64,000 nt of DNA from Methylomonas subterranea. GTDB lineage: Bacteria; Pseudomonadota; Gammaproteobacteria; Methylococcales; Methylomonadaceae. Made by a program: the position numbers and the translations under genes. Location of the stretch: assembly GCF_024505185.1 (NCBI RefSeq), contig NZ_JANIBJ010000024.1, positions 1 to 64,000 of the forward strand, in the 5' to 3' direction. Below, piece by piece: positions 1 through 64,000 of this stretch (positions are counted from its first letter, which is position 1; the number at the start of each line of letters is the position of its first letter). The notes under the pieces were generated by a model. It ran no database searches, was not told where the DNA came from, and saw nothing but the letters and a program-made list of their open reading frames with translations.

Positions 1-3000
1 GACATCGTAGGCGTAGGCCAGATTGAGTTGGTTGCCGACGCTTTGGCCGGCCAAGCGGTAGTCTTGGTCGTAGTTACGATTCAGGGTCAGGCCGTTGCCG
101 TAGGTCAGACCGGTGACAGGGCCGAACGGCTGGCGGACAATATTATCCGCCAGGATGCGGGTGACATCGTAACCGCGGCGGGAAAAGTCGCCGTCGTCCC
201 AGTCGTGTACCGATATACGGTCGACTTGGCCGGTTTGATCGTAGTGGTAGCGATGCTGGCGGTACCAATTAAATTGGACTTTGGTGACTTGATCGTCGGC
301 GTTGTAAAGGTAATTGATCCTGTCGATACTGGTATCGTACCAAGGATGGGCCAATGCGGTTGCCGTTGTGTTGACCACATTGCCGCGCTTATCGTAATAA
401 AAATAGAGCGGCGCGGCATTGCCTCGTCGGCTGGAGGTTAAACGGCCCTTATTGCCTACCAGCCAATCGTAACCGTAGCTAATATCAGCTTCGGTGCCGG
501 GATAGTCGATACCAAGTAAACGATTGAGGGCATCGTATTGGTAAGTGGCGGTGACGCCGCCGGCAGCGATTTTTTGCGCCAGGTTGCCGGCATTGTCGTA
601 GCTGTATTGGCTGATGCCGGTGTTGGGGCTGTCCAGTTGCGTGAGGTCGCCGAGGCCGTTGTAGCTGTAAACGGTGCCGTGGTTGTTGGCGTCGGTGACT
701 TGTACCAGCCTGTCCAGGGCGTCGTAGTCGTAGTCGGTCTGGCCGTTGAGCGCGTCGGTGCCGCGGATCAGGCGGTTCAGACTATCGTATTGCTGTTGGG
801 TGCTGTGGCCGTTGGGGTCAGTGATTTGGGTCAGGTTGCCGTTGGGATCGTATTGGTATTGGGTGGTCTGGTTGTAGGCGCCGATGTCCTGGGCCAAGCG
901 GTTTAAGGCGTCGTAGACCCGGCTATGGGTTTTGACGACATGGCCTTCGGCATCTTTGATGTCTTCCCGGATACGGTTGCCCATGTTATCCAGGGTGTAA
1001 TGAATGTTGCCGCCCAAGGCATCGGTGATGTCGGTCAGGCGGTGGGCGGCGTCGTAGCTGAAGCGGTAAAACACGCCGCTGGGCCGGGTGACCTTGATCA
1101 GGTTGCCGACATTGTCGTAGTCGTAGGTCGTGGCATGGCCGTCGACGGTTTTGCGGGTCAGGCGGCCGCGCGGGTCGTAGGCAAAGCTGACAACCAGGCC
1201 GTTGGGATCGACTAGCCTGAGCAGGCGGCCGTTGGCGTCGTAGTCGGTAAAGGTGGTGGTGTGGCCGAGGGCGTTGCTGACGGTATGCAGGTCGCCGGGA
1301 TGGTGGTTGGCCGTGGTATCGGCGTAGTAGGTGTAGCTGGTGAGGTCGTTGACATCAGTGCGCGGGCCGTCGGCGGTTAATACTTGGCCGAGGGCGTTGT
1401 AAGTGTAAGCCCAGGTACGGCTTTGCTGGCTTGCGGTGTCGGTGAGGGTTTTGCTCAGCAGGTTGCCGTTGGCGTCGTAGCCGAAGGTGCTGCGTTGGTT
1501 GGCTTGGTCGATTTGGCTGGGCAGCCGGTAGCTGGCATGCCACTGGGTCGCGACTTTGCGCTGGCTGCCGCTCGGCGTGTAGACGGCCAAATCCGCCGGA
1601 CAGGTCGAACCGGCCGGCAAGCCTTCGACGCGGACGCTTTCCAGGTTGCGGCTCAGGTCGTAGGCGTAGCAGCTGAGGTTGCCGTTGAAGTCGGTGCGGC
1701 TGGCGAGGTTGCCGTTGGCGTCGTAGCTGAGGTTGCTGGCGGAGGCCGCGCAGCCGGCGCCGCCGGGTTGGTCAACTCCTGCGCTTTTCTGAACTCCAAG
1801 TACAGTTTGAAAGCGATATTTTCGAGTACTGTTGAGAGGATCGGTGATACTAGTGGTCCCATCTGCATTGTAAATCAACGAGGTTTTTTCTACGCCGCCG
1901 GCATGTTCTGACGAAATTGCTTTGCCGGATGCGCTGTAGAACCAAGTCGCAAAGCGTTGATTGTTTTCGTCAATGATACCGGTCAATGCATTTGGTTGAC
2001 TGACGTTCGCAGTGTTGGCCAGTTCGCCGTAAATGTATATCTTGTTGGGATTGTCAGTTGTCAGCGCCGGTGTTTCGTCGGGATAGGTTACGGAAATCAG
2101 ATTATTCGCCGAGTTGTAGGCATACAAATAGGGATTGCCCGCAGGATCGACCATCTTTGTGATTCGCCCGCGGATGTCATAGGTAAAATCCAAGGAACGT
2201 CCAAAATTGCTTTGAACCCGTATCAGTAGGTTGGGCGAAGGGGCAATCGCAACCGCTGTGGCCGAAGTACTGTATGACAATGCTTCCTCCACACCATCCG
2301 GGTATTTGACTGACAATAATTTACCCGCGGCATCATAGTGTTCCGTTACGTTCTCTTGGGTGTATTGCCAGCCCGTGACTTGACCGTTACTGTCCGTAAT
2401 ACGGGTCAGAATTCCATTGATATCTGCATCCCCGATGAATTTCCCGTCGGCACCGAGATTGAAATAGTAACGATCTCCGTTGTCTCTAACTACACTCGCG
2501 GTACTCAGAACGCTCTCGACAAAAACAATTTTTCGAGCATAGTTATGGCGCCACTGTGCCCCAAGCCCTTCCAACTCGACACTGTTTGCACTGGAGTAAT
2601 AGCGACTAAAGCGAAGCCTATCCGGAAAACTGGCCGAATAATCATTCTCTTGTTGGAGTTTGATGCCAAGCGCTGAATGAATCGGGTTGGAACCATTGGC
2701 TCCCGCTTTGCATATGTCATTGTTCTTGGCCGGGTCCACGCCGCTTAATCGACATACACCATTCGATAATTTCGAGTAACCCTGGGGACATACCACCGAC
2801 CTGGAGCGTCTTGCCGTGGTCTGACCGATTGAGCCATTCTGCGTCACAACCTTGATTTCCATTACATTGGATGTTTCGATGCCGTTGCTATAAGTAGGCG
2901 GCCCTTGCCAACACCCGTTATATGCTGTTTTTTGACCGGGCCCCAACCAGCCATTCGACGAGGCAGCCACACCGCCATAAAAAGCAATCGATTTTGGAAT

Positions 3001-3234
3001 CAAAAGTGATTCGGAATCCCAAGGCATCGGGAGTTTCATCTTAATGCAGCCGGTATTTATATCTACCCATTGCCCTTCCGTCCAGATTTCGCATTCTTTT
3101 TTCATGGCAACGACCAGCAGAGAAGGCTCGCATAGTGCATATTTATATGGAGCCGGTTGCGGTGCAATGTCTTTCGCGAGGACGACGCTGAATGCACCGC
3201 ATAAAAGCAGTATCGAAAAGTGGATGAAGCGCAT
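1..3234 (-). CDS. Rhs/YD-repeat protein with signal peptide, C-terminus beyond the window
   Basis: The minus-strand frame is open from 3234 to the left edge (1078 codons) with no stop, so only the N-terminal and repeat part is seen. The start at 3234 gives a Sec-type signal peptide (MRFIHFSILLLCGAFSVVLA, then KD); an in-frame ATG at 3270 is an alternative. A Cys-containing segment around 2640-2760 precedes a SNPIHSALGIKLQQEND motif, which resembles the N-terminal motif of Rhs proteins before their shell. From about 1900 down to 1 the translation is rich in YD repeats of the form YDNAGNLAQK and YQYDALNRLLG. In this family the repeats form a hollow shell around a variable C-terminal domain, often a toxin; that tip lies outside the window, so toxicity cannot be judged. 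A signal peptide suggests Sec export rather than type VI delivery (inference). Confidence 0.85.
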   Translation of the reverse strand, partial: MRFIHFSILLLCGAFSVVLAKDIAPQPAPYKYALCEPSLLVVAMKKECEIWTEGQWVDINTGCIKMKLPMPWDSESLLIPKSIAFYGGVAASSNGWLGPGQKTAYNGCWQGPPTYSNGIETSNVMEIKVVTQNGSIGQTTARRSRSVVCPQGYSKLSNGVCRLSGVDPAKNNDICKAGANGSNPIHSALGIKLQQENDYSASFPDRLRFSRYYSSANSVELEGLGAQWRHNYARKIVFVESVLSTASVVRDNGDRYYFNLGADGKFIGDADINGILTRITDSNGQVTGWQYTQENVTEHYDAAGKLLSVKYPDGVEEALSYSTSATAVAIAPSPNLLIRVQSNFGRSLDFTYDIRGRITKMVDPAGNPYLYAYNSANNLISVTYPDETPALTTDNPNKIYIYGELANTANVSQPNALTGIIDENNQRFATWFYSASGKAISSEHAGGVEKTSLIYNADGTTSITDPLNSTRKYRFQTVLGVQKSAGVDQPGGAGCAASASNLSYDANGNLASRTDFNGNLSCYAYDLSRNLESVRVEGLPAGSTCPADLAVYTPSGSQRKVATQWHASYRLPSQIDQANQRSTFGYDANGNLLSKTLTDTASQQSRTWAYTYNALGQVLTADGPRTDVNDLTSYTYYADTTANHHPGDLHTVSNALGHTTTFTDYDANGRLLRLVDPNGLVVSFAYDPRGRLTRKTVDGHATTYDYDNVGNLIKVTRPSGVFYRFSYDAAHRLTDITDALGGNIHYTLDNMGNRIREDIKDAEGHVVKTHSRVYDALNRLAQDIGAYNQTTQYQYDPNGNLTQITDPNGHSTQQQYDSLNRLIRGTDALNGQTDYDYDALDRLVQVTDANNHGTVYSYNGLGDLTQLDSPNTGISQYSYDNAGNLAQKIAAGGVTATYQYDALNRLLGIDYPGTEADISYGYDWLVGNKGRLTSSRRGNAAPLYFYYDKRGNVVNTTATALAHPWYDTSIDRINYLYNADDQVTKVQFNWYRQHRYHYDQTGQVDRISVHDWDDGDFSRRGYDVTRILADNIVRQPFGPVTGLTYGNGLTLNRNYDQDYRLAGQSVGNQLNLAYAYDV

Positions 3235-3361
3235 GGGGTTTAGAAAATAAACAACATCGCGTATATGCATCGCGAAAACTTCAACGTTCAAAGGTTGATA
3301 CGGTTCGTTGTACACGCTATTGAACGCTCTGATCGTATTCACTGTTCCTTCCTTTATTTTT

Positions 3362-3379
3362 TGATATCGGACCATATCA
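3362..3379. promoter_or_regulatory. Perfect 6-bp inverted repeat upstream of the Rhs gene
   Basis: TGATAT-CGGACC-ATATCA is a perfect inverted repeat about 130 bp upstream of the Rhs start, in the 374-bp gap between that gene and the small gene ending at 3609. It could be an operator, but no promoter elements were confidently found. I see no convincing gene in the rest of the gap. Confidence 0.2.
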
Positions 3380-3608
3380 CTGAGAAGGTCATCTTTCCTT
3401 TGCCGGGATGACTCAGTCGTTTCATGATCGTTACTGTGAAAGCCGCGTAGCGTATGTACCGCATACCCTTTTCGATAATTTCCGCCGGACCCAATACCGG
3501 TCGCAAACAGCCTTTGTTCAGGCTCATGGCCGGATTGCAAAATACTCCTCGAACGCCGACAAAGCGGCTGGCGGCAAAACAGACGCGCCATTTTATCGAG
3601 GGTGAATT

Positions 3609-3854
3609 CTATAACCAGCGTAACAAGCGTTGCTGATCGACCACTACCGGCTTGACCGCGGTCGCGCGATTGGACGCCTTCATCAAGGCAATCCTCAAAA
3701 CCCCGCTCAGACTGGCGCTCAAACCCAGGCGCATTGCCAAGGCCGGCACCAAAATCATCGAGGTCAACGCCAAACCCGCCCCCAACAACAAGGCGCCGGT
3801 ATTAATTTGTTCAGCGGTTGCCGCGTAATTTGCAGTCATTAATTCTTGGGCCAT
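3609..3854 (-). CDS. Small hydrophobic hypothetical protein (81 aa)
   Basis: An 81-residue ORF preceded by a good ribosome-binding site (GAGG, 7 nt before the ATG). Residues 20 to 40 are hydrophobic (GALLLGAGLALTSMILVPAL) and could form one membrane helix. The tail is basic and ends in QQRLLRWL. The family is not recognised. It lies upstream of the Rhs gene on the same strand, but 374 bp away. Nothing in the sequence ties it functionally to that gene. The clear RBS and biased composition favour a real gene. Confidence 0.5.
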   Translation of the reverse strand: MAQELMTANYAATAEQINTGALLLGAGLALTSMILVPALAMRLGLSASLSGVLRIALMKASNRATAVKPVVVDQQRLLRWL

Positions 3855-4120
3855 TTATTTACCTCGGGGGCGAATTTTATACACTCAGAATTAAGATCAG
3901 AATGGATGCCAAAAACCAATACATTGAAATCATTGAATTATTCCCCCGCCTTCCTTCAATAACCGACAAAAAAAGCGGCATATCACAGCAATACACCAGG
4001 TAAATAACATAGTTTAATTATGGCGGGTAAAACCCTGCGCCTCAATCGAATCCAGCCGCGAAATGTGCCGCCGTAATTTTGATATACACTTAACGTTTTA
4101 TTTTTCGAGAACCTGCTTTC

Positions 4121-5086
4121 GTGCGCTTACTGCAAAAACTACTGCGTAAACCAAGCGTTGCCCCCGGCATCGTTGCCTTGAGTTTTTTTCCGCACGGTTT
4201 TGCGCTTGCGGTGACCCGTTACCCGGATACGAATCGACCGCGTTTGCTGCATTGCGAATTTGTGCCCGTTGCCGAGCAGCAGCGCCAAAGCAAACTGCAA
4301 GCGTTGATACGGGACCATCAGCTGGAAGACTACGATTGCCATATACTGCTCTCGCCCGACCAGTACCGCTCGATCAGCCTGGAGGCACCCGTCGTGCCGG
4401 CGGAAGAACTCAGGCAGGCTATAAAATGGCGTATTGCCGACATGCTGGAATACCCGGCCGACCAAGCCGGTATCGATTACTATCCGCTGCCCAAATCCAA
4501 TCGCGCCAACGCACCCGCCATGCTGGAAGCAGTAGCCTGCCGCGCGGAGATGAGCGAATCCCTGATCCTGTTATGCAAGGAAGCCGGCTTGAACGTCAAG
4601 GTAATCGATATTCAGGAAACGGCGCTGCGCAATTTAGCCAGCCTGCTGCCGGAAAACCCGCAAGGCGTCGCCGTGCTGCATCTGCACCAAAACAGCGGAA
4701 TTATCATCATTCAAAAAAACGGCTCGATTTACCTTTCACGTAAATTCGATTACGGCTATAGCCGCTTGACCGAAGGCTTGCTGGTTGACAACCGGGAGCA
4801 ACTGCAACTGGAACAAAATAATCTGGCGCTGGAGATTCAACGATCACTGGATTACGCGGAACATTTTTACGACATGCCGCCCATCAACAGTCTGGCGGTG
4901 GTATTAATGCCCAACGACTCTTACGGCATTATCAATTTTCTCAACATCAACTACGGCATCACCACCCGCGCCATGGATCTTTCCGCCATAATCGAAGGCG
5001 ACATCCTGCTGAACGACACCACGCAAAACCTCTGCGCGCCCTGCATAGGCGCCAGCTTGCGTCGTTACCTGGAATTACCGAAATGA
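4121..5086 (+). CDS. mshI: MSHA biogenesis protein MshI (PilM-like)
   Basis: A 321-residue protein with a GTG start, first gene of the MSHA assembly cluster. It resembles the actin-like PilM/MshI family, which forms the cytoplasmic part of the inner-membrane alignment complex. The N-terminal IVALSFFPHGFALAVTRY strand-turn and the segment with LSPDQYRSISLEAP and EELRQAIKWRI are typical of the family. There is no signal peptide, as expected for a cytoplasmic component. The stop overlaps the next start (ATGA), so translation of the PilN-like partner is probably coupled. Identity rests on these motifs and on the mshI-J-K-L-M-N-E-G order. Confidence 0.85.
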   Translation: MRLLQKLLRKPSVAPGIVALSFFPHGFALAVTRYPDTNRPRLLHCEFVPVAEQQRQSKLQALIRDHQLEDYDCHILLSPDQYRSISLEAPVVPAEELRQAIKWRIADMLEYPADQAGIDYYPLPKSNRANAPAMLEAVACRAEMSESLILLCKEAGLNVKVIDIQETALRNLASLLPENPQGVAVLHLHQNSGIIIIQKNGSIYLSRKFDYGYSRLTEGLLVDNREQLQLEQNNLALEIQRSLDYAEHFYDMPPINSLAVVLMPNDSYGIINFLNINYGITTRAMDLSAIIEGDILLNDTTQNLCAPCIGASLRRYLELPK

Positions 5087-5703
5087 TCCAGCAAGTCAAT
5101 CTGCTCCGCAAGGACGGCCGGACCGATAAAACATTACTCACAAACCCTTATCTACTGGTCAGCGTATCGGTCTGCGCGATAATGCTGGGGATTTCCGCCT
5201 ACGATACCTACCAGCTGCAACTGCAAAAACAACAGCACGAACAGTTGGAACAGCAACTTCTGGCGGCAACGACACGCTTAACGGAGCTGCAAGCCCGCTT
5301 TCCGCGCCGGACTATCGACAACACGCTGTTGCAAGCCTTGCAGCAAGCCACGCAGCGCCAGCAAAACCTTTCGCAAATTCTGGAGTTATTGACGGACGAC
5401 CAATCCGATCAGGCGCTGGGTTTTTCCCGCTACCTGAGCGCGCTGGCCGAGCAGGCGCAACCCGACGTCTGGCTGAGCCGCATTCGCTTGGATAGCACCC
5501 GCAACAGCCTGGAGTTGGAAGGCGGCAGCTTCAAGCCGGAGCAAATCCCCGCCCTGCTGCAAGGCTTGCAAAAAAGCCCAGCCTTCAACGGCCGCCACTT
5601 CGCTCGTCTGCTTATGCAACAAAACCCGGAAAATAGCCCGCAAACCGACTTTAGCGTCAGCTCCAGCCTCAAACCGGAGCAGGAACAAGATCATGTTAAA
5701 TAA
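5083..5703 (+). CDS. PilN-like MSHA biogenesis protein (MshI2)
   Basis: A 206-residue bitopic protein. The N-terminus IQQVNLLRKDG is the PilN-type motif that binds the PilM/MshI groove. A membrane helix follows at about residues 23-40 (PYLLVSVSVCAIMLGISAY), then a Gln-rich coiled coil (about 42-75) and a periplasmic ferredoxin-like fold. It starts inside the end of mshI (ATGA overlap) and its end overlaps mshJ by 11 bp, typical of tightly coupled pilus operons. Often annotated as a second MshI or simply as PilN domain-containing. Confidence 0.8.
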   Translation: MIQQVNLLRKDGRTDKTLLTNPYLLVSVSVCAIMLGISAYDTYQLQLQKQQHEQLEQQLLAATTRLTELQARFPRRTIDNTLLQALQQATQRQQNLSQILELLTDDQSDQALGFSRYLSALAEQAQPDVWLSRIRLDSTRNSLELEGGSFKPEQIPALLQGLQKSPAFNGRHFARLLMQQNPENSPQTDFSVSSSLKPEQEQDHVK

Positions 5704-6334
5704 CAGCGATAAATTCAGCCAACGTTTCGACTCATTGACACCGAGGGAACAGCGCCTGACAGTCGGCACCTTTTTGCTAGTACTGTGGGCGGGCTGGGAC
5801 AGTTTTGTTTATCAACCCCAGCAACGGGAAAGCCAGCGTTTGGCGGTGGAAATCCAGCGAATCCAGCAGTTATTGCTCGGCCAGGAAGCCTTGGCCGGCG
5901 AAGTGGAAACGGCGGGCAAGCTGGATCCCAACAGTCAAAACCGCGAGAATCTGGCCGCGCTGCAGCAATCCATTGCCCATTTGACCCAACAACTGGATGC
6001 CGGTGACAAACGTTTCGTACCCTCGCGGCTGATGGCAACCGCGCTGCGAGACATGTTGAAACAGCACGGTAATTTGCAATTGCTCGAGCTGAAAACCCAG
6101 CCGCCCAAGATATTCGGCAACGACGAACAACAAGCCTGGGTTTTTCGGCATACCATGAACCTGACCCTGCAAGGCGATTACTTCAGCACCCTGAACTACC
6201 TGAAGGCTCTGGAAAATCTGCCCTGGCGCATTCATTGGGACAGTATCGATTACAGAGTCACGGATTATCCCAGGGCGGAAACCCGCATTCAGGTGTATAC
6301 CCTTAGTTTTGAAAAGGATTGGCTCGGTGTATAA
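5693..6334 (+). CDS. mshJ: MSHA biogenesis protein MshJ (PilO/GspM-like)
   Basis: A 213-residue inner-membrane protein. After a short cytoplasmic N-terminus (FDSLTPREQRL) comes one membrane helix (about residues 24-40, TVGTFLLVLWAGWDSFVY). A coiled coil follows, then a periplasmic domain ending in YTLSFEKDWLGV. The pattern fits MshJ/GspM/PilO, the partner of the PilN-like protein in the periplasmic alignment complex. It overlaps its neighbours on both sides, consistent with one polycistronic transcript. Confidence 0.8.
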   Translation: MLNNSDKFSQRFDSLTPREQRLTVGTFLLVLWAGWDSFVYQPQQRESQRLAVEIQRIQQLLLGQEALAGEVETAGKLDPNSQNRENLAALQQSIAHLTQQLDAGDKRFVPSRLMATALRDMLKQHGNLQLLELKTQPPKIFGNDEQQAWVFRHTMNLTLQGDYFSTLNYLKALENLPWRIHWDSIDYRVTDYPRAETRIQVYTLSFEKDWLGV

Positions 6335-6653
6335 ACTAATTTTACTGCTATCCGGCTTGCTGGCGGCGCTTGCCGTCCGGGCGGAATGGCGCGACCCAAC
6401 CACCCCAGGCAATTTGCCGGCCGCCGCCCCGCCGGCCAATCCCGCCGGCCCGGCGGCATTTCGGTTATCCGCCATACTGATCACCGATAACGGTAAGCGC
6501 GCCATCATCAACGGCCTGACGCTGAAAACCGGCGCCTACCTGGATGACGATACCCAACTGTTAAAAATACTGCCCGGCCATGTACTCATTCGCCAACATG
6601 ACGCGGTCAAAAAACTCACACTTGTTCCTTCCGTAAAAAAGCCGCTGAAATGA
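6327..6653 (+). CDS. mshK: MSHA biogenesis protein MshK (PilP/GspC-like)
   Basis: About 108 residues from a GTG at 6327, preceded at 8 nt by AAGGA. A TTG at 6309 would add six residues and is less likely. A signal peptide (LILLLSGLLAALAVRA) precedes WRDPTTPGN, a phrase typical of MshK/PilP-type periplasmic proteins. The rest is a short HR-like domain (SAILITDNGKRAIINGLTL and the following strands) that normally docks on the secretin MshL. It overlaps mshJ by 8 bp and mshL by 4 bp (ATGA). Confidence 0.75.
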   Translation: MYKLILLLSGLLAALAVRAEWRDPTTPGNLPAAAPPANPAGPAAFRLSAILITDNGKRAIINGLTLKTGAYLDDDTQLLKILPGHVLIRQHDAVKKLTLVPSVKKPLK

Positions 6654-8353
6654 CACACACCTACCCACTCTCGGTTTTTCTGACTGCCGGCCTTATGCTG
6701 TTATCCGCCTGCGGCACTGCCACATCCCAGCGCACACCGATTACCGATAAAACCTATCCGCCCGCGCCCATGCTGGAAACAGACCCCAATTCCGCCCCAC
6801 CCGCGGCGGTCACCGATGCACTGATTCCCGCGTTCGATCCTTCGCAATTGAGCGAGGCCCCGGCACCCGCCAGCGGCTTCAATATTTCAGTGCACGAGGT
6901 GGAAGCACGGGAGTTCTTCATGAGCCTGGTATTCGACAGCCAGGAAAACATGGTGGTACACCCGGATGTTACGGGACGCATTTCCCTGGAGTTAAAAAAC
7001 GTCACCGTTCCGCAAGTACTCAGCGCGGTACAAAAAGTCTACGGTTACGATTACAGCAAAACCGACATAGGCTACATCGTTTACCCGGCCAGCCTGCAAA
7101 CCAAAATCTTTAAGATCGACCGCATCGATTTGTTGCGCGAAGGCGTCTCCAGCACCCGGGTGTCGTCCGGGCAAATCAATACCGGCAACCGGCGTTTAGG
7201 TAACTTGAATCAGATGAATACCGGCGCCAATCCGGCTGTTCCGGGCGGTGGAAATTATGCCAATCAAAACAACAACACCTCGGGCAGCTGGATCAATACC
7301 ACCTCCAAGACCGACTTCTGGGACGAGCTGCAACAATCCCTCGGTGCCATCGTCGATGTAATGCCGACGGCTAACAACAGCGACGAAATGCAAAACCCGC
7401 AAACCGGCGGCAAGGTGGTTCTAAACAAGCAAACCGGTATCGTGGTGGTCAGAGCCAATCCCGGCCAAATGCGGGAAGTGGAAAAACTAGTGGCCAGCAC
7501 CCAGGACCAGTTGGGCCGGCAGGTGGTGATAGAAGCCAAAATACTGGAAATCGAACTGAACGACGAGCATCAAGACGGCGTCAACTGGGCCAGCATGGTG
7601 CGCGACGGCACCAATGCCTTTTTGATGGCCAGCAACCCAATCCCCGCCATGGCCGCCAATGCCATTTCCAGCTCGACGCAGGTGTTTACCGTCAGCGGCA
7701 ACATCGGCGATTTTTACGCTTTCATTTCGCTGATGGAGCGCCAGGGTAAAACCAACATACTGTCCAGCCCGCGCATATCGACCTTGAACAACCAAAAAGC
7801 CGTCATCAAAGTGGGTCAGGACGAGTATTTCATCACCGACGTCTCCTCCAACAACATTCTGACCGGCGGCAGCGCCACCAACACCGTCACTCAGGACATC
7901 ACCTGGACACCGTTCTTCTCCGGCATCGCGCTGGACGTGACGCCGCAGATCGCCGACAACAACAAAGTCACGCTGCACATTCACCCTTCCATCACCAGGG
8001 TCAGGGGCGAAGACAAGACATTCACCATCAATGGCCAGGACGGCAGCATTCCGATGGCTTTGAATACCGTCCGCGAATCGGACAGCATCGTGCATGCTGA
8101 AAACGGCCAGATCATCGTCATCGGCGGACTGATGCAGGAAGACAGGGAAGAAAACAAAAGCGGCGTGGCGTTTTTCTCCCGCATTCCCTATCTGGGCAAC
8201 CTGTTCCGCGAAAACAAGGGCAACGGCAGAAAATCCGAATTGGTCATTCTGCTGAAACCCACCATCATCGGTAACAGTCAGGATTGGAACGCGCCGATGG
8301 AAGATAGCCGGCAGCGCATGGAGAGCCTGGAGAAAAAACAGCTATGGCGGTAA
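6650..8353 (+). CDS. mshL: MSHA outer-membrane secretin MshL
   Basis: A 567-residue secretin through which the pilus crosses the outer membrane. The N-terminus is a lipoprotein signal with lipobox LSAC (Cys near residue 21). An N0/STN-type domain follows (about 90-150), then N1-like domains and a Gly/Asn-rich insert near 175-215 (GNRRLGNLNQMNTGANPAVP). The C-terminal secretin domain (about 280-545) holds VIVIGGLMQEDREE and SRIPYLGNLFRENK, followed by SELVILLKPTII. Length and motifs match the MshL/PilQ branch. A 267-bp gap with a REP-like hairpin separates it from mshM. Confidence 0.92.
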   Translation: MTHTYPLSVFLTAGLMLLSACGTATSQRTPITDKTYPPAPMLETDPNSAPPAAVTDALIPAFDPSQLSEAPAPASGFNISVHEVEAREFFMSLVFDSQENMVVHPDVTGRISLELKNVTVPQVLSAVQKVYGYDYSKTDIGYIVYPASLQTKIFKIDRIDLLREGVSSTRVSSGQINTGNRRLGNLNQMNTGANPAVPGGGNYANQNNNTSGSWINTTSKTDFWDELQQSLGAIVDVMPTANNSDEMQNPQTGGKVVLNKQTGIVVVRANPGQMREVEKLVASTQDQLGRQVVIEAKILEIELNDEHQDGVNWASMVRDGTNAFLMASNPIPAMAANAISSSTQVFTVSGNIGDFYAFISLMERQGKTNILSSPRISTLNNQKAVIKVGQDEYFITDVSSNNILTGGSATNTVTQDITWTPFFSGIALDVTPQIADNNKVTLHIHPSITRVRGEDKTFTINGQDGSIPMALNTVRESDSIVHAENGQIIVIGGLMQEDREENKSGVAFFSRIPYLGNLFRENKGNGRKSELVILLKPTIIGNSQDWNAPMEDSRQRMESLEKKQLWR

Positions 8354-8399
8354 TACAAGGCGCATGATAATTATTCAATCAAAACAGCGTAAAACAAAC

Positions 8400-8464
8400 G
8401 TAGGCCGGATAAGCGAAGCGCATCCGGCAATCATGGTGGATGCGCGCGGCTTATCCACCCTAGC
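8400..8464. repeat. REP-like imperfect palindrome between mshL and mshM
   Basis: The arms GGATAAGCGAAGCGCATCC (8407-8425) and GGATGCGCGCGGCTTATCC (8438-8456) pair at 16 of 19 positions, flanked by TAGGCC and CCTAGCC. This is the layout of a repetitive extragenic palindrome. It sits in the only sizeable gap (8354-8620) of an otherwise overlapping operon, where such hairpins can stabilise upstream mRNA or attenuate downstream expression (inference). Nothing else is evident in the gap. Confidence 0.6.
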
Positions 8465-8620
8465 CTTCACAATCGCTGAATATTACGGCTCATGAAAGCT
8501 TGGCAATCGCCCCCGCAAATGACAGGCAGTCTCGCGGGAACCATGCATGATCGCGACGACGGCATTGCCAATCGCGAGCATGGGTTCGCTTCCGATGTGA
8601 CTTTCTGAGTATTTTTCACT

Positions 8621-9529
8621 ATGTATCTGCAACATTTCGGCCTCAGTCAGCCGCCATTCAATCTGACCCCGGACACCGAATTTTTTTGCGATTTGCCCAG
8701 TCACCGGGAAGCCTTGAACGTACTGCTGATCGCCCTGCAAAGTGGGGAAGGCTTCATCAAAATCACCGGGCCGGTCGGCGCCGGCAAAACCCTGTTGTGC
8801 CGCAAACTGCTGAACGAATTGCCGCCACCCTTTGTGACGGCATACCTCCCCAATCCACAGCTCAGCCCGGCCGGTTTGCATCGGGCGATTGCCGACGAAC
8901 TGGGCATCGGCTATCCGCCGGACTGCGAACAAAGCCACACCTTGGCATTGCTCACTCGCCACTTACTGGAAGCGGCCAACCAGGGCCGGAAAATCGTCCT
9001 GATCATAGACGAAGCCCAGGCCATGCCGCTGGAGACTCTGGAAAACCTGCGCCTGCTGACCAATCTGGAAACCGAAAAACAAAAGCTGTTGCAAATCGTG
9101 CTGTTCGGCCAGGCCGAACTGGACCAACTGCTAGGGCAAAAATCCATCCGCCAATTGCGCCAGCGCATCACCTTCAGCTACCCCCTCAAGCCGCTCAACC
9201 GGCTCCAGGTACGGGATTACGTACTGCACAGGCTGCGCATAGCCGGCAACACCCACACCGATCTGATCTCCGTCCCCGGTATTTTTGCCTTGCATTTTTA
9301 CAGCCAGGGCATTCCGCGCCTGTTGAACATTTTGACCCATAAAGCCCTGCTGGCCGCTTACGGCAAGGGCCTTAGCCGCATCGGCTGGCCGCAGGTCCGG
9401 CTGGCCGCGCGGGATACCGATGCCACCCAGGAACAGACACCCAAGCGACTTTTCAACTACCTGTTGCTCTGCCTGCTGTTGTTGGGCGGCGGTGTTTATT
9501 GGTATTTTTCTCCCTCGCTTCCGCTATGA
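8621..9529 (+). CDS. mshM: MSHA biogenesis ATPase MshM (ExeA-like AAA)
   Basis: A 302-residue AAA-type ATPase of the ExeA/GspA/MshM family. It opens with MYLQHFGLSQPPFNLTPD, the family hallmark. Walker A is GPVGAGKTLL (about residues 47-56) and Walker B is IVLIIDEAQ (about 126-134). A C-terminal hydrophobic helix (YLLLCLLLLGGGVYWYFS) anchors it in the inner membrane. Relatives assist secretin assembly or localisation. No strong ribosome-binding site is seen at this start. The stop overlaps the mshN start by ATGA. Confidence 0.88.
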   Translation: MYLQHFGLSQPPFNLTPDTEFFCDLPSHREALNVLLIALQSGEGFIKITGPVGAGKTLLCRKLLNELPPPFVTAYLPNPQLSPAGLHRAIADELGIGYPPDCEQSHTLALLTRHLLEAANQGRKIVLIIDEAQAMPLETLENLRLLTNLETEKQKLLQIVLFGQAELDQLLGQKSIRQLRQRITFSYPLKPLNRLQVRDYVLHRLRIAGNTHTDLISVPGIFALHFYSQGIPRLLNILTHKALLAAYGKGLSRIGWPQVRLAARDTDATQEQTPKRLFNYLLLCLLLLGGGVYWYFSPSLPL

Positions 9530-10605
9530 GCTTGATCAATCAAATGTTGCGCGACCTGGAGCAGCGCAAGCATGCCGACCCGGCACATTCGCCGTCGCCG
9601 CAAACACTGGAAGTAAAACCCATCCGGCAAGCGCGGCGTAGTAGCTATCGCCCCATGCTCTGGGCGGCGGTTATTTTATCGACCGGCTTCATCTGGTGGC
9701 ATTGGCGGCCTCAAGCCGTTCCGGCCGACGAACCCGCCGCATCGACCGAGCCAGCACCAACCCGGCCGGCTACGGCCGCCGAACCGGCGCCCTTACCCAC
9801 CGCACCGCAAGGCGAAACCGCCGTTGCCGAGGCCGGCGATGCGGAAACAACACCCACGCCCGCCGAACCCGTCAGCACCTCGGCTGTTTTAGCTTCCGCG
9901 CGGCCGGAACCGGTCGCCCAACAGCTACCCGTGCCAAGCACGACTCAATCGCCCCATGCCACCCAAGCAAATCGGGCCGCCAAACCCAGGCAAACCGCTG
10001 CCGTCCCGCCGGTAAAACCCGGTCGTGGCCAGCCCGAACAGCCGTCCCGGCGCGCCGAAAGCTTGTTTCGTCAGGCCGAAAACAGCGCCTCGAATTTGAT
10101 GCGGATGGAATATTTGCGGGAGGTTTTGCAACTGGAACCGAGGCATTTGGCGGCACGGCAACAGTTGTTGAGCCTGTTGGCGCGGGAAGGCGATACGCCG
10201 GCCTTGGAACAATTTCTGCGCGAAAGCCTGACCTTGTTCCCGGACCAGTTGATTTTCATTACCGCACTGGCGCATTTTCAAGTGCGGCAAAAGGATTTTG
10301 CCGCCGCCGTCAATACCCTGGAACGCATCGATCATCACAACAGCCACGATACCCGCTATCTTGGCTTGCTGGCTGCCGCGTATCAACAACAGCAACGCTG
10401 CGCCCAGGCGCTACCGATTTACCAAAAGCTCAGCCTTTTGCAAGCCGAAAAAGCCGAAAACTGGCTGGGTCTGGGTATTTGCGCCGAGCAACAGCAGCAG
10501 CCCGGTGAAGCGATGCGTGCTTATCAACAAGCTCTGAGCAAAAACAGTCTCGGCCCGCGGGTTGTCGACTATATTAAGCAAAGACTCAATGCTCTGACCC
10601 GTTGA
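9526..10605 (+). CDS. mshN: MSHA biogenesis protein MshN (TPR)
   Basis: 359 residues from the ATG overlapping the mshM stop; the start MSLINQMLRDLEQRK is typical of MshN. One membrane helix (about residues 43-60) is followed by a long Pro/Ala/Thr-rich periplasmic linker (about 65-170). Tetratricopeptide repeats run from about 180 to 355 (FITALAHFQVRQKDFAAAV, LAAAYQQQQRCAQALPIYQ). It probably acts as a scaffold in the periplasmic part of the pilus machine. The low-complexity linker makes length vary between relatives. Confidence 0.82.
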   Translation: MSLINQMLRDLEQRKHADPAHSPSPQTLEVKPIRQARRSSYRPMLWAAVILSTGFIWWHWRPQAVPADEPAASTEPAPTRPATAAEPAPLPTAPQGETAVAEAGDAETTPTPAEPVSTSAVLASARPEPVAQQLPVPSTTQSPHATQANRAAKPRQTAAVPPVKPGRGQPEQPSRRAESLFRQAENSASNLMRMEYLREVLQLEPRHLAARQQLLSLLAREGDTPALEQFLRESLTLFPDQLIFITALAHFQVRQKDFAAAVNTLERIDHHNSHDTRYLGLLAAAYQQQQRCAQALPIYQKLSLLQAEKAENWLGLGICAEQQQQPGEAMRAYQQALSKNSLGPRVVDYIKQRLNALTR

Positions 10606-10610
10606 ACCCC

Positions 10611-12305
10611 ATGGAACCGCAAAAGAAAATCCGCATCGGCGACCTGCTGGTACAAAACCGCATCATCAGCCACGAGCAGTTGATGAACGCATTGGCCGAG
10701 CAGAAAAAAACCGGCCGCAAGCTGGGTCGCACACTGATCGATCTGAACTACATCAGCGAAACCGATCTGCTGAATTTCCTCTCCCGCCAGTTGCAAATCC
10801 CGTTTCTGGACATAGCCCAGTACAAGCGCAAACCCGAGGTTTGCAAGGAACTGCCGGAAAACCTGGCCCGCCGGTTCCGGGTCATGCTGCTGGAAAGCAA
10901 TCCGCACGATATCTTGCTGGCCATGGCCGACCCCACCGATTTGATGGGTCTGGACGAAATCAGCCGAGTACTGAAAAAACGCATCCGCCAAGCCGTGGTG
11001 CGGGAATCCGACTTGATCAGCGCTATCGACCAGGCTTATCGGCGTACCGAAGAAATCAGCAATCTGGCCGAGCAACTGAGCGACGAGTTGTCGGAAAACA
11101 ACTTCGACTTCAACAATCTGCTGTCCAAGGTGGAAGTCAGCGACGCTCCGGTGGTCAAGTTGCTGCAATCGATATTGGAAGACGCGGTACAAACCAACGC
11201 TTCGGACATTCATATCGAACCGGACGAGAAAGTGTTGCGCATCCGCCAGCGTATCGACGGCGTGCTGAACGAGCATGTACTTGACAATATCAACATCGCC
11301 CCGGCCCTGGTGGTGCGCTTGAAGCTGATGTGCGGTCTGAACATTTCCGAGAAGCGGCTGCCGCAGGACGGACGCTTTTCGATCCGGGTGAAAAACAAAA
11401 ATCTGGATATCCGTTTATCCACCCTGCCGATACAGAACGGCGAATCGGTGGTGATGCGTATACTCGATTCCTCCAAGGGTCTGCTGGATCTGGATTTGCT
11501 GGGCATGCCGGCGGAATTGTCGACGCGCTTCAAAGCACATATCCGTAATCCGCACGGTCTGATTCTGGTCACCGGGCCGACCGGCAGCGGTAAAACCACT
11601 ACCCTCTACGCCGCCCTGTCGGCGGTGAACTTTCCGCAAACCAAAATCATCACCGCCGAAGACCCGGTGGAATACAGCCTGCCGCGCATCAATCAGGCCC
11701 AGATCAACGAAAAAATCGGCCTCAGCTTTGCCAGCGTGTTGCGCTCGGCCTTGCGGCAAGACCCGGATGTGATTTTGGTCGGCGAGATCCGTGACCGGGA
11801 AACCGCCGAAATCGCCGTGCGCGCCTCCATCACCGGCCACCTGGTCTTCTCCACCCTGCACACCAATGGCGCGGTGGAAACCGCCACCCGTCTGCTGGAC
11901 ATGGGCATAGAGGGCTACATTCTGGCCAGTGCTCTGAAAGTGATTGTGGCGCAACGTCTGGTACGTAAAATCTGCGACCGTTGCGCCGAAAGCGTCGCCA
12001 TCAAGGAAGACCAAATCATCTGGCTAGAACAGAGTTTCGGCTTGAGCGCATCCGAAATTGATTTTAAAAAAGGTATCGGTTGCCAGCATTGCAATCACCT
12101 CGGCTATCGCGGCCGCATAGGCGTCTACGAATTACTGGAAATGCGCCATGAAACCCTGGATGCCTTGCGGCGCAACGACTCCGCGAGCTTCATTTCCGCC
12201 GCCCGCGCCACCCCCGGCTTCAAAACCTTTACCGAACAAGCCTTGGAACTGGTCAAACAAGGCACGACCACGCTGCACGAAATAATGCGCATCTCGGAAG
12301 TCTAA
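10611..12305 (+). CDS. mshE: MSHA pilus extension ATPase MshE
   Basis: 564 residues from ATG 10611; a TTG at 10602 overlapping the mshN stop would add three. The N-terminal MshEN domain has two similar halves, IRIGDLLVQNRIIS and RKLGRTLIDLNYIS, followed by Leu-rich helices; in characterised MshE proteins this fold binds c-di-GMP. The GspE core has Walker A GPTGSGKTTTLYAAL, an Asp box in RQDPDVILVGEIRD, and the His box GHLVFSTLHTN. A Cys4 zinc motif (CDRC and CQHC) lies near the C-terminus. It powers pilus polymerisation. The next gene begins one base after its stop. Confidence 0.93.
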   Translation: MEPQKKIRIGDLLVQNRIISHEQLMNALAEQKKTGRKLGRTLIDLNYISETDLLNFLSRQLQIPFLDIAQYKRKPEVCKELPENLARRFRVMLLESNPHDILLAMADPTDLMGLDEISRVLKKRIRQAVVRESDLISAIDQAYRRTEEISNLAEQLSDELSENNFDFNNLLSKVEVSDAPVVKLLQSILEDAVQTNASDIHIEPDEKVLRIRQRIDGVLNEHVLDNINIAPALVVRLKLMCGLNISEKRLPQDGRFSIRVKNKNLDIRLSTLPIQNGESVVMRILDSSKGLLDLDLLGMPAELSTRFKAHIRNPHGLILVTGPTGSGKTTTLYAALSAVNFPQTKIITAEDPVEYSLPRINQAQINEKIGLSFASVLRSALRQDPDVILVGEIRDRETAEIAVRASITGHLVFSTLHTNGAVETATRLLDMGIEGYILASALKVIVAQRLVRKICDRCAESVAIKEDQIIWLEQSFGLSASEIDFKKGIGCQHCNHLGYRGRIGVYELLEMRHETLDALRRNDSASFISAARATPGFKTFTEQALELVKQGTTTLHEIMRISEV

Positions 12306-12306
12306 A

Positions 12307-13530
12307 ATGCCCCTGTTCACCTACAAAGCCCGCAACGCCGACGGCAAACTGATCGGCGGGTCGCTGGAAGCGGAAACTACTAAAATGGTGGCGCAAAATT
12401 TGATCGGCCGCGGCTTGACGCCCATCAGCATAGCGGCCGCGACGCGCCAGGACGGCAGTCTGCAACAGTTTCTGCACTGGCGCGCGGTCCAACAGTTGGG
12501 CATCAACGATCTGATCCTGTTCAGCCGGCAAATGTACAGCCTGACCAAGGCCGGCGTACCGATGGCGCGGGCCATCAACAGTCTGGCGGAAAGTTGCCGA
12601 AACATTGCCATGAAGCAAGCTCTGTTCGGCATTAGCCGCAAACTCGAGTCCGGCCAACAACTGTCTCAGGCCATGAGTCAATACCGGGAGATTTTCCCGG
12701 TTCTACTGATCAGCATCGTCAATGTCGGGGAAACCACCGGCGGCCTGGAGCAGGCTTTTCAACAAATCAGCCACTATCTGGAACGGGAAAAGGAAACCCA
12801 ATCCCGCATCAAGTCGGCGCTACGTTACCCTAGCATGGTACTCGTCGCCATCAGCGTCGCCATGGTCATTGTCAACATTTACGTGATTCCGGCCTTCAAG
12901 GGCGTATTCGATAAAATGGGCGCCCAACTGCCCTGGCAAACCCGCTTGCTGATGTCGATATCCGATTTCAGCGTTTCCTATTGGCCGACTATGCTGGGCG
13001 GCCTGCTGGTTTTGGCCCTGTTGATAGGGAAATATCTGGAAACCGCCGACGGACGCCGGCAGTGGCATAAAGCCCTGTTAAAAATACCCGTGGTGGGCAG
13101 CATCCTGGAACGCGCCACCATGGAACGCTTCTCGCGTTCCTTTGCCATGATACTCGATGCCGGAGTACCGCTGATTCAAGGCATTTCCATCGTCGCCCAG
13201 GCCGTCGGCAACGACTTCATCGGTTCTCGCTTGCACAAAATGCAGGTAGGCATAGAAAGAGGCGACAGCATCAGCCGCATGGCCCGCAGCATAGGCCTGT
13301 TCCCGCCGCTGGTGATTCAAATGATTTTGGTGGGCGAGGAGTCCGGCAACATCGCCGAAATGTTGCGGGAAGTGGCGGATTTTTACGAAGGCGAGATCGA
13401 TGTGGAATTGAAAAACCTCTCCAGCGCCATCGAGCCCTTTCTGATCGTCGTCATCGGCATCATGGTACTGGGCTTGGCCCTGGGGATTTTTCTGCCCATG
13501 TGGGATTTATCGACCAATATGCAGCGTTAA
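12307..13530 (+). CDS. mshG: MSHA inner-membrane platform protein MshG
   Basis: A 407-residue GspF/PilC-family protein. The N-terminus MPLFTYKARNADGKLIGG is the classic start of the family. Two homologous T2SSF domains contain FSRQMYSLTKAGVPMARAI and FSRSFAMILDAGVPLIQGI. Membrane helices lie near 170-190, 220-240 and at the C-terminus (IVVIGIMVLGLALGIFLPMW). It couples MshE to pilin polymerisation. It is the last msh gene here: mshF and the pilin genes (mshB, A, C, D, O, P, Q) do not follow. The 202 bp to 13733 hold nothing recognisable. Confidence 0.92.
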   Translation: MPLFTYKARNADGKLIGGSLEAETTKMVAQNLIGRGLTPISIAAATRQDGSLQQFLHWRAVQQLGINDLILFSRQMYSLTKAGVPMARAINSLAESCRNIAMKQALFGISRKLESGQQLSQAMSQYREIFPVLLISIVNVGETTGGLEQAFQQISHYLEREKETQSRIKSALRYPSMVLVAISVAMVIVNIYVIPAFKGVFDKMGAQLPWQTRLLMSISDFSVSYWPTMLGGLLVLALLIGKYLETADGRRQWHKALLKIPVVGSILERATMERFSRSFAMILDAGVPLIQGISIVAQAVGNDFIGSRLHKMQVGIERGDSISRMARSIGLFPPLVIQMILVGEESGNIAEMLREVADFYEGEIDVELKNLSSAIEPFLIVVIGIMVLGLALGIFLPMWDLSTNMQR

Positions 13531-13732
13531 AACAGATTGCCAACCCAATACGTGCAGACGGCAGTGCTGTTTTATCGGGGCTTGGGCGCTGCACAATAAA
13601 CGAAACTTACGGCAATCCGGATGGATGACCGTTAAATCCCCTCGGTTATCCGCACCGAGCGAAAACAAGTTTCCGGCTTGGCATGAACCGGTGCTTGAAA
13701 GCCGAATAAATACCGGCAAAGTGCCTACACAA

Positions 13733-13837
13733 AACCCACTGGCAACAAAAAAGGCCTAGGTCGTTAAACCTAAGCCTTTGATTTGTCAGGTAGCGGGAGC
13801 AGGATTTGAACCTAGGACCTTCGGGTTACTAGCCCGA
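13733..13837 (-). repeat. Left attachment repeat: degenerate 3' half of tRNA-fMet plus terminator
   Basis: The first 55 bp (13733-13787) are identical to 16381-16435 and include the terminator hairpin at 13747-13779. Positions 13788-13837 match the tRNA 3' half with five substitutions. The CCA is lost (reads CCT) and the anticodon loop reads CTAGTAA instead of CTCATAA. Similarity stops in the anticodon stem, so no full cloverleaf can form. Confidence 0.8.
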
Positions 13838-14074
13838 ACAAAATTGCATTTATCGGCGTTGATTTGGATTTACGAAATCCTGTAAATAATTGCTTTTTCA
13901 GTGGTTATTTTGTAACAGTCAATTATTAGTGTTGATTGATGTTTACTGATATACCTATAACCTGCTTACTATTGGCTTACTGGCTTTTTTTGATAAGCAC
14001 CTTCGGGCGTTTATTTTTAAACAAGAGAGTCAAGGCAAAATTTTTGCTTACTGATCAGCAAGTGGATGCGATAA

Positions 14075-15388
14075 ATGCGCATTAAATTTACATTAGGCCG
14101 TATCGAGTCTTTTAAATGTGGCGAGGGAAAGCAATCTGATTTCATGTGGGACACTGAAATGCCGGGGCTTGGTGTTAAAGCTTCTGCTGGTGGATCGAAG
14201 CAATATGTTTTGCAAAGCCGTCTTGCTGACGGGAAACCGCTACGCTTAACAATTGGCAAGTGCTCGGCTTGGAGAATTGATGATGCCAGAGCCGAGGCAC
14301 GACGATTGCAAGGGCTGATAGACCAAGGGCTTGATCCGAGGCAGCAAAAGGCAAATACGGCCGCCACGGAAGCGGCGGAGCGGGAGAAAGCCAAAACCGA
14401 AGCCATGCGCAACAGCATCACCGTCCAATCGGTTTGGAATGAATACCTAGCCCACAATCAAGGCTACTGGGGTGATCGTCATTACCGCGACCATTTGAAC
14501 CTGTCACAAGCCGGCGGTCTGCAAAAAATACGGGGCAAAGGCTTAACTGTGCAAGGTGTTCTCTTTCCCTTGTTGCAAATGCGCATGGTAGACATAAGCG
14601 CCAGCGTGTTGGCCGACTGGCAAAAGCAGGAAGCCGCCACCCGTGCCAACAACGCCCGTCAAGGTTATGAGCTGTTCCGCGCGTTCTGGCGCTGGTGCGG
14701 TCAGCATAATGAATACAAAGCTCTGATCGATATTGCCATCGTCGAGAACCAAGACCTTAGAAAAAAAGTACCGACTCGCAAAGCCAAAAAGCTTGACGTG
14801 TTACAACGTAGCCAGATAGCCGACTGGTTTAAGAGGGTGCAAGGCTTGAGCAATCCCGTTATTGCCGCTTACCTGCAAGGCTTGCTATTGACTGGCGCGC
14901 GGCGTGAAGAGCTGGCCGAACTGAAATGGTCGGACATTGATTTCAAACTGGGCGCCATGTGGATTAAGGATAAAGTCGATGCCGAAGGCCGGATGATTCC
15001 ATTGACACCCTATCTAACCAGCCTAATCAAGGCATTGCCGCGCCGGAATGAATGGGTTTTCAGTAGCCCCACGGCAGCCGATGGCAAGCTGGCAGAGCCG
15101 CGCATTGCCCATAACCGGGCATTGGATGCCGTCGGGCTCGATCATGTCACTCTGCACGGTTTACGGCGCACATTCGCATCATTGGCCGAATGGGTAGAAA
15201 TGCCGGTCGGTGTTGTCGCTCAAATTATGGGCCACGCACCGAACGCCACAGCAGAGAAGCATTACAAATCCCGCCCGTTAGAGCTTTTGGCTATCTGGCA
15301 CGGTAAATATGAGGCCTGGATATTGGAACAGGCCGGTATCGAATTTGCGCAATCTGAGCAAGCGCAAGGCTTGCGCGTCGTCAAATAG
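14075..15388 (+). CDS. Tyrosine-type site-specific integrase
   Basis: A 437-residue phage/island integrase with an N-terminal DUF4102-type arm-binding domain (MPGLGVKASAGGSKQYVLQ, LTIGKCSAW), a central SAM-like core-binding region and a C-terminal catalytic domain. Catalytic residues are visible: Arg in TGARREELAELKW, His and Arg in LHGLRRTFASLAEW, His in IMGHAPNATAEKHY, and the Tyr nucleophile in HYKSRP. It lies about 240 bp inside the left repeat, pointing into the element. Proteins of this type commonly integrate into tRNA genes, which fits the flanking tRNA-fMet repeats. The domain set appears complete. Confidence 0.93.
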   Translation: MRIKFTLGRIESFKCGEGKQSDFMWDTEMPGLGVKASAGGSKQYVLQSRLADGKPLRLTIGKCSAWRIDDARAEARRLQGLIDQGLDPRQQKANTAATEAAEREKAKTEAMRNSITVQSVWNEYLAHNQGYWGDRHYRDHLNLSQAGGLQKIRGKGLTVQGVLFPLLQMRMVDISASVLADWQKQEAATRANNARQGYELFRAFWRWCGQHNEYKALIDIAIVENQDLRKKVPTRKAKKLDVLQRSQIADWFKRVQGLSNPVIAAYLQGLLLTGARREELAELKWSDIDFKLGAMWIKDKVDAEGRMIPLTPYLTSLIKALPRRNEWVFSSPTAADGKLAEPRIAHNRALDAVGLDHVTLHGLRRTFASLAEWVEMPVGVVAQIMGHAPNATAEKHYKSRPLELLAIWHGKYEAWILEQAGIEFAQSEQAQGLRVVK

Positions 15389-15434
15389 TTACCATAACCA
15401 CTTGACAAGTGTTTCCTTTGGGATACAGTAAAGC

Positions 15435-15734
15435 ATGAAATACGCATTGCAAAGCACCCAAACCTTTACGCGCTGGCTGTCCAGCCTGAAAGACCCAACG
15501 ACCCGAAACAAGGTACTGAGCAGGCTCGACCGGGTAAGCAATGGCAATTTTGGCGACTGCAAAGCGATTGATGCCGGGCTGTTTGAATTGCGATTCGTAT
15601 TCGGCGCCGGACTGCGTATTTACTACACGCTCAGAACCGGGCAAGTTGTTTTGCTACTGGCTGGCGGCGACAAGTCCAGCCAACAGCGCGACATTGAAAC
15701 CGCGCGTGCCATTTTGAAAAACTTGGGAGACTAA
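15435..15734 (+). CDS. RelE/ParE-superfamily addiction-module toxin
   Basis: A 99-residue protein of the HigB/RelE-like 'addiction module killer' family. Recognisable parts are FTRWLSSLKDPTTRNKVLSR, the strand GLFELRFVFGAGLRIYYTLR, and VVLLLAGGDKSSQQRDIETA near the C-terminus. Family members are small mRNA endonucleases or gyrase inhibitors neutralised by the adjacent antidote. Five bases separate it from the antidote gene. The toxin-first order is typical of this subfamily. It probably stabilises the element. Confidence 0.85.
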   Translation: MKYALQSTQTFTRWLSSLKDPTTRNKVLSRLDRVSNGNFGDCKAIDAGLFELRFVFGAGLRIYYTLRTGQVVLLLAGGDKSSQQRDIETARAILKNLGD

Positions 15735-15739
15735 ACACA

Positions 15740-16021
15740 ATGCAAACCGAAACCATCGCACCTTTCGACGTGGCCGAATACCTGGAAACAGGTGAAGACA
15801 TTAAGCTGTTTCTGAAAGAAGCCGCCGAAACCGGAAACACCAAGGATTTTATCCACGCACTCAATACGGCAGCCAGAGCCAAGGGTATGACCGAAATAGC
15901 CAAGCAGATCGGCGTCACCCGCGCCAGCTTGTACAAGTCACTGGCCGACGACGGCAATCCACGCTTTGAAACTATCGCCAAGATTGTTGATGCCCTTGGT
16001 TGCAAGCTGATTGTATCCTGA
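15740..16021 (+). CDS. Addiction-module antidote protein (HTH, HigA-like)
   Basis: A 93-residue antitoxin. The N-terminal toxin-binding segment FDVAEYLETGEDIKLFLKEA is typical of the 'putative addiction module antidote' family. It is followed by an HTH (MTEIAKQIGVTRASLYKSL) and NPRFETIAKIVDALGCKL. It probably binds its own promoter and neutralises the upstream toxin. Its stop overlaps the next start (TGATG), so the following HigA-like gene is probably cotranslated. Confidence 0.85.
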   Translation: MQTETIAPFDVAEYLETGEDIKLFLKEAAETGNTKDFIHALNTAARAKGMTEIAKQIGVTRASLYKSLADDGNPRFETIAKIVDALGCKLIVS

Positions 16022-16356
16022 TGGCTATGCTTGCCCCGCTGCATCCTGGCGGTATTTTGAAAAATGACGTATTACCCGACTTGGGATTAGGTGTTACAGA
16101 GGCTGCTGCTCAATTGGGTGTATCTCGGGAAACGTTGTCGCGCGTTCTCAACGGACGGAGGGCGATCAGCGCCGATATGGCCATTCGTCTTGAAACTTGG
16201 ATTGACGGCCCGACAGCAGAAACTTGGTTGCGATTGCAGGCGAAATATGACATCTGGGTTAAAAGAAAAGAATTCAAACTGTCGAACCGCAATTGCAGTA
16301 TGGCGGGTTTGGGTTGGAGGCTTTGTGGGGCTTTCTGTTTTAGTGGCGTTGATTAG
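16021..16356 (+). CDS. HigA-family antitoxin-like HTH protein, orphan, atypical tail
   Basis: About 111 residues from ATG 16021, overlapping the antidote stop. LAPLHPGGILKNDVLPDLGL and the HTH AAAQLGVSRETLSRVLNGRR are the HigA hallmark, followed by MAIRLETWIDGPTAETWLRL. After QAKYDIWVKRKEF the sequence diverges from the usual HigA ending into a tail (SMAGLGWRLCGAFCFSGVD) that looks like read-through into unrelated DNA. No HigB toxin is adjacent. It may be a remnant of a lost higBA pair, or an extra regulator of the upstream module. Confidence 0.65.
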   Translation: MAMLAPLHPGGILKNDVLPDLGLGVTEAAAQLGVSRETLSRVLNGRRAISADMAIRLETWIDGPTAETWLRLQAKYDIWVKRKEFKLSNRNCSMAGLGWRLCGAFCFSGVD

Positions 16357-16380
16357 TATTGCTTTAATTTGCTTACCGGA

Positions 16381-16512
<132 letters not shown>

Positions 16513-16616
16513 ATTGATTTGGTTATTATACATCTATAATTTATTATGTCAAATCATTAGTTTAAAGATAGCGTTTTTTCCGCCGCAAGGCATTCCCCGG
16601 CTGGACGGATTGGGTA

Positions 16617-17789
16617 TCAGGCCCGCGCGGTCAATACCGCCACCGCCGGCAGTTCCTTGCCTTCCAAAAACTCTAGGAAGGCACCGCCGCCAGTCGAAGT
16701 GTAAGACACTTTGTCGGCAATGCCGTACTTGTCGATGGCCGCCAAGGTATCGCCGCCGCCGGCAATCGAAAACGCCGGACTTTCGGCAATCGCCAACGAC
16801 AAGGTTTTGGTACCCTCGCCGAATTGATCGATTTCAAACACGCCGACAGGACCGTTCCAAACAATAGTGCCGGCCTTGGCGACAATTTCCGCATATTGTT
16901 TGGCGGTTTCGGGCCCGATATCCAAAATCAGGTCGTCTTCGGCTACGTCAGCCACGTTTTTGACTGTTGCCTCGGCGGTATCTGAAAACTCCTTAGCGCA
17001 TACCACGTCGACGGGGACCGGAATTTCGGCGCCACGCTGCTTGGCGGCGGCCATCAAGCGCTTGGCTTCGTCGATCAAATCCGCTTCATACAGCGATTTT
17101 CCCACCCCATAACCGGCAGCGGCAATAAAGGTGTTGGCAATACCGCCGCCCACAATCAATTGATCGACTTTTGTGGATAAGGACTCCAACACGGTCAGTT
17201 TGGTGGACACTTTCGAACCGCCGACGATGGCTACCAAAGGCTTTTGCGGAGTTTCCAAGGCCTTGCCCAGGGCATCCAGTTCCGCCGCCAACAATGGCCC
17301 CGCGCAAGCCACGGCCGCGTGTTCGGCAACCGCATGGGTGGAAGCCTCCGCTCTATGCGCCGTGCCGAAAGCGTCCATGACGAAAATATCGCATAGCGCC
17401 GCCATTTTTTGCCCCAGTTCGGCGCTGTTTTTCTTTTCGCCCTTGTTAAAGCGCACGTTTTCGCACAACACCACTTCACCGCGCTTTACGTCCACACCTT
17501 CCAGCCAATCCTTGACCAGACGCACGGGTTGACCCAGCAATTTGGAAAATCGCTCCGCCACGGGTTGCAAACTGGACGCTTCGTCATACTCGCCTTCCGT
17601 CGGGCGGCCCAGATGCGACATCAAAATGACAGCCGCACCGCCCGCCAATGCCGCTTCAACGGTAGGCACACTGGCTTGAATGCGTAAATCGCTGGTCACT
17701 TTACCGTCCTTTACCGGCACGTTTAAATCCTGCCGGATCAATACCCGTTTGCCGGCCAAATCCAGATCCACCATTCTTTTTATGGTCAT
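16617..17789 (-). CDS. pgk: Phosphoglycerate kinase
   Basis: A 390-residue glycolytic enzyme converting 1,3-bisphosphoglycerate and ADP to 3-phosphoglycerate and ATP. Signature segments are [13 protein letters not shown] near residue 19, [10 protein letters not shown] near 58, [10 protein letters not shown] near 190, the nucleotide loop WNGPVGVFE near 315 and GGGDTLAA near 350. Length is normal for bacteria. No gap or tkt gene is adjacent. The upstream 258 bp to the divergent HD-GYP gene should hold its promoter, but none could be assigned confidently. Confidence 0.97.
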
Positions 17790-18047
17790 ACATACTCCCG
17801 ATTGTGAAATAAACCCGTATTATAAAGCCTAATCTTTAGACCAAGCTTATTAAAGAAGCTGACGAAAGGCCACACACCCTTCGTAAAGGTTTCTATACTA
17901 TGACAGCCGCCGGCATTGTCCCCGACAGTCGATATTTTCCGAAACCCGAGATAAACCACTCCATCAAACATAAAAAATGTTGTTAAAAAACGTTGACCCT
18001 TCGGAAAAAAGAAAAACAAGCGGGACAGCGACGTAATCCAATACAGC

Positions 18048-19298
18048 GTGCCGGAACGGGTTTATACGCCGGTCAACATGCGGGCCGTCGGCATGTATGT
18101 GATTGAACTGGACCGCCCCTGGCTGGACAGCCCATTTTTATTCCAAGGCTTTGAAATCAAAAACCAGGACGACATTGCGCAACTAAAGGACTGCTGCGAT
18201 TACGTTTACATAGACACCACCAAAGACCGCAAGCGCCGCCCGCACAAAATAGATAAAAACCCTCCGCCCATTATCGATACCAATATCGATTTCGGCGCCC
18301 CGCCGCCCAAACTGAGCCAGTTCGAGAAGGAGATTGCCCACGCCGAGACCATACACAAACAGGTCGGCGAACTGGTATCCGACTTCATGGAACGCATCGC
18401 CAGGGGAGAAGGGGTAGACACCCAGGCCGCCAAGGCCGCGGTGGCGGAATGCGTGAACAGTATTCTGCATTCGCCAGATGCGTTTTTATGGCTCAACCAG
18501 CTGAAAAACAAGGACGAATATACCGCCCAACACAGTTTGAACGTCTGCGTGCTGTCCATCGTGTTGGGCAGGCATATCAATTTTTCCATGGCCAATCTGA
18601 ATAACGTCGGCTTGTGCGGCATGATGCACGATATGGGCAAAATGCTGGTGCCGCTGAATATTCTGAACAAACCCGGCAAACTGGAACCGGACGAAATGGA
18701 AATCATGCGCTCGCACACCAGCCTTGGATACGAGCTATTGAAGTCCAGCCGCGACATGTATCCCGGCGCCATCGATTCCGCGCATGCGCATCACGAGACC
18801 TTGGACGGCAAGGGTTACCCGAACAAAATCAACCACAGAAAACTTTCCCTGTTTACCCGCATCGTCACGATAGCCGACATGTATGACGCCATGACCAGCG
18901 ACCGGGTTTACCAAAAAGGCCGAACCCACCTGGAAGCCACCAGCATCATGTCCGATCTGTGCGGCAGTCAGCTGGACGGCAAGTTGGTGGTCAAGTTCAT
19001 AGAAGCCCTGGGCGTTTACCCGCCCGGTTGCGTGGTAGCAATGACCAACGGTTCCATTGCCATCGTGGTCGAGGTCAACGAATTCGTTAGGCTGCGACCT
19101 AAAATCATTCTCCTGCTGGATGCGGATCTACAACCCATGGAAGAAAAAGTCATCAATCTGGCTGACATGGAACTGGATGACAGAGCCAATCTGTTGACGA
19201 TTAAGGGTATTGTTAAAGCCCAGGATTACAACATCGATATCGGCGCGTATTACCAACGCGGCATCCTGCAAAAAGGTTTTGCACACGGCAAATCCTAG
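18048..19298 (+). CDS. HD-GYP c-di-GMP phosphodiesterase (DUF3391 + HD-GYP)
   Basis: 416 residues from a GTG with a weak RBS; an ATG at 18078 (MRAVGMYVIELDRPW) is a plausible alternative. The N-terminal DUF3391 segment contains GMYVIELDRPWLDSPFLFQGF. The HD-GYP domain shows HD at 194-195 in MMHDMGKMLVP, HH in AHHETLDGKGYP with GYP near 256, and NVGLCGMMHD. Such enzymes hydrolyse c-di-GMP to pGpG or GMP. It lies divergent from pgk and converges on uup with a 26-bp gap. Confidence 0.9.
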   Translation: MPERVYTPVNMRAVGMYVIELDRPWLDSPFLFQGFEIKNQDDIAQLKDCCDYVYIDTTKDRKRRPHKIDKNPPPIIDTNIDFGAPPPKLSQFEKEIAHAETIHKQVGELVSDFMERIARGEGVDTQAAKAAVAECVNSILHSPDAFLWLNQLKNKDEYTAQHSLNVCVLSIVLGRHINFSMANLNNVGLCGMMHDMGKMLVPLNILNKPGKLEPDEMEIMRSHTSLGYELLKSSRDMYPGAIDSAHAHHETLDGKGYPNKINHRKLSLFTRIVTIADMYDAMTSDRVYQKGRTHLEATSIMSDLCGSQLDGKLVVKFIEALGVYPPGCVVAMTNGSIAIVVEVNEFVRLRPKIILLLDADLQPMEEKVINLADMELDDRANLLTIKGIVKAQDYNIDIGAYYQRGILQKGFAHGKS

Positions 19299-19324
19299 CG
19301 CCTCAGCCACTATCTTCCTAGCCG

Positions 19325-21217
19325 TCAACCTTGCAAGGCATCCAATTCATCCCAGCGGGCGTAGGCTTGCGCCAACTCCGCTTCCGCCATTTTCAATTGC
19401 TCCAGCGTGGCCGACACCACCTCCGGGCTCTGTTTATAAAACTCGCCGCCGCCGATTTTAGCGGCCAATTCGGCTTGCAGGGCTTCCAGTTGCTCTATCC
19501 GCTCCGGCAATTGTTCCAGTTCGCGCTGATCCTTGAAGCTGAGTTTTTTGCCGGCGGCGGGTTTTGGCTTGTCTTTTTTGACGACTTGTTCGGCGGCCTT
19601 GGCTGCTTCGGCTTCGGTCTTTTTTGCGCGCTCGGACAACGCAAACCAATCGGCATAGCCGCCTATATATTCGCCCACCTGGCCCTCGCCCTCGAACACC
19701 AACACGCTGGTAACCACGTTATCCAGAAACTCCCGGTCATGGCTGACCAGCAATAAGGTACCCTGGTACTCCACCAACTTTTCTTCCAGGATTTCCAGGG
19801 TTTCCAGATCCAGGTCGTTAGTCGGTTCGTCCATCACGATCAGATTGGCCGGCTTGGTAAACAAACGCGCCAGCAACAAGCGGTTTTTCTCGCCGCCGGA
19901 CAAACTTCTGACCGGCGAACGGGCGCGGGCCGGCGCAAATAAAAAGTCCGCCAGATAACTCATCACGTGGCGTTTGCCGCCCGGTAAATCGATGAACTCG
20001 CCGCCGTCCAGCACGCTATCGGCCACCGACATTTCGGGATCGAGCTGTTCCCGCAACTGGTCGAAATAGGCGATTTGCAGATTGGTTCCCAACTCTACCG
20101 TGCCGTTGGTCGGCTGCAATTGCCCCAGCAACAGTTTCAGCAAGGTGGATTTGCCGGCCCCGTTGTTGCCGAGCAGGCCTATTTTGTCGCCGCGTTCGAT
20201 ACGGATAGAGAAGTCCCGAATGATGGGTTTGTCGCCATAATTGAAATTTACATCGACCGCTTCCACCACTTTTTTGCCGGAGGTCTCGCCCTTGTTCAGA
20301 TTCAATTTGGTGGTACCCTGGGTATTGCGGCGCTCGGCGCGCTCCGAGCGCAATTTTTTCAAGGCCCTGACCCGGCCTTCGTTGCGGGTACGCCTAGCCT
20401 TGATGCCCTGCCGTATCCAGACTTCTTCCTTGGCCAGTTTTTTGTCGAATTCGGCATTTTGATTGGCTTCGTCTTCCAGCGCGGCAGCCTTGCGTTGCAG
20501 GTAATCCTGATAATTGCCGGCCCAGGACGTCAACTGCCCTCGGTCCAGATCGATGATGCGGGTAGCCAGTTTTTGCAGAAAGGCCCGGTCATGGGTGACG
20601 AACAGCACCGCGCCCTGAAACGCCATTAATTGTTCTTCCAGCCAGGCGATGCTTTCAAAATCCAGATGGTTGGTCGGTTCGTCCAGCAACAGCACTTCCG
20701 GATCGATCACCAAGGCCCGCGCCAAGGCCACCCGTCGCTTCCAGCCGCCGGACAGGCTGCCGACCTTGACGTCGGCCGGCAACTGCAGCTTGCTCAATAC
20801 CGCTTCCACCCGGCTTTGAAATTCCCAGCCGTTGTCGGCTTCCAGTTTGTGCTGCACGTCGCCCAAGGCCTGCAGGGACTGCTCGCTGCCGTCCATGTGG
20901 GTTAGCAGTTCGTGATAACGGGCGATCAAGCGGCCCAATTCGCCCAAGCCGCCGGCCACGGCTTCGTAAATGGTGTGGTCCGCATCCAAATTGGGCTGTT
21001 GTTCCAGCCAGGCCAGCCGTAGTTCGGGCTGGCGCCAGATTTCGCCGTGATCGGCGTGAATATCGCCGGCGATGATTTTCATCAGGGTGGATTTGCCCTC
21101 GCCGTTGCGGCCCAGCAGACCGACCCGCTCGCCCGCATCGAGTTGAAAAGCGGCATTGTCGAGCAGTGCGTGGGTGCCGAAGGCGATGGAAACGTTGGTT
21201 AAGCGAATTAAAGGCAT
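19325..21217 (-). CDS. uup: ABC-F ATPase Uup
   Basis: 630 residues from ATG 21217 (MPLIRLTNVSIAFG); a 41-residue upstream extension is open but lacks family features. It has two ABC domains: Walker A GRNGEGKSTL and GNNGAGKSTL, signatures LSGGWKRRVALA and LSGGEKNRLLLA, Walker B LLLDEPTNHLDF and IVMDEPTNDLDL. A charged linker lies between them. A C-terminal coiled coil (LEQLPERIEQLEALQ onward) distinguishes Uup from other ABC-F members. There are no membrane segments; ABC-F proteins act on ribosomes or nucleic acids. Its start overlaps the end of the CinA-like gene by 10 bp. Confidence 0.92.
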   Translation of the reverse strand: MPLIRLTNVSIAFGTHALLDNAAFQLDAGERVGLLGRNGEGKSTLMKIIAGDIHADHGEIWRQPELRLAWLEQQPNLDADHTIYEAVAGGLGELGRLIARYHELLTHMDGSEQSLQALGDVQHKLEADNGWEFQSRVEAVLSKLQLPADVKVGSLSGGWKRRVALARALVIDPEVLLLDEPTNHLDFESIAWLEEQLMAFQGAVLFVTHDRAFLQKLATRIIDLDRGQLTSWAGNYQDYLQRKAAALEDEANQNAEFDKKLAKEEVWIRQGIKARRTRNEGRVRALKKLRSERAERRNTQGTTKLNLNKGETSGKKVVEAVDVNFNYGDKPIIRDFSIRIERGDKIGLLGNNGAGKSTLLKLLLGQLQPTNGTVELGTNLQIAYFDQLREQLDPEMSVADSVLDGGEFIDLPGGKRHVMSYLADFLFAPARARSPVRSLSGGEKNRLLLARLFTKPANLIVMDEPTNDLDLETLEILEEKLVEYQGTLLLVSHDREFLDNVVTSVLVFEGEGQVGEYIGGYADWFALSERAKKTEAEAAKAAEQVVKKDKPKPAAGKKLSFKDQRELEQLPERIEQLEALQAELAAKIGGGEFYKQSPEVVSATLEQLKMAEAELAQAYARWDELDALQG

Positions 21218-22437
21218 GGGTTTTGTAAAGTGCGTCGAAGTAAGTCCAGGCTCAAAAGCGCCGCCTGATTTTGTTTGATTTGCGCGCCGCCGCTGACGGT
21301 ATGTTGACGGTGAAACACACCGGCGCGGCTTAGCAGGCAATTATAAAGGCTTATGCTCTTGTCCTTGTGCCGATAATCGTCTTGCGTCCCCTGAAACAGC
21401 TGAACCAGGGCAAAATCGGCGCTATGCAACTCTAATAAGCGCTTGGCGAGACGTTCGGCGGCTTTGGCCAAATCGCCCTCGCTATCCGGTTCAACAGCCA
21501 GTTGCCTGAACGCGCCGGCGGTATCCCTGGCGATAAACGCAGCCGCCAGCCAATCTCGCCCGTGGCATTTGGCCGCCAGCAAACCGCCGCTGGCGCTTTC
21601 CAATTCCGCCAGCCGATAATTCTTATTGCGCATGCCGCGCTCAATCACCGTCAGCAAATCGCCGCCCCGCCCGTCGTCCAGGCCATCGATGGCGAACACA
21701 TAATCGCCGATCAGGCTTGCCGCCGTTTGCACGCAGTCGCGCATTTCGGACCGCGGGAAGTCGGCCGGAAACAACAACTTGGTCTGCACTTCATCCGGCG
21801 CGGCGCGAAATCCCAGTTGCACGCCGCCGGGCAAAGATAATGTTGCCAGGGCTTGCTGGATGGCCGACTCGCCGATACCGATGCTGCGCAAGCTTACCAA
21901 GCGGGCGGGCCGCAGGGTAAAGCGGGATAGCAACTGTTCGCGCACTGCGGAATACATGGCTTTCATCTCCGAAGGCACGCCGGGCAGGAACACGAACCAG
22001 CAGCGTTGAATCCGCAGGGCAAACCCTGGCGCGGTCCCGACGGGATTATCTATCCGCAGCGCCCGCGCGGGGAAATAAGCTTGTTTGCGGTTGATATCCG
22101 GCATCGGCCGCCGCCGGTTTGAAAAATAGGCCTCTATCTGCCGCAGGGCAATCCCGTCGAGTTGCAGGGCCTGACCGCTGGCGATGGCGACAGCCTCGCT
22201 GGTCAGGTCGTCGCAGGTAGGGCCCAAACCGCCGGTGCAAATGCAACAGTCGGCCCGTCCGGCAATTTCCCCGATCAGTTCCACCAAATCGTCCAGCCGG
22301 TCACCCACCGCCGTATGCCGCTTGACGGTAAATCCCAGTTCATTCAACTGTTGCGACAACCAGGCGGCATTGCTGTCCACGGTTTGACCGCTGACCACTT
22401 CCTCGCCCTGGGAGAAAATTTCGGCAAGCGGATTCAT
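21208..22437 (-). CDS. CinA-like protein with degenerate amidase motif
   Basis: 409 residues from ATG 22437 (MNPLAEIFSQGEEVVSGQTV); the next gene upstream ends over this start. The N-terminal MoCF/CinA domain is clear: GEEVVSGQTVDSNAAWLS, CTGGLGPTCDDLTSEAVA, FLPGVPSEMKAMY. The C-terminal part resembles the nicotinamide-nucleotide amidase (PncC) domain, but the usual ESCTGGLLA reads ESASGGLLA near residue 278 and the rest is divergent. Amidase activity is therefore doubtful. It may keep an N-terminal pyrophosphatase-like role. It overlaps uup and the AEC transporter gene. Confidence 0.82.
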   Translation of the reverse strand: MNPLAEIFSQGEEVVSGQTVDSNAAWLSQQLNELGFTVKRHTAVGDRLDDLVELIGEIAGRADCCICTGGLGPTCDDLTSEAVAIASGQALQLDGIALRQIEAYFSNRRRPMPDINRKQAYFPARALRIDNPVGTAPGFALRIQRCWFVFLPGVPSEMKAMYSAVREQLLSRFTLRPARLVSLRSIGIGESAIQQALATLSLPGGVQLGFRAAPDEVQTKLLFPADFPRSEMRDCVQTAASLIGDYVFAIDGLDDGRGGDLLTVIERGMRNKNYRLAELESASGGLLAAKCHGRDWLAAAFIARDTAGAFRQLAVEPDSEGDLAKAAERLAKRLLELHSADFALVQLFQGTQDDYRHKDKSISLYNCLLSRAGVFHRQHTVSGGAQIKQNQAALLSLDLLRRTLQNPCL

Positions 22438-23348
22438 AACACCCCAAACCAGAACGGCAGACTCAGCAGACTCAGTAGCGTGGTGATGGTGACCGCCGTG
22501 GCATACAAGGCGCTGTCCAATCCATAGCGATCGCAAAACACCACCCCCAACACCATGCTGGGCATGGCCAAATCCAGCACGGCGGCCGACTTAAAAGGCG
22601 CCTGCAGTTGCACCGCATCGGCGATATGCCAAGCCATCCAGGGCAATAGCGCCAATCTCAAACCAACCACGGGCAAGATGTAAGGCAAATTGCGCCAATG
22701 TATGGCCCTCCAGCTCAAGGCCAAGCCCAACGAAAAGATCATCAAGGGCGCCACGGCCGCCGACATTTTTTGCAACAAACCCATCAACCAATCGGGAGCC
22801 ACCAGTTGGTTGAGATTCAACACCACCGCCAACAAGGCGGCCCAGAATGGCGGTGTATTGAAAAAACCCAGCAAGGAACCGGTTTTGTCCTCCCGGGCGT
22901 CGCCGTAGTGGCGGGCCACCGCAATACCCAACGTAAACACCAGCGGCGCGGTGGCAAACAAATCGATCTGTATCACCACCGAACGCGACCAACTGCCGTA
23001 AGCCTGTTCCAACACCGGCAAGCCCAGATAGGTGACATTGGGAAACGCCGTCGCCAAAATCACGGCCCCGGTTTGCGGCCGTTTAAACTTGAGCAGCCGG
23101 GCAATCGACCAACTCAACACCAGGCCCGCAACAATGGTGGCACAACCCAAGGCGCTGAATTGGATGGACTGCCAGCCGATATCGGCCCGCCACAGTACGT
23201 CCAATATCATGGCGGGCAAAAAGACGTAATACACCACGCTGGTCAAGGCCAGCCGGGTTTGATCCGCCGACAGGCCCCGCAACGAAAACAAGCGCCATCC
23301 AGCTCCGCACAACATCATTAGGGTCATTTGTATCAGGGTGTCGTTCAT
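22434..23348 (-). CDS. AEC-family auxin-efflux-type transporter
   Basis: 304 residues from ATG 23348 (MNDTLIQMTLMMLCGAGWR); a longer open frame upstream has no family support. About ten membrane helices are arranged as two halves. AEC features include ALTSVVYYVFLPAMILDVL near the N-terminus, ATAFPNVTYLGLPVLE in the middle and DLAMPSMVLGVVFCDRYG near the end. Members export or import carboxylates and similar anions; the substrate cannot be told here. The gene overlaps the CinA-like gene by 4 bp, so the two are probably cotranslated. Confidence 0.85.
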   Translation of the reverse strand: MNDTLIQMTLMMLCGAGWRLFSLRGLSADQTRLALTSVVYYVFLPAMILDVLWRADIGWQSIQFSALGCATIVAGLVLSWSIARLLKFKRPQTGAVILATAFPNVTYLGLPVLEQAYGSWSRSVVIQIDLFATAPLVFTLGIAVARHYGDAREDKTGSLLGFFNTPPFWAALLAVVLNLNQLVAPDWLMGLLQKMSAAVAPLMIFSLGLALSWRAIHWRNLPYILPVVGLRLALLPWMAWHIADAVQLQAPFKSAAVLDLAMPSMVLGVVFCDRYGLDSALYATAVTITTLLSLLSLPFWFGVL

Positions 23349-23467
23349 GCGGGCGCTAAAGATGATTATATTTCGGCAATTATACGTGTTGCTCCGCGTT
23401 GCGGAGGCAACGGAGCGGGGAATATTCCCGGAGACTTGAACCAAGGCTGTCCGCTCAAGCGCGCCTG

Positions 23468-24328
23468 TCAGGCCACAACATAGCGGATGGCGTTTTTAGT
23501 GGATCTTTTCACCGCGTACATGGCGCTGTCCGCCAAGGCGACCAATTCGGCGATAGTGACCGGCTTGTCCGCCAGATAGGTCACCACGCCGATGCTAAAG
23601 GTGACTCGGGTTTCAAAACGACCAATTGCGGCCAATAAATTTTCCCGCATGCGCCGCGTAATGGTTTTGGCTTCCTCCCGCGACGTTTGCGCCAGCAAAA
23701 TGGCAAACTCGTCACCGCCCAGACGGCCGAAAATATCGCCCTGGCGTAAGTTGGCTTTTATGGTGTCGGCAACCGCCACCAGCAATTGATCGCCGAGTTG
23801 GTGGCCTTGGTTGTCGTTAACTTCCTTGAAATTATCCAGATCGATAAAAACCAGGCAAAGCGGGGATTTGGAGCGAAAAGACCTGGCCAATTCGGCCGTG
23901 CCGAATTCATAAAAAAACCGCCCCCGCGCGGCAGCCGTCAACGAGTCTTGACTGGCCAGGCGATCCAGTTCGTTCAACAATTGCCGCAATTTCACCCCCA
24001 GCCAGGCGAAAACCAGATAGACGATCATTCTGGAGAAAAACTCCATCACAATCGGCGGCGTGAACGATGTCACGAACAATTGCGAGAGAACCGGGATGAC
24101 GGCGAGCGCTGACAGCATGGCAAAAAAGTAAGCCCAGAAACTCCGCAGAAAAAATGCGGCCAACCCAATCGGCAACAGGAAAAAAAACTCGAAAGGCATG
24201 AGCGGACCGGTTAGGTAATCCGCCCAGGCAATCAAACATTCCAGGCAAAAAACCAATCCCAGCAATATCCTGGAATCGACCCCGTCCAGCCATTTCAGAA
24301 CTTTATAACCCGTGAATTTAATTTGCAT
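23468..24328 (-). CDS. Membrane diguanylate cyclase (GGDEF)
   Basis: 286 residues. Four to five hydrophobic helices occupy residues 18-112, with very short loops, so the sensor is membrane-embedded. The GGDEF domain (about 125-285) is intact: FIDLDNFKEVNDNQGHQLGD, the active-site loop RLGGDEFAILLA, and an inhibitory I-site RQGD exactly five residues upstream of GGDEF. It should make c-di-GMP with product feedback inhibition. It is a likely local source of the signal read by MshE-type proteins; that link is inference. Confidence 0.92.
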   Translation of the reverse strand: MQIKFTGYKVLKWLDGVDSRILLGLVFCLECLIAWADYLTGPLMPFEFFFLLPIGLAAFFLRSFWAYFFAMLSALAVIPVLSQLFVTSFTPPIVMEFFSRMIVYLVFAWLGVKLRQLLNELDRLASQDSLTAAARGRFFYEFGTAELARSFRSKSPLCLVFIDLDNFKEVNDNQGHQLGDQLLVAVADTIKANLRQGDIFGRLGGDEFAILLAQTSREEAKTITRRMRENLLAAIGRFETRVTFSIGVVTYLADKPVTIAELVALADSAMYAVKRSTKNAIRYVVA

Positions 24329-25042
24329 GGGGTAAGTACCGGCACCACCGGAAAAGAATCATTTGCTGAAAATGCCGGGCCAAGCACCGATAATCGAACT
24401 GCATGACAGTCATCCGGCAAAACCACCCATCGCCCCTCCCTCCAATACCCTTACCGTTTCGATACAAATCCGGCATTTAGTGCTGTAAACCCTGGAAACG
24501 CTAAAAACGGCTGCATGCCCGACTAACACCGCGTAGGGTTCAGCGGCAATACGCTAGGCGATCAGCGCATGATACCACTAGAGCTATCGCGGACATGACT
24601 CCTCGCACCGGCTCCAAATGCCAGCAATGCCAGGGCCGCCATCGGCGAGTTCTATCTCAAACTTCAGCCGCAACCACATCAGGCAGCCAAGGCAAATCAT
24701 TGGGTAAATAAACCAATTGCGGTGGTGCATAAACCCCTTAGTCCCAAAACAACGCTCGGCCCAAGCTAGCCGAAACATCGCCGAGTTGTAGCCTATATCC
24801 ATTGACTGAAAATTCCAAAACGCGCCGCGCCCCGAACGAAACCAGTGCGAAAGGGACTTGAAATGCCCAAGCCGCCTGACACGGATTAGCTAAATTCAAG
24901 CGGTAAGCATACCAGAACACTATTGGCGCAAAATCATGGCGCGTTTTTAGCTAATCCACGGAAACCGAGTCGTCGGTGGTTTGCCGCCGTCCGCAAATCA
25001 GGCAAGTTTGGCCTGCCCCCCCTATCCGTTTGAGCTTATGTT
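24329..25042. other. Intergenic region, no convincing feature
   Basis: A 714-bp gap between the diverging GGDEF and DUF2490 genes. Two minus-strand ORFs of 60 and 72 codons (24738-24920 and 24584-24802) have no RBS, no recognisable motif and odd composition. I found no c-di-GMP riboswitch motif, tRNA or repeat. Promoters for both flanking genes should lie here. Confidence 0.5.
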
Positions 25043-25762
25043 ATGCAATATCCGCGCTCACAAAAATATTTAGCCAAGACATCAGCCATTATCTTGGCCA
25101 TGTCGGTCTCTCGAGCGGTTCACGCCGGCGAATTGGCCGAAGACAGCGGCGCCTGGGTTCAAGCCATAGCCGAGAGCAGTTTAAAATTCATCGACCCATC
25201 GCTGGAAAAGGGCCGCATCTGGCTGGAAGGTCAAAGCCGTTTCGATAATGACTTAGGGCATTGGAATCAAGGCATGGCGCGCACGGCGGTCGGCTATTCG
25301 CTTAGCGACCGCGCCAGCATTTGGGCCGGTTATACCTGGCTGCCGACACAAAACATCGATAAACCTTATGTTTCGCAACAGGATGTCTGGCCGGGATTTC
25401 GCTATATCTTGCCGACCGAGATAGGCACGTTCACTTTCAGAACCCTGTGGGAAAGCAACTTTGTCTCCGGCGACCAAGTCAGGGAAAGGCCGCGGCGAAT
25501 GATCAGATTCATGCACCCGTTCGATTTTGAACCCCAATTGAGCTTCATAGCTTGGGATGAAGCCTTCTATCGGATCAACTCCACGCGTTGGGGCGGCAAA
25601 TCCGGCTTCGACCAAAACCGCGCATTTGCCGGTATCGGTTGGTCGTTCAATAAAAACATCAGGACCGAACTCGGTTACATGAACCAATATCTGGACGACG
25701 CAAATCACCTGAATGCCACCATGCGCCACTTGGGCATGGCTTCGGTCTTCGTTAATTTTTAG
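25043..25762 (+). CDS. DUF2490-type secreted outer-membrane protein
   Basis: 239 residues with an N-terminal export signal (SAIILAMSVSRAVHAGELAE). The mature part resembles DUF2490: DSGAWVQAIAE, WLEGQSRFDNDLGHWNQGM, and alternating beta strands ending in a terminal Phe (GMASVFVNF), the pattern of an outer-membrane barrel. The function of the family is unknown. The gene stands alone, convergent with the PP2C gene at a distance of about 50 bp. Confidence 0.7.
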   Translation: MQYPRSQKYLAKTSAIILAMSVSRAVHAGELAEDSGAWVQAIAESSLKFIDPSLEKGRIWLEGQSRFDNDLGHWNQGMARTAVGYSLSDRASIWAGYTWLPTQNIDKPYVSQQDVWPGFRYILPTEIGTFTFRTLWESNFVSGDQVRERPRRMIRFMHPFDFEPQLSFIAWDEAFYRINSTRWGGKSGFDQNRAFAGIGWSFNKNIRTELGYMNQYLDDANHLNATMRHLGMASVFVNF

Positions 25763-25813
25763 CCGTGCGTATTGCGGAATTTTTGCTCGAACTCAGAACA
25801 CCGCGACCCGGCT

Positions 25814-26701
25814 TTAAAGGCCTGGAGCGGCAAGCAAAGACCAGCACTGGTGAATAGCCAACATCAGCCAGCCGGCGTGGCTGAAAATGATCCAGCGGTT
25901 TTTCAGCCTGCCGACCAATGACCGGCTTGCATCGACTTCGTTAAGCCGATATCCCAGCACCACCGCCGTCAGGTTGTCTTGACCAAACTGTTGTTTTTTT
26001 AACACGGCATCACACAGGCACTGGGCGGCCCGCATCGGCATATTGTCCAGGCAGGCCGCGATTTCAGCGGCCGACAACACGCCGTCTATGCCGTCGGAAC
26101 ACAGCAGGATTCTGTCGTTGTCCCGCAAGGCCAAGGGATTCAGGTTTCGCTCGACCTCGGGCAAATAGGGCAAACCGAGATAATATTCCAGCGCCCGCCG
26201 ATGCGGGTGCCTGTCGGCCAAATCCTGGCTGATCAAGCCCTCGTTGACCTGGGCCTGCAGTTGTCTGGCGTAATTATGATCCGCGTTCAACTGACTCAAG
26301 CGCCCGTCCCGGCACAAGTATACGTGGCTATCGCCCACCGCCCGCCAGTAAAGGTGACCCTGATAAATCACCGCGGCCACCAGGGTAGTTCCCATGTCCC
26401 GAAAACTGTCGTACCAATGTCCCGCGTCCAGAACCGCCTGGTTTGCCATGTCCAGGGCCTGATCCAGGGCATGATCCACCGACTGAACGCTGGATTTGTT
26501 CAGATAGCGGGTTACCATTTCGGTAACCGCGATATTGGCGGCCTGCGCTCCATTCGACAGGCCGCCAATACCGTCGGCCAGCACGGCCAAATAACCGCCG
26601 TGGGCGACAAACTCTTCATCGTTAAAATCCGACAACGCAAAAGCATCCTGCTGTTGCGAGCGTTGTCCGATATGGCTGGCGTTACCGGGAATGATATCCA
26701 T
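25814..26701 (-). CDS. PP2C-type Ser/Thr protein phosphatase with C-terminal membrane helix
   Basis: 295 residues from ATG 26701. A TTG at 26707 overlaps the upstream stop (TTGA) and has better AAGGA spacing, so the true start may be six bases earlier. PPM motifs are present: GQRSQQQDAF near the N-terminus, LADGIGGLSNGAQAA, WRAVGDSHVYL, LLCSDGIDGVL and DNLTAVVLGY, supplying the metal-binding aspartates. A hydrophobic segment at the C-terminus (AGWLMLAIHQCWSLLAAPGL) probably anchors it. It should dephosphorylate targets of the kinase encoded three genes upstream. It resembles PppA/Stp1-type phosphatases. Confidence 0.88.
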   Translation of the reverse strand: MDIIPGNASHIGQRSQQQDAFALSDFNDEEFVAHGGYLAVLADGIGGLSNGAQAANIAVTEMVTRYLNKSSVQSVDHALDQALDMANQAVLDAGHWYDSFRDMGTTLVAAVIYQGHLYWRAVGDSHVYLCRDGRLSQLNADHNYARQLQAQVNEGLISQDLADRHPHRRALEYYLGLPYLPEVERNLNPLALRDNDRILLCSDGIDGVLSAAEIAACLDNMPMRAAQCLCDAVLKKQQFGQDNLTAVVLGYRLNEVDASRSLVGRLKNRWIIFSHAGWLMLAIHQCWSLLAAPGL

Positions 26702-26703
26702 CG

Positions 26704-28107
26704 TCAAAATTCTATCCTTAGTTCGGTACGCCCCAACAACAACAAATCACCGCTACGCAAGGGATAATCGTTGTGTATCGGCACCCCATTGATCAGCGTT
26801 CCGTTGGTGGAATTTAAATCGCGGCTGATCAACTTGCCGTTTTTCATTTGCAACAAGGTGTGCTGGTTTGAAATTTCCACGTCGTCATTCAGGCATAAAT
26901 CGCAATTGTCCGCCCTTCCCAGCGTGACTTGCTCGGCAATGTTCAATTGATACATTCGGCCTTTCCAGGCGCCCGCCACCACGGTCAATTTAACGGCCAA
27001 GCCCGCTACCGGCCTTGCCATGGGCACGACGGCGGCTGGCGGCGGAATTTCCGTTGCGGGCTTAAGCCCGGGTTGGGCCAGTCGCTGACGATAAACCAGT
27101 ATCAGACCCAGCAAAAACGCCAATACGGCCAGCGCCAACAGTAAAACCGGCCATCTTCCCGCCGCAGGCGCCGGACCCGGCGCTTGCGGCGCGGCAAACT
27201 GCGCCGCCGGCAGCAGGCGCATATCCAGACTGTCGCTTAATGTTCTGCGTCCGTCGCTCCAGGTCAAATTGATATGCTGCAACTGTCCGTCGGCCACGCA
27301 TTGCGGGCAGTCGGCACTCAAGCGATAGGCCCGGGCGATCAATTGCTGTTGTTTTTCGTAGGCGAGCTCGAGTTGCGCCGGGTCGGCCTGCACAAAATAG
27401 CCGCCCGATTGTCGGGACAACATGCCCAGCACCTTCAGTCCGTCACGTTTTTGTTCATTGAGGGGCGGTACGGCAAAACCGATGCTATATATCGGCACCC
27501 GGTATTCCCGACTCTGTTTGAACACTTCATCCACCGATACGCCCGCCAGACTGTCGTCCATGCCGTCGCTTAACACCACGATGGCCCGGCGCCCTGGTAA
27601 ACCGGCCGATGGATTGCGCCCTAAACCGATCGCCTCCAGCAAGCCTCCGTACAAAGCGGTTTCCATATCCGTGGCGGCCAGTCCCTCAATGGCCTTGCCG
27701 AGACTGAAACGGTCGGCGGTAAAGTCGCTGACGCGGACAACCTGACGACCAAAGCTGATCAATGCCGCCCGATCTTCCGGCCCCATGCCTTCCAGCCAAT
27801 GCAGCAGGGAGCGCTTGATTTGCTGAAATTCCCGACTGTGCAGGGATTTGGAGATATCCACCAGGAATATATAAGCCACCCCCTCGCCAGTATTTCGAAA
27901 CGGCTCCACGGCCTTGACACCGGCCGCTTGCGGACCCACGCTAAGCGTGAATTGCTCGGGCTTTAATTCCGTATCGGCCGGCAAATTCAGCCAGACCCAC
28001 AGCGATGGCATAGCCGCCCGAGCCTGGATCAGGCGCAATTCACCCGCATCCTGGGCCCTTGCAAGTCCGCAGATCATCCCCAGCAACAACACGGCAACAT
28101 AACGCAT
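26704..28107 (-). CDS. Transmembrane vWA-FHA protein
   Basis: 467 residues. A signal sequence (YVAVLLLGMICGLARA) precedes a periplasmic region with a von Willebrand A domain. Its metal-ion (MIDAS) motif DISKS is near residue 92, and SDGMDD lies further on. A Cys pair (CPQC) precedes a membrane helix at about 320-340 (PVLLLALAVLAFLLGLILVY). The cytoplasmic C-terminus is a canonical FHA domain (LGRADNCDLCL, ISNQHTLL, STNGTLING) for reading phosphothreonine. The protein thus joins a periplasmic binding domain to a cytoplasmic phospho-reader. It starts 3 bp after the FHA gene and overlaps the phosphatase gene. Confidence 0.88.
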   Translation of the reverse strand: MRYVAVLLLGMICGLARAQDAGELRLIQARAAMPSLWVWLNLPADTELKPEQFTLSVGPQAAGVKAVEPFRNTGEGVAYIFLVDISKSLHSREFQQIKRSLLHWLEGMGPEDRAALISFGRQVVRVSDFTADRFSLGKAIEGLAATDMETALYGGLLEAIGLGRNPSAGLPGRRAIVVLSDGMDDSLAGVSVDEVFKQSREYRVPIYSIGFAVPPLNEQKRDGLKVLGMLSRQSGGYFVQADPAQLELAYEKQQQLIARAYRLSADCPQCVADGQLQHINLTWSDGRRTLSDSLDMRLLPAAQFAAPQAPGPAPAAGRWPVLLLALAVLAFLLGLILVYRQRLAQPGLKPATEIPPPAAVVPMARPVAGLAVKLTVVAGAWKGRMYQLNIAEQVTLGRADNCDLCLNDDVEISNQHTLLQMKNGKLISRDLNSTNGTLINGVPIHNDYPLRSGDLLLLGRTELRIEF

Positions 28108-28110
28108 GCC

Positions 28111-28668
28111 TTACTCCTCCCCGTTTTCCCAACCGAATCTTTCGCCGCACAGCGGAACGAACAGCAGATGAGTTTGCCCCAATTCGATTCGGTCATAGGC
28201 CTGCAAGGGCATGGGCACATCCACTTCCTCGCCGTTTAAATAAGTCATGCCGCGCCCGTCGCCGGGCGCAATTCTAAAACTGCCCTTGCGCGGATTGAAA
28301 CTGATGTAGGCATGGTTTTCGCGGGAAATGGCCTCGTCGCCATTGATGCAAATCGCCATGTCGGCGCCGCGGCCGATAGCGTTACGCTCGCTGCGTACCC
28401 GGTAGTCGCGGCCTTTTTCCGGCCCCCGCACGCAAACCAGCCAGCCGACCACCGGATCGATACCGATTTTCTTGCGCACCATGGCTACCGTCACGCCCAC
28501 ATCGGCCACCGGTCCGGCCTGACCGCGCACTTGCGTCACCATGGCCTCCGCCGGAGCGGCGGAACCCTGCGCGGCGGCAACGTCCAGCCCCGCCACGCCG
28601 CAGGACGGACAACTGCTGTGTTGCCTGACATCGTAATAATGGCCGCGCTCACAACGTATCAGTTTCAT
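28111..28668 (-). CDS. FHA-domain protein with N-terminal zinc-finger-like motif
   Basis: 185 residues, soluble. The N-terminus carries a CxxGHYYD motif (LIRCERGHYYD) and then SCPSCG, which could bind zinc through Cys and His. After a flexible Ala-rich stretch comes an FHA domain (about 85-175): GRGADMAICI, AISRENHAYISF, TYLNGEEV, with the Gly-Arg, Ser and His positions kept. It probably binds phosphothreonine on the neighbouring kinase or its substrates. It sits between the kinase (41-bp gap) and the vWA-FHA gene (2 bp). Confidence 0.85.
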   Translation of the reverse strand: MKLIRCERGHYYDVRQHSSCPSCGVAGLDVAAAQGSAAPAEAMVTQVRGQAGPVADVGVTVAMVRKKIGIDPVVGWLVCVRGPEKGRDYRVRSERNAIGRGADMAICINGDEAISRENHAYISFNPRKGSFRIAPGDGRGMTYLNGEEVDVPMPLQAYDRIELGQTHLLFVPLCGERFGWENGEE

Positions 28669-28709
28669 AACGGTAGCCCTTTTCCGTAAATAAATTCACA
28701 GTCCATGCC

Positions 28710-30155
28710 TCATGGGCTGTTCCCAGGTTCCTGGCAGCCCATTGTAGCGCCCCATTCGGCACACAGGCTACGCATATGCTCGGCTGCGGATTCGGTTTGT
28801 TTGTCTGACTGTGCCGCCTGTTCCAGCCGCCGCCGTTCTTCAAAACGCTTCAGAGCCGCCTCCTGCTGTTGTTTCAACTGTTCGGCCTCCTGCCTTTCCC
28901 GTATTCGCCGCAAGGCCGATTGTTGTTCTTCCGCTGGCCCGTTTACCTCGGACCGCTCCTGCCCGGCTGGCGAGACGATCTCTTGAGATATCGCTTCTAT
29001 CGGGCTGGAAGCGGGCATTCGTTCTCCCCTGCCGCGCAGGATTAAACTCAATAATAGAACGATACCCGCAACCAGCAACCAACGCCACCACTGAAATTGC
29101 TTTGGCCTGTCAATATCGGCGGACGCTAGAGCTTGACGATTTGATGGGGGCGTGTGCGCGATTGCGGTTTTCGCTGGCGCGGGCAACTCGGCTTGCGTGG
29201 CGAGAAATCGCTGTTGTAGCGCTTCCATGCTTTGCGGCCGTTGCGACGCGTCTACCGCCAATGCCGCCAGCAGGTTTCGTTCCGCCGCCGGCGGAAGCGC
29301 CGCTCCCAAATCCGCCAGGGGTTTGAGCGTATCCTGTTTCACTCTGTCCAGGGCATCCGGCGGCGCGATTCCGGTCAGACAATAATACATGCTGGCCGCT
29401 AGGCTGTAGACATCTGACCAGGGGCCCTGCCGGCCATCGTCGCGATATTGTTCTTCCGGCGCAAAACCGGGTTTCACCAGCACGGTTTGCGTATCGCCAG
29501 CCTGAAGGTTGCCGCCCAAGCGGGCCCGGGCCGCGCCAAAATCCAATAATTTCACCCGTCCGTCGCCGCACAGGTAGATGTTGTCCGGCGCGACGTCCCT
29601 ATGCAGCAGGCCCGTACTATGCACGGCCCGCAGGGCGTCCATGATCTGCATGAAAATATCCAGCGTCCTGGCCCAATCCAGTCGTCCGCGTTGATCCAAA
29701 TAGGCTTTCAAGGTGCGGCCTTCCACATATTCCATCACCATATAGCCGGTGCCGAAGGCGGGAAAAAAAGCCAGAACCGAAACAATGCCGGGATGTTGCT
29801 GAAATTTGGCCAGATTGCGGGCTTCATCGAGAAAGCAGTTCAAGCCGGCGGAAAATTCCGCCTCGGCCGAGGCATGCGCCAAAACCCTGCCGCTCAATGG
29901 ATCGCGGCGGGCAAAGTCGCGCGGCATGTATTCCTTGATGGCCACCTTGATTTGCAGATTGGCATCCCAGCCCAGATAGGTAATACCGAAACCGCCATGC
30001 CCCAACACGCGGGCCACCCGATAGGGCGGATTGACCACCGTGCCGACCGGCAGATATTGCGCGTCCTGTTGCATTCCCCGGTACCAACCGCACTGGGAGC
30101 AAAACGACTGACCGGACAAGGGAGACAGGCAGGCGGGGCAAGACGGTTGGCTCAT
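28710..30155 (-). CDS. Membrane-anchored Ser/Thr protein kinase with zinc ribbon
   Basis: 481 residues from ATG 30155 (MSQPSCPACLSPLSG). A zinc ribbon uses C6, C9, C19 and C22. The kinase domain has the Gly loop LGHGGFGITYLG, Lys in VAIKEYMP, the catalytic loop LLHRDVAPDNIYL and KLLDFGAAR. The usual HRDxK Lys is replaced (HRDVAPDN), as in a common bacterial subfamily with HRDISPDN; activity is still likely. A membrane helix (about 352-372) leads to a charged coiled coil rich in Arg, Glu and Gln (about 400-450) and a short tail with two Cys. It is the writer of the kinase-FHA-vWA-PP2C circuit. Confidence 0.9.
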   Translation of the reverse strand: MSQPSCPACLSPLSGQSFCSQCGWYRGMQQDAQYLPVGTVVNPPYRVARVLGHGGFGITYLGWDANLQIKVAIKEYMPRDFARRDPLSGRVLAHASAEAEFSAGLNCFLDEARNLAKFQQHPGIVSVLAFFPAFGTGYMVMEYVEGRTLKAYLDQRGRLDWARTLDIFMQIMDALRAVHSTGLLHRDVAPDNIYLCGDGRVKLLDFGAARARLGGNLQAGDTQTVLVKPGFAPEEQYRDDGRQGPWSDVYSLAASMYYCLTGIAPPDALDRVKQDTLKPLADLGAALPPAAERNLLAALAVDASQRPQSMEALQQRFLATQAELPAPAKTAIAHTPPSNRQALASADIDRPKQFQWWRWLLVAGIVLLLSLILRGRGERMPASSPIEAISQEIVSPAGQERSEVNGPAEEQQSALRRIRERQEAEQLKQQQEAALKRFEERRRLEQAAQSDKQTESAAEHMRSLCAEWGATMGCQEPGNSP

Positions 30156-30229
30156 CGGGACATCTTCGGGGTTGCTCGCCGCGAATAAAGGGTACCTGTC
30201 CACTAGCCGGGTGTTCAACTACCCCGGAC

Positions 30230-31153
30230 TTAAAGCGTCAGCATATCCGCCATGTCGGTGATGGCTATTAGTTCGTCCTGTAGACTATCGACGATTCTCA
30301 GGCCGGTAGCCGGTTCCAGGGCCAAAACGCTCCAAACCTCTTCCGGGCAGTTTTGATTGGCCGCGTCGCCGATACCGATCTGGCCCAGCAGATAGTCGTT
30401 CAGAAAGGTCAACAGGGTCAAGAGATGATGTTCGCCACGGTAGAAGGGGTTGTGGTGGTGGTAGACGATATCGGTTACCACGCTCGGCAGCGACCACGCA
30501 CTCATCAGCCAGGCGCCGATCTGGGTATGGTTGACGCCAAACGCGAAGGTCTCCAGGTTATAAATCGACAAGCCGGGGTTGGCATTGATCAATTTGTTCA
30601 AGTACTCGAATTCGCCGGGAAACTGATGCCCGAGCAGCGGGAAACCGATATTGTGCAGCAAGGCCGCCAGAAAAACTTCGTTCGGGCTCACGCCGGATTC
30701 GGCCGGCATTTCCAGCGCCAGTTTTTTCATCAGCGAGGCACTGGCCAGTGCATGAATCCAGAACATCCTGATACCGATCACGCCTTCCTTGGGCGCGCGC
30801 AACGGCGCCAACACCGACAGCCCCAAAGCCAAATCCAGCACAAAATTAAAGCCCAACACCCGCACGATGGCATCCCGCACGCTGCAAATTTTGCCGCGAT
30901 AACCGTACAGCGACGAGGTGGACCAACGAATGATTTGCGCCGTCAACAACGGATCCAGTTCTATGATTTCGGCCAACTTGTCGACGTCGGCCTTGGGATC
31001 GGAAATCAGATTGACTATCCGTACCGCACTGCCCGGCAATGGCGGCAACGCTTTGATACTGGAAATCGCCTCGCGCATGTCCATGGGCGGAGTGAACCCA
31101 TTGTTTTGCGGATTGATCGCGTTGAGCGTCCAGTTAAATAACGATGACTGCAT
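30230..31153 (-). CDS. HDOD-domain signalling protein
   Basis: 307 residues, soluble. The HDOD domain spans about 30-235: ISSIKALPPLPGSAVRIVNL, ELDPLLTAQIIRWSTSSLYG, AIVRVLGFNFVLDLALGLSV, ALLHNIGFPLLGHQFP. HDOD proteins lack HD hydrolase activity and relay regulatory signals; many are linked to c-di-GMP or chemotaxis networks. It lies 8 bp after the sigma-54 activator gene, so the two are probably cotranscribed, and 74 bp before the kinase gene. Confidence 0.88.
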   Translation of the reverse strand: MQSSLFNWTLNAINPQNNGFTPPMDMREAISSIKALPPLPGSAVRIVNLISDPKADVDKLAEIIELDPLLTAQIIRWSTSSLYGYRGKICSVRDAIVRVLGFNFVLDLALGLSVLAPLRAPKEGVIGIRMFWIHALASASLMKKLALEMPAESGVSPNEVFLAALLHNIGFPLLGHQFPGEFEYLNKLINANPGLSIYNLETFAFGVNHTQIGAWLMSAWSLPSVVTDIVYHHHNPFYRGEHHLLTLLTFLNDYLLGQIGIGDAANQNCPEEVWSVLALEPATGLRIVDSLQDELIAITDMADMLTL

Positions 31154-31161
31154 GAAAGTGC

Positions 31162-32475
31162 CTAGTTCAAATTGAGCCGGTTAAGCTTCCGGTATAAAGT
31201 TCTTTCGCTGATATTCATTTCGGCGGCGATTAATTTACGGTTTCCCTGATATTTTTTGATCAAGCTGCCGATAAAACTGGCTTCATATTGCTCCAGTGTA
31301 GACATATTTCCGCCATTGCCGGCCGGTGCCTGCTGCAAATCAACGTCTTCCATGGCTAACGACCCGGTCTGTTCCCCTATCATACGCATGAAATGAATAT
31401 CCTGGGGCTGAATGATAGCCCCCGCGCACAAGCCGGTCGCCAAATGCAGGCAATTTTTCAATTCACGGATATTACCGGGCCAGCCATGTTGTATCAATTT
31501 GATCAGGCCCTCGCGACCGATTGTTAAATGTTGGCCTTTCAAGGGGCCAAACTGTTTTAAAAAATGTTCCACCAAAATCGGTATATCCTGTTTACGTTCG
31601 CGCAACGGCGGAATTTCGATCGGAAAAACCGACAAGCGGTAAAACAAATCTTCCCGAAAGCGGCCTTGCCTGACCATATCCGCCAGATTCCTATGGGTCG
31701 CGCACAACACCCTGACATTGGCCTTCAGCGTAACGGTGCCGCCCACCCGCCGAAACTGACCGCTTTCCAACGCTCGCAATAATTTGGCTTGTTGAGAAAC
31801 CGGCAACTCGCCGATTTCATCCAAAAACAGCGTGCCGTTATCCGCCAATTCGAACAAGCCCTTCTTGCCGGATGCCGCTCCCGTAAAAGCACCTTTCTCA
31901 TGTCCGAACAATTCGCTTTCAAACAAATCCTCGCCGAACACGGTGCAATCGGCAATGACGAATTCGCCCTGCGCATGTTGCGAATGGCGATGAATAAATT
32001 CCGCAGCAAGTTCCTTGCCAGTACCTGTCTCACCCAACAACAAAACAGGGGCCTGTATCGCCGCGGCCTGTTGCAACTGGGTTTTCAAGCGCAGGAAGGG
32101 CTCGCTTTTACCCACCATCCCGCTCTGGTGAACTTCGTCGCCCCTTTTATGCAGCAGACTTTGCGACTCGCCCAAATACAGGCGCCCGTCGGCATCCAGC
32201 AAGGGATAACCTCGCACATTCAACAGTTTTTTGTCCTTGCGCCCGTCAACTTCGAAAATTCCTCCATAGGGCTCAAGAGTTTGGAACAAGCGCTGATGCC
32301 GACATGCGCCCTGTTGCTCGCAACAGGGTCTGCCGACTTGAACTTCCCGCGCGATGCCAAACGCCGTTTCCCAGGCCTGATTGACCGCCAACACATGTAA
32401 ATCGGCACCGATAACCATAAACGGTTGTTCATGGGTTTCCAGCAACGATTCAAGTTTAAAAACACTTTGCGGCAT
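31162..32475 (-). CDS. PAS-containing sigma-54-dependent activator
   Basis: 437 residues from ATG 32475, with AAGGA just upstream; a TTG at 32490 is possible. An N-terminal PAS domain (about 8-115) holds a Cys-rich patch (RPCCEQQGACRHQ). The AAA+ domain (about 125-350) has Walker A GETGTGKELAAEF, the sigma-54-contacting GAFTGA in EKGAFTGAASG, and LFLDEIGELP. A Fis-type HTH closes the protein (AAEMNISERTLYRKLNRL). There is no receiver domain, so activation is probably through ligand or redox sensing by the PAS. Head of a likely operon with the HDOD and kinase genes. Confidence 0.92.
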   Translation of the reverse strand: MPQSVFKLESLLETHEQPFMVIGADLHVLAVNQAWETAFGIAREVQVGRPCCEQQGACRHQRLFQTLEPYGGIFEVDGRKDKKLLNVRGYPLLDADGRLYLGESQSLLHKRGDEVHQSGMVGKSEPFLRLKTQLQQAAAIQAPVLLLGETGTGKELAAEFIHRHSQHAQGEFVIADCTVFGEDLFESELFGHEKGAFTGAASGKKGLFELADNGTLFLDEIGELPVSQQAKLLRALESGQFRRVGGTVTLKANVRVLCATHRNLADMVRQGRFREDLFYRLSVFPIEIPPLRERKQDIPILVEHFLKQFGPLKGQHLTIGREGLIKLIQHGWPGNIRELKNCLHLATGLCAGAIIQPQDIHFMRMIGEQTGSLAMEDVDLQQAPAGNGGNMSTLEQYEASFIGSLIKKYQGNRKLIAAEMNISERTLYRKLNRLNLN

Positions 32476-32531
32476 AATCCTTACATTCAATAGTTACGGC
32501 ATTCTTGGGTTTTCATGACGTCACGTCGCCT

Positions 32532-32551
32532 CTGTCAGTCAGAACTGACAG
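32532..32551. promoter_or_regulatory. Perfect 8-bp inverted repeat, candidate operator or enhancer
   Basis: CTGTCAGT-CAGA-ACTGACAG lies 57 bp upstream of the sigma-54 activator start, in the 186-bp gap (32476-32661) after ybbP. Fis-type activators bind such dyads, so autoregulation is plausible (inference). Nothing else is clear in this gap. Confidence 0.5.
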
Positions 32552-32661
32552 TTTTGGCAGCCATGGGCCGTACATTTTAGCCACAATGCCGAATTTCCCA
32601 AGATTTAATTAAATTCCCGTCGGCTTAATTACCGATAGACGCGCTTTAAGCCATGGAATCC

Positions 32662-35145
32662 TCATAAGCGGCGCAAAACCCGCATCGGCGATCGATTCAG
32701 CACCTCGCGCACGCCCCAATAACCCGCCAACCCCACCGAGACCACGCCTATCGCCAACAGCGCCGCCCCCGACAACCAGGAAAGCCGATACGGAATATGC
32801 ATGACCCGGCTGTAGAACACGTACAAAATCACTTGCTGCAGAATCGCCGCCATTGTGCCGGCCAGGGCGCCGAGAAAACCGAACTCGACCAAATGAGTGC
32901 TTGCCAGCCAGCCGCGCTTGGCACCCAGGGTGCGCATCAAGGCCGCTTGGCGGATCCTGTCGTCCAGAGTGGCATATACCGCCGCGAACAGCACCGCAAA
33001 ACCGGCCGCCAAGGCAAAATAAAGCAACAGATCAATGGCTTGAGTCAATTGCATCAGTATAGTTTTGAACTGTTTCAAAACCTGATCCACATCCAGCACG
33101 GTAATGGCCGGATAGGTTTTCAGCAGTTGATTCAGCAGATCTTTACCGGCATCCGGCAAATAAAAACTGGTCAGATAAGTGAACGGAAAACCGTCCAGCG
33201 TGCCGGGCGAGAAAATCATGTAGAAATTGGGCTTCATGGTATCCCACTCCAGACTGCGGAGATTGGCCACCCTGGCACTAACCTGCTCGCTGCCGATGGT
33301 GAATTGCAATTCATCCCCAACCTTTATATTCAAATTGTCGGCCAGCTTCCGCTCCACCGACACCCAACCGGCTTCATTTTGCGGCCAAATCTCGCCGGCG
33401 GTCAGCGTATTATCGGCCGGAATCGCCGCCGCCCAGGTCAGGCTCAAATCGCGTTGGGTGGCGGCTTCGCCCTGACTGTCCTTGCTGACCCTTTTTTGCA
33501 CCGGCTCGGCATTGATAGCCACCAAGCGTCCCCTGACCACCGGATAAAACGCACTACCCTCCATGCCCGCACCGCTCAGATCCAGCGCAAAAGCCGGCTG
33601 CTGGGCGGGAATGATATTGAGGGCAAAATAATTGGGCGCCCGCTCCGGCAATTGTTGTTGCCACTGATCGATCAAATCGTTACGCACCGTAAAGCTCAAA
33701 CTCATGGCCGCCAAGGTGATACTGAAAGCCAGAATCTGACTGACGCTGGCCCGCCGGTTACGCAACAGACCTTGAACGCCAAAGCGCCAAATCACCCCCA
33801 GCCGAGGCAGCAGCGGACGCAACAAGCTAAGCGCGCAGGCAATCAGCAAACCGAGCACCAGCAAGCTCAGCAAGCCGGTACCGATGACACTGGCGGTCAT
33901 TTGCCAATCGTTACTGTAACGCCCTATCAGCGCGGACATCACCGCAATCGCCAAGCCGTAAACCAGCCAGGCTTTGGCCGGCAAGGGCTCCAACTCCCGC
34001 CGCAACACCCGTAGCGGCGACACTTCCCGCAAGCGCAACAGTGGCGGCAAGGCGAAGCCCAGCAAAATTGCCATGCCGGTGACAAAACCGAACACCACCG
34101 CCAACAGGCCCGGGTCGGCCGGTTGTTGCGGCAACAAGGGCTTCAATACGTAAAACAAGCCCAGTTGCCCCAGCCAACCCAACAAACAGCCGGCCGCGCT
34201 GGCCAAGGCCCCCAGCAGTAAAAATTGCAGCGTATATAACCAGAGGATTTCGCCTTGCCGACAACCCAGGCAACGGAACAAGGCCGCGGCATTGAAGTGG
34301 CGCTCGGTATAACGTCCGGCGGCCATGGCAATCGCCACCCCGGCAATCAAAACCACCACGATGCTGGACAGCCCCAGATAGCGTTCCGCCCGTTGCAAGG
34401 CCGAACCCAGCTCCGGCCTGTCCTCATGAATATCCAGGATGCGTTGGGACGGATTGAGTTGTGGTTTCAGCCACTGTTTGAATGCCTTCAATTGCGGTTC
34501 GGCGCCGATGAACTGATAAAAGTAATGCACATGACTGCCCGGCTGAATTACTCCGGTAGCCTGAAGATCGGCCTGATGGATGACGACTCGCGGCGAAAAG
34601 CTGTAAAAATCGCCGCGCTTATCCGGTTCGTAAGTCAGGATGCGAGTAACCCTCAGCGGCTTTTCGCCCACTGTCAACAGATCGCCCAAGCCCAACTGCA
34701 AGGCTGACAGGATACGTTTTTCCACCCAGGCCGTGCCGGGTTCCGGGCCTTGACGGACGGTAACTTCCTCTCCCTCCTCGACTTCCAGGGTTTTTAAAAT
34801 CCCCCGTAGTGGATAGGACTGACCGACGGCCTTGATCGCAGCCAACAACATCTGGCCGTTTTCCAGCAGCACGCTGCTGAATTCGGTGGTTTGCGACTGC
34901 GTCAAGCCCAAATCCGCCGCCCGAGCGCGCCAGCTGTCGTCTATCGCTTGAGAACCGGCCAAAACCAGGTCGCCGGCCAGAAACTCGGCCACCTGTACGG
35001 ACAAGGTACGCTGCAATCTATCGGCGAACAGGGAAATCGTACTGGTGCCGGCGACAGCAATCAGCAGCGCCAGCACCAGCAAGGTCAATTCGCCGGAACG
35101 CCCATCCCGCCGCAACAGGCGTAACGCCAAATTGAAACGCTTCAT
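32662..35145 (-). CDS. ybbP: FtsX-like ABC transporter permease (YbbP)
   Basis: 827 residues from ATG 35145 (MKRFNLALRLLRRDGRSGEL), overlapping the ATPase stop by ATGA. It has an N-terminal membrane helix, a large periplasmic domain (about 40-260), then FtsX/MacB-type helix bundles in two sets, ending in GYWGVREVLNRSPMRVLRRL, a typical FtsX C-terminus. Around ten helices in total. Together with YbbA it forms a type VII ABC system thought to act mechanically or to extract lipids rather than import. The gene order with tesA matches E. coli tesA-ybbA-ybbP. Confidence 0.9.
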   Translation of the reverse strand: MKRFNLALRLLRRDGRSGELTLLVLALLIAVAGTSTISLFADRLQRTLSVQVAEFLAGDLVLAGSQAIDDSWRARAADLGLTQSQTTEFSSVLLENGQMLLAAIKAVGQSYPLRGILKTLEVEEGEEVTVRQGPEPGTAWVEKRILSALQLGLGDLLTVGEKPLRVTRILTYEPDKRGDFYSFSPRVVIHQADLQATGVIQPGSHVHYFYQFIGAEPQLKAFKQWLKPQLNPSQRILDIHEDRPELGSALQRAERYLGLSSIVVVLIAGVAIAMAAGRYTERHFNAAALFRCLGCRQGEILWLYTLQFLLLGALASAAGCLLGWLGQLGLFYVLKPLLPQQPADPGLLAVVFGFVTGMAILLGFALPPLLRLREVSPLRVLRRELEPLPAKAWLVYGLAIAVMSALIGRYSNDWQMTASVIGTGLLSLLVLGLLIACALSLLRPLLPRLGVIWRFGVQGLLRNRRASVSQILAFSITLAAMSLSFTVRNDLIDQWQQQLPERAPNYFALNIIPAQQPAFALDLSGAGMEGSAFYPVVRGRLVAINAEPVQKRVSKDSQGEAATQRDLSLTWAAAIPADNTLTAGEIWPQNEAGWVSVERKLADNLNIKVGDELQFTIGSEQVSARVANLRSLEWDTMKPNFYMIFSPGTLDGFPFTYLTSFYLPDAGKDLLNQLLKTYPAITVLDVDQVLKQFKTILMQLTQAIDLLLYFALAAGFAVLFAAVYATLDDRIRQAALMRTLGAKRGWLASTHLVEFGFLGALAGTMAAILQQVILYVFYSRVMHIPYRLSWLSGAALLAIGVVSVGLAGYWGVREVLNRSPMRVLRRL

Positions 35146-35831
35146 ACCATGCTCCCGGCATCCAGCCTGATCATGCGCCCGCAACGCGCCGCCAGGGATG
35201 CGTCATGGGTCACCAATACCAAGGTAGTATGGCGTTCCTGATTCAGTTCGAATAACAAATCGATGACATGGGCACCGGTCTTGCTATCCAGATTACCGGT
35301 CGGCTCGTCGGCGAACAATATCGCCGGACCGGCGACAAAAGCCCGCGCCAAGGCCACCCGCTGTTGCTCGCCTCCCGACAATTGCCTGGGCGTGTGCGAG
35401 AGCCGGCGACCCAGGCCCACCCGTTCCAGCAAAACCCTGGCGGCGGCCTCGGCCTCGGGGTCGCCGATCAATTCCAAGGGCAGCATCACGTTCTCCAGCG
35501 CGGTCAAGGCCGGCAATAATTGAAACGATTGAAACACAAAGCCGACCAATTCGCCGCGCAACGCCGCCCTGCCGTCTTCGCTCATCCGTGTAATATCGCG
35601 GCCCTTGATGACGACCGATCCACGGCTGGGCGTATCCAGGCCCGCCAGCAGACTCAACAAGGTGGTTTTGCCCGAACCGGACTCGCCGACTATGGCAATG
35701 CTTTCGCCCGACTTGATGATCAGGTCCACCGATGACAAGATATGCAGCTCGCCTTCCAAAGTCTGCACCGATTTGGCCAGATTCCGGGTTTCAATGATAG
35801 GAGTATTGCCTTGTTCACTATGAGTTCGCAT
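35142..35831 (-). CDS. ybbA: ABC transporter ATP-binding protein (YbbA)
   Basis: 229 residues from ATG 35831 (MRTHSEQGNTPIIETRNLAK). Motifs of the LolD/MacB-type ATPases: Walker A GESGSGKTTLLSLLAG, Q-loop FVFQSFQLLP, signature LSGGEQQRVALARAF, Walker B ILFADEPTGNLD, H-loop LVTHD. It powers YbbP, encoded immediately downstream. Its start codon overlaps that of the divergent tesA by two bases, so the two promoters must lie inside the opposite gene. Confidence 0.92.
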   Translation of the reverse strand: MRTHSEQGNTPIIETRNLAKSVQTLEGELHILSSVDLIIKSGESIAIVGESGSGKTTLLSLLAGLDTPSRGSVVIKGRDITRMSEDGRAALRGELVGFVFQSFQLLPALTALENVMLPLELIGDPEAEAAARVLLERVGLGRRLSHTPRQLSGGEQQRVALARAFVAGPAILFADEPTGNLDSKTGAHVIDLLFELNQERHTTLVLVTHDASLAARCGRMIRLDAGSMV

Positions 35832-36435
35832 GATGTATAGCCTTGTCCTTGCCGTAATTCTGGGGTTAGTGCCGATGGCCGCGACGGCCAAGTCGATTGT
35901 GGTATTGGGTGACAGCATCAGCGCCGGCTACGGTATCGATGTATCCCGGGGTTGGGTGAATCTGCTGCAACAAAAGTTCAACGACCAATCCAACGGCTAT
36001 GTTATCAGCAATGAAAGCATCAGCGGCGATACCTCCGCCGGCGGGCTGGCGCGCATCGATCAAGTCCTGGCCCGCCACAAACCGGCCATATTGATATTGG
36101 AGTTGGGCGCCAACGACGGCTTGCGCGGTCTGACACCCTTGGCCATGAAAAGCAATTTGACCGAAATGATCCGGCGCTCGCAACAGGCCGGCGCCAAGGT
36201 GCTGCTGCTGGGCATGAAAATTCCGCCCAATTACGGCAAACGTTTCATCGAAATGTTTTACGACGTTTATCCGCAACTATCGAACGAACTCAACGTGCCG
36301 CTGGTACCGTTTATTCTGGAAGACGTGGCTCTAAAGCCCGAATTGATGCAAATCGACGGCCTGCACCCGAACGAACAGGCACAAGCCCTGATCGCCGAAA
36401 AAATCTGGCCGTATTTACAAGCCTTGCTGGACTAA
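35830..36435 (+). CDS. tesA: Periplasmic SGNH esterase/lysophospholipase (TesA)
   Basis: 201 residues with a signal peptide (SLVLAVILGLVPMAATA). SGNH blocks: I in VVLGDSISAGYG (catalytic Ser), II Gly in SGDTSAGG, III in LELGANDGLRG, V in DGLHPNEQAQ (catalytic Asp and His). Homologues are the multifunctional TesA/arylesterase enzymes that hydrolyse acyl-CoA, esters and lysophospholipids. The start could also be the second Met at 35833. It is divergent from ybbA, the same arrangement as in E. coli. Confidence 0.93.
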   Translation: MMYSLVLAVILGLVPMAATAKSIVVLGDSISAGYGIDVSRGWVNLLQQKFNDQSNGYVISNESISGDTSAGGLARIDQVLARHKPAILILELGANDGLRGLTPLAMKSNLTEMIRRSQQAGAKVLLLGMKIPPNYGKRFIEMFYDVYPQLSNELNVPLVPFILEDVALKPELMQIDGLHPNEQAQALIAEKIWPYLQALLD

Positions 36436-36506
36436 GCATATCGTCTTGAACAACTTGCCGGAATTCGGCTTGTTGCCAAGCGCATGCTGATTATCCCCCG
36501 TTACTC

Positions 36507-36562
36507 TGAAAGTCACGCGGCAACTGCCCAAAATACTAACGACATAACGCCGTTGACTTTCA
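36507..36562. repeat. 56-bp mini-element with TGAAAGTC/GACTTTCA ends
   Basis: A short copy with perfect 8-bp terminal inverted repeats, but an interior unlike the 135-bp element that follows. Both are followed by nearly the same 3' flank, CTTTCAT-N-TG-N-CGGGG-N-GATGCC and then TAGCCTTCATGAACGTTAC (36557-36597 and 36730-36770). The two thus form a tandem array in the tesA-MCP gap. Confidence 0.6.
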
Positions 36563-36597
36563 TATGTCGGGGTGATGCCTAGCCTTCATGAACGTTA

Positions 36598-36751
36598 CTC
36601 TGAAAGTAAAAAATCGAGCGGGTACGGTTGCTTGTTGGACAGGCGTCGGCAGCAAGGATGCTGCCGTCGAGCCTACACGGACGTATTTACGGCGTCCTGT
36701 CCGGCGAGGAACCGTGCCCAGCTGCACTACTTTCATTTGCCGGGGCGATGC
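36598..36751. repeat. 154-bp structured interspersed repeat, copy 1
   Basis: 150 of 154 bases match 46935-47088. The inner 135 bp (36601-36735) are bounded by TGAAAGTA and TACTTTCA inverted repeats. Inside, ACGGTTGCTTGTTGGACAGG can pair with CCTGTCCGGCGAGGAACCGT, enclosing a perfect 8-bp hairpin CGGCAGCA-AGGA-TGCTGCCG and a smaller GGACG/CGTCC stem. The layout resembles a MITE or structured RNA. No ORF is plausible inside. Confidence 0.75.
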
Positions 36752-37276
36752 CTAGCCTTCATGAACGTTACTTTTAGTTTGTCGGATTCCAGGTAGTTCG
36801 CGTCATTTCGGCGGGGATTGTCGAAATTCAAATTCCACGGACGGCTCGAAGCTTGTTATCCATGGCACTGGATGCCAACTCTTGTGCCCTTTGGGTATCC
36901 CTGCGGGCATCCCGGCGTCGTTTAAATATCAATTACCCAAAGGGGAAAATTGTTTGCCCCGCTCATCCCTGTTTTGGTGCGGCCGCTTGCGCGCCTGCCC
37001 CCAGCAGGCTTGTCGGGCAGGCAAGCGCGGCCAAGCGGTCTTATCTCGACGGGTAAAGACCCGATCGAGCTTGGGCAGCCGGGCAATATCCGGGCTTTTT
37101 CCAACGTCGGACGCATGCATGCGAATCAACTTGGTGCGCCGATCGATATTTAGTGCGGGCAATTCCCCGAATTGGTGCGCAAAATCAGGCGGCATCGGCC
37201 GGCGAATCAGGCCTGATCCAGATGGTAAGAATATTGCAAGCATTCAGCTCGATGATTCTTGGTCAACGAGATTAAA
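36752..37276. other. Intergenic region after the repeat array
   Basis: 525 bp between the repeats and the MCP start. Apart from the repeat flank at its left end (to about 36780), I see no gene, terminator or recognised regulatory site. Short ORFs here run on both strands without an RBS. The MCP promoter should be at the right end. Confidence 0.4.
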
Positions 37277-38440
37277 ATGTTCGCTTCTTTGTTGTTTGGC
37301 TTCCTCGACAATTTTCGCCTGCGGCGGAAATTTGCCTTGCTGTTCGGCGCGCTGATGCTGCCGGCGGCGGCATTCCTGTACCACACCGGCCTCGGCCTGT
37401 CCGCCAACCAATGGTTGGTCCTCGCGGCCTGCCAGCTGCCCTGGCTGATACTATTCCACGGTTGCTATTTCAGCCAACGGGACGGTCTGGACAAGTTGCT
37501 GAGCGCGCACCGGCAACTGGCCGCCGGCGACTTCGATACCCGCCTGCACTTTTCGGGCCGGGACGAAATGTCGCAACTGTTCACGGCGTTTAACGACACG
37601 GCAAGGGAGCTGGGCCGCCGCATGAGCGAGGTACGTGCCTCAATTCAGGAAGTAAGCTACGCCGCCGACCAGTTGAATCAGGGCGCCGGATTGGTGGCCG
37701 AACAACTGGACAGGCAGCGACAAAGCACCACAACCATGGCCGCCGCCATCGAACAAATGTCCGCCAGCATATCGGACGTGGCCGGGCAATGCCGGGAAAC
37801 CGAAAAAATCTCATCGACCACCCAACAACTGTCCCGGCAGGGGCAAGAATCCATCGACAGCTTCATCGCCGACATCAAGCAATTGTTTGAGGAAATCCAG
37901 GAATTGGCGGATTTGATGCGCAATCTGGAACAGCATTCCAGGCAGGTTTCCCAAATATCGGAAACCATCAAATCCATCTCGGAACAAACCAATCTGCTGG
38001 CCCTGAATGCCGCAATCGAGGCGGCCCGGGCCGGCGAATACGGTCGCGGCTTTGCCGTGGTGGCCGACGAGGTGCGTACCTTGGCGCAACGGGTTCGCCA
38101 GTCCGCCGAGGAAATTACCGGCACCACCGAAACCGTGCGGGAAAAAATCGCTCAAGCCGTGCATTCGATCACCAATACCCAGCAGCAAACCGAGCTGGGT
38201 ATCGGCAAGGCTTACAGCGTGGAGAAAGTCTTGTCCGGCATCCGCGAATATGCCGACCATGCCCTGGACAACGTCTCCACCATTGCCCTCGGCACCGAAC
38301 AGCAAAGCCAGGCAAGCCAGGAAATCGGCCGCAATGTCGAAACTATCGCGCTGCATGTCGAAGAAAACAGCAAAGCCGCCCAGGAATCGGCCGCGATAGC
38401 CCTGCATCTGACCAAACTGGCGCAAGTCGTCGCCCACTAA
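37277..38440 (+). CDS. Methyl-accepting chemotaxis protein without periplasmic sensor domain
   Basis: 387 residues from ATG 37277, preceded by GAG at 7 nt. Two membrane helices (about 20-35 and 43-60) are joined by almost no loop, so there is no external ligand domain. A HAMP-like segment follows ([21 protein letters not shown]) and then the signalling coiled coil. The conserved hairpin tip is [20 protein letters not shown] followed by [17 protein letters not shown]. It should signal to CheA/CheW but must sense inside the membrane or through a partner. The next gene, 18 bp downstream, is a candidate partner. Confidence 0.9.
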
Positions 38441-38458
38441 CCCGTCCAGAGATTTGCG

Positions 38459-39430
38459 ATGCCCCAAGCCCTAACCTTGTTACTACTGACCGCCGGACTG
38501 ATAGGCGCGGCATGCACCGGCATGCTGTACTGCCGGCAGCGGGCCCGTCTCGGACAGATCAACTCGCAGCTGCTGCACATCACCATCAATCAGGAACTTA
38601 AGGAGTTCCTTGGCAATATCCAGCGGCACCGCGGCATGGTCAACGGCTATCTCAACGGCGACGCCAGCTTCAAATACAAAATTTCAGTCCTGCAAGCCGA
38701 AATCAACCGGCAGGCCGGGCAAATCGCCCGGCATCTGCAAACCTCCGAATGCCATCGGGCCGATTTCGAGACCATTCGAAATCACTGGCAAGAACTGTAT
38801 CCCCGCGTGTTAAGCGGCAGCCGGGCGCAGAGCTTCGAGGACCATTGCCGATTGATTTCGACGGTACTGCACCTGATCAGGGATATTGCCGAACGCAGCC
38901 AGTTGCACCGCGACAGCGGCTGCCCGTTCAGCTTCGTGGAAATTGTCTGGCATTTGCTGCCCGATACGGCCGAGGCCATCGGCCAAAGCCGCGCCATCGG
39001 CACCGGCATCGCGGCCGCCGGCCGCGGCCTCGGCACCGAGCGGATCAAACTCGGCTTTCTGGTGACGCGTATTCGCGAAACCGTGGCCCGCCTCGAACAA
39101 GGCCTGACCAGAACCCCCGCCGACATGACCGGCGAAAAACTGCAACAGGTTCACGGCGAGGTAAGGAGCCGGATTAACAAACTGGTGACCGAGATCGAAC
39201 GGGAGCTGCTGTCGGCGGATAGACCCAACATCAATCCGGGCGGCTTCTTCGAACACGCCAGCCGCACCCTCGACAGCGTGTTCGAATTCTACGACCAGGG
39301 CACGGCCATCGCCCGCCTGACATTGGAAACCCAACTGTCCGATACCCGCCGCGGCCGCAACCGCTCACTGACCACTGTAATCTCATCCCTAGCGTTAGCC
39401 ACGATGGCGGCAACCCAGCTGAATCTTTAA
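38459..39430 (+). CDS. Membrane-anchored helical protein resembling a NIT-type sensor domain
   Basis: 323 residues. An N-terminal membrane helix (LTLLLLTAGLIGAACTGMLY) is followed by an almost entirely helical region of about 270 residues and a weakly hydrophobic C-terminus. FLGNIQRHRGMVNGYLNGD near residue 52 resembles the first helix of nitrate/nitrite-sensing (NIT) domains, usually QRERG-type. No kinase, GGDEF or MCP output domain is attached. The 18-bp spacing to the MCP suggests cotranscription. It could supply the missing sensor in trans. Family assignment is tentative. Confidence 0.55.
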   Translation: MPQALTLLLLTAGLIGAACTGMLYCRQRARLGQINSQLLHITINQELKEFLGNIQRHRGMVNGYLNGDASFKYKISVLQAEINRQAGQIARHLQTSECHRADFETIRNHWQELYPRVLSGSRAQSFEDHCRLISTVLHLIRDIAERSQLHRDSGCPFSFVEIVWHLLPDTAEAIGQSRAIGTGIAAAGRGLGTERIKLGFLVTRIRETVARLEQGLTRTPADMTGEKLQQVHGEVRSRINKLVTEIERELLSADRPNINPGGFFEHASRTLDSVFEFYDQGTAIARLTLETQLSDTRRGRNRSLTTVISSLALATMAATQLNL

Positions 39431-39668
39431 CCCAAAGAACCAGCTCATCATGGACTCCATTCTTCGCAGTCCGACGCAATTACGACCGACTTTGGCAAAG
39501 GCAAAGCTCCAAGCAGAAGTCAAAATGATCGATCCATGCCCACTTATGCCTCAACCATAAGATCAGACCTACAATAATGGCCCGCGACACTCGCTTTCAA
39601 TGCGGTATAGTTTTATGTAATTCACCAAACTGAAGCTCTTGTAAAATCGGAACGAGCGAATAGAAAAA

Positions 39669-42600
39669 ATGAATGATTCCATCCCAACACATGACAATTT
39701 GGATTTCCGCTTACTGTTCGAATCGTCCCCCGACCTCTATCTGGTTTTAAATGCGAATCTGGAAATCGTCGCGGTCAGTGATGCTTACACCCGCGCCACG
39801 TTGACCCGCCGGGAAGACATATTGGGAAAAACGATGTTTCAAATATTCCCCGATAATCCCGCCGACCCGACCGCCGAAGGCCAACGAAACTTGCGGGCTT
39901 CGCTGCAGCGGGTATTGCTGTCCGGCAAGCCCGACACGATGCCGGTGCAAAAATACGATATTCCCAGACCCGATAGCGAGGGTTTCGAGGAGCGATATTG
40001 GAGCCCGATCAATATTCCGATTCTCGACAAGGACGGCGGCATTGCCTACGTACTGCATCGGGCCGAAGATTTAACCGAGTTCATCCGCGTCAAACAGCTT
40101 GGCGTTGAACAAAGCCAACTCAACGACACCTTACGCGCCCAAGCCGTCAAAATGGAAGTCGAACTGTTCGCCCGCAGTAAAGAGGTTGCCTCCGCCAGCG
40201 CGGAGTTGAAGGCGGCCAACCAAGAATTGTCGCGCCTGTATGCCAAAACCTTGGAACTGGATGAGCTGAAGACCCGGTTTTTTGCCAACGTCAGCCACGA
40301 GTTTCGCACACCGTTAACCTTGATGCTGGGTCCACTGGAAGAGTTATTGGCCCGCTTTGCCCCGCAAAGCCAGCAGCCAGCCGCAACCGAATACGAGCAG
40401 CTTAGCCTGGTACATCGAAACAGCTTGCGTCTGCTGAAATTAGTCAATTCGCTGCTCGACTTTTCCCGCATCGAAGCCGGGCGGATGGAAGCGGCCTATG
40501 AAGCGACCGATCTGGCCGCCTATACCGCCGAACTGGCCAGCCTATTCCGTTCCGCCACCGACAATGCGGGTCTGCGGCTTGCCATATCCTGCCCGACTTT
40601 ACCGGAACCGGTGTATGTGGATCGGCAAATGTGGGAAAAGATTGTCCTCAACCTGCTCAGCAACGCCTACAAACACACCTTTGCCGGCGAAATCGAGGTG
40701 GCGTTGCACTGGCGAGAAAAATCGGTCGAACTGGCCGTGCGCGACACCGGCGTGGGAATTGCGCCGGATCAACTTGAACATATATTCGACCGCTTCCACC
40801 GGGTGCCAAACGTGCGTGCGCGTAGTCATGAGGGTAGCGGTATCGGTCTGGCTCTTGTACAGGAGCTGGCCCGCTTGCATGGCGGCGAAATCAGTGTAAC
40901 GAGTACTCCGGGTGTCGGCAGCACATTTACCGTGACTATCCTCGCAGGCACCGCACATCTGCCGGCGGAGCGCATTCGTCTGTCCCAGGCGGTGAATACC
41001 GCTCCGAGTGGCGCCAATTTTTTCGCCGAAGAGGCAATACGTTGGGAGCTAGGGACGGAACATGATTACGACTCGGGCCAGCAAACTGGAGCGGACAAAT
41101 CGATAGCGCAAAATTCCGGAGCGAGTGCACACATCGTGGTTGCCGACGATAACGCCGACATGCGCGGCTATGTCGCCCGGCTTTTACGAAAACAGGGCTA
41201 CGACGTGGCAGCGGTACGCGACGGCGAAGCGGCGCTGGCAGCGGTGCGCCAACGCCGGCCCGATCTGGTGCTGACCGACATCATGATGCCGGGCCTGGAC
41301 GGCATCGGCTTGCTGAGCGCCCTACGGGAGGATCGAAAAACCAGCACGATTCCGGTCATTTTGCTGTCGGCGCGTGCCGGGGAAGAAGAACGCATCCAAG
41401 GCTTGAAACACAAGGCCGATGGCTACTTGACCAAGCCGTTTAGTGCGCGCGAATTATTGGCTCATGTTGGGTCATGTCTTGAAATTTCACGGTTGCGCAA
41501 AGAGGCTGAAACCCAGTTACGCATACAGGAAAACGAGCGCGAATTTCGCGCCTTTTTCGATCTGGCCGCCGTGGGCATTGCGCAAGTAAGTCCCGAAGGA
41601 CGGTGGATGAGAGTCAACCAAAAACTGTGCGATATTGTCGGCTATTCTCACGAAGAACTGGCAACCAAGACATTTCAGGACATCACTCACCCTGATGATC
41701 TCCACACCGATCTCGGATACATGCAGCAGATGCTGAGCGGAGAGATCGATACCTATTCCTTGGAGAAGCGTTACCTGCATAAGGATGGCTCCGTCGTCTG
41801 GATCAATCTGACCGTAGCCCTGGTTCGTGGCGATACCGGGCAGCCGAGGTACTTCATCTCTGTCGTAGAAGACATCTCCGGACGTAAACAGCTTGAGATT
41901 GAGCGGCAGAAGTTCTTCCTGCTGGCTGAAAGTAGCAGCGAATTCATTGGCATGTGCGACCTGGATATGAATTTCCTTTACGTTAATCCCGAGGGGCGGC
42001 GCATGGTCGGTCTACCGGATGTGGCCGCCGCCTGCCGGGTCAAGGTACAGGACTATTTCTTTCCGGAAGATCGGCGTTTCATCGCCGAGGAGTTCTTCCC
42101 GCGCGTGCAACGGGAGGGGCACGGCGACGTGGAGATCCGCTTGCGGCACTTTCAGACCGGCGAGCCGATTTGGATGAACTACTATCTGTTCAGTGTCGAT
42201 GACGCCGCCGGCATGCCGGTCGGCTGGGCAACGGTCAGCCGCAATATAACCGAACGCAGACAAGCAGAGGCGGCGCTACGCGAGAGCGAGTCGCGGCTGC
42301 GGTCTGTTACTGACAACATATCAGTCGGTATTGTCACGCTTGATCGCAATCGGCAATACAGGTTCGTTAACCCTGCCTATGTCCGTATTCTTGGACTTTC
42401 TCAGTCAGCCGACGAGCTGATTGGAAGTTCGCCGTCCGAGGTGCTGGCATCCAGCTATGCGACGCAGATTTCACCACACCTCGATCGAGCCTTCGCCGGT
42501 GAAAAGGTGATATATGAATTGATGCTGCCACTAGCCTCTGAGGCCGCGCCAAGACGATATTCAGTTATCTATGAGCCGATACTTAACGGCGACGAGATTG

Positions 42601-45600
42601 ATGGAGTCATTGTCATCATACATGACATTACCCTGCTCAAGCAGACTGAGGATGCCTTGCGTGAGAGCGAGCGCGAATTTCGGGGACTAACCGAGGCCAT
42701 GCCGCAAATTGTCTGGGTGACACGGCCTGACGGTTGGAATATTTACTTCAATCATCAATGGGTCGAATACACCGGGCTTACGCTTGAAGAAAGTTACGGT
42801 CACGGTTGGAATATTCCTTTCCATCCGGATGATAAGCAACGCGCATGGGATGCATGGCAACGCGCCACACAGCACAGGGAAAGCTATTCATTGGAATGCC
42901 GCTTGCGGCGAGCGGACGGCGTTTACCGCTGGTGGCTGGTCCGGGGCGTGCCGCTGCTGAACGAGCAAGGCCGGATACAAAAATGGTGCGGCACCTGTAC
43001 CGACATTCAAGAATTGAAAGAAGCGGAAACCGCTATCCGTGAAAATGAAACAAGGCTGCATTTTGCTTTGGAGATGTCGAATACCGGCGCCTGGGAAGTC
43101 GACTTGGAAACGCACACGGCTTATCGTTCGATCGAACACGCCCGTATTTTTGGCTATTCCGACACAGCGTCGGCATGGTCCGTCGACAAATTCCTGGAGC
43201 ATGTGCTGGCGGCAGACCAGGCCAGGGTCGTGGCCGTGCTGCAAGAGGCGTTTGCCAGCGGCGGCGAAGGCAAATTCGAATGCCGGATTCGGCGTACCGA
43301 TGGCGAAATCCGCTGGATCATGGTCGCAGGCCGCTATCGCATCAACCGAACGGACGGCAAGAGCCAGGTTGCCGTGGGCGTTATCCAGGACATTACCGAC
43401 AGCAAGCGTGCCCAGGAAGAGCTCAAGCAACACCGCGACCAGTTGGAAATGTTGGTCGCCAGCCGAACCGCCGAACTGGAAAAAGCCATGGCATTGGCGG
43501 ACTCCGCCAACCATGCCAAGAGCGCCTTCCTGGCCAATATGAGCCATGAAATCCGCACGCCGATGAACGCCGTTTTGGGTTTCTGCTATCTTTTGGAACA
43601 GCGCCATCTGGACGGCGAATCGCTGGCCTTGGTGCGCAAAGTCCACAATGCCGGGCATACCCTGCTATCCCTGATCAACGATATCCTCGACTTTTCCAAA
43701 ATAGAGGCCGGCCGAATCGAAATCGAACGAGCGCCGTTCAGACTGACGGAACTGCTGGACAATCTCGCATCTATTATGGCGACTGCGGCTCATAATAAAG
43801 ACTTGGAATTGGTCATCACTCCACCCGCCGAAATCGACGCATTGGTTGGCGATGCCTTACGCCTCCAGCAAGTATTAATCAACTTGCTCAGTAACGCGAT
43901 CAAATTTACCGAACGCGGCGAAGTCGAATTACGCATTAGTGTCGAATCCGCAGACAAGCCGCAATGTAAGTTGCGTTTTGGGGTGCGCGATACCGGCATC
44001 GGCATCTCCAGCGATCAACAGATGCAGATTTTCTCGGCTTTCGGCCAAGCCGATAACAGCATCAGCCGCCGATTCGGCGGTACCGGCTTGGGCTTGAGCA
44101 TCAGCTTGCAACTGGTGGAACTGATGGGCGGTAATCTGCAAGTTATCAGTGAAGTTGGCCAAGGCAGCGAATTCTGGTTCGTGTTGCCGTTGCAGCTCGA
44201 CCAGCGCGTGGAACGCCGGCCCGTCGAGCTAACCCGACTCGAACTACTGATCGCGGATGACCGCGCCAGCGTGCGCGAGGCGCTGGCCGCTGTGACAAAA
44301 TCCATGGGCTGGCGGGCCGATACCGCCGATTCCGGCGAAGCCGCCCTGATGCAAGCGCTGGCCAGAATAGACGGCAAGCGTTATTACGATGCCATCGTGT
44401 TGGATTGGAAAATGCCGGGACTGGACGGACTGAATGCCGCTCGGGCCATACGGCAAGCGCTTCAGGACAAATACCGGGACCTGGACCCGCCGATACTGCT
44501 GATGGTCGCCGCTCATTTGCGCGAAGATTTATTAGCCCAGCCGGGTATAGAGGGAGTGGCCAAAGTGCTCAGCAAACCGGTCACCGCCTCGACGCTCTAC
44601 TCTGCCGTCGCCGACTCGCTGAATCAACGCCGGCAAGGACATTTGCAACCAACCCCGGCGCCGGCCGCCACCGCGGGCAATCGCCGTATTGCCGGCGTGC
44701 GCGTGCTGGTGGTGGACGATAGCGATATTAACCGGGAAGTGGCAAAAGGTATCCTGGAGGCCGATGGCGCGATCGTCGATACCGCTTGCGACGGCCAGGA
44801 CGCGCTGGAATGGCTGCAAGCCCATCCGGATGCGGCGGACATCGTGTTGATGGACTTGCAGATGCCGCGCCTGGACGGTTATGCCGCCACCCGCTTTATC
44901 CGCGAGGACGAACGCTGGCGGGAGCTACCCATCGTCGCGCTGACCGCCGGCGCCTTCCAAGAATTACGCGATGCGGCGCAGCTATCCGGCATGAGCGATT
45001 TTATCGCCAAGCCGTTCAACGTGGCGCAAATGATGGAAACCATTCAACGCTGGACCGGATGCTTAGCCGGAAAGGCCACCTCGGGCGCTAGCGGCGCAGC
45101 CGTCGACGCGGCAAGCGTATCGCCGCCGCTGCCGGCGACCGGCGCCGGAGAACCCGACTTGCCAGTTATCGATATGCCGGCAGTGCGTAGCCAGTGGGGC
45201 CAACTCGACGTCTACCGCACTTATCTTGAGAAATTTGTTGCTGCTTACGCTCAACACGGGACATCTATCGCAGCCGCCTGCGGCGAAGGTAACCTGAAAG
45301 CGGCGGCGGCTCTGGCGCATAAACTGTATGGCGTGGCGGGAACCCTGCGGCTACCTCAAATTGCGGAGTTGGCCGGCAAACTGGAAACACGCTTGAAAGG
45401 GGGCGAGGCAGCATTTAGACTAGCGACAGAACTGCAAGCTGCTATAGACCGGGTATGTGCGACAGTCGACGCTTGGACGGAATCCGATAAACCAACTGCC
45501 ACGGTGAAACCAAGTTTAGACCCGCGCGAGGACGACGTTATTGCCTTGTTCGAGGGCATGTTGAAAGCGCTCGACCGTAACGATCCCGATGATTCCGAAG

Positions 45601-45743
45601 TCTGGTTGGGCCGGCTGCGGCAGCACCCGACCCCTATCCAACTGGCCGAGTTGGACGCGCTACTGGCCGACTTCGATTTCCGCGGGGCTGAAGCCGCTGT
45701 ACGTAGTCTGTTGCAGAGCCTGAATTTATCGATACCGGAGTAA
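39669..45743 (+). CDS. Giant hybrid histidine kinase (six PAS, two kinase cores, three REC, HPt)
   Basis: 2024 residues, no membrane helix. In order: PAS (about 10-135), coiled coil, HisKA with His210 ([15 protein letters not shown]) and HATPase; REC1 with Asp537 ([11 protein letters not shown]). Five further PAS/PAC units begin near 624, 748, 876, 1003 and 1128. The second HisKA has His1293 ([15 protein letters not shown]) with its HATPase. REC2 has Asp1579 ([10 protein letters not shown]), REC3 has Asp1729 ([10 protein letters not shown]), and an HPt has His1884 ([12 protein letters not shown]). It contains two full kinases and a complete internal phosphorelay. The next gene, a REC/HD-GYP regulator 3 bp downstream, is the obvious output. 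Confidence 0.93.
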
Positions 45744-45746
45744 ATC

Positions 45747-46776
45747 ATGCCTTACGGTCCCGTCCTGATCGTTGATGATGAACCAGCCAATTTGGCCATC
45801 CTGCACCAAATACTTAAAGACGAGCACAGGCTGATGCTGGCTCGAAACGGCGCGGAAGCGCTCGAACTGGCGGGCAAGCACCATCCCTGCCTGATCCTGC
45901 TCGATATCCAAATGCCTGAAATGGACGGCTATGCAGTCTGCCGCGCCCTAAAAGCCAATCCGACGACCGAGGCCATCCCGGTGATTTTCGTCACCACACT
46001 GTCAGAATTGGAAAATGAGGAAGCCGGCTTCCACGCAGGCTGCGTCGATTATTTGATTAAACCGGTTTATCCACGGATCGTGCGGGCTAAGGGTGCGGAC
46101 CCATCTATCGTTGGTTCAAGCCAAGCGGTTGGAGAGAACGTACGGCGAGGCCATCGCCATGCTCGGCAAAGCCGGCCATTACAACGACAGCGATACCGGC
46201 CTGCATATCTGGCGCATCGCGGCTTACGCCCGGCAACTGGCCGAGACCGTCGGCTGGCCCAAGCAGGATTGCGAAATGCTGGAGCAAGCCGCTCCGATGC
46301 ACGACACAGGAAAAATCGGCATTCCCGATTCGGTGTTGCGTAAACCCGGCCAACTGGATGCCGATGAGTGGGCCATTATGCGCAGCCACTGCCGAATAGG
46401 CTACGAAATTCTGTCCAGCAGCGACGCGCCGGTATTCGTGTTGGCCGCCGAGATCGCGCTGCACCATCACGAAAAGTGGGACGGCAGCGGCTACCCGGGC
46501 GGCCTGGCTGGTGAAGCGATTCCGCAATCGGCGCGCATCGTCGCCTTAGTCGACGTGTTCGACGCATTGACCATGAAGCGTCCATACAAGGATGCTTGGC
46601 CGGTGGAAAAGGCCCTGGAAGCCTTGCGCGAGGGCGCGGGAGACCATTTCGACCCCGCGCTGGTTGACGCATTCGAATCCTGCCTATCGCGCATTTTGGA
46701 AATCAAAGCCGCTTTTGACAGTTCCGATGTACAGGAGGCTACCCAATTTAGCGGCGCAACTGCGCTAACTCTATAA
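45747..46776 (+). pseudogene. Frameshifted response regulator with HD-GYP output (RpfG-like)
   Basis: Frame 1 (45747-46343) encodes a REC domain (VLIVDDEPANLAIL, Asp in LLDIQMPEMDGYA, Lys in [15 protein letters not shown]). It then runs into nonsense. A second frame from 46093 to 46776 continues with [14 protein letters not shown] and a full HD-GYP domain ([24 protein letters not shown]). Removing one base near 46089-46090 (GCTAAGGGTGCGG) would restore a single protein of about 342 residues. Both halves are otherwise intact, so a recent mutation or sequence error is likely. As it stands, REC is separated from c-di-GMP hydrolysis. Confidence 0.8.
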
Positions 46777-46934
46777 CAGCCGATACAAAAATCAGATAGC
46801 GGACACACGGCGACACCGACTTTCGCAACCACGACACCCCTTCTGCCGGTACTACGTCTGTTTGATATTTATACCTGGGAAATAGAAACCAAGCATTCCG
46901 CCGGAAACACCTATCGGCTTACTCCGGCCTACGG

Positions 46935-47088
46935 CTCTGAAAGTAAAAAATCGGGCGGGTACGGTTGCTTGTTGGACAGGCGTCGGCGGCAAGGATGCTG
47001 CCGTCGAGCCTACACGGACGAATTTACGGCGTCCTGTCCGGCGAGGAACCGTGCTCAGCTGCACTACTTTCATTTGCCGGGGCGATGC
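46935..47088. repeat. 154-bp structured interspersed repeat, copy 2
   Basis: The second copy of the repeat at 36598-36751, with four substitutions. Terminal inverted repeats TGAAAGTA (46938-46945) and TACTTTCA (47065-47072) are kept. Similarity stops just after CGGGGCGATGC, so this copy lacks the CTAGCCTTCATGAACG flank. It lies in the 382-bp gap (46777-47158) between the HD-GYP gene and nasA, where nothing else is evident. Confidence 0.75.
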
Positions 47089-47158
47089 GCCGGTTTCATG
47101 AGCGCTAGGGAGGAACAATTTCGCCGTTTCAACAAACTCAGCGCATCCGCAAGCCACA

Positions 47159-49873
47159 TCAGCCGGACTTGGGAGTCGAGCACTGCTCGAGCGCCGCCTT
47201 ACCGGCATCCGCCAGCAACGTTTTCAATTCCGGCAGGCAGGAGCCGCAGCCGGTGCCGGCGCTCAGGCAGGCGCCTATGCCGGCCACGCTGTCGAGCTTA
47301 TGCTCGGCTATGGTTTGCAAAATGGTTTTTTCGCCGACGTTGAAACACGAGCAGACCGTGCGCCCCACATCCTGTTCGCCGCGCGGCGGCAAGCCGCTGA
47401 GCAGGCTCAGGCGTTCCTTGCGGCTCAATTCGGTTTTGCCGAACAGGCCGCACAACCAGCCCGGCTCCGGCAACTCGGCTTGGGCGGTAACGAACAGGCA
47501 GGCGGACAGTTGCCCCGCCTCGACTCGCGCCAGCCGGTAATCGCCGGCGGCGGCATCGCTGTATTCCAGACATTCCGCCATTTCCGCCGAGCCGATATTT
47601 AAGCGCGCGCGGCACCAGCCGGGTAAATCGTCGAGGGCATCCCGGCCGGCCAAATGGTAACGCCAATACCCATCGCCCTTGACCTTGACCTGATATTCCA
47701 CACCCTCGATCCGCGCCGGCTGCCTGGACAGCAGCAAGGCTTGCCAACGCGGCTGCCAGGCTTCGACGCGTACCGGGGTCTGCTTGCTTTCCGGCTGGCC
47801 GGACAATGGATCCACCACCGGATTCACCAAGGCGCCTACCCTGCCCCGGCTGCTGAGTTGTTCGGTCCAATGCATGGGAACGAACACGCTGCCGGGTTGT
47901 TGCGAGACGGTAATGTCCACCCGCGCCAGCATGCTGCCCCAACGCGAAGTCAATCTGGCCAAGCCCTGCTGCCTGAAACCCAGTTGCAAGGCGTCGGCGG
48001 GATGAATCTCCACGGTCGGTTCCGGCTTGTGGCTGTTCAATTTGGCCGCCAGCGCCGTGCGGGTCATGGTATGCCATTGGTCGCGCAGCCGGCCGGTATT
48101 CAAGGTGAACTGATATGCGGCGTCGGCGGCATGAACCGGCCCCCTCGGTACGATGGGAACAAAACTGGCCCTACCGTGGGGAGTATAAAATCCGCCGTCG
48201 CCGAACAGCCGGGCGGTTCCTTGAGTGGCCTTGGCGGTCACCGGCCATTGCACGGGTTGCAGCGCATCGAAGCGGACCTGATCGATATCGGCGAATGCGG
48301 AAATGTCGAACGCTCTGACGCCGTGCATGCTGTCGTTTTCAAACCCGGATAGCGCGGCGTGTTCCCTGAATATATCGGCGCTGGCTTGATAGTCGAAACC
48401 TGCAAAACCCATGCGCCGGGCAACCTGGCTGATAATCCACCAGTCCGGCCGGGCTTGGCCGGAAGGAGGGAACAGCGGCCGTTGCCGGGAGATGCGCCGT
48501 TCCAGATTGGTAACCGTGCCGTCCTTTTCGCTCCAGCCGGTGGCCGGCAACTTCACGTGCGCCAGCGCCATGGTATCGGTATTGGCGATGCAGTCCGACA
48601 CCACCACCAATTCGCATTGTTGCAAGGCGCGCTTGACCTTGTCGGCGTCCGGCATGGATACCACCGGATTGGTGGCCATGATCCATACCGCCTTGACCCG
48701 GCCCTCGGCAACGGCATCGAACAATTCCACGGCTTTCAGGCCCTGGCGGTTGGCGACCTTGTCGCTGCCCCAGAAACGGCCGACCCTGTCGACATGCCGC
48801 GGATTTTCCAAATCCATGTGGGCCGCCAGCATATTGGCCAGCCCGCCCACTTCCCGTCCGCCCATGGCATTGGGTTGGCCGGTCAACGAAAACGGCCCAC
48901 AGCCCGGTTTGCCTATTTTGCCGCTGGCCAAATGGCAGTTGATGATGGCGTTGCATTTATCCGAACCGGAACCGGATTGGTTGATGCCCTGCGAATACAC
49001 CGTCACGACTTTTTTATGATTGGCAAACCAGGCAAACAATTGCGCCACGTCATGAGCTGTCACCCCGCAGCCGGCCGCCACTTCGTCGAGATCGAACGCG
49101 CTGGCTCTGGCCGCAAGCAAGGTAGGTACGAAGTCCTGGCAATGCCGGTCTATGAAATCCCTGTCCAGCGATTCGGTCTCGGCCAGATAGGTCAGCAAAC
49201 CGTTGAACAGCAGGGCGTCCATGCCGGGCCGGATGGACAAATGCAGATCGGCGATATCGCAGGTACTGGTGGCGCGCGGGTCTATCACAACGATCTTCAG
49301 GGCCGGGTTGCTTTCCTTGGCGCGGCGGATGCGTTGAAAGGCGACGGGATGGCACCAAGCCGTATTGGAACCCACCAGCACGATCAGCTCGGCCTGCTCC
49401 AAGTCTTCGTAATTGCAGGGCACCGCGTCGGCGCCGAAGGCGCGTTTGTAGCCCACCACCGCCGACGACATGCAGAGACGGGAATTGGTGTCGATATTGG
49501 CCGAGCCGATAAAGCCCTTCATCAGCTTGTTGGCCACATAGTAATCTTCGGTCAACAACTGGCCCGAGACGTAAAAGGCCACCGCATCCGGTCCGTGTTC
49601 GGCGACGATGGCGGAAAAACGCCGCGCCACATGCGTCAAGGCGCTGTCCCAATCGACGGTTTGGCCGTCGATTTCCGGTTGCAACAGGCGATTTTCCAGA
49701 CTGACGGTATCGCCCAGGGTAGCTCCCTTGGAACACAGGCGGCCGAAATTGGCCGGATGTTGCGCATCGCCCTTGATGTCGACAATATGGTTTTCCGGAT
49801 CGATCAGTGTGGCTTCAATGCCGCAACCGACGCCGCAATAGGGGCAAGTGGTTTTGATACTGGTCGGACTCAT
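47159..49873 (-). CDS. nasA: Assimilatory nitrate reductase catalytic subunit
   Basis: 904 residues. The N-terminal [4Fe-4S] site is CPYCGVGCGIEATL plus Cys in RLCSKGATLGD. Mo-bis-MGD domains follow, with NSRLCMSSAVVGYKRAFGAD and NPVVSMPDADKVKRAL. A C-terminal BFD-like [2Fe-2S] domain (VCSCFNVGEKTI and TGCGSCLPEL) is typical of assimilatory NasA rather than respiratory NapA. There is no Tat signal, so it is cytoplasmic. It reduces nitrate to nitrite with electrons probably from the FAD protein encoded 10 bp upstream. Last gene of the nitrate operon; no nitrite reductase gene is in the window. Confidence 0.93.
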   Translation of the reverse strand: MSPTSIKTTCPYCGVGCGIEATLIDPENHIVDIKGDAQHPANFGRLCSKGATLGDTVSLENRLLQPEIDGQTVDWDSALTHVARRFSAIVAEHGPDAVAFYVSGQLLTEDYYVANKLMKGFIGSANIDTNSRLCMSSAVVGYKRAFGADAVPCNYEDLEQAELIVLVGSNTAWCHPVAFQRIRRAKESNPALKIVVIDPRATSTCDIADLHLSIRPGMDALLFNGLLTYLAETESLDRDFIDRHCQDFVPTLLAARASAFDLDEVAAGCGVTAHDVAQLFAWFANHKKVVTVYSQGINQSGSGSDKCNAIINCHLASGKIGKPGCGPFSLTGQPNAMGGREVGGLANMLAAHMDLENPRHVDRVGRFWGSDKVANRQGLKAVELFDAVAEGRVKAVWIMATNPVVSMPDADKVKRALQQCELVVVSDCIANTDTMALAHVKLPATGWSEKDGTVTNLERRISRQRPLFPPSGQARPDWWIISQVARRMGFAGFDYQASADIFREHAALSGFENDSMHGVRAFDISAFADIDQVRFDALQPVQWPVTAKATQGTARLFGDGGFYTPHGRASFVPIVPRGPVHAADAAYQFTLNTGRLRDQWHTMTRTALAAKLNSHKPEPTVEIHPADALQLGFRQQGLARLTSRWGSMLARVDITVSQQPGSVFVPMHWTEQLSSRGRVGALVNPVVDPLSGQPESKQTPVRVEAWQPRWQALLLSRQPARIEGVEYQVKVKGDGYWRYHLAGRDALDDLPGWCRARLNIGSAEMAECLEYSDAAAGDYRLARVEAGQLSACLFVTAQAELPEPGWLCGLFGKTELSRKERLSLLSGLPPRGEQDVGRTVCSCFNVGEKTILQTIAEHKLDSVAGIGACLSAGTGCGSCLPELKTLLADAGKAALEQCSTPKSG

Positions 49874-49883
49874 GCTTTGATCC

Positions 49884-51104
49884 TCAAGCAGCCAATTCGA
49901 CCGGACTGAAGATTAGTCGATCGCGGATGGCGGCGATGTTGGTGCGGTTTTTAATCAAATTCAAATACCAGCCGCTGTCGCTAGTATCGCCGTACATAAT
50001 CATACCGGTGATGATATTGTCTTTTATGACGATTTTACGGTATACGCCCTCGGCATGATCCACCAGCAACTGTTGCTGGCAATCGGCACCGCCCTCAAAA
50101 TCGCCCACCGAAAACAAATCGATACCGGTCACCTTCAACATGGTGGCCGACAGCAGACTTCTATAACCGCCGGACGCGCGGCCGGCCAGTTGTCGAGCGC
50201 ACACCTTGGCCTGTTCGTAGACCGGCGCCACCAAGCCGAACAGTTCGCCGCGATGCTGCACGCACTCGCCCACCGCGTAGACCCTGTCGTCGCTGGTTTG
50301 CAGATGGTCGTCGACGATGATGCCCCGTTCGCAGGTCAAGCCCATGGCTTGGCTCAAGCCTATATTGGGCTGAATGCCGGTGGCCATCACCAAAATATCG
50401 GCCGGCAGCAAACTGTTGTCGCTGAGCCTGACCTTGCCGATGTGCCCATCCCGTCCCAGGACTTCGGCAACCGTCACCCCCAGCCGAAACTCAATGCCCT
50501 TGTCTTCCAGCTGCCGTTGCAAAAAACCCGCCGCCTGTCCGTCCAACTGCCGGTTCAGCAAATGCCCGGCCCGGTTCACCACCGTCACCTGCATGCCGCG
50601 CTGCATCAAGCCGTTGGCGGCTTCCAGCCCCAGCAAACCGCCACCCAGGATGACCGCGTGCTGCTTGGTTTGGGATTTTTCTATCATGGCTTGCACATCG
50701 GCAATGTCGCGAAACCCCATCACGCCTTCCATGTCACGACCCGGAATGTCCAGCATCAAGGGCAGCGAACCGGTAGCAATCAACAGGCGATCGTAATCCG
50801 CGCTGGTACCATCCCGGGCCGTCACACGCCGCTTGATCCGGTCAACCGACACCACGGACTTTTCCTCGCCGCAATGCAGGGTTATCCGGTTGCGCCGGTA
50901 CCAGGCAAAGTCGTGGATCATGATGTCGTCTATGCTTTTGGCACCGAACAGCAGCGGTGTCAGCATGATGCGATTGTAATTGCCGTGCGGCTCGGCGCCG
51001 AACACGGTAATTTCGTAGCGTTCGGGCGCCAGTTGCATCAATTCGTCTACCGTGCGCATGCCGGCCATGCCGTTGCCGATGACGACGAGTTTTTCTTTCA
51101 TCAT
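49884..51104 (-). CDS. FAD/NAD(P)H oxidoreductase, nitrate reductase electron-transfer subunit type
   Basis: 406 residues. The N-terminal FAD site is LVVIGNGMAGMRTVDEL, the second dinucleotide site is AVILGGGLLGLEAANGL near residue 150, and LPADILVMATGIQPN and VYAVGECVQHRG follow. The sequence matches the FAD-domain half of NirB and the NasB/NasC-type partner of assimilatory nitrate reductase. There is no siroheme or Rieske domain, so it cannot itself be a complete nitrite reductase. Its position directly before nasA indicates that it passes NAD(P)H electrons to NasA. Confidence 0.85.
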   Translation of the reverse strand: MMKEKLVVIGNGMAGMRTVDELMQLAPERYEITVFGAEPHGNYNRIMLTPLLFGAKSIDDIMIHDFAWYRRNRITLHCGEEKSVVSVDRIKRRVTARDGTSADYDRLLIATGSLPLMLDIPGRDMEGVMGFRDIADVQAMIEKSQTKQHAVILGGGLLGLEAANGLMQRGMQVTVVNRAGHLLNRQLDGQAAGFLQRQLEDKGIEFRLGVTVAEVLGRDGHIGKVRLSDNSLLPADILVMATGIQPNIGLSQAMGLTCERGIIVDDHLQTSDDRVYAVGECVQHRGELFGLVAPVYEQAKVCARQLAGRASGGYRSLLSATMLKVTGIDLFSVGDFEGGADCQQQLLVDHAEGVYRKIVIKDNIITGMIMYGDTSDSGWYLNLIKNRTNIAAIRDRLIFSPVELAA

Positions 51105-51231
51105 GCTGATCGGAGATAAAACTGAATTTGTCCGCTGGGGATGCCGTCCCTAATAACCGGCCTATCTATACCCCCCACCCTCTCCAGCGGAGAGAGCAAA
51201 CGGAATGCGGAAATTATTGCGGGCGGAATCC

Positions 51232-51672
51232 TTACCATTTTTTGTAAGGCAGAAATTTACCGGACATGCTGATGTGTACCCGATCCCCCTTGGGGTCGGA
51301 TTGTTTTTCCACATCCATCGAAAAATCGATCGCGCTCATGATGCCGTCGCCGAATTTCTCCTGAATGATGGCTTTCAGCGGCATGCCATACACCTGCAGG
51401 ATTTCGTAGAAACGGTAAATCAAGGGATCGGTCGGCACCATGGGCCCCAGCCCCTTGAGCGGATAGTCCTGTAGGGCACCGACCGCGCCGGCGTCTAAAT
51501 CCAGCGCCCGCCCCAGAATTTCGGCCTCCTCCGCCGAAGCACTGGCCTGGCCGTAAAACAAGGCGGCTATCCATACTTCGTCCCGCCCCAACTGGGTTTC
51601 AAGATCCGCAAAACGCAGACCTTTTTGTTTTTTGGCGGCGAACAGTGTCTCCGTCAGCTGCTGTTGCGTCAT
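51232..51672 (-). CDS. cynS: Cyanate hydratase (cyanase)
   Basis: 146 residues, the normal size. It catalyses cyanate plus bicarbonate to ammonia and CO2. The catalytic Arg and Glu are in [12 protein letters not shown] and the catalytic Ser is in [13 protein letters not shown], matching R96, E99 and S122 of E. coli CynS. The C-terminus [11 protein letters not shown] is also typical. The N-terminal half is the HTH-like oligomerisation domain. Inside a nitrate operon it widens nitrogen supply to cyanate, which related ABC transporters also carry. The 127-bp gap downstream holds nothing clear. Confidence 0.95.
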
Positions 51673-51738
51673 ACGACACCTCGAGAAAAAACCATAAAAT
51701 AAAAATACGCGCGTCGGCCCGGGCCGACGCGTCAGACC

Positions 51739-53016
51739 TTAAAAATTGACGTTGGCCTGCAGCCAGATTCTTTGGGTGTCGGTGTACGCCGCGTTATCTG
51801 TGTTGAAATTGGCGTATTTGGCCAACAGGGAGTAATGCTTGCCGAATTTTTTCAGCACCGAGAAATCCCATTCCTTACCGTACTGAATCGAACCGGTGTC
51901 ATCCTTGAAATCGTGATAAACGCCGGTGATGATCAGACTGTCGTTCATCATTTTGTAGCTGGCGGTAGCAAACACGTCGCGGATACCGTCCTTGGGCGTG
52001 ACCAGGAACAAATCCGCCCAGCCCTGGAAGGCGTGGTTGGTGCCCAGCGGAGTCTGGAAGGCTTTGGTGGTTTTACCCGCGCCGCTTCCCAAACCGTTCA
52101 ATTGTTCCACGGCGGCCGACAAGGTCAGGTTGTAAGCACTGGCGCCGGCCATCAAATTGATCCGGTCAACCTGATAACTGTTGGGGTTGTCGCCGTAATC
52201 GGCCTGGGTACTCCATTCGGCGGTATACACGGCATTGACCCGGTCGAAAAACTGCGGCGATTTGCCGTCGAAACGCAGGCCGTAGGTTTGCGAGGATTTG
52301 CCGAAGTTTTCCGGCTCGCGGTAGTCCAGCCAATAACCGTAACCGATCAGATTGCCCCAGTCGCCGACCTTGTAATTCAGGTTCAGAATCGGCGAGTTCA
52401 TCGACTCCTTGGTACTGAAAATGGTCCGGGCGCTATCGATATAACCGGCGTTGACGGTCAAGCCGAAGATAGTTTGGTTTTTATGGGTGAACAGAACGGA
52501 ATCGTAGGTCATCTCCATTTGCCGCCAGCCGACGTTACCGATGAAACGGTCATCGTCGAATTTGATGCGTTGACGGCCGACCGTGACCACGGTGTCCGGT
52601 ATGCCTTTATAAGCCAGCCAGAACTGGTTCAATTCGCTCATGTCCGGATCGGCGATGACGGAATATCCGGTGCGGCCGTTGCGAGTACTGTTGTAATCCT
52701 CCTGCAAGGCGTAATTGCCCTCGTATTCGGCAAAGGCTTGAAAGTTGTAAAAAGTCGGCGACAGTAAACCCAGACGCAGGCGCGCGGTATTGGCGTTGGC
52801 GGTTTTGGGATTGCCCGCGCCCCTGTCCTGGTCGGCATTTTCCCAGCGATAGTTCAAATCCATTTTGACCGCGCCGTTGTTGCCGTAGTGGTAAAAATTC
52901 AAGGCATCTTCCACCTCCTTGGTGAAATCGGCCTGTACCGGCATGCCCGCCAAGGACATGGATAGCAAGGCGCCGGGCGCCAGGCTCGCGGAGAGTCGGG
53001 TGGTTTGCTTCGGCAT
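51739..53016 (-). CDS. Alginate-export-type outer-membrane porin
   Basis: 425 residues from ATG 53016, preceded by AAAGGGGG; an ATG at 53058 is open but has no RBS. A signal peptide (APGALLSMSLAGMPVQA) precedes a 16-to-18-strand-type barrel ending in WLQANVNF (terminal Phe). Family features include MDLNYRWENADQDRG, TARLRLGLLSP, WLAYKGIPDTVVTVGRQRI and FIGNVGWRQMEMTYDS. Such porins are often encoded with nitrate or cyanate transporters and probably let the anion cross the outer membrane. It sits between nrtCD and cynS. Confidence 0.8.
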   Translation of the reverse strand: MPKQTTRLSASLAPGALLSMSLAGMPVQADFTKEVEDALNFYHYGNNGAVKMDLNYRWENADQDRGAGNPKTANANTARLRLGLLSPTFYNFQAFAEYEGNYALQEDYNSTRNGRTGYSVIADPDMSELNQFWLAYKGIPDTVVTVGRQRIKFDDDRFIGNVGWRQMEMTYDSVLFTHKNQTIFGLTVNAGYIDSARTIFSTKESMNSPILNLNYKVGDWGNLIGYGYWLDYREPENFGKSSQTYGLRFDGKSPQFFDRVNAVYTAEWSTQADYGDNPNSYQVDRINLMAGASAYNLTLSAAVEQLNGLGSGAGKTTKAFQTPLGTNHAFQGWADLFLVTPKDGIRDVFATASYKMMNDSLIITGVYHDFKDDTGSIQYGKEWDFSVLKKFGKHYSLLAKYANFNTDNAAYTDTQRIWLQANVNF

Positions 53017-53076
53017 AAAGCCCCCTTTACTGGATGAAAAAAAACGGTTGCTTGACATGGCTGGACTCTAATCGGG

Positions 53077-54843
53077 TTAATGGGTGTGGTCACATTCGGA
53101 CAGGAAGGTCAATAGACTTTCCCGGTATTTGTAGTAATCGGGGTGTTCCAACAGCGCCTTGCGGCTGCGCGGCCTGGGCAGGTCGATTTCCTGAATTTTG
53201 CCTATCTTGGCGTGCGGGCCGTTGGTCATCATCACCACCCGATCCGCCAGCAAAATGGCCTCGTCGACATCGTGAGTCACCACAATCGCCGTCACGTGGG
53301 TGCGTTCCCAGACTTCCATCAGCACTTCCTGCAGCTCCCAACGGGTCAGGGAATCAAGCATGCCGAAAGGTTCGTCCAGCAATAATAATTTGGGCGACAA
53401 GGCAAAGGCGCGAGCGATGCCCACCCGCTGGCGCATGCCGTTGGACAGGTCGGCGGCTTTTTTGTACAGCGAGTCGGCCAGACCTACCCGGGTCAGATAA
53501 TATTCGACGATGTCCTCGCGTTCGCTCTTGGAGGCGTGCGGATAGACCTTGTCCACCCCCAACATGACGTTGTCGAAGGCGCTCAGCCACGGAAACAAAC
53601 TAGGGGCCTGAAACACCACGCCCCGGTCCGGACCGGCGCTATCGATTTCGCGGTTGTCCAGAATGATGCCGCCCTCGGAAATATCGTTGAGACCGGCTGT
53701 CATCGACAATACGGTGGATTTACCGCAACCGGAATGGCCTATGATGGAAATGAACTCGCCTTTTTTCATTTTCATGTCGAAGCCGTCCACCACCTTGACC
53801 GTGCTGTTGCCGTCCGGCGTGGGATAGATTTTCGACAATTGGCTGAATTCCAGATAGCGCGGCCGGCCCAGATCCGACTGGCTGGGTTTCAAGGCCGAGC
53901 TATCCAGCTTCCAGTCGTTGCTGGTGTTGGGGCGTACATCGGGCAGTTTGATTTTGTCGCCCTCCTCGGCCTCGGCTTTTTGCATGCCGATATTCATCAA
54001 ATAGCGGGTGATTTCGGCCCGCAGACGCTTGAATTCCTCGTTATGGTTCAGCGCGGTGCGGTCGCGCGGCCGTTCCAGGTTGACATGAAAATCCGGACCG
54101 AAAGTGGCATCCGGCCCCGGATTGAGCGGAATTACCCGGTCGGCCATGTAGATGGCTTCGTCGACGTCGTTGGTGATCAGGATTACGGTTTTCTTGTCTT
54201 GCTCCCAGATTTGCAGAATTTCGTCCTGCAGATTGCCGCGGGTCAAGGCATCCAGGGCGCTGAGCGGTTCGTCCAGCAACAGAATATCCGGATTGGCGGC
54301 CAGCGCGCGGGCCACGTTGACCCGTTGCCGCATGCCGCCGGACAATTCGGCCGGCTTTTTATCCATGGCCCGGCCCAGATTGACCATATTGACGTATTTT
54401 TGGGCGTGGGCGCGGCGTTGTTCAGGCGTCCAGTCCTTGAAAATCGCATCCACCGCCAGCGCCACGTTTTCATAAACGGTCAGCCAAGGCATCAGGGAAT
54501 AGTTTTGAAACACCACCCCGCGATCGGGGCCCGGTTCGCTGATGGGCTGGCCGTTTTTCAACAATTCGCCGCTGTCGGCCTGAATCAAACCGGCAATCAA
54601 GGAAACCAGCGTGGTCTTGCCGCTGCCGGAAAAACCGACGATGGCAATGAATTCGCCTTCCCGGATATTCAGGTTGATGTCCTTCAGAATCGAGGCCCTG
54701 TCCCTGCCCTCGCCGTAGGATTTGCAAACCTTGTGCAAACTCAGCAGGGCGGGTTGTTTGATATCGGCCAGTTTAAGCACGGCGCTTTCCTGTTTATGCA
54801 CGGCGAGATCGATGATTTTTGCTGCGGCTACAGTCATGGTCAT
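53077..54843 (-). CDS. Nitrate/cyanate ABC transporter, two fused ATPase domains (NrtC/NrtD-type)
   Basis: 588 residues with two complete ABC modules. Domain 1 (about 35-270): Walker A GFSGSGKTTLV, signature LSGGMRQRVNVARAL, Walker B ILLLDEPLSALD. Domain 2 (about 330-580): Walker A GHSGCGKSTVL, variant signature LSNGMRQRVGIARAF, Walker B LLLLDEPFGMLD. Both carry PGPDRGVVFQ-type Q-loops as in the nitrate/sulfonate/taurine class. The H-loops differ: LITNDVDEA in domain 1 (His replaced by Asn) and VVTHDVDEA in domain 2. The two ATP sites may therefore be unequal. One polypeptide appears to replace separate NrtC and NrtD. Three bp separate it from nrtB. Confidence 0.9.
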   Translation of the reverse strand: MTMTVAAAKIIDLAVHKQESAVLKLADIKQPALLSLHKVCKSYGEGRDRASILKDINLNIREGEFIAIVGFSGSGKTTLVSLIAGLIQADSGELLKNGQPISEPGPDRGVVFQNYSLMPWLTVYENVALAVDAIFKDWTPEQRRAHAQKYVNMVNLGRAMDKKPAELSGGMRQRVNVARALAANPDILLLDEPLSALDALTRGNLQDEILQIWEQDKKTVILITNDVDEAIYMADRVIPLNPGPDATFGPDFHVNLERPRDRTALNHNEEFKRLRAEITRYLMNIGMQKAEAEEGDKIKLPDVRPNTSNDWKLDSSALKPSQSDLGRPRYLEFSQLSKIYPTPDGNSTVKVVDGFDMKMKKGEFISIIGHSGCGKSTVLSMTAGLNDISEGGIILDNREIDSAGPDRGVVFQAPSLFPWLSAFDNVMLGVDKVYPHASKSEREDIVEYYLTRVGLADSLYKKAADLSNGMRQRVGIARAFALSPKLLLLDEPFGMLDSLTRWELQEVLMEVWERTHVTAIVVTHDVDEAILLADRVVMMTNGPHAKIGKIQEIDLPRPRSRKALLEHPDYYKYRESLLTFLSECDHTH

Positions 54844-54846
54844 GCC

Positions 54847-55860
54847 TCAAATTTTGCTGAAGGAAAACACGGTTTGCAGCGATTGCATGATGCGATCGAG
54901 GATGAAACCGATGATGCCTATGGTAAACACCGCCACCATGATGCGGCCCAGCGAATTGGAGCTGCCGTTTTGGAATTCGTCCCAGACGAACTTGCCTAGG
55001 CCGGGGTTTTGCGCCAGCATTTCGGCGGCGATCAACACCATCCAGCCCACCCCCAGCGACAAACGCATGCCGGTAAAAATGTAAGGCAGCGCGGACGGTA
55101 GAATGATACGTTTGATTTGGGTCGGCCAATCCAGCCGCAACACTTTGCCGACGTTGGCCAAGTCCCGGTCTATGGATGAAACGCCCACCGCGGTGTTGAT
55201 CAGGGTCGGCCACAACGAACACAGCGTCACGGTGACGGCCGATGTAATGAAGGATTTGGCGAACCAGGAGTCATCGGTGGTGACATACACGGCACTGACC
55301 ACCAGTGTCACAATCGGCAGCCAGGCCAGCGGCGATACCGGCTTGAAAATCTGAATCAACGGGTTAATCGCAGTATTGATTATAGAACTCATACCGCACA
55401 AAATTCCCAAAGGTACGGCGATAAGGCTGGCAATTAGAAAGCCGGCAAACACCGTATATAAGCTGGTGATAATTTGATCCAGATAGGTGGATTTACCGGT
55501 ATAGGGGCGCAACTTGATCTCGGCGGCGGGGTCTTCGGCAAGTTTCTCCCGGTTGCGCGCCTCCTGGCGTTTATAGAACTCGGCCATTTTGACTTTTTCA
55601 GCAAAGTGTTCGTCAATCAAGCCTTCCGCTTCGCCCCATACCGCCACGGGGCCGGGGATAGTGCCCAGGCTGGTGTTGATACGGGAGGCGGTCATGCTCC
55701 AAAGCCCCAAAAACAGCACAAAGGCTACGATGGGGACACCCATGATCAGCCACAGTTGGCGCAGTTGCTGGCCGGGATTTTCCCCGGCCGCGATTTTGAC
55801 CAAGGGCACAAACCAGGTCAGACCTGTGATATTGAAAAATTTGATTAATTTATTGGGCAT
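54847..55860 (-). CDS. nrtB: Nitrate/cyanate ABC transporter permease
   Basis: 337 residues from ATG 55860, with AGGTGA 6 nt upstream; a GTG at 55869 is also open. A first helix near residue 35 (VPIVAFVLFLGLWSM) is followed by a charged loop (about 70-130) longer than in most homologues. The BPD_transp_1 domain then has five helices and the EAA-type loop near ILPSALPYIFTGMRLSLGVG. It forms the membrane channel for NrtA-bound anion. Next to the double ATPase gene and 144 bp after nrtA. Confidence 0.92.
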   Translation of the reverse strand: MPNKLIKFFNITGLTWFVPLVKIAAGENPGQQLRQLWLIMGVPIVAFVLFLGLWSMTASRINTSLGTIPGPVAVWGEAEGLIDEHFAEKVKMAEFYKRQEARNREKLAEDPAAEIKLRPYTGKSTYLDQIITSLYTVFAGFLIASLIAVPLGILCGMSSIINTAINPLIQIFKPVSPLAWLPIVTLVVSAVYVTTDDSWFAKSFITSAVTVTLCSLWPTLINTAVGVSSIDRDLANVGKVLRLDWPTQIKRIILPSALPYIFTGMRLSLGVGWMVLIAAEMLAQNPGLGKFVWDEFQNGSSNSLGRIMVAVFTIGIIGFILDRIMQSLQTVFSFSKI

Positions 55861-56004
55861 TGTCTTCACCTAGTTTTTCATCGGTCAGCGTTTCGATAGC
55901 CACTGTGTCGGGTTGCGGCTGACGCCTAACCCAACCAACATTTTTTAAAAAAGATGCGTCCCTGCATCAAGTGCCTTCCCTGTCGGAGCACTTACCAGAG
56001 ACTG

Positions 56005-57405
56005 TTAATCGACCACTTTGCCACCGGCTACGGTTTGCTTGGCTTTTAAGCCGATGGCAAATTTGCTTAGGTAATCGTTCGGCTTACTGGCGTCGTAAAC
56101 GATGCCGTCGATAAAACCGGATTGCGGCGGTTTGATGCCGGATTCGCTATCAGCCGGAAAATCGCCGGCTTTGGCCTTGCCTTCGGCAACCAATTCCTTG
56201 GCGGCGGCCATGTAGATGTCGGGACGGTAGACTTTTTTGGCGGTTTCAAGATACCAGTTGTCCGGTTTGAATTCGTTGATTTGCCCCCAGCGGCGCATTT
56301 GAGTCAGATACCAAATGGCGTCGCTGTAATACGGGTAAGTGGCGTTGTTACGGAAGAAGGTGTTGAAATCCGGCATGGGGCGTTTGTCGCCTTTTTCGTA
56401 CTCGAAGGTGCCGGTCATGCTATTGGCCAAAACCTCGGCATCGGCGCCGACATACTGGGTTTGCGCCAGCATTTCCACGGCTTCCCTGCGGTTTTTATTG
56501 TTTTCCGCATCCAGCCACATCGCCGCCCGAATCAAGGCTTTTACGACGGCCTTGTGGGTGTTTGGATACTTATCCGACCAAGCTTGCGTTACGCCGAATA
56601 CTTTTTCAGGGTTGTCTTTCCAAATTTCATAGTCGGTCACCACCGGCACGCCTATGCCTTTGAATACTGCTTGCTGGTTCCACGGCTCGCCGACGCAATA
56701 GCCGTAGATAGTGCCGGCTTCCAGGGTGGCCGGCATTTGCGGCGGCGGCGTCACCGACAACAAGGCATCCGCGTTGATTTGACCGGTGGTTTCCTGCGGC
56801 GGCGCGTAGTAGCCGGGTTTAATCCCGCCGGCGGCCAGCCAGTAACGCAATTCGTAGTTATGTGTCGATACCGGGAACACCATGCCCATATTGAACGGCT
56901 TGCCGGCGGCCTTAAATTGGTCGACCACGGGCTTAAGCGAATCGGCCTTGATCGGATGCGCCGGCTTGCCGCCTTCCATCGGCACATGCGGCTTCATTTG
57001 ATTCCAAATCTCGTTGGAAACAGTGATGGCGTTACCGTTCAAGTCCATGCTGAAAGCCGTGATAACGTCGGCCTTGGTGCCGAAGCCGATTGCCGCGCCT
57101 AACGGTTGCCCGGCCAACATATGCGCGCCGTCCAGTTCGCCGTTGATCACTCTGTCCAGCAATACCTTCCAATTGGCTTGCGCTTCCAATTGCACAAACA
57201 AACCTTCCTCTTCGAAAAAGCCTTTTTCCGCCGCCACCGCCAACGGCGCCATGTCGGTCAATTTGATGAATCCGAACTTCAAATCCTCTTTTTCCAGCTT
57301 GCCGGCCGCCTGCCCGCCCGGAGCAAAGCCAAGGCCAGTGACAAGCAAACCGGCCGACAGGGCCAGCAGTAATTTCTTGGAAGTATGGCGAGTAATGTTT
57401 TTCAT
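56005..57405 (-). CDS. nrtA: Nitrate/cyanate ABC transporter substrate-binding protein
   Basis: 466 residues from ATG 57405. The signal peptide is [24 protein letters not shown]. The mature NrtA/SsuA-like protein has [20 protein letters not shown] at its start, then [21 protein letters not shown] and [17 protein letters not shown], characteristic of nitrate/bicarbonate binders. The signal peptide separates it from the soluble sensor NasS. First gene of the operon; its leader holds a sigma-54 promoter, ANTAR-type hairpins and a terminator. The 144 bp after it show no clear terminator. Confidence 0.92.
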
Positions 57406-57431
57406 AACGAGTCCCAAACAAAAACGACAGA

Positions 57432-57485
57432 TAAAAAAAAGGCGTCGCCGTAATACGGGTAAAACCCATACACGACAGACGCCTT
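57432..57485 (-). terminator. Leader terminator of the nitrate operon
   Basis: On the minus strand GGCGTC (57483-57478) pairs with GACGCC (57446-57441), followed by TTTTTTTT. An inner GGGT-TTT-ACCC hairpin extends the structure. It lies between the promoter and the nrtA start, so transcription would stop unless antiterminated. Confidence 0.8.
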
Positions 57486-57495
57486 TGTCCGGTTT

Positions 57496-57535
57496 GCTCT
57501 ACTGTGAGCTTATGATGCGGCTCCTACATTGGAGC
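57496..57535 (-). promoter_or_regulatory. ANTAR-type two-hairpin antitermination element (NasT/NasR target)
   Basis: On the minus strand hairpin P1 is GCTCC-AATGTA-GGAGC (57535-57520) and hairpin P2 is GCTC-ACAGTA-GAGC (57509-57496). Both have six-base loops with A at position 1 and G at position 4, the hallmark of RNA bound by ANTAR-domain antiterminators such as NasR, NasT and EutV. A 10-nt spacer separates them and the terminator follows 12 nt after P2. This predicts that nitrate or nitrite, through NasT with NasS, allows read-through into nrtA. No nasS or nasT gene is in this window. Confidence 0.8.
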
Positions 57536-57549
57536 ATTGTTTACAACAA

Positions 57550-57566
57550 TGCAATAGCGATGCCAA
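57550..57566 (-). promoter_or_regulatory. Sigma-54 promoter of the nitrate operon
   Basis: The minus-strand sequence TTGGCATCGCTATTGCA matches YTGGCACGRNNNTTGCW, with the invariant GG and GC ten bases apart. The predicted start, about 12 bp downstream near 57538-57540, falls just before the first ANTAR hairpin, so the leader RNA would begin with that hairpin. Confidence 0.75.
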
Positions 57567-57713
57567 TCCGCAAAAACTCTTATAATTTTATATATTATCC
57601 ATTAAAATCAATATTTTATAAACATGACCTCTTCGTAATTTCAATGCACCCGCACCTATACGATGTAGTAAAGCCTTCATCGCCGCACAAAAATGAAACG
57701 AAACAGCGCTTTT

Positions 57714-57730
57714 TGCACATCCGTGGTGCG
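57714..57730. promoter_or_regulatory. Candidate NtrC-binding site
   Basis: TGCACATCCGTGGTGCG agrees with the NtrC consensus TGCACY-N5-RGTGCA at 10 of 12 defined positions and lies about 150 bp upstream of the sigma-54 promoter, a normal enhancer distance. A half-site TGCACC begins at 57645. The rest of the gap between nrtA and the autotransporter gene (57567-57822) is AT-rich near the promoter and shows no gene. Confidence 0.55.
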
Positions 57731-57822
57731 AGTAACCGCGCCGGATGACGCCCGGATTGCACCGATCGGGTCCCTTCCTACCCGCCAGAAGACTCCGGAT
57801 TTTAGGTCTGGAGAAAAATTAT

Positions 57823-59127
57823 TTAATTAAATCCAAGCCTTATGCCTACCGTACCCACATAATCGGTCAGATAAGCGTGGCCCAGCAGCGCTTCAAAATT
57901 GACGTATGCCTGTAACTCGCGGGGGAAAACCGCGACAAGGCCGCCACCAACATGGAAAAAGTCCCGATCGGGCCTTTCGGTTTGATAGCTGAAGACAGTG
58001 GGATCCGGGCGAAAATCCTGAGCGAACCGCACCGAAACGTTACGTTGGCCGAGGGCGAACTCATGGGTCCAATCGGCACTGACTTGCGGGATCAAAACCG
58101 CAAAACTGGTACTGAATGCGGCGCTGGCCTGAATACCGGCCGAAGTCTGCAAAGAGTCGACGCCGTCTTTCAAATAGTGCAACTCCAGCCCGGTGTTGCC
58201 GCTTTCGGTGTATCCATTCAGTTGTAAACGCCGGTAATTGAAAGCAAGCCTCGGCCCTATGCTGAGATTTTTGATGGTCCAGTCATACCCGACCAAGGCG
58301 CCGGTTTCCAGTTCATCACCGCCGGATTTTGAAGTCGCCGTGCCGCTTGCCTTCAATACGCCGAAGTCGGTAAACGATACGCCCCGGGAGCGTTCGAAGC
58401 TTTTTGCACCATAACGGAAGAAAACATCGGTGAATAAACCGTCAAGCGGATAAAACGAAGCATAGACGGTGGGCCCGAATGAGTTCGTTCGAAAATCGCC
58501 ACCGCCAACAAAGTCGCCGCTCCATTGGCTGAAGTTCAAGGCGACGCCGCCCAGCATCCAGGGTGTGAAAAGGTAATCGGCGCCCGTGGTTACCGCCCAT
58601 TGAGTCGAGCGATAGCCATCTTCGAAGGTAGTTATTTTTCTGTCCAGGCCTTCGCCCTGCCCGGAAAAATACAGATTCAAGCCATCGACCAAACCGGTGG
58701 AAGCATCCGCGCTAGCGCCGCCGCCATTTTTCTTCCCGGCTTCATCGTTATCGCGTCGCTTATGGAAACGTTTGACGAACGCATTACCGGTCTGGGTACT
58801 GCCGGCGGCGCCTCCCGATACCGACGCGCCCCCCACCCCTGGAGAGGTAGGGGGTTCGAAACAAAGCAATTGCAGCTCGGCACCGAAATTCGGATTGGGG
58901 TTACTTGAATCTCCAGCCCTTAAGTTCTGGCAAAAATTCGCCAATTGATGGGTTAACGCTTGATCCAAAGTCTGGGCGGATGCCGTACCCACGCCAATAT
59001 CACCGGCCGTAATACAAAGCACGACAACGTAAAACTGTTTGAGCAGTCGATGTGCCCGGCGTATTTTTGAATAAAATATATTCAACGAATGGAAATATTC
59101 GTACTTGTTTCGATCAACTGAACGCAT
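57823..59127 (-). CDS. Autotransporter beta-barrel domain protein with short passenger
   Basis: 434 residues from ATG 59127, which has GAGGA 10 nt upstream; an upstream ATG at 59172 has no RBS. A long basic N-region precedes the hydrophobic core FYVVVLCITAGDIGVGTASA, like the extended signals of autotransporters. A short low-complexity passenger (about 55-145, Gly/Ser/Asn-rich with KRFHKRRDNDEAGKKNGG) leads to a C-terminal autotransporter barrel of about 280 residues with VTTGADYLFTPWMLGGVALN and a terminal VGIRLGFN. No effector domain is seen. It lies 34 bp after the secreted HELGH protein gene. Confidence 0.8.
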   Translation of the reverse strand: MRSVDRNKYEYFHSLNIFYSKIRRAHRLLKQFYVVVLCITAGDIGVGTASAQTLDQALTHQLANFCQNLRAGDSSNPNPNFGAELQLLCFEPPTSPGVGGASVSGGAAGSTQTGNAFVKRFHKRRDNDEAGKKNGGGASADASTGLVDGLNLYFSGQGEGLDRKITTFEDGYRSTQWAVTTGADYLFTPWMLGGVALNFSQWSGDFVGGGDFRTNSFGPTVYASFYPLDGLFTDVFFRYGAKSFERSRGVSFTDFGVLKASGTATSKSGGDELETGALVGYDWTIKNLSIGPRLAFNYRRLQLNGYTESGNTGLELHYLKDGVDSLQTSAGIQASAAFSTSFAVLIPQVSADWTHEFALGQRNVSVRFAQDFRPDPTVFSYQTERPDRDFFHVGGGLVAVFPRELQAYVNFEALLGHAYLTDYVGTVGIRLGFN

Positions 59128-59206
59128 CGATGAATTATCCTCGTAATCATAGTTTTCTTTGACAAAACCCATTTATTAATTTAACGCATTAATTTTTTAT
59201 ATCGAA

Positions 59207-61840
59207 CTACTCTGTCAGGAAAGGGTTGTGCAGGTTGTCATTGAGATTGATTTTCAGCTGTTGGCCTCCGGGTACACCACCCGTTACAAATGGAAGCACG
59301 GCGGCGTCGTTGCCGCCACCGGCGCATGCGGGCGGAACGGCCGTGAAACTGTTCGCGGTAGCGTGTTCCAGAGCAGCGTTATCCCTCATGAATAAATGCC
59401 CCAGTTCATGCGCCAACACCACGCCCCTGGGTTTAGGGCAATCCGTATCTTCGGCCAGCAGGATTCCGCTTTCGGATAGCAAATTGGCAACATTGAAATC
59501 TCCCCTATAATCTTCCGGGGATACGGTTAAAGCCGCCGGTCTGCCCTGATTCAATAATTCTCCGACGTAATACAAGTTGACGTCTTTTGCGTCCGCGCTG
59601 CGATTAGTGGGGTTATTTAAAATATTTTTTATCTCACTGGTGCGATAAGGTAGATTATTCAGCAAAATAGATTTTGCATCGATATCCTGCTTGTTTACGT
59701 TAGCCACCAAATTATCGATCAATCGGACACCTCGAAGCTGAATATTCAAGCCGGCCTGAGACAAAATTTCATTGGCACCGTACCGGCGCAAATTATTTTC
59801 GCCAAAGCTGTGCAATTCTTTTAAAAATCTGTCGGTTACCGCCGCCAGTTGCGCATTGTCGTCCCCCGCAAATACGCCCCTGACGGCCTTGACGTCCACA
59901 AAAGCCGTATTGAAGCGAATATTATCCAACAGTACTTTTGTATTGTAATTATTGTCCCCCTTGTCAACCGCGGTAAAAGCCAAATCGAGGGTAACGGTTT
60001 TACCGGCAAACTCGCTCATATCGAAAGCGGCGGTCGCCCATTTCCGGATAGTGCCGGCTCGGTCACCCACCACGAAGGGTATTTTTCCGCAGGTGGCATC
60101 CCCGCCTGGAAATCCGCAATTGAACATGGCGACTTCCGGCAAGCAATTGGCTGATTGCCCATAAATATTCGTACAAGGCTGCAAGCCTTCAACCCCCGGA
60201 TTGTCGACACCAACCGTCTTGATGAATTTTTGTACTCCATCGCTGGTAGTCACCGTGGCGTTGAAGGTATCGTCAAATTGCGTACCGGCAAATTCGTTGA
60301 ATTCCTCGCTGAGGAAGATATAGTCGACGTAAAGAGTCTTGGAGCCCGCCGGCACAGTGAATCGTTGCGTCAGTACGGAACCGAGATCGCCGACATTCGT
60401 GACACCGGTGGTGATCCGTGCCATCCATTTGCCTTCGCTCGGCAAAATATTACCTTCGCTTGGCGAATTGGGAGCCGGACAGGGCAGGCCGGGGTCGAAA
60501 TCGCCGGCAGCGGGAACACTGCAAAGCGGCACGCTTTGAACAATCGCAACGTCGCCTTTTGTTTCCCAAAAACCTTCGCAAAATGTGTTTTGCACCGCTC
60601 CGGTTACAGGGTCATTAACCTCTTTTACACACTCGAATCCGCCGTTACGGATACCCGCCAAAGCCGACTTGAACTTGGAAAACGCATAGGTTTTCGACAG
60701 CACGATATCCGTTTGTTGGACTTGGTTCGGCAGCGAGTATGCCGCCTCCCCGGAAAAACCGCGCATCGAATCGAAAGCCGTCAATGTGTATGGACCGGTA
60801 CCGCTGATATAGAGTTGGAAAATGCCTTGAGAATTGCTGACGGCCACCAAACTGTTTGTATTGCTGGCGACCACGACGCTGGGCACTTTTACCGCGGTTG
60901 CGGGGCAGGGTGTCAGTTGCTGCGTCCCCTCGCAAACGCTCCCGGAAATATTATCCGAGCCAAAGTCAGCCAACAACGCATAGAGCCCGCTACCGAAAAC
61001 CCCATCATAAAACGAGCCGTCGGTAACAATCCGGTTACTTTTAAAATCCACGACAGCGGTATCCACCGGCATCAGCCGCTTGAAAAAACCGCCCTCATCC
61101 TCGCCCATGCCGGGCAAGGGAACTTCAATTTCCTTGGCCAGTATGAAATTTTCAGTTTGCGGATTTGCCGGTACGGGAAAGGATAGCGACAACGGCTTTT
61201 GTAGCGGGGTGACCTCTATTTCAGCCTGAACCGGCTCAAGCAAAAGCTTCACGGTATCCATCAGCGGAATCGTGTCGCCAATCGGCGCTTCGATGTCCCC
61301 GGAAGCGGACGACACAATTGTCAAGCGCGCTTCGTAGGGTATTGCATCGGGCGGCACCGTAACCACAATGCCATCGTCCCCGGTTACGCTGCCGCCTTGA
61401 TTGGGTTTGAATGTGCTGCCCGCCAATTTAGTAAAAACATCGGACAGCAACTTGACGCCACGATTTTCAGCCTTGATGCGAAATTTAATTTCGCCGGATG
61501 TTTTTTGCTGAATGGTCGCCATTCCGGCATAAATGCCATCACCGGCAATTTTGTCCCGCCCCTTGCCGTTATCGTGTAAGACGGCAACCGTGGTTTCACT
61601 GGACTTGCCGTTCGGAAGCGTTCGGATCTTTTGTAGCAGTAAAACGTTGGGCTTGTGTTTCGGCAAACCGCCGGCCAACTCCGCTGTAACGCTGACCAAA
61701 TTGGGTTTCGGCCCAATTTGGATAAAATCCGGATTAAAGCTTGTTTCCTTTATTACCAATACTCCCTCGGGTTTCTTGGCTTGCACGTATCCGACCTGGG
61801 TCAAAAGAAACGCCAAAAATATTAGTTTTGCGAATAACAT
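59207..61840 (-). CDS. Large secreted protein with HELGH zinc-protease-like motif
   Basis: 877 residues from ATG 61840, preceded by GGGGAAG. Signal peptide LIFLAFLLTQVGYVQA. The N-terminal half contains beta-rich, Ig-like or ZU5-like segments (GDDGIVVTVPPDAIPYEARLTI) and a carboxypeptidase-regulatory-like stretch. A central region (about 455-660) with VDYIFLSEEFNEFAGTQFDD resembles choice-of-anchor L domains. Near the C-terminus, VVLAHELGHLFMRDNAALEH carries HExxH. The metzincin third His is not at its standard place (HELGHLFMRDN), so the clan is unclear. No PEP-CTERM or LPXTG sorting tail is visible. It may be a cell-surface or released metallopeptidase. Confidence 0.75.
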   Translation of the reverse strand: MLFAKLIFLAFLLTQVGYVQAKKPEGVLVIKETSFNPDFIQIGPKPNLVSVTAELAGGLPKHKPNVLLLQKIRTLPNGKSSETTVAVLHDNGKGRDKIAGDGIYAGMATIQQKTSGEIKFRIKAENRGVKLLSDVFTKLAGSTFKPNQGGSVTGDDGIVVTVPPDAIPYEARLTIVSSASGDIEAPIGDTIPLMDTVKLLLEPVQAEIEVTPLQKPLSLSFPVPANPQTENFILAKEIEVPLPGMGEDEGGFFKRLMPVDTAVVDFKSNRIVTDGSFYDGVFGSGLYALLADFGSDNISGSVCEGTQQLTPCPATAVKVPSVVVASNTNSLVAVSNSQGIFQLYISGTGPYTLTAFDSMRGFSGEAAYSLPNQVQQTDIVLSKTYAFSKFKSALAGIRNGGFECVKEVNDPVTGAVQNTFCEGFWETKGDVAIVQSVPLCSVPAAGDFDPGLPCPAPNSPSEGNILPSEGKWMARITTGVTNVGDLGSVLTQRFTVPAGSKTLYVDYIFLSEEFNEFAGTQFDDTFNATVTTSDGVQKFIKTVGVDNPGVEGLQPCTNIYGQSANCLPEVAMFNCGFPGGDATCGKIPFVVGDRAGTIRKWATAAFDMSEFAGKTVTLDLAFTAVDKGDNNYNTKVLLDNIRFNTAFVDVKAVRGVFAGDDNAQLAAVTDRFLKELHSFGENNLRRYGANEILSQAGLNIQLRGVRLIDNLVANVNKQDIDAKSILLNNLPYRTSEIKNILNNPTNRSADAKDVNLYYVGELLNQGRPAALTVSPEDYRGDFNVANLLSESGILLAEDTDCPKPRGVVLAHELGHLFMRDNAALEHATANSFTAVPPACAGGGNDAAVLPFVTGGVPGGQQLKINLNDNLHNPFLTE

Positions 61841-61978
61841 AATCTTCCCCTTATTTAACTGTACGCGATTACGTTCATTTTTAGCCGGCGTCCGCATCAA
61901 TTATTGGTAAAACCGCGGATTGAGATTTCCTCCGCCCGACATTGAGGACATACCGTAAAACCACCTGGCAAAATCGCC

Positions 61979-62037
61979 AAAAAAAAGCCGGATTACCTGT
62001 CATGACGTTATCGATGTCATGTCGGCAATCCGGCTTT
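61979..62037 (-). terminator. Intrinsic terminator, minus strand
   Basis: AAAGCCGGATT (61984-61994) pairs with AATCCGGCTTT (62027-62037), with an inner CATGAC/GTCATG stem. On the minus strand it is followed by a T run (complement of the A run at 61979-61986). It would end the RND transcript about 325 bp after its stop. The region 61901-62362 holds no other feature I can support. Confidence 0.75.
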
Positions 62038-62362
62038 CCAGAATCTCTTTTATTCGGGATCCGCGATTTTCCGCGCCTACCTTCCGATAGGCTTGGCTAG
62101 TTGGTTAAATAAGCTTATAGCGCAAAATTGAGCGGGTTTCTACTGAGCGATTTTGTCAACATTTCAAGGCTAAGCAAACTCGAACGGAGGGCAAAATGAT
62201 GCCCTCAAGCTAACGCGATTTCGGCAGTCGACAATTTCCCCCGGATAACTTCCGAAAACGGTTTTTCCATCAAACCGTTCGCGCGCGCCGCCAGAAAACA
62301 GCCTTTCCGGGCAAACAAATACGGGTTAATTGCAAATCATCTCTCCAACCCTAAATATGCCT

Positions 62363-64000
62363 TTAAAGCGTCTCGGTAAAGGGGGCCTTTTCGCTCCTGT
62401 CATGCCGCCGATGTACGTCGGCCACGCCGGCAAACATCACATACAAGCCGGGAATGACGATGACACCGAATACGGTGCCGAAAATCATGCCGCCGGCCGC
62501 CGCCGACCCCAGGGTGTTATTGCCGATTTCGCCGGCACCCGAGGCGAACATCAAAGGTATCAGGCCGGCGACGAAGGCGAACGAGGTCATCAGGATAGGC
62601 CGCAAACGCAACACGGCGCCCTCGATGGCGGCCTCGAACGGCGATTTGCCTTGCTTGTGCTTCAAGGCGGCAAATTCGATGATCAGAATCGCGTTTTTAC
62701 CCAGGATGCCGATCAACATAATCATGGCGATTTGCGCATAGATATTGTTTTCCAGCCCCATCAACCATAGAAAAAACATGGCACCGAAGATGCCGACGGG
62801 CAAGGACAGGATCACCGGCAAGGGCAACAGAAAGCTCTCGTACTGGGCGGCCAGCAGCAGGTAGACGAACAACAGGCAAATCAGAAAAATAAAAACGGCC
62901 TGATGGCCGGCATTGGCCTCGTCGCGCGACGAACCGGCCCAATCGTAACCAAACCCTTTGGGCAATTTTTGCGCCGCCACCTGCTTGATGGCTTCGATGG
63001 CTTGGCCGCTGCTGTAGCCCTCGGCGGGCTGACCATTGACCATGGCCGAGGTATACATGTTGTAACGGGTAACCTGTTCGGGACCGTAAACTTTTTCCAC
63101 CCCTAAAAATGCAGAAAACGGCACCATATGACCGTCTTTGTTTTTTATGTACAGCTTCAGCAAATCTTCCGGTTTTGCGCGGTATTCCGGCAAGGCTTGT
63201 ACCATTACCCGGTACATCTGGCCGAAGCGAATGAAATTGGTGGCATATTCGCTGCCGATCAGTGCTTGCAAGGTACTCATGGCGCTCTCTGTAGTCACGC
63301 CCTTTTGCGCCGCCTTGTCGATATCGACGTGCAGCAGAAACTGCGGGAAGCGGGTATTGAAAGTGGTGAACGCGTTGCTGATTTCCGGCCGCTGGTTGAG
63401 TTCGTCCACAAAGGCGTCGGCGACTTTCTGCAAATTTTCCAGGCTGCCGCCGGTTTTATCCAGCAAACGCATCTCGAAACCGCTGGAATTACCGAAACCT
63501 GGCACCGGCGGCGGGGTAAAAAACTCGATACTACCGTCCTTGATGTGGCGGGTTTTTTCCTCCAGCAGTTTGATGACCTGCTTATCGGACAGGCTTCTAT
63601 CCCGCCAATCCTTCAAGCTGACCAGATTCATGCCGTAGACCGCTCCGGTACCATCCGACAGCACGCTGAAGCCGGCCAGGCTGGACACCGAATCCACCGC
63701 ATCCAGCGCCGTTGCGATACGCTGCACTTCATCCACCACTTTTTCGGTGCGTTCCAGCGTGGCGCCGGACGGAGTGGTGATGTTGGCGTAAATCGTGCCT
63801 TGGTCCTCCTGCGGAATAAAGCCGGAGGGAACCAGGTTACCAATCAAGCCCGCGCCAAATGAAAACCCCAGCAGAATAGCAAAGGTAATCAGTCTGCGAT
63901 TGGCGATCAGTCCGATGAGACTTTTGTAACGCTCGGCCAGTCCGTTATAGCGGCGATTGAAGCCGGCGAAAAATTTGTCCAGGCCGGTTTTGTGTTGCGG
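62363..64000 (-). CDS. RND-family efflux permease (HAE1/AcrB-like), C-terminal part
   Basis: 545 residues of the C-terminal half are visible; the start lies beyond the right edge. Features of the hydrophobe/amphiphile efflux-1 branch: GFIPQEDQGTIYANITTPSG, the porter-domain FFTPPPVPGFGNSSGFEMRL, the membrane phrase FIFLICLLFVYLLLAAQYES, LIGILGKNAILIIEFA, and RLRPILMTSFAFVAGLIPLM. It would form the proton-driven inner-membrane part of a tripartite pump. Its membrane-fusion partner is not visible and should lie upstream, past 64000. The tail after YVMFAGVADV is short and charged. Confidence 0.92.
   Translation of the reverse strand, partial: PQHKTGLDKFFAGFNRRYNGLAERYKSLIGLIANRRLITFAILLGFSFGAGLIGNLVPSGFIPQEDQGTIYANITTPSGATLERTEKVVDEVQRIATALDAVDSVSSLAGFSVLSDGTGAVYGMNLVSLKDWRDRSLSDKQVIKLLEEKTRHIKDGSIEFFTPPPVPGFGNSSGFEMRLLDKTGGSLENLQKVADAFVDELNQRPEISNAFTTFNTRFPQFLLHVDIDKAAQKGVTTESAMSTLQALIGSEYATNFIRFGQMYRVMVQALPEYRAKPEDLLKLYIKNKDGHMVPFSAFLGVEKVYGPEQVTRYNMYTSAMVNGQPAEGYSSGQAIEAIKQVAAQKLPKGFGYDWAGSSRDEANAGHQAVFIFLICLLFVYLLLAAQYESFLLPLPVILSLPVGIFGAMFFLWLMGLENNIYAQIAMIMLIGILGKNAILIIEFAALKHKQGKSPFEAAIEGAVLRLRPILMTSFAFVAGLIPLMFASGAGEIGNNTLGSAAAGGMIFGTVFGVIVIPGLYVMFAGVADVHRRHDRSEKAPFTETL

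What the first reader, a model, noticed from the sequence alone, without database searches (positions are those of the whole stretch)
57432..57566. Sigma-54 promoter feeding directly into an ANTAR two-hairpin attenuator before nrtA
Within 135 bp the minus strand shows a GG-N10-GC sigma-54 promoter, a predicted start at the foot of the first hairpin, two hexaloop hairpins (loops AATGTA and ACAGTA, each A1/G4) and an intrinsic terminator, followed by nrtA. ANTAR antitermination of nas operons is known in Klebsiella and in Azotobacter/Pseudomonas. Here the whole chain is readable from sequence and implies an AND gate of nitrogen limitation and nitrate. Two details are odd. The 5' end would start almost at P1, and the minimal P2 stem does not overlap the terminator arm (12 nt apart), unlike models where P2 and terminator exclude each other. 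The GGAGC arm of P1 could also pair with GCTC of P2, an alternative fold.
Basis: partly seen in the sequence, partly recalled or inferred. Interest (0 to 1): 0.85.

Follow-up and report, generated by a model that had tools for sequence, protein, structure and literature searches.

The report
Three-hairpin nitrate-operon leader lacking NasS
A methane-eating bacterium appears to control its nitrate-use genes with a known kind of RNA on/off switch, but the switch has a third hairpin that overlaps the stop signal, and the protein that usually tells such a switch about nitrate was not found in the genome.

Summary
In detail: on the minus strand a sigma-54 promoter (57566-57550), two A1/G4 hexaloop hairpins and a terminator precede nrtA, and relatives share them. 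The interpretation needs two corrections.

A third hexaloop hairpin, GGAC-AAAGGC-GTCT (57491-57476), straddles the terminator's 5' arm, which is how Ramesh et al. define P2. The "odd" 12-nt gap is thereby explained. H3 is intact in 51 of 57 nrtA upstreams of the family. Its fourth pair covaries (54/63, shuffles 31.5). It recurs at nirB in this genome, and Rfam P11 has the same layout.

(2) The nitrate input is unexplained. A NasT-like ANTAR protein lies about 11 kb away, but no NasS was found. NasS was found in 1 of 55 family genomes with NasT. Instead nasT abuts narK (23 genomes, this one included), or the genome carries a triple-GAF protein (30); one genome has none.

Verdict: NasT-type antitermination behind an NtrC/sigma-54 promoter, known in kind; the three-hairpin array and missing or exchanged sensor make it a new variant. 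Sequence evidence only.

The parts
57714..57730 (-). NtrC-like site CGCACCACGGATGTGCA, about 165 bp upstream of the sigma-54 element
   Evidence: 10 of 12 letters of the consensus TGCACC-N5-GGTGCA (consensus recalled). In 52 family leaders the best upstream site scores at least 9 of 12 in 44, against 7% of block-shuffled regions
57550..57566 (-). sigma-54 promoter TTGGCATCGCTATTGCA; predicted start 57539
   Evidence: a TGG[CT]N8TGC element lies 50-130 nt before H3 in 51 of 53 family leaders
57520..57535 (-).
   Evidence: A or G at loop position 1 with G4 in 44 of 53 family leaders by script, 47 counting three where one search shows accc-AAAGCA-gggt
57496..57509 (-).
   Evidence: hexaloop hairpin in 48 of 53 family leaders; G4 in 48 of 48, A1 in 44 and G1 in 4
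57476..57491 (-). H3: third hexaloop hairpin CGGAC-AAAGGC-GTCTG, the probable antiterminator (canonical P2); loop bases G4-C6 and its 3' arm lie in the terminator 5' arm
   Evidence: box in 53 and intact in 51 of 57 family nrtA upstreams; fourth pair 54 of 63 standard against 31.5 in shuffles; recurs at nirB
57433..57483 (-). intrinsic terminator: stem 57483-57441, T8 57440-57433
   Evidence: stem alone -26.5 kcal/mol
56005..57405 (-). nrtA, first gene of the operon (nitrate-type ABC binding protein)
   Evidence: Pfam NMT1_2, 331 bits
47159..55869 (-). rest of the operon: nrtB 54847-55869, nrtCD 53077-54843, Alginate_exp porin 51739-53058, cynS 51232-51672, nasB-like 49884-51104, nasA 47159-49873
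   Evidence: Pfam domains; gene names for nrt/nas are inferred from domains and order

Best explanation
This is a NasT-type (ANTAR) transcription attenuator of the nrt/nas operon. Under nitrogen limitation NtrC and sigma-54 start a transcript at about 57539. The leader folds in order H1, H2, H3. H3 uses the first bases of the terminator stem, so it can form only before the terminator is complete. If active NasT grips H3 together with an upstream hexaloop (H2 is at the right distance, H1 is a further site), the base of the terminator cannot close and RNA polymerase reads into nrtA; otherwise the far stabler terminator displaces H3. Shown by sequence: the elements, their conservation, the covariation, and the co-occurrence of leader and ANTAR gene. 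Inferred: start site, NtrC control, NasT binding, read-through. Unknown: what switches NasT, since the usual sensor NasS was not found; NasT is genetically tied to a NarK-type transporter here.
For: H3 is conserved in a set chosen by the nrtA protein, not by the leader: box in 53 and intact in 51 of 57 family upstreams. The H3 loop is AAAGGC 49, AATGGC 2, AACGGC 1, GAAGGC 1: positions 1 and 4 hold while 3 varies. Its fourth pair, whose 5' side lies outside the terminator, is standard in 54 of 63 against 31.5 in shuffles (0 of 2000 reach it), and the fifth pair shows nothing (18 against 17.3), which marks the stem end. In 80 named gammaproteobacterial nrtA loci the script found a terminator in 58; the best hexaloop of at least 3 bp on its 5' arm has A1/G4 in 42 of 54 (about 1 in 16 by chance) and stems alternate GAC/GTC, GGC/GCC and AGC/GCT. 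H2-to-H3 loop spacing is 17-20 nt in 48 of 48. The growing transcript passes through an H1+H2+H3 fold at 64-70 nt before the terminator takes over by 100 nt. Leader and ANTAR gene go together: in the family 53 of 54 nrtA genomes with an ANTAR gene have the box and 0 of 3 without it do (Fisher P 1.4e-4, not corrected for kinship). A second leader with sigma-54, H3 and terminator stands before nirB.
Against: No expression or binding data. The nearest relative (L048, NrtA 92% identical) has a 4-nt H1 loop and G instead of A at H2 position 1. H1 or H2 lacks the signature in 10 of 53 leaders. The fourth H3 pair is standard in only 29 of 48 in the named set. The nirB leader here has no A1/G4 hexaloop upstream of H3 that the scan could find. 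GACAANGRCGTC alone is not specific: 10 copies in the genome against 14 of the reversed control pattern; seven fetched copies are not leaders. H3 is much weaker than the terminator (-18.8 against -41.1 kcal/mol for the whole fold), so it needs protein.
Confidence: 0.85

Rival explanations
1. Two-hairpin reading of the first reader: NasT binds H1 and H2, and the terminator is blocked without a terminator-overlapping hairpin (for example by steric hindrance or by cross-pairing of H1 and H2 arms).
For: H1 and H2 both carry the loop signature in most relatives; cross-pairing of at least 4 contiguous pairs is possible in 34 of 48.
Against: It leaves the conserved GGACAAAGGCGTC box and the covariation of its fourth pair unexplained. 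H2-H3 spacing is tighter (17-20 nt) than H1-H2 spacing (15-31 nt). Some relatives lack the H2 hexaloop (4 of 53) or the H1 signature (5 of 53) but the H3 box is there. The cross-paired fold is at least 5 kcal/mol less stable.
Confidence: 0.08
2. Unregulated antiterminator: NasT is always active here because NasS is gone, and only nitrogen limitation (sigma-54/NtrC at narK-nasT and at the targets) controls the operon; the leader is then a NasT-dosage or nitrogen-only gate, not a nitrate gate.
For: No NasS found in the genome (PF13379 gives only NrtA and a 31.5-bit partial match; a NasS query finds only NrtA). A strict sigma-54 element stands upstream of narK-nasT too. The phospho-acceptor Asp is Asn in all 9 narK-linked NasT proteins aligned.
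Against: The receiver domain stays conserved among narK-linked NasT proteins (mean 68% identity, minimum 55%, ANTAR 81%) and narK sits directly upstream in 23 of 23, which suggests a kept input partner.
Confidence: 0.35
3. A free small RNA like Rfam P11 rather than a leader: the terminated 107-nt transcript acts in trans.
For: The stretch aligns end to end with P11 (30.7 bits, E 0.007 for the window), which Rfam lists as a gene-type RNA; the gathering score of 70 is not reached.
Against: P11-model matches with a clear gene behind them stand before nrtA, nirB or related nas genes, and the elements match the ANTAR leader model. A terminated leader could still act in trans as a by-product.
Confidence: 0.04

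Closest known systems
ANTAR dual-hairpin antiterminators (EutV/eut, NasR/nasF, AmiR/amiE; Ramesh et al. 2012, PMC3369931, passages and section 7 read)
   Same: A1/G4 hexaloop hairpins; the last one forms at the 5' base of the terminator and excludes it; upstream partner hairpin at a short linker (window H2-H3 5 nt between 4-bp stems; the paper gives 5-12 nt for eut).
   Different: Three hexaloop hairpins in a row instead of two.
NasS-NasT control of nas operons (Paracoccus PMC3795266 and PMC5424462, passages read; Azotobacter and Pseudomonas known to me from titles in reference lists and recall)
   Same: NasT-like protein (pseudo-receiver plus ANTAR) and a leader before nitrate-assimilation genes; joint control by NtrBC and NasST is stated for Azotobacter in PMC5424462.
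   Different: No NasS found in this genome; nasT follows narK directly.
Rfam P11 (RF00625)
   Same: Sigma-54 element, two hexaloop hairpins, the ACAAAGGCGUC box and terminator in the same order; the 126-bit P11 member L033 shows three A1/G4 hexaloops before a NirB/NasB-like gene.
   Different: The window scores 30.7 bits against a gathering score of 70, so it is a diverged relative, not a called member.
Rfam narK RNA (RF03032)
   Same: The consensus also shows GGCAC...UUGC followed by GACAAAGACGUC.
   Different: Match of 16.6 bits, E 0.84: not significant; likeness noted from the consensus only.

Membership tests
ANTAR-responsive leader (dual-hairpin motif) | A hexaloop hairpin with A1 and G4 that overlaps the terminator (P2) | tested here: met
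   H3 at 57491-57476; conserved and covarying
ANTAR-responsive leader (dual-hairpin motif) | An upstream A1/G4 hexaloop hairpin (P1) at a short, constrained linker | tested here: met
   H2, 17-20 nt loop to loop from H3 in 48 of 48 family leaders with H2
ANTAR-responsive leader (dual-hairpin motif) | An ANTAR protein in the genome | tested here: met
   One match, 69.4 bits, G000:C24:68295-68453; Response_reg plus ANTAR
ANTAR-responsive leader (dual-hairpin motif) | The protein binds the RNA and raises read-through | not testable with these tools
   bench only
NasS-NasT nitrate regulon | NasT: pseudo-receiver plus ANTAR | tested here: met
   ANTAR part aligned with relatives
NasS-NasT nitrate regulon | NasS, an NrtA-like nitrate sensor without signal peptide, usually beside nasT | tested here: not met
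   Not found in a 99.9% complete assembly of 104 contigs
Sigma-54/NtrC promoter | GG-N10-GC with upstream enhancer site | tested here: met
   dependence itself not testable here
Rfam P11 | Score at or above the gathering threshold of 70 bits | tested here: not met
   30.7 bits

The most novel reading that the evidence does not exclude
A conserved antitermination machine has changed its sensor. In this methanotroph family NasS was lost while NasT, its RNA array and its targets were kept; NasT is now driven by a different partner: a NarK-type nitrate transporter directly upstream of nasT in Methylomonas and allied genera (a transporter acting as sensor), and a triple-GAF protein, with weak likeness to the GAF part of plant NLP nitrate regulators, in sister genera. 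The three-hexaloop array may let two NasT dimers, or one recruited and one clamping dimer, act in sequence on a single leader.
Probability: 0.3. Interest if true: 0.78.

Novelty: new variant of a known kind. Interest (0 to 1): 0.5.

Why it matters
It removes an apparent exception to the ANTAR model: a leader that seemed to lack a terminator-overlapping hairpin has one. It gives a natural three-site target for asking why ANTAR switches need two hexaloops and whether a first hairpin recruits protein for the second, a question left open in PMC8934654 (passages read). It shows a case where the RNA half of a nitrate switch persists while its known sensor is absent, with two candidate replacement partners that can be tested directly. 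It also suggests that Rfam P11 is best read as a NasT leader.

Tried and rejected
Searching the genome for the H3 box alone was uninformative: 10 copies against 14 of the reversed control; the seven fetched copies outside the leaders (three GACAATGGCGTC and four GACAAAGGCGTC) have no leader context; one further copy, GACAAGGGCGTC, was not fetched.

Rfam P11 as a search model loses weak members: one search reported only the nirB leader for this genome and missed the window's own. It also contains the H3 box, so I did not rest H3 conservation on it and used nrtA-anchored sets instead.

A test whether loss of H1 and loss of H2 exclude each other gave too few cases (5 without the H1 signature, 4 without the H2 hexaloop, 1 with neither by script, of 53) to say anything.

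The automatic choice of H1 picked another hairpin in L067, L068 and L082; one search shows the signature hairpin there, and I state both counts. The regular expression for H3 missed L106, where a variant atgagc-AAAGAG-gctcat overlaps the terminator.

Sequence comparison with solved structures gave only weak GAF-type matches (best E 3.3e-4). The narK product gave no close solved relative.

Literature: searches listed no paper that I recognised as describing three ANTAR hexaloops in one leader, NasT without NasS in methanotrophs, or a GAF partner of NasT. That is a statement about this open-licence library and those terms only. Romeo et al. 2012 and Wang et al. 2012 were seen only as titles in reference lists; Wang 2012 is not held, Romeo 2012 was not looked up.

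Full report
What is there. On the minus strand, reading 5' to 3': an NtrC-like site (57730-57714), a sigma-54 element TTGGCATCGCTATTGCA (57566-57550), a predicted start at 57539, hairpins H1 (57535-57520) and H2 (57509-57496), a third hairpin H3 (57491-57476), a terminator (57483-57441) with eight T (57440-57433), and nrtA from 57405. Behind nrtA follow nrtB, nrtCD, an Alginate_exp porin, cynS, a NasB-like FAD protein and NasA (Pfam domains).

Chance. The strict sigma-54 pattern is found once in the window with 0.28 expected, which is weak alone, but three times in the 19.9-kb locus around nrtA, narK-nasT and nirB with 0.07 expected (0 of 200 shuffles reach three). Three non-overlapping A1/G4 hexaloop hairpins of at least four pairs in 107 nt were reached by 0 of 20,000 shuffles and, sampling every 10 nt on both strands, nowhere else in the 64 kb.

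The third hairpin. GGAC-AAAGGC-GTCT has loop A1 and G4, and its G4-C6 and 3' arm are the first bases of the terminator stem. Ramesh et al. 2012 (PMC3369931, section 7 read) define P2 as the hexaloop hairpin at the 5' base of the terminator; Stewart and van Tilbeurgh (PMC3369936, first of two parts read) say the same for nasF.

Conservation, chosen without looking at the leader. I took the upstream regions of nrtA found by protein search in 151 genomes of the order (fetched): 70 regions, of which 57 are from the window's family f1. One family genome (G024) was left out because its nrtA is split between contigs. The more distant NrtA-like hits (about 50% identity or less) were also left out. In the family the H3 box is present in 53 of 57 and intact in 51 (L061 has loop position 1 = G, L098 a broken closing pair). 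H2 is a hexaloop hairpin in 48 of 53 with G4 in 48 of 48 and A1 in 44 (G in 4). H1 has A or G at position 1 with G4 in 44 of 53 by script, 47 when three wrongly chosen hairpins are replaced by those. Distances: sigma-54 GC to H1 loop 21-23 nt in 45 of 51; H2 to H3 loops 17-20 nt in 48 of 48; H1 to H2 loops 15-31 nt. So a start right at H1 is the rule in this family, not an oddity.

Covariation. Over 63 distinct leaders of the order the fourth H3 pair is standard in 54, against 31.5 in shuffles (0 of 2000 reach it). The fifth is at chance (18 against 17.3). The three inner pairs hardly vary and say nothing. In 25 further P11-found leaders the fourth pair is standard in 25 of 25 against 18.8 (this set is biased towards the box). 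Relatedness is not corrected for; the flat fifth pair is the internal control. In 80 named gammaproteobacterial nrtA loci my script found a terminator in 58; the best hexaloop of any sequence with at least 3 pairs on the terminator's 5' arm has A1/G4 in 42 of 54, and the stems alternate GAC/GTC, GGC/GCC and AGC/GCT (pairing of three was required there, so the change of pair types and the loop letters are the evidence, not the pairing). Against: the fourth pair is standard in only 29 of 48 of that set.

Folding. As the transcript grows, the predicted best fold is H1+H2+H3 at 64-70 nt; rearrangements appear at 76 and 82; H3 stands again beside the top of the terminator at 88-94; and the full terminator wins by 100 nt. 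Whole-fold energies are -18.8 kcal/mol with H3 and -41.1 with the terminator. H3 therefore needs protein to persist, as in the ANTAR model.

Second leader and P11. Upstream of nirB in the same genome stands another sigma-54 element, the same H3 box and a terminator, but the scan finds no A1/G4 hexaloop before its H3; by eye, several other Methylomonas nirB leaders have a 7-nt loop there. Rfam P11 aligns end to end with the window leader at 30.7 bits, below its gathering score of 70; its best member here (L033, 126 bits) has three A1/G4 hexaloops. P11-model matches: 32 of 151 order genomes at E 0.05 and 12 of 369 class genomes at E 0.001.

Protein side. The genome has one ANTAR match, a Response_reg plus ANTAR protein at L002:12272-12850, that is contig 24 positions 68271-68849, about 11 kb from the leader and beyond the window end; it starts two bases after the narK stop. 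Leader and ANTAR gene go together: of 57 family nrtA genomes, 53 of 54 with an ANTAR gene have the box and 0 of 3 without one do (G123, G140, G146). The exception (L056, with its congener L098 partly) shows decay of box and T-run together. Outside the family, L105 (G010, not among the ANTAR matches) also has no box.

The missing sensor. PF13379 finds NrtA and one partial 31.5-bit match. A NasS query from G051 finds only NrtA here. Among 55 family genomes with a NasT-like ANTAR match of at least 60 bits (two weaker ones, G098 and G142, set aside), NasS was seen in one (G051). narK lies directly upstream of nasT in 23, with 401-411 nt from narK match end to ANTAR domain in each. A triple-GAF protein of about 308 aa is in 30 and not in this genome: 22 directly downstream of nasT on the same strand, 2 next to it on the opposite strand, 6 elsewhere. 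One genome (G135) shows none of the three. narK and GAF sets do not overlap. GAF_NLP (plant NLP GAF) is over its curated cut-off in 2 of the 9 GAF proteins scanned. At the phospho-acceptor column narK-linked NasT has N in 9 of 9 and GAF-linked has no D in 11. Eight others give D in 7; the one without D (L118, G007) is from a genome where the NasS query found only its NrtA copy. The ANTAR part is more alike across the narK and GAF types (72%) than the receiver (36%). This fits an exchanged input partner, but an always-active NasT is a serious rival.

Identity. The window is therefore from Methylomonas or a close genus; this is inferred.

How it compares. Mechanism: as in known ANTAR leaders. 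Membership in the ANTAR-leader kind: met where testable. Membership in the complete NasS-NasT system: not met, because NasS was not found. Nitrogen AND nitrate logic itself is not new: PMC5424462 (passages read) states joint NtrBC and NasST control in Azotobacter, and Ntr plus NasR control in Klebsiella. New here: three hexaloops in a row as a family rule, and NasT without NasS beside narK or, in relatives, with a triple-GAF protein.

Noticed in passing
L002:14931-15060 (+), contig 24 of the genome, beyond the window: nirB leader with sigma-54, H3 box and terminator but no A1/G4 hexaloop found upstream; other Methylomonas nirB leaders show a 7-nt loop there.
   Followed up: partly
L158:4686-5630, L161:3551-4474 and other loci: A triple-GAF protein of about 308 aa beside nasT in sister genera, with weak plant-NLP-type GAF matches.
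   Followed up: partly
51232-51672 and 51739-53058 (-): Cyanase (cynS) and an Alginate_exp-type porin lie inside the nitrate assimilation operon.
   Followed up: no
62020-62106 (-): c-di-GMP-I-GGC riboswitch-like match, 45.3 bits (gathering 59), upstream of the ORF at 59207-61900.
   Followed up: no
46978-47080 and 36641-36743 (-): Two similar copies of an intergenic element matching Rfam Ysr224 at 33 bits (gathering 70).
   Followed up: no
8403-8460 (both strands): Palindromic naRNA4-like element, 34.8 and 33 bits (gathering 59.5).
   Followed up: no
Rfam RF03032 (narK RNA) consensus, seen: Its consensus carries GGCAC...UUGC and GACAAAGACGUC, so it may be another NasT leader; the window match is not significant.
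   Followed up: no
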